A stretch of 12,414 nucleotides of DNA, taken from NCBI GenBank assembly GCA_025774615.1, contig JALGVQ010000079.1, positions 1 through 12,414 of the forward strand, given 5' to 3'. This stretch comes from a bacterium. GTDB taxonomy: Bacteria > Blakebacterota > Blakebacteria > Blakebacterales > Blakebacteraceae. Shown here piece after piece: positions 1 through 12,414 of the stretch; positions within the stretch are counted from its first letter, which is position 1, and each line of letters starts with the position of its first letter. Under the pieces are notes generated by a model, which worked only from the letters and a program-made list of their open reading frames with translations, did no database searches and had not been told where the DNA came from. Both the position numbers and the translations under genes were made by a program.

Positions 1-2
1 TC

Positions 3-1685
3 ACTACCATCGCGATGGGACTCTACGCCTTCCTCTTCTGGAGTATGACGATCGTGCCGCCGGGCAGTGCCTGGGTCCGACCTGAACTCTACCGGCAATA
101 CCTGGAGATCCGGTTCGGAAGTCCCCAGGCAAGCGTGGATATCCTCCTCGACCGGTATATTGCAGGGAACTCGCACCTCGCCGAAGACTCGCCGGAGGTA
201 CAGGCCATATGGGTGTTGAAGGATGTGGATATCCGGAACGTGTCGGTCGACTACTACTACTATTATTACAATCTGGACCGCTTTGAATATGAGGGACGCA
301 GGACCCTGGGGATACCCAACCCACCCGCATCACCCCGTGAGGTAGTGATGTACGTCCGCGGGGAGACGACGATCGAACGGATGGCGGCAGAGAACCGTAA
401 ACCAGCCTGGATCGCCGAATGTCTCGCACAGGTGAGGGACCCCTCCGGTTCGGATCTGCAGAAGATGACAGCAATCCGCCTGGCAGGAGTAGCAGGCCAC
501 CCTGAGCATACAGAAGCAATCGCGGCGTTCCTGCAGGACCCTTCAGAGCATGTGCAGTTGATGGCGGCCCTGATGCTGTTCGGTCGTGATGATCCACGGG
601 GGATGCCTCATCTCACCGAAATCCTGACGAATGGCAGGCATCCTGACCTCTTGAGCTACTACGCGACCCGATCATCGCAGTGGCGGGTGGTACTGGATGA
701 GGGAGAGGAAGATCTCTACCGTACCTGGGCTGTTTCACCAGACTACCATGGTTGGAGAAGGGCCGGCAGGAACTGGCTTCGTGTGAATGGAACGGTGGCC
801 GATGCCGACCTGGTGCGTCGATCCATATGGCTCGGCAGGAGAAATTGGTATACCGACGTCGGTCTAACCCCCGATGACATGGATATTCTCCCCTATCTGA
901 AGTCGTGGGACGCACCCGATTATCTCGACCAGCTCTGGGAGGTGGCGAGAGAGCATCTGGAAGAGATGGACACGCTCTATCCCCGGGTCGAAGAGATACC
1001 TCCATCCGTGAAAAGGAGTCGGTATTATGCCAGAAGATCCCGTTTTCGGGCTGATGACTGGAATATCCTGAATAACTGGTCCTCTGCGCGCAGTGCTTTC
1101 CTCAATTATTGCACACAGCTGATCCGGGAGGGCGAGACCGAGGCAGTTGAACTCTGGCTGGACAGACGGACATTGCTTCTCTCGGGAACCAGCGCTTACG
1201 ACTATTCCTACCTCTACCGGTCCTTCGGTGATGACATCATCGGTCTACTCCCCTCATTCGGGGACTATGGTTTTCAGCTGCTGCATGAAATCGTGGCCAA
1301 CAGGCGGGAGACCTCCCGGGCCCGATTCCAGGCCGCTCTGATACTGGCCTGGCATGGAGAATCCCGATATCACACTGAAGCCTTCCGGATACTGGAGACC
1401 TTTCATGATCATCCGGAGTTCTATACTGACCGTGACCTGCAGAATGTAGCTCTGCTCATGCTTGCCGAGGGCAACCCCCGTTACGCCGGTCTCATCATCG
1501 ACTTCTGGTGGGACAGTTTCGAGCAGGGCAGTGGTGGTTACCGATACTGGGGGGGGATGACCATCGAAACGATCGATATCCTCGAGAAGGTCACCGGCCA
1601 GAACTTCGACTGGGATCTCAAAGCCTGGCATAAATGGTGGGAGCGGGAAGGGATGCATATTGCCGCTACAGGAAGTAACAACTAG
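3..1685 (+). CDS. Secreted HEAT-repeat-like protein, 5' end outside the window
   Basis: The reading frame is open to the left edge. An ATG at 15 gives 556 residues, but no ribosome binding site precedes it. The hydrophobic stretch there (about residues 1-19, ending PPGSAW) lacks the basic residues that open a signal peptide, so the true start probably lies before base 1. Residues about 145-215 form paired amphipathic helices typical of HEAT repeats (for example AIRLAGVAGHPEHTEAIAAF). More alpha-helical repeats fill about 360-500. The C-terminus, VTGQNFDWDLKAWHKWWE, resembles the W-rich tail often seen at the end of secreted bacterial HEAT proteins. The protein is rich in Trp and Tyr and has six consecutive Tyr at residues 80-85. 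HEAT repeats bind proteins; no catalytic motif is visible. It ends in TAG and converges on the TPR gene. Fold class is fairly sure, function unknown. Confidence 0.8.
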   Translation, partial: TTIAMGLYAFLFWSMTIVPPGSAWVRPELYRQYLEIRFGSPQASVDILLDRYIAGNSHLAEDSPEVQAIWVLKDVDIRNVSVDYYYYYYNLDRFEYEGRRTLGIPNPPASPREVVMYVRGETTIERMAAENRKPAWIAECLAQVRDPSGSDLQKMTAIRLAGVAGHPEHTEAIAAFLQDPSEHVQLMAALMLFGRDDPRGMPHLTEILTNGRHPDLLSYYATRSSQWRVVLDEGEEDLYRTWAVSPDYHGWRRAGRNWLRVNGTVADADLVRRSIWLGRRNWYTDVGLTPDDMDILPYLKSWDAPDYLDQLWEVAREHLEEMDTLYPRVEEIPPSVKRSRYYARRSRFRADDWNILNNWSSARSAFLNYCTQLIREGETEAVELWLDRRTLLLSGTSAYDYSYLYRSFGDDIIGLLPSFGDYGFQLLHEIVANRRETSRARFQAALILAWHGESRYHTEAFRILETFHDHPEFYTDRDLQNVALLMLAEGNPRYAGLIIDFWWDSFEQGSGGYRYWGGMTIETIDILEKVTGQNFDWDLKAWHKWWEREGMHIAATGSNN

Positions 1686-1751
1686 GCGGCACAAGACTAT
1701 CCTGCTATTCCGCTCCTGCCGCTTTTGCCGACAGTGACACTCTACCCTTCC

Positions 1752-2702
1752 CTACTGTCGCGGCGGCGGGAAGGGGATGATGTAATCTTTATCCGGATCC
1801 CACATGAACCGGTCATTGGCCTGCGGGAAGAACTGTGACAGATAGCTGATCTGGCTGTTTGCGCGCGACCGGTGCTGCGGGTCGGCCTTAGCCTTCTCGT
1901 AGTACTCGTCTGCGATCCGTTTCATCAACATCCGGAAATCGTACAGCATCTTCTCGAGTTCGCGGTCGGGGTACATCTCAGCGAATTTATTCAACGCCCA
2001 CGGTACCGCCGCGTCACCCATCACCCGGTTCGCGTACGGGTGGTCGGCATCGATGGCGAGGGCGCGCTTCGCCTCCCGGATCGCGTCATCGATCCGCTGC
2101 TGCTGGTAATAGACATCGGCGATGTCACAGATGGTATCGATCCTCCGCGGTTCTATCTCCAGGATCCTGCGATAGGCGCTGACCGCCTCATCCCAGTTCC
2201 CCCGGCGGAGATGTTCACTGCCGAGCATACTCAGAGCGAAAAGGTCATCAGTGCGTACCGACAGGTATTGGTTCAGGTAGTCGAGACCTTCATCGAACCG
2301 GGCCTGATCGAACTTGAATCGTGACATGTCCATCAGATACTGGGGGGTATCGGGAAAAAACTCGATCAGCTTGAGGGTGATCTCCTCATAGCGCAGTGTT
2401 AGCCGGCTCCTGAGGTTCAGGATCTCGGTCCGGGCGGGACCGACCCCGTCGGCGAACTCCGGATCGCTCTCCATCACATGCAGGAAGAGATCACACGCCC
2501 GGTTGTTGTTCGAGAGTGAGAGATAGATCCTGCCGATCCACATGAAGTTGTTCAGATCTTCAGGCCGGAGTTCCAGGTACTTCTCGAAATAGGGCATCGC
2601 GCTGGGATACCCCTCCAGCTTCACTGTTGCCCACCCCGCCTGGAAGTTGTTGTAGGAGGGTTCCTCACCGGGCGGATCCCGGTCGATCATCCACTGGAAG
2701 TA
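1752..2702 (-). CDS. TPR-repeat protein, C-terminal part of an amber-interrupted gene
   Basis: The frame continues directly from the upstream ORF after an in-frame TAG at 2703-2705. The first internal ATG is at 2690 and would give 312 residues, but no good ribosome binding site precedes it. The first helix would also be incomplete, because the four codons before it (YFQW) belong to the same helix as residues upstream of the stop. Several tetratricopeptide repeats are visible: AMPYFEKYLELRPEDLNNF, then a pair around GLDYLNQYLSVRTDD and AVSAYRRILEIEPRR, then DAIREAKRALAIDADHPYA. The C-terminal 90 residues are helical and end in a proline-rich tail (PFPPPRQ). TPR arrays are protein-protein interaction scaffolds; no enzymatic motif is seen. 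With the upstream part it would form a secreted protein of about 446 residues. It ends in TAG. Confidence 0.8.
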   Translation of the reverse strand, partial: YFQWMIDRDPPGEEPSYNNFQAGWATVKLEGYPSAMPYFEKYLELRPEDLNNFMWIGRIYLSLSNNNRACDLFLHVMESDPEFADGVGPARTEILNLRSRLTLRYEEITLKLIEFFPDTPQYLMDMSRFKFDQARFDEGLDYLNQYLSVRTDDLFALSMLGSEHLRRGNWDEAVSAYRRILEIEPRRIDTICDIADVYYQQQRIDDAIREAKRALAIDADHPYANRVMGDAAVPWALNKFAEMYPDRELEKMLYDFRMLMKRIADEYYEKAKADPQHRSRANSQISYLSQFFPQANDRFMWDPDKDYIIPFPPPRQ

Positions 2703-2705
2703 CTA
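2703..2705 (-). other. In-frame amber codon splitting the TPR gene
   Basis: On the minus strand the codons are aca-ttc-TAG-tac-ttc-cag-tgg-atg, with no frame shift on either side. A single base change from CAG, GAG, AAG, TTG, TCG, TGG, TAC or TAT would explain it. General reassignment of TAG to a sense codon is unlikely, because TAG also ends the HEAT gene (1683-1685), the TPR gene itself (1752-1754), tryptophanase (3199-3201) and the CAAX-like gene (6947-6949) at sensible positions. Options left are a recent nonsense mutation, an assembly or sequencing error, a strain-variable site, or programmed readthrough. Confidence 0.8.
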
Positions 2706-3089
2706 GAATGTTTTCTCCCACTGCGGCGTTCCGTCGGTGGCGGTCGCATACTTGCTTATCTGGAGATAAGAATCGGCAAGCTTCCTGAAGATGCTGACCG
2801 AGTCCAAGAAGGTTATCTCAGGTACGGCGGTCATATAGAGGTTGAAGTACCTGATGGCCTCGGTGAAGTCGTTGGTCGGATCGCCTTCATTAATCTGCAC
2901 CTTGTATGAACCGGTGTCATAGTAACTCGTGGCGTTGCTTATGAGCAGTGCAGGCGGGGGACCGTTCTGCTCCGGGTCCTGTGCCAGAATGGTATTCGGA
3001 AGAGCCAGCAGCAGCCCCACACCAACCATTATTGACAGGTTGACCTTACGTCTCATCACGTTGTCGTCCCTCAGTCTTCCAGTTTTCAT
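2703..3089 (-). CDS. Secreted TPR-type protein, N-terminal part before the in-frame stop
   Basis: This 128-residue ORF carries a signal peptide. From the internal ATG at 3056 it reads MRRKVNLSIMVGVGLLLALP and would be cleaved after NTILA, leaving QDPEQ at the mature N-terminus. The ATG at 3089 adds 11 residues; neither start has a strong ribosome binding site, though GAGGG lies upstream of 3056. After a short linker the chain forms helices (FTEAIRYFNLYMTAVP and DSVSIFRKLADSYLQI) that look like the first TPR units. It stops in the middle of a helix at WEKTF-TAG, and the same frame resumes at once with YFQWMIDRDPPGEEP. I read it as the front half of one gene with the 1752-2702 segment, not as an independent small gene. 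Without readthrough the product would be a truncated periplasmic peptide. Confidence 0.7.
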   Translation of the reverse strand: MKTGRLRDDNVMRRKVNLSIMVGVGLLLALPNTILAQDPEQNGPPPALLISNATSYYDTGSYKVQINEGDPTNDFTEAIRYFNLYMTAVPEITFLDSVSIFRKLADSYLQISKYATATDGTPQWEKTF

Positions 3090-3110
3090 GATCCATTCAG
3101 CGGGATAATG

Positions 3111-3126
3111 TGTACCATTTCGTACA
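3111..3126. promoter_or_regulatory. Inverted repeat TGTAC-N6-GTACA upstream of the TPR gene
   Basis: The site is a perfect 5-bp inverted repeat with a six-base spacer, 22 bases before the ATG at 3089 and downstream of the candidate promoter at 3152-3180. The octamer GTACAGGC occurs here (3122-3129) and again at 3187-3194. Its position suits an operator or a leader structure. The arms are short and chance is possible. Confidence 0.3.
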
Positions 3127-3151
3127 GGCCGATGACGCCTGAAGAATATGG

Positions 3152-3180
3152 AATATACCCGCGTCCTCCTGCATAGACAA
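3152..3180 (-). promoter_or_regulatory. Candidate sigma70-type promoter for the TPR gene
   Basis: Read on the minus strand, TTGTCT (3175-3180, four of six matches to the -35 consensus) is followed after 17 bases by TATATT (3152-3157, five of six matches to the -10). It sits in the 109-base gap between tryptophanase and the TPR gene, so the TPR gene may be transcribed apart from the metabolic run. This is a consensus match by eye only. Confidence 0.4.
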
Positions 3181-3198
3181 ACGTATGTACAGGCGAAT

Positions 3199-4584
3199 CT
3201 ATTTATCCTCTAATGGCGAGAAGCGCGCATTGAAGTGTCTGAGCATCGGCGCCTGTTCAGTGATCCTCACCCCGTGTATCGAATCCCGGCGTTCAAAAAC
3301 CGCGCGTACCGCTTCGGCGACATACTCCAGATGGCTCTGGGTATAGACGCGTCGGGGGATGGCCAGGCGGACCAGATCGAGATCAGCGGGGAGCTCCTCT
3401 CCGGTCTCCGGGTCGCGGTGGGCGAACATCACGCTTCCGATCTCGACCGCGCGAATCCCCGCCTCCCGGTAGAGCTCGATAACGAAAGCCTGTCCGGGGT
3501 ACTCCAGCGGTGGGATATGAGGCAGCATCGCCCTGGCATCGATATAGATCGCGTGCCCTCCGGTCGGCTTTACGATCGGCACTCCCGCTTCGGAGATCGC
3601 CTCTCCCAGACTGCGGACCTGGTTGATCCGGCAGGTCAGGTAGTCATCCTCGAGGACCTCTTCGAGTCCCTGGGCTATCGCCTCCAGGTCACGACCAGCC
3701 AGGCCGCCGTAGGTGGTGAACCCCTCGGTCAGGATGAGCAGATTCTTCGCCTTGACGGCAAGCTCGTCATCATGCAGACCGAGGAACCCGCCGATGTTTA
3801 CCAGCCCGTCCTTCTTGGCTGACATGGTGCAGCCGTCGGCATAGCTGAATATCTCTCCGGCGATCTCTGCGATCGATCGATCTCCCTGACCCGGTTCACG
3901 TTCTTTGATGAACCAGGCGTTCTCCGCGAACCGGCAGGCGTCGATGAAGAGCGGCAGACCGGCCCGGTCGCACACCTCCCTGGCGGCCCTGATATTTTCC
4001 AGGCTCACCGGCTGACCGCCGCTGGTGTTGTTCGTGATCGTGATCATCACCAGGGGGATGTTCTCCGTGCCCTGCTCCTCGATGAGCTGTTCGAGCGCCG
4101 TGAGGTCGATATTCCCCTTGAAAGGATGTTCCTCTGCCGGGATCCGGGCCTCGGGGATCGCCAGATCGAGCGCCGTGGCGCCGGAAAATTCCACATTCGC
4201 CCTGGTGGTATCGAAGTGGGTGTTGTTGGGTACCGTCTTTCCCTCTCCGCCCATGATCGAGAAGAGGATCCTCTCCGAGGCCCGCCCCTGGTGAGTCGGG
4301 ATCACATGGGTAAAGCCGGTGATCTCCTTCACCACACGCTCGAAGCGGAAGAAGGAACGGCTTGAGGCATACGACTCATCCCCCCTGACGAGTCCGGCCC
4401 ACTGCTCGTCAGACATGGCCGATGTCCCGCTATCGGTGAGCAGATCGATGAGGCAGTCCTCTCCCTTGACCAGGAAGAGGTTGTACCCCGCTTCCTTGAG
4501 GATTTGCTCGCGCTCGGCACGGGTGGTCGTGCGGATCCGCTCGACGACTTTGATCCTGTACGGCTCCAGGGGATATTTCACCAT
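3199..4584 (-). CDS. tnaA: Tryptophanase (PLP-dependent beta-eliminating lyase)
   Basis: At 461 residues it has the usual family length and is collinear with tryptophanase and tyrosine phenol-lyase. The reaction would be L-tryptophan to indole, pyruvate and ammonia in the cytoplasm. Key residues visible: IDLLTDSGT (46-54), the PLP-ring Asp214 with Arg217 (FIDACR), and the Schiff-base lysine in SAKKD (Lys258). Three positions that separate the two activities follow tryptophanase: Asp125 in HFDTT (Thr in tyrosine phenol-lyase), Ile382 in AVEIG (Arg in the lyase) and His450 in RHFNAR (Phe in the lyase). Other stretches, such as MSDEQWAGL and FSYADGCTMS, are closer to tyrosine phenol-lyase, so this is an intermediate sequence. 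Its ATG overlaps the dehydrogenase stop (TAATG), indicating translational coupling. No tnaC-like leader or tryptophan permease is present in the window. Family membership is very sure; the substrate is a residue-based inference. Confidence 0.9.
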   Translation of the reverse strand: MVKYPLEPYRIKVVERIRTTTRAEREQILKEAGYNLFLVKGEDCLIDLLTDSGTSAMSDEQWAGLVRGDESYASSRSFFRFERVVKEITGFTHVIPTHQGRASERILFSIMGGEGKTVPNNTHFDTTRANVEFSGATALDLAIPEARIPAEEHPFKGNIDLTALEQLIEEQGTENIPLVMITITNNTSGGQPVSLENIRAAREVCDRAGLPLFIDACRFAENAWFIKEREPGQGDRSIAEIAGEIFSYADGCTMSAKKDGLVNIGGFLGLHDDELAVKAKNLLILTEGFTTYGGLAGRDLEAIAQGLEEVLEDDYLTCRINQVRSLGEAISEAGVPIVKPTGGHAIYIDARAMLPHIPPLEYPGQAFVIELYREAGIRAVEIGSVMFAHRDPETGEELPADLDLVRLAIPRRVYTQSHLEYVAEAVRAVFERRDSIHGVRITEQAPMLRHFNARFSPLEDK

Positions 4585-6077
4585 TATACCTCTTCGGTAT
4601 CGATCTGAGCCCGCTGCAGCGCACCAGAGTAATCGAAGTACACGGTCTTCGTCTCGGAGAAGAACTCATACGGTCCCCACCCTCCTTCACGATGTCCGTT
4701 CCCGGTTCCCTTGCACCCGCCAAAGGGAAGGTGACATTCGGCACCGATCGTGGGGGCGTTGATATAGGTGATGCCCGCCACCAGGTCGTCGACCGCATGG
4801 AAGGAGAGGTTGAGGTTCTTCGTGTAGAGAGAGGAAGAGAGACCGTAATCGGTGTTGTTGTGGACCGCGACTGCTTCATCCCAGTCGCTGACCTTCAACA
4901 CCGACAGGATCGGCCCGAATATCTCCTCCGTCGCGATCCGCATCTCCGGAGTCACACCGCTGAATACGGTCGGTTTGAAGAAGAATCCCTTGTCGAGCGC
5001 ACCATCGGAGGCGACCTCGCCGCCGACCCGCAGCTCGGCGCCGCCCTCGAGGCCGATCTGTGTGTAATCGACCATCATCTTCAACTGCTCTTCGTTCACC
5101 AGCGGACCGATATCGACGCCCTCCTCGAGTCCGTTCCCGAGTGTGAGCTTGCCGATCGCTTCGATGAGCATATCAAGGAACATGTCATGCACCGCCTCGT
5201 GGATGATCAGCCGGCTTGTGGCCGTGCACCGCTGTCCCGTGGTGCCGAAGGCGCCCCATAGCACTCCTTCGAGTGCCAGGTCGAGGTCCGCGTCTTCCCA
5301 GACGATCTGCGCGTTCTTCCCTCCCAGCTCGAGGCTCACCCGCTTCAGCGTGTCGGCAGAGACCCTGGTGATGAGTTTCCCGACCGCTGTCGATCCGGTG
5401 AAAGAGATACCCTGGAGGCCTTCATGTTCGATGATCGGTCCACCGACACTGCCACCGGTACCGTGGACCAGGTTCAGGAGTTTCGGCGGAACACCGGCGT
5501 CTATCAGGGTCCGGATGAAATGTGTGCCGCTCAGCGGCACATCACTCGCGGGTTTGAAAACCACACCGTTGCCCGCCAGCAGGGCCGGAAATGATTTCCA
5601 TGAAGGGATCGCCATCGGAAAGTTCCAGGGGGCGATCAGTCCGACCACGCCGAGGGGGAGATGTGTCGTGAATGCGGCCTTGTTCGGCAATTCGCTCGGA
5701 ACGGTCCGGCCGAAGAATCGACGCCCCTCGCTCCCGGCGTAGTAGCCGGTGTCGATGGCTTCCTGGACATCGCCGCGGGTCTCGGTGAGCACCTTGCCCA
5801 TCTCACGGGTCATGTCACGGGAATATTCCTCTTTACGCTCGACCAGCAGATCAGCGGCTTTGGTGAGGATCGCGCCCCTGACGGGGACCGGGACCTTCTT
5901 CCAGTCCTTCTGGGCCTCGGTTGCCGCCTTAACGGCTCTGTCCACATCCTCTTTCATGGACTTCGGGAACACACCTACGACCTCTTCCCAGTCTGCCGGG
6001 TTGCGATTCTCGAAGGTCTCTCCTCCGAGAGCATCCACCCATTTACCGTCGATGAAATTCTGATAGCTGGTGCTCAT
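4584..6077 (-). CDS. NAD(P)-dependent aldehyde dehydrogenase
   Basis: This is a 497-residue member of the aldehyde dehydrogenase superfamily, which oxidises an aldehyde to its acid. Signatures in order: PWNF with Asn152, FKPAS with Lys175, the cofactor loop FTGST (226-230), general base Glu250 in LELGGK, the nucleophile Cys284 in GQRC, and the cofactor-ribose Glu385 in EEIFGP. The C-terminal NAPTIGAECHLPFGG-KGTGNG motif is like semialdehyde dehydrogenases. The frame is open upstream to an ATG at 6227, but the added 50 residues show no family similarity and overlap radC. The start at 6077 fits the family N-terminus (YQNFIDGKW) and has GAGGAG at 6089-6094. A lysine 6-aminotransferase four genes upstream makes 2-aminoadipate-6-semialdehyde a possible substrate, but coupling to tryptophanase leaves this open; it does not resemble the ALDH7/antiquitin type I would expect. 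Confidence 0.93.
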   Translation of the reverse strand: MSTSYQNFIDGKWVDALGGETFENRNPADWEEVVGVFPKSMKEDVDRAVKAATEAQKDWKKVPVPVRGAILTKAADLLVERKEEYSRDMTREMGKVLTETRGDVQEAIDTGYYAGSEGRRFFGRTVPSELPNKAAFTTHLPLGVVGLIAPWNFPMAIPSWKSFPALLAGNGVVFKPASDVPLSGTHFIRTLIDAGVPPKLLNLVHGTGGSVGGPIIEHEGLQGISFTGSTAVGKLITRVSADTLKRVSLELGGKNAQIVWEDADLDLALEGVLWGAFGTTGQRCTATSRLIIHEAVHDMFLDMLIEAIGKLTLGNGLEEGVDIGPLVNEEQLKMMVDYTQIGLEGGAELRVGGEVASDGALDKGFFFKPTVFSGVTPEMRIATEEIFGPILSVLKVSDWDEAVAVHNNTDYGLSSSLYTKNLNLSFHAVDDLVAGITYINAPTIGAECHLPFGGCKGTGNGHREGGWGPYEFFSETKTVYFDYSGALQRAQIDTEEV

Positions 6078-6088
6078 TATTCCGGTAG

Positions 6089-6094
6089 CTCCTC
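6089..6094 (-). promoter_or_regulatory. Ribosome binding site deciding the dehydrogenase start
   Basis: GAGGAG on the minus strand lies 11 bases before the ATG at 6077. The spacing is slightly long, but this is the only strong Shine-Dalgarno match upstream of the family-consistent N-terminus. It favours this start over the ATG at 6227. Confidence 0.5.
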
Positions 6095-6104
6095 GTGTCT
6101 GGAC

Positions 6105-6128
6105 GATCATTGTGATGATCGGATCATC
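6105..6128. promoter_or_regulatory. Overlapping GATCAT/ATGATC inverted repeats, candidate operator
   Basis: Three half-sites stand in a row: GATCAT (6105-6110), ATGATC (6115-6120) and GATCATC (6122-6128). They form two overlapping perfect inverted repeats, GATCAT-tgtg-ATGATC and GATGATC-g-GATCATC. The cluster lies in the 109-base gap between radC and the aldehyde dehydrogenase and overlaps the -10 of the candidate promoter. That is the usual place for a repressor site. No matching regulator is encoded in the window. Confidence 0.4.
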
Positions 6129-6151
6129 TCGGTCTATATCGAACACATCAA
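6123..6151 (-). promoter_or_regulatory. Weak candidate promoter for the dehydrogenase-tryptophanase pair
   Basis: On the minus strand TTGATG (6146-6151, four of six) and GATGAT (6123-6128, four of six) are 17 bases apart. The match is poor, but it coincides with the inverted-repeat cluster and with the largest gap inside the metabolic run. A second transcription start here is plausible. Confidence 0.25.
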
Positions 6152-6186
6152 AGATGGCTCTTTCAGGCTCTCCATTCAACCCTTCC

Positions 6187-6888
6187 TCACAAACACCCCT
6201 CCTCGGCCAGACTCCGGTACACCCCATCCCCGATGATCAGGTGATCGAGAACGTTGATCCCCAGTATCCGCCCCGCCTCACGGAGCTGACCGGTGACGGC
6301 GATATCCTCGGAACTGGGCGTTGGATCTCCTGAGGGATGATTATGCGCGAAGATGACCGAGGCCGCAGAGGCGCGGATAGCCGGCAGGAAGGCCTCCCGG
6401 GGATGGACGACCGAGGAGGTGAGGCTCCCCTCCGATATCCGGACATGACGGATAAGCCGGTTCTTTCCGTCGAGCAGGAGCCCGACGAACTGTTCCTTTC
6501 TCAGGTGGGAGAGTCTCGGCATGAGCCAGGCAGCAGTCTCGGCAGCCGAGGAGAATGTCTCACGACCATTCCGCTCACCCGGCCACGCCCGGCGCCCCAG
6601 ATCGAGCGCGGCGGCGATGACCGCCGCACCTGCCGGTCCAAGGCCGGGAATCGCCTGCAGTTCCTCGGGACCGGCATGCGCGAGTTCCCTGATGTCACCG
6701 AAGTGGCTAAGCAGGGCTCGCGAGAGCTCAAGGGCGGTCTGCCCCCTCCTTCCGCCGGTACGCAGGAGGACCGCAAGCAATTGTGCCGTGGAAAGGTCGG
6801 CGGGACCTTTTGACAGCAGGCGCTCGCGGGGGCCCTCCCCGCGCGGCCAGCGACTCAGCGGTGTATGGATCTCCATGTCGGCCATCAT
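6187..6888 (-). CDS. radC: RadC family (UPF0758) JAMM-domain protein
   Basis: The protein has the standard RadC layout in about 233 residues. An N-terminal part (PRERLLSKGPADLSTAQLLA) leads into a helix-hairpin-helix segment (about 75-98, IPGLGPAGAAVIAAALDLGR). The C-terminal MPN/JAMM domain carries the metal-binding motif HNHPSGDPTPSSED, with His182, His184 and Asp195. Despite its name the family's biochemical role is unsettled; a direct repair function in E. coli was not upheld and links to recombination have been proposed. Start choice: ATGs occur at 6894, 6888 and 6885. AGGA abuts the first with no spacing and sits six bases before the second, so 6888 is preferred. It lies inside the run between the CAAX-like gene (58 bases upstream) and the dehydrogenase (109 bases downstream), probably as a passenger. 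It ends in TGA. Confidence 0.93.
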   Translation of the reverse strand: MMADMEIHTPLSRWPRGEGPRERLLSKGPADLSTAQLLAVLLRTGGRRGQTALELSRALLSHFGDIRELAHAGPEELQAIPGLGPAGAAVIAAALDLGRRAWPGERNGRETFSSAAETAAWLMPRLSHLRKEQFVGLLLDGKNRLIRHVRISEGSLTSSVVHPREAFLPAIRASAASVIFAHNHPSGDPTPSSEDIAVTGQLREAGRILGINVLDHLIIGDGVYRSLAEEGCL

Positions 6889-6946
6889 GATCATTCCTCA
6901 CGAGGGGCAGGTTGGCGGGGAGCAGTCGCTGAGGGGTGGGAAAATC

Positions 6947-7996
6947 CTACAGGTCGAGTATCCGGCGCAGTTCGAAGTGCCGCAGGGTCAGTTTGTATAT
7001 CACCAGTACGATCGTGAAAATGATGGTGAACCAGGTATGGGCGATCAGATCGGTATGCGCCGTCTCCCACAGGACCCGGATGATCGCTACCATCGACAGG
7101 GCGATGATACCGTTCCGCAGCCAGTACGACCTCAGCCCCCTGATGAGTGTCACCAGGTTCCACACCAGCAGAAGGAGCGGCATCCTCATCAGCCAGAACC
7201 CGACCACAACGATCAGGACCAGTATCGCGGTGTAGATCGCGTATCCGCCCGATGTCAGCTCAAGCAGGGCATAGCCCAGAAAACCGAGCAGGAATGTCAG
7301 CGCGTGGTAGATCAGCGGACCGTAAATGGCGCCCCGGCGATTGAACAGGAGCGCCGACCCGAGACCGATCGGGGCGAGGATGGAGAAGACGTGGATCCAG
7401 CCGATCCAGTGGAAACTGACCAGGAAGAAGAGCAGTGCCAGCAATGTACCCCACGCGGTACCGTATTCCGAGGTCAGCAGTTTCTGTATGTAACCACGGT
7501 AGAAGAACTCGTTCCTCAGGGCAGCTACGAATATCGCCACATACACCATATAGAAGATCGCGTCCCACCAGTCATTGATCGCCAGCAGCGACCGGGCAAC
7601 CTCGATTGCCTCCGGGCTTATCCAGAAACCGAGTGAGAACCACAAACCCATGAATACACCGAGATAAACGGCAAGGATCACATCCCTTCGACCCGGTCGG
7701 GGAGCGAATCCGAAGTCGACCAGCTTCCAGCCTTTCGAGAGCCACCGTATTGAAACCGGGATCACGAAGAGGCCGAGCACGCTGGCAACGATCCATCCGG
7801 TGTTGGTCGCCAGTGTCCCGAGGGTACCGGGAGCATCGAGGGCCTGTTCGAAGAAACCGCTGAAGGCCAGGTACTGCTGGATGAGATAGAACAGGGAGAA
7901 GACCAGGATGGTCTCAAGCAGGGCGGTAAAATGCTCGAGCCTCAACGCCGTGATATTGACGTCTGAGGAGGCGTATTTTCTGAGTCGTTCCCTCAT
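6947..7996 (-). CDS. CPBP/CAAX-protease-like integral membrane protein with altered motifs
   Basis: This is a 349-residue protein with about eight hydrophobic segments (for example 29-47, 66-83, 107-126, 146-160, 183-196, 205-218, 229-245, 255-280). It aligns by pattern with the CPBP (Abi/Rce1-like) intramembrane metalloprotease family. Motif 1 reads NEFFYRG (Asn162-Glu163 to Arg167), where the family has EExxxRG. Motif 2 is a His at 196 in LVSFH, without Phe four residues before. Motif 3 is His231 in IYHALTF, where the family has HxxxN. So one catalytic Glu and the terminal Asn are replaced while Glu163, Arg167, His196 and His231 remain; it may be inactive or differently specific. The first in-frame ATG outside the upstream gene is 7996, 19 bases after the aminotransferase stop and with no strong ribosome binding site. 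Further upstream ATGs lie inside that gene. It ends in TAG. Confidence 0.75.
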   Translation of the reverse strand: MRERLRKYASSDVNITALRLEHFTALLETILVFSLFYLIQQYLAFSGFFEQALDAPGTLGTLATNTGWIVASVLGLFVIPVSIRWLSKGWKLVDFGFAPRPGRRDVILAVYLGVFMGLWFSLGFWISPEAIEVARSLLAINDWWDAIFYMVYVAIFVAALRNEFFYRGYIQKLLTSEYGTAWGTLLALLFFLVSFHWIGWIHVFSILAPIGLGSALLFNRRGAIYGPLIYHALTFLLGFLGYALLELTSGGYAIYTAILVLIVVVGFWLMRMPLLLLVWNLVTLIRGLRSYWLRNGIIALSMVAIIRVLWETAHTDLIAHTWFTIIFTIVLVIYKLTLRHFELRRILDL

Positions 7997-8015
7997 ACCA
8001 TTCCGCGGGAGGCTG

Positions 8016-9320
8016 TCAGGAGGAAAGTACCTTCCGAAGTACGCCGATCCCCTGATCGACATGCTCCGTGGTGGTCTGCAGCGGGGGGCGGAACCGTAAT
8101 GACACGGTACCGCAACCGAGAGCCAGCATACCATTATCCATACAGCCGTTCAAGCAGGCATCCCGACCTGCCTCATCGGGCAGGTCGAACGCGCACAGCA
8201 ACCCGCGACCGCGAACGTTGCTCATGCTCTCGAATTCCGATGCGAGTTCTCCGAGCTGTGCCAGCAGATACTCCCCCACCACCCGGGCGTTCTCCACCAG
8301 GTCGTCCTCCTCGATGATCTCGAGGATACGGGTGAAGCGGACCATATCGACGAGATTGCCCCCCCAGGTAGAGTTGATCCGGCTCGATTCCACGAAGCAG
8401 TTCCGTTCCACTTCGTCGATCTTCGGTCCGGCCATAATCCCGCACACCTGGGTCTTCTTGCCGAACGCGATGATGTCGGGGATGACATCCTGCGCCTGAT
8501 GGGCCCACATGACACCGGTGAGCCCCATGCCGGTCTGGACCTCGTCGAGGATGAAGATCGCTTCATGCCGGTCGCACAGCTCCTTCAGGCCCTGAAGGAA
8601 TCGGTTCGTGAAGTGGTTATCCCCGCCCTCGGCCTGGATCGGTTCGATCAGCACCCCGGCGATCTCGTCCCGATTATCGGCAAAGGCCTGCTCAACAGCT
8701 GCCAGCGCTGTTTCATCGTTCCGCAGTGCGGCATCCTCATCCACCGGGAAATGCAGCGCCGGCGGATCGATGCGGGGCCAGTCGAAAAGCGGGAAGTACT
8801 GGTATTTGCGTGGATCGGCCGTATTGGTGAGGCTGAGCGTATAGCCGGTCCTGCCGTGGAAGGCATGCCGGAAATGGATGATCTTCGATCCCTTCTCTCT
8901 CCTGCCCGCTTCCAGGTTCTTGCGCACCTTCCAGTCGAAGGCGACCTTGAGCGCGTTCTCGACCGCCAGGGCACCGCCGGAAACGAAAAAGAGGTGCGGC
9001 AGATAATCAGGGATCACGACCCTGTCCATCGTCGCGACGAGTTCGGCCATCTCGACCGTATAGATATCGGAGTTACTCACCTTGTTGACGGCCACCCGGC
9101 CGAGTTTCCCGATGAACCCGGGATCGAGCATCTTCGGGTGGTTGTTCCCGAAGGGAGAGGAAGCGAAATAGGTGAAGAAGTCCAGGTACTCCTTTCCTGC
9201 GGCTGCGTCGCGCAGGATGAACGGAGTACTGTTCTCGGTATCGAGCACGATCGGATAGCCGTCCACCAGCATGTGTTTGCCAAGTATCGCATGTACGTCG
9301 GAAGGTGTGATATCGGGCAT
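8016..9320 (-). CDS. lat: L-lysine 6-aminotransferase
   Basis: The 434-residue protein is a class-III (subgroup II) PLP aminotransferase with the features of the lysine-epsilon-aminotransferase family. It would move the epsilon-amino group of lysine to 2-oxoglutarate, giving 2-aminoadipate-6-semialdehyde (cyclising to piperideine-6-carboxylate) and glutamate. Landmarks: the N-terminal DFFTYFASSPFGNNHP (47-62), the phosphate-binding region FFVSGGALAVENALK (111-125), HAFHGRTGYTLSLTNT (152-167), EPIQAEGGDNHF (226-237), the PLP Asp in FILDEVQTG (Asp259) and the Schiff-base lysine in AFGKKTQVCG (Lys288 judged by alignment with related enzymes). The motif GKKTQVCG is characteristic of this family rather than of ornithine or GABA aminotransferases. 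GAGGAG lies seven bases before the ATG, supporting the start. It is the first gene of the minus-strand run and diverges from the sigma factor gene. Confidence 0.93.
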   Translation of the reverse strand: MPDITPSDVHAILGKHMLVDGYPIVLDTENSTPFILRDAAAGKEYLDFFTYFASSPFGNNHPKMLDPGFIGKLGRVAVNKVSNSDIYTVEMAELVATMDRVVIPDYLPHLFFVSGGALAVENALKVAFDWKVRKNLEAGRREKGSKIIHFRHAFHGRTGYTLSLTNTADPRKYQYFPLFDWPRIDPPALHFPVDEDAALRNDETALAAVEQAFADNRDEIAGVLIEPIQAEGGDNHFTNRFLQGLKELCDRHEAIFILDEVQTGMGLTGVMWAHQAQDVIPDIIAFGKKTQVCGIMAGPKIDEVERNCFVESSRINSTWGGNLVDMVRFTRILEIIEEDDLVENARVVGEYLLAQLGELASEFESMSNVRGRGLLCAFDLPDEAGRDACLNGCMDNGMLALGCGTVSLRFRPPLQTTTEHVDQGIGVLRKVLSS

Positions 9321-9327
9321 CTGGTCG

Positions 9328-9333
9328 CTCCTC
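9328..9333 (-). promoter_or_regulatory. Ribosome binding site of the lysine aminotransferase gene
   Basis: GAGGAG on the minus strand, seven bases before the ATG at 9320. It is one of the clearest Shine-Dalgarno sites in the window and fixes this start. Confidence 0.65.
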
Positions 9334-9372
9334 TGTTGTCCTGATCCAAACCGGCCGTGCGGTCGGATGCAC

Positions 9373-9395
9373 GAACGTGATACGATTCTCCCGTA
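9373..9395 (+). promoter_or_regulatory. Candidate ECF-type promoter for the sigma operon
   Basis: GAAC (9373-9376) and CGTA (9392-9395) are separated by 15 bases, the general form of extracytoplasmic-function promoters (GAAC-like -35, CGTA/CGTC-like -10). It lies about 80 bases before the sigma gene, where autoregulation would place it. The remaining intergenic bases up to 9476 hold no convincing sigma70 promoter. The motif is short and chance matches are common. Confidence 0.25.
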
Positions 9396-9476
9396 GCAAA
9401 GTATACTCCGACTGCCTCTTCGGCCAGAACGGAGCCGATTTCGTCAACCAACCTGAAGCAGGCTCGTTGAAGTCTT

Positions 9477-10166
9477 ATGAACGCTGACAGAGAGAACACA
9501 TTTTCAGGTACCGGAAATATGAGCACAGGCGTCGAGCAGCAGGAAGCACACGACATCGAGGGAGGGTCTCCTGAGGAGGCGCGCCTGGTGCAGGCGTGTC
9601 AGGATGGAGACTCCGGGGCCTTCAACCTGCTGGTGTGGCGGTGGGAAAAACCCCTCTACAACTTCGTCTACAAATACGTAGGGGATGCCACCCTCGCCGA
9701 GGATCTGACTCAGGACACCTTTCTGCGGGTCCTCAAATCGATCCGGAAATACAACTACCAGGGTTCGCTCAGCACCTGGCTCTACCGGATCGCGATCAAC
9801 CTGTGCAAAGACCACCTGAAGCGGAAACGGCTGCCGATGGTGTCGATGCACGACTACTACACGACCGGTTCGGGTGAACGGATCTACGTCCAGGACAGGA
9901 TCAGTGACGAGGCGGCCCGGACCGATGACAGCCTCATGGCTGAAGAGAGGGAGGAACTGGTCAGAAGGCTCCTGGCCGGACTCCCCGAGGAAGAACGGAT
10001 AGTGATACTGCTCAAAGAATACCAGGAACTGACCTTCCGTGAGATCGCGGAGGTCCTCGACGTCCCTGACGGGACGGTCAAATCCCGCCTCTACCACGGA
10101 CTGAGGGCGATGCGGGAGAGCCTGGAACGTACCGGGATATCCGGCGCATCCGGGATCGGAGGTTGA
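9477..10166 (+). CDS. ECF-family RNA polymerase sigma factor (sigma-70 group 4)
   Basis: The 229-residue protein has region 2 at about 33-115 (LVQACQDGDSGAFNLL through DLTQDTFLRVLKSI to STWLYRIAINLCKDHLK). A variable linker follows (about 116-155), then region 4 at about 157-215 with the helix-turn-helix LTFREIAEVLDVPDGTVKSR. Regions 1 and 3 are absent, which defines the extracytoplasmic-function group. It would bind core RNA polymerase and direct it to a small stress or envelope regulon. The ATG at 9477 gives an unusual 30-residue leader rich in polar residues. A second ATG at 9519 would remove 14 of them, and neither has a strong ribosome binding site. The stop TGA overlaps an ATG of the next gene by one base (TGATG at 10164-10168), so the anti-sigma factor is co-transcribed and probably translationally coupled. 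Confidence 0.95.
   Translation: MNADRENTFSGTGNMSTGVEQQEAHDIEGGSPEEARLVQACQDGDSGAFNLLVWRWEKPLYNFVYKYVGDATLAEDLTQDTFLRVLKSIRKYNYQGSLSTWLYRIAINLCKDHLKRKRLPMVSMHDYYTTGSGERIYVQDRISDEAARTDDSLMAEEREELVRRLLAGLPEEERIVILLKEYQELTFREIAEVLDVPDGTVKSRLYHGLRAMRESLERTGISGASGIGG
10158..10162 (+). promoter_or_regulatory. Ribosome binding site of the anti-sigma gene
   Basis: GGAGG sits at the end of the sigma gene, three bases before the ATG at 10166 and six before the ATG at 10169. The spacing favours 10169 as the start. Confidence 0.55.
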
Positions 10167-10168
10167 TG

Positions 10169-10951
10169 ATGGACTCCCTGTGTGAACGGCGCGAAGAACT
10201 GGTGGTCTCTCTTCTCTACGATGAGGGGGATCCGCGGGAACTGGCCGAGGCCAGAGCCCATATCGCCGACTGCGAGGAATGTCGCCGCGAATATGAGAGC
10301 ATGGCAGGCACCCGCGAACTGCTCGGCGCCTGGCCGAACGTCTCGAATGCTCCAAGGGTGGTTTATGTGACCAATCCCTCGGATCTGGTGAGCCGCGTAC
10401 GGCGGTGGGTCAGCGAGATGGGCGGACTGGGGCTCAGGTCTCTCCTGCGGCCCGCGATCGCGACCGCGGCAGTGTTCCTCGTCATGGTGGTCGGGGTCTC
10501 GATCCTTCGATTCGAGGTGAGTCCTGAAGGGATCCTGCAGGTGGGGTTCGGAAAACGGAATGCCAATCCCGCTGCCGCCATGGTTGACAGAGGTCCCGGG
10601 CAGACCGGGGGAGGCGAGATCGTCCCGATCACCCGGGAAGAATTCGCACGCGCCATGGAAGATATGGCCCTCTACATCGACGATCTGGTACAGAACACAC
10701 GGGTGCAGGACCGGCAATACATCATGGCTCAGTTCCAGGAGCAGATGAATGCCCGCGACGAATATGTCACCAATACCCTTCTGACAGCGCTCAATACCGC
10801 TTTCACCGAGATGGACACGTACACCGCACGACTCGAAGTGCTCGCGGCCGCATTTGATGACCTGCAGTACATCGTGGGATCGGAACTTCAGAAGACCAAT
10901 ATGATCCTTGCCTCTCTCCTTCAGGGTGGCGATGACCAGGAATGGAAGTGA
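10169..10951 (+). CDS. Zinc-binding transmembrane anti-sigma factor with long C-terminal helical domain
   Basis: The N-terminus has the zinc-associated anti-sigma (zf-HC2) pattern: Cys5, then His31-x3-Cys35-x2-Cys38 in AHIADCEECRREY. This domain normally clamps the partner ECF sigma factor in the cytoplasm. A single membrane segment follows at about 93-113 (LLRPAIATAAVFLVMVVGVSI). The periplasmic part (about 114-260) begins with a Gly/Pro-rich linker. From about 155 to 250 it is a continuous amphipathic, coiled-coil-like helix (REEFARAMEDMALYIDDLV, then MAQFQEQMNARDEYVTNTL). That tail of nearly 150 residues is long for the family and looks like a sensor or docking domain. The gene follows the sigma stop by two bases and precedes the secreted-protein gene by five, so all three form one operon. 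Role by family is firm; what the tail senses is unknown. Confidence 0.9.
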   Translation: MDSLCERREELVVSLLYDEGDPRELAEARAHIADCEECRREYESMAGTRELLGAWPNVSNAPRVVYVTNPSDLVSRVRRWVSEMGGLGLRSLLRPAIATAAVFLVMVVGVSILRFEVSPEGILQVGFGKRNANPAAAMVDRGPGQTGGGEIVPITREEFARAMEDMALYIDDLVQNTRVQDRQYIMAQFQEQMNARDEYVTNTLLTALNTAFTEMDTYTARLEVLAAAFDDLQYIVGSELQKTNMILASLLQGGDDQEWK

Positions 10952-10956
10952 TACAG

Positions 10957-12414
10957 ATGAAGAACAGAACCAGCCCGACGAACCAGTTGATTGCCCTGAT
11001 AGCCCTGTTCACCGCGCTGGCGATCACCGTCACCGCCCTGCCGATCGGCGCCCAGGAAGTGGTTGTCGTACCTGAGGTCGAGCGGCATTACATCGACACC
11101 GCGCTGGGCATAACCGGGATACTCGCGCCCGAAAGTACGGTCCTCGGTGAGACCTGGTCGCTGCGACTCGAAGGATCACAGGAACCGCCTGAGATCCGGA
11201 TCATGAACCGGATCATCCGGACCGCCCTCGAGGAGGTGAAGGCGCCTGAACTGCCGGAACAGCTGACGGAAAGTTCGCCCCAGAACTATGCCATCACCAG
11301 CACCACGGGGTCGGGGAGACGGGATCTGGCTTATACCTACAGAGTCGGAGTCCCCGGATCCTGGAGCATGACTCCGTATTTCTCCGGTTCGCAGAAGGTG
11401 ACCGGGTTCTACATGGACGGGTATGGCTACCTCTTCAACATCCGGTGGCCGATCCGTCAATCAAACCTGCTCTCCACCTTCTCGATGGGTGGAGGCGATG
11501 ATCTCGTGATCACCCTGCAGGCCCAGAACCGGGCCCTGGAAGAACTTCTCATCCGGCGCGAGCAGAGGAGTCAGCGGGCTGCCGGTCGAGCAGATGCCGC
11601 CCCTCCCGTCGAAGAAGCAGAGGGCGCCGCAGAAGCAGAGCAGGCCGCCGCGGATCGGGAGCAGGAGATGGAGGCTCTGAGGGAGAGTCTCACAGCGTGG
11701 CAGTCGGAGTTCGAGGATCTCATCGTCGACGCGCTGAAAGACATTATGGCGACCTACGGCCACACCCTTCACCAGGCGGCAGATGACGAGAAGGTCACCT
11801 TCGTCTTCCAGCCGGGCGATGAGGCGGAGCAGAACATCACCCTCAGCGTCGAGCACGGAAGCCTGGGCGGTCCCGGCCAGAAGGACGCAGCCCTGCGGGC
11901 GATCACCGTCACCCGCGGGAGCGCCGAATCGAATCCGGCCCTGAAAAGCCAGATCCGCATCATGTCGGAGATCATCAACGCGGCCTTCGAGGAGGAGAGC
12001 GGAGTAAGCGAATATATTGGTGTCGTCAACTTCAGCCGAGCGTACTACTTCGGCGGAGAGGCCCGTATCCAGTACATCCCCGGGTATGGTGTCATCTTCA
12101 CCAAGAGCGCGCGGATGAACTTCGTGACGGTCCTTGAAGAGGCTGTCCCGACGCCCGATGCCCCTGCGGCGGCCGGCAGCAGGTCAGGTGATGAAAACCG
12201 TCGCGCACGGGATGTCTACCAGCGGGTGTTGACGATGACCGGTGAAGAGGCTACCGAGGCGTCCCGCGAGAAGCTGCGGGAGCACTTCGACAACCTGAAG
12301 CAGAAGACCGCGGAGATCTTTGCCACCTACGGCAACACCCTGACCGAACTGAAGGCTGACGAATGGGTGGGTATCAACTACGAGGTCGGCTCCTCGGCCG
12401 GTCTGCTCCAGTCA
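10957..12414 (+). CDS. Secreted protein with an internally duplicated module, unknown family, 3' end outside the window
   Basis: The ATG is five bases after the anti-sigma stop, with GGAAG eight bases upstream. The frame stays open for 486 codons to the window edge. Residues 1-32 form a signal peptide or membrane anchor (hydrophobic 11-31, ending PIGAQE). The rest contains two copies of one module. RIMNRIIRTALEE (81-93) matches RIMSEIINAAFEE (334-346). YFSGSQKVTGFYMDGYGYLF (141-160) matches YYFGGEARIQYIPGYGVIFT (363-382). FEDLIVDALKDIMATYGHTL (252-271) matches FDNLKQKTAEIFATYGNTL (444-462), each followed by a predicted beta strand. Copy 1 has an Ala/Glu-rich coiled-coil insertion (about 190-245). 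No catalytic motif or known domain is recognised. Operon position suggests a periplasmic or outer-membrane partner of the anti-sigma sensor tail. Cytoplasmic function is unlikely. Confidence 0.85.
   Translation, partial: MKNRTSPTNQLIALIALFTALAITVTALPIGAQEVVVVPEVERHYIDTALGITGILAPESTVLGETWSLRLEGSQEPPEIRIMNRIIRTALEEVKAPELPEQLTESSPQNYAITSTTGSGRRDLAYTYRVGVPGSWSMTPYFSGSQKVTGFYMDGYGYLFNIRWPIRQSNLLSTFSMGGGDDLVITLQAQNRALEELLIRREQRSQRAAGRADAAPPVEEAEGAAEAEQAAADREQEMEALRESLTAWQSEFEDLIVDALKDIMATYGHTLHQAADDEKVTFVFQPGDEAEQNITLSVEHGSLGGPGQKDAALRAITVTRGSAESNPALKSQIRIMSEIINAAFEEESGVSEYIGVVNFSRAYYFGGEARIQYIPGYGVIFTKSARMNFVTVLEEAVPTPDAPAAAGSRSGDENRRARDVYQRVLTMTGEEATEASREKLREHFDNLKQKTAEIFATYGNTLTELKADEWVGINYEVGSSAGLLQS

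Follow-up and report, generated by a model that had tools for sequence, protein, structure and literature searches.

The window, that is the whole stretch of 12,414 nucleotides analysed here, closes with three tandem genes on its forward strand. The first (9477-10166, +) encodes an ECF sigma factor: Pfam Sigma70_r2 (E 3.9e-20) and Sigma70_r4_2 (E 3.2e-16) match its product, as does TIGR02937 above its cut-off, and the presence of regions 2 and 4 together with the absence of region 3 places it in the ECF class. It is preceded by a putative ECF-type operon promoter, GTCAAC-N16-CGTTGA (9443-9470, +), conserved before the sigma gene in the four genomes out of four of the window's phylum. Because the ATG at 9477 is only 7 nt past the -10 element, the likely true start is the ATG at 9519; the sigma gene of the orthologous locus L008 begins at the equivalent MSTG. 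The second gene (10163-10951, +) encodes a membrane anti-sigma factor. Conserved columns among 48 homologues delineate an N-terminal helical anti-sigma domain, one transmembrane (TM) helix, a strand pair and a helical periplasmic tail, the TM helix and the strand pair having been read by eye. The motif Hx3Cx2C corresponds to H33, C37 and C40, accompanied by C7, and is conserved at about 85% in the 48 homologues. The zf-HC2 model reaches E 0.018 with the window protein, below cut-off, and 3e-7 and 8.5e-7 with homologues, above cut-off, while the RsrA model matches the window protein at E 1.4e-4. The motif within an N-terminal helical domain and the adjoining ECF gene assign this protein to the class I zinc-motif anti-sigma factors, and the sigma/anti-sigma pair of the original prediction is confirmed by the Sigma70_r2 match and by Hx3Cx2C.

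Class I anti-sigma (ASDI) systems with the zinc motif combine an Hx3Cx2C domain with an ECF partner (PMC7406223). The window pair shares both elements with systems such as RsiW and ChrR, whereas its anti-sigma factor differs from them by the strand pair following the TM helix and by the long conserved helical tail. To our knowledge, no ASDI system has been described with a third secreted protein of the kind encoded here.

This third gene (10957-12414, +) starts at ATG 10957, at a distance of 5 nt from the anti-sigma stop (10951), with GGAAG 8 nt upstream, and stays open up to the contig end at 12414, as originally proposed. Since the full-length orthologue (L003/L006) is 500 amino-acids long, the window copy falls short of about 35 C-terminal residues. 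Its product begins with a putative signal peptide (10957-11055, +), a hydrophobic stretch ending in GAQ that was read by eye and whose A-Q boundary is shared by orthologues. Module 1 comprises a helix, PEIRIMNRIIRTALEEVK (11188-11241, +), matched by the C-module profile as its domain 1, then a strand pair, SGSQKVTGFYMDGYGYLFNIRW (11383-11451, +), identified by profile alignment and harboring an invariant GYG. An acidic Ala/Glu-rich coiled-coil insert follows (11506-11748, +), recognized in the sequence and helical in the orthologue model; the coiled coil had been predicted for the first copy, and its length varies across the family. Next come the end of the ATYGHTL helix and two strands (11749-11857, +), placed by profile alignment and by the orthologue model. 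Module 2 (11932-12414, +), identified with the N-module model described below, is cut off and retains a helix, a strand pair, YYFGGEARIQYIPGYGVIFTKS (12043-12108, +), the ATYGNTL helix (12250-12357, +) and a strand.

Three blocks had been reported to recur in the same order in both halves, and an ancestral tandem duplication had been proposed. These blocks, a RIMxxII helix, a Y-F-x-G...GYGxxF strand pair and an ATYGxTL helix, fall in register when both halves of the window's orthologues are aligned, and profile comparisons and the module tree bear out the duplication. Forty-two two-module proteins were split at the second helix to yield separate N and C profiles, each of which finds the other's halves. 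Built without the window's phylum, the N-model matches the window C-half at E 3.2e-13 and the C-model the window N-half at E 1.2e-15, against E 0.03 for the best of 400 shuffled and 4 reversed control halves. Alignment by hhalign of N and C profiles of 40 sequences gives a probability of 99.8% (E 5e-28), and proteins possessing a single module are found by both models (E 1e-14 to 5e-34). When 102 modules are placed in a tree, a branch with SH-aLRT 99 sets the single modules to one side, and N modules separate almost completely from C modules (3 label changes, for a minimum of 2 and a shuffled mean of 45); the tree has long branches, which makes its details unsure. As N and C modules form separate groups, the sequences establish one old duplication, predating the split of the sampled phyla. 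The spacing of the blocks is unequal in the two halves, owing to inserts, as might be expected of a chance pattern of short blocks; the cross-half matches measured against shuffled and reversed sequences, the single-module relatives and the module tree rule out such an origin, whose probability is next to nil.

AlphaFold models computed from 4- and 6-row alignments are of low confidence (pLDDT 36.4 and 42.9). Both halves of these models show the same predicted order of elements, namely helix - two strands - long helix - two strands - helices, and Foldseek searches with them stay at noise level (best E 0.28). The per-module order predicted in these pLDDT 36-43 models would be like that of Roadblock/LC7-like or other helix-strand-strand-helix folds; no profile match of the family to such folds was obtained.

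A first family profile of 4 rows reached distant relatives, and a second one of 6 rows retrieved many more. Profile searches identified two-module members in all four genomes of the small phylum to which the window belongs, in 6/6 genomes of the phylum of G331 and in 41 of the 82 genomes of a large phylum, that of G192 and G322; a further one is present in G217. Single-module members occur in G209, G339 and G221, and in every one of the seven genomes of G101's phylum. These seven genomes each contain exactly two single-module paralogues (L129-L142), one within a sigma/anti-sigma operon and one away from it; the L132 copy sits at a contig edge. Standalone paralogues without sigma genes comprise L129-L135, L080 and L088. 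In G387 and G388, tandem two-module paralogues follow one sigma/anti-sigma pair, three of them in L094:4345-8066 and two in L093:4280-7446. Pfam and NCBIfam provide no credible match for any family member, only weak coiled-coil noise, and no credible chain was found by PDB sequence search, in line with the initial view that the protein belongs to no named family; nor did we find a published description in the open-licence literature. The weak matches L090 (ribosomal protein S11-like) and L091 were rejected as chance, and a phage or prophage origin was rejected as well, as four scans of viral contigs returned no relative. Judged by sequence, the family is thus uncatalogued, is missing from public family libraries and spans several uncultured bacterial phyla.

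The conservation of the trio in other genomes, proposed beforehand as a check, is apparent, clearly contrary to the refuting case of homologues without such neighbours. In 37 of the 41 genomes read out, an anti-sigma ORF lies directly upstream of the two-module gene, nearly always together with a sigma ORF; the 41 include L103 and L112, from the genus of G322, in which the fetched flank is too short to reach the anti-sigma gene. The median gap between the anti-sigma and family genes is 16 nt, and the operonic single-module members of G101's phylum overlap the anti-sigma gene by 4 nt in 7/7 cases. One gene intervenes between the two in G322 and G388. In one genus, a 431-residue secreted protein devoid of Pfam match is encoded between the anti-sigma and family genes (L241:2960-4255, also L086:5960-7255). 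In G403 (L238:1368-4499), a sigma/anti-sigma pair with an AAAACTT...CGTCTTA promoter is followed instead by the gene of a 447-residue outer-membrane-like, barrel-like protein. To note, a gene encoding an Rce1/CPBP-like membrane protein (window 6947-8134, -; L007:123-1172, -; Pfam E 4e-7 and 7e-6) has two neighbours in both genera, an aminotransferase gene and the divergently oriented sigma operon. Its product harbors NEFFYR in place of the usual EExxxR motif and belongs to the same superfamily as PrsW, a kinship that makes a protease link imaginable. At the other end of the window, a gene truncated by the contig start (3-1685, +) encodes a HEAT-repeat protein in which six tyrosines follow one another (VDYYYYYYNL).

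ECF factors use promoters of the form AAC...CGT, which the motifs described here share. The exact GTCAAC-N16-CGTTGA motif occurs once per genome in the four genomes of the window's phylum, with one extra match, inside a gene, and none for the reversed control. In the large phylum, 15 of 18 regions upstream of sigma genes contain AAACTT-N14/15-[AC]GTC, which has 0 occurrences in 136 kb of background. Judging by these motifs, the sigma operon is putatively autoregulated through an ECF promoter. With the strict form of this motif, 81 genomes yielded 29 sites, 15 at sigma/anti-sigma operons and 14 elsewhere, the latter being near the chance number (about 11 by simple counting) and exceeded by the reversed control. 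Ten of these 14 are in promoter-like position, and in scattered genomes the motif lies 33-240 nt upstream of genes for PDZ, LptD (E 3.8e-64), MoxR (E 2.6e-65), BatD-like and M48 peptidase (HtpX-type) proteins. Three loci from three families of one phylum (L151, L170 and L173) encode homologous secreted two-PDZ proteins, 38-44% identical to each other, with the motif 33-88 nt upstream; the L170 gene is also next to a different ECF pair. A further candidate target, a BamD-like gene at L162, was set aside as a weak case, since the nearby motif site lies within another ORF. In the window's phylum, a relaxed promoter search gave 44 matches, nearly all inside genes, and no conserved target beyond the own operon. 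Position and recurrence being the sole arguments for function, the motif targets tentatively suggest a sigma-E-like envelope stress regulon.

The closest parallel is provided by RseB, which occupies the same operon slot, binds the periplasmic domain of RseA (PMC8103513, PMC7400510) and acts as a negative regulator (PMC8103513). The RseB/MucB systems (rpoE-rseA-rseB, algU-mucA-mucB) share with the present one a third protein with a signal peptide, here predicted to be periplasmic, encoded after an ECF sigma factor and a membrane anti-sigma factor in an operon that in the present case is putatively autoregulated, and some signs suggest that the regulons overlap in PDZ-type genes and genes for outer-membrane assembly. 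RseB, however, is built from two unlike domains (PMC7400510), whereas the present family uses one module twice, with coiled-coil inserts; the LolA-like N-terminal and small C-terminal domains of RseB/MucB can be set only against family models of pLDDT 36 and 43. The Pfam models of RseB/MucB match none of 57 family members (40 + 17) at E 0.01, and PDB sequence search returns no RseB/MucB chain at E 10. As far as profiles can see, the family is unrelated to RseB in sequence, and for this reason we write that it may work like RseB and make no claim that it is RseB.

The explanation that we favor, at a likelihood slightly short of even, is that the gene is the third one of an autoregulated sigma-E-like envelope-stress operon and that its product modulates the anti-sigma factor from the periplasm, in the manner of RseB. 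The signal peptide, the old two-module duplication, the tight conserved linkage and the ECF-type promoter are established at sequence level; the protein may in addition act in the periplasm, contact the anti-sigma tail and modulate its cleavage. Through its two similar modules, it would bind this tail or a signal arising from envelope damage, and binding would set the ease of anti-sigma cleavage and of sigma release; the freed sigma factor would then raise the expression of genes for envelope repair (PDZ proteins, LptD, MoxR/Bat, M48 protease) as well as that of its own operon. This reading is supported by the linkage, by the predicted sharing of one compartment, in which the signal peptide and the anti-sigma tail place both partners, by the autoregulatory promoters, by the regulon hints and by the RseB slot. 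A partial Mantel (mirror-tree) analysis of the anti-sigma tail versus the modules gave no specific excess. Against the modulator reading stand the standalone and tandem copies, the G403 pair lacking the family gene, the lack of a wider regulon in the window's phylum and the near-chance number of motif sites outside the operons.

The extra copies and the G403 pair would also fit a co-regulated effector, namely a stress-induced chaperone or stabiliser, located in the periplasm or attached to the envelope, that does not regulate the anti-sigma factor, the slot being that of the strongest target operon of the sigma factor. The paralogues away from sigma genes in all seven genomes of G101's phylum, the two to three tandem copies of G387 and G388 and the barrel-like protein in the G403 slot render this reading nearly as good as that of a modulator, and the coiled coils are variable, as in holdase-like proteins. 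We consider it a serious possibility, if on balance somewhat doubtful: the linkage of two-module members is near-strict over at least three phyla and G217, and ordinary targets, we infer, rarely keep one slot over so wide a span. The protein might also be an activator or ligand, as opposed to an inhibitor, that carries a signal to the anti-sigma factor; it could, for example, trigger cleavage once it has bound outer membrane proteins or stray lipids. The same sigma/anti-sigma linkage speaks for this reading, and with its two similar modules the protein could engage a pair of partners; RseB, the known third component of this slot, is a negative regulator (PMC8103513), and such an activating role is improbable.

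Returning to the modulator, we tentatively propose, as a view that may well prove wrong, that sigma-E-like envelope stress responses of several uncultured phyla are under the control of a new class of periplasmic anti-sigma partners, perhaps stress sensors of a new kind, which are unrelated to RseB in sequence and arose by duplication of a module of which single-copy forms exist as well. The finding points to a widespread family, absent from public libraries, with a testable role, and offers promoter motifs for reading the regulons of uncultured phyla. If the proposal is true, RseA/RseB-type control would have arisen with another protein family, and position could serve to locate the third member of an envelope stress circuit where RseB is missing.
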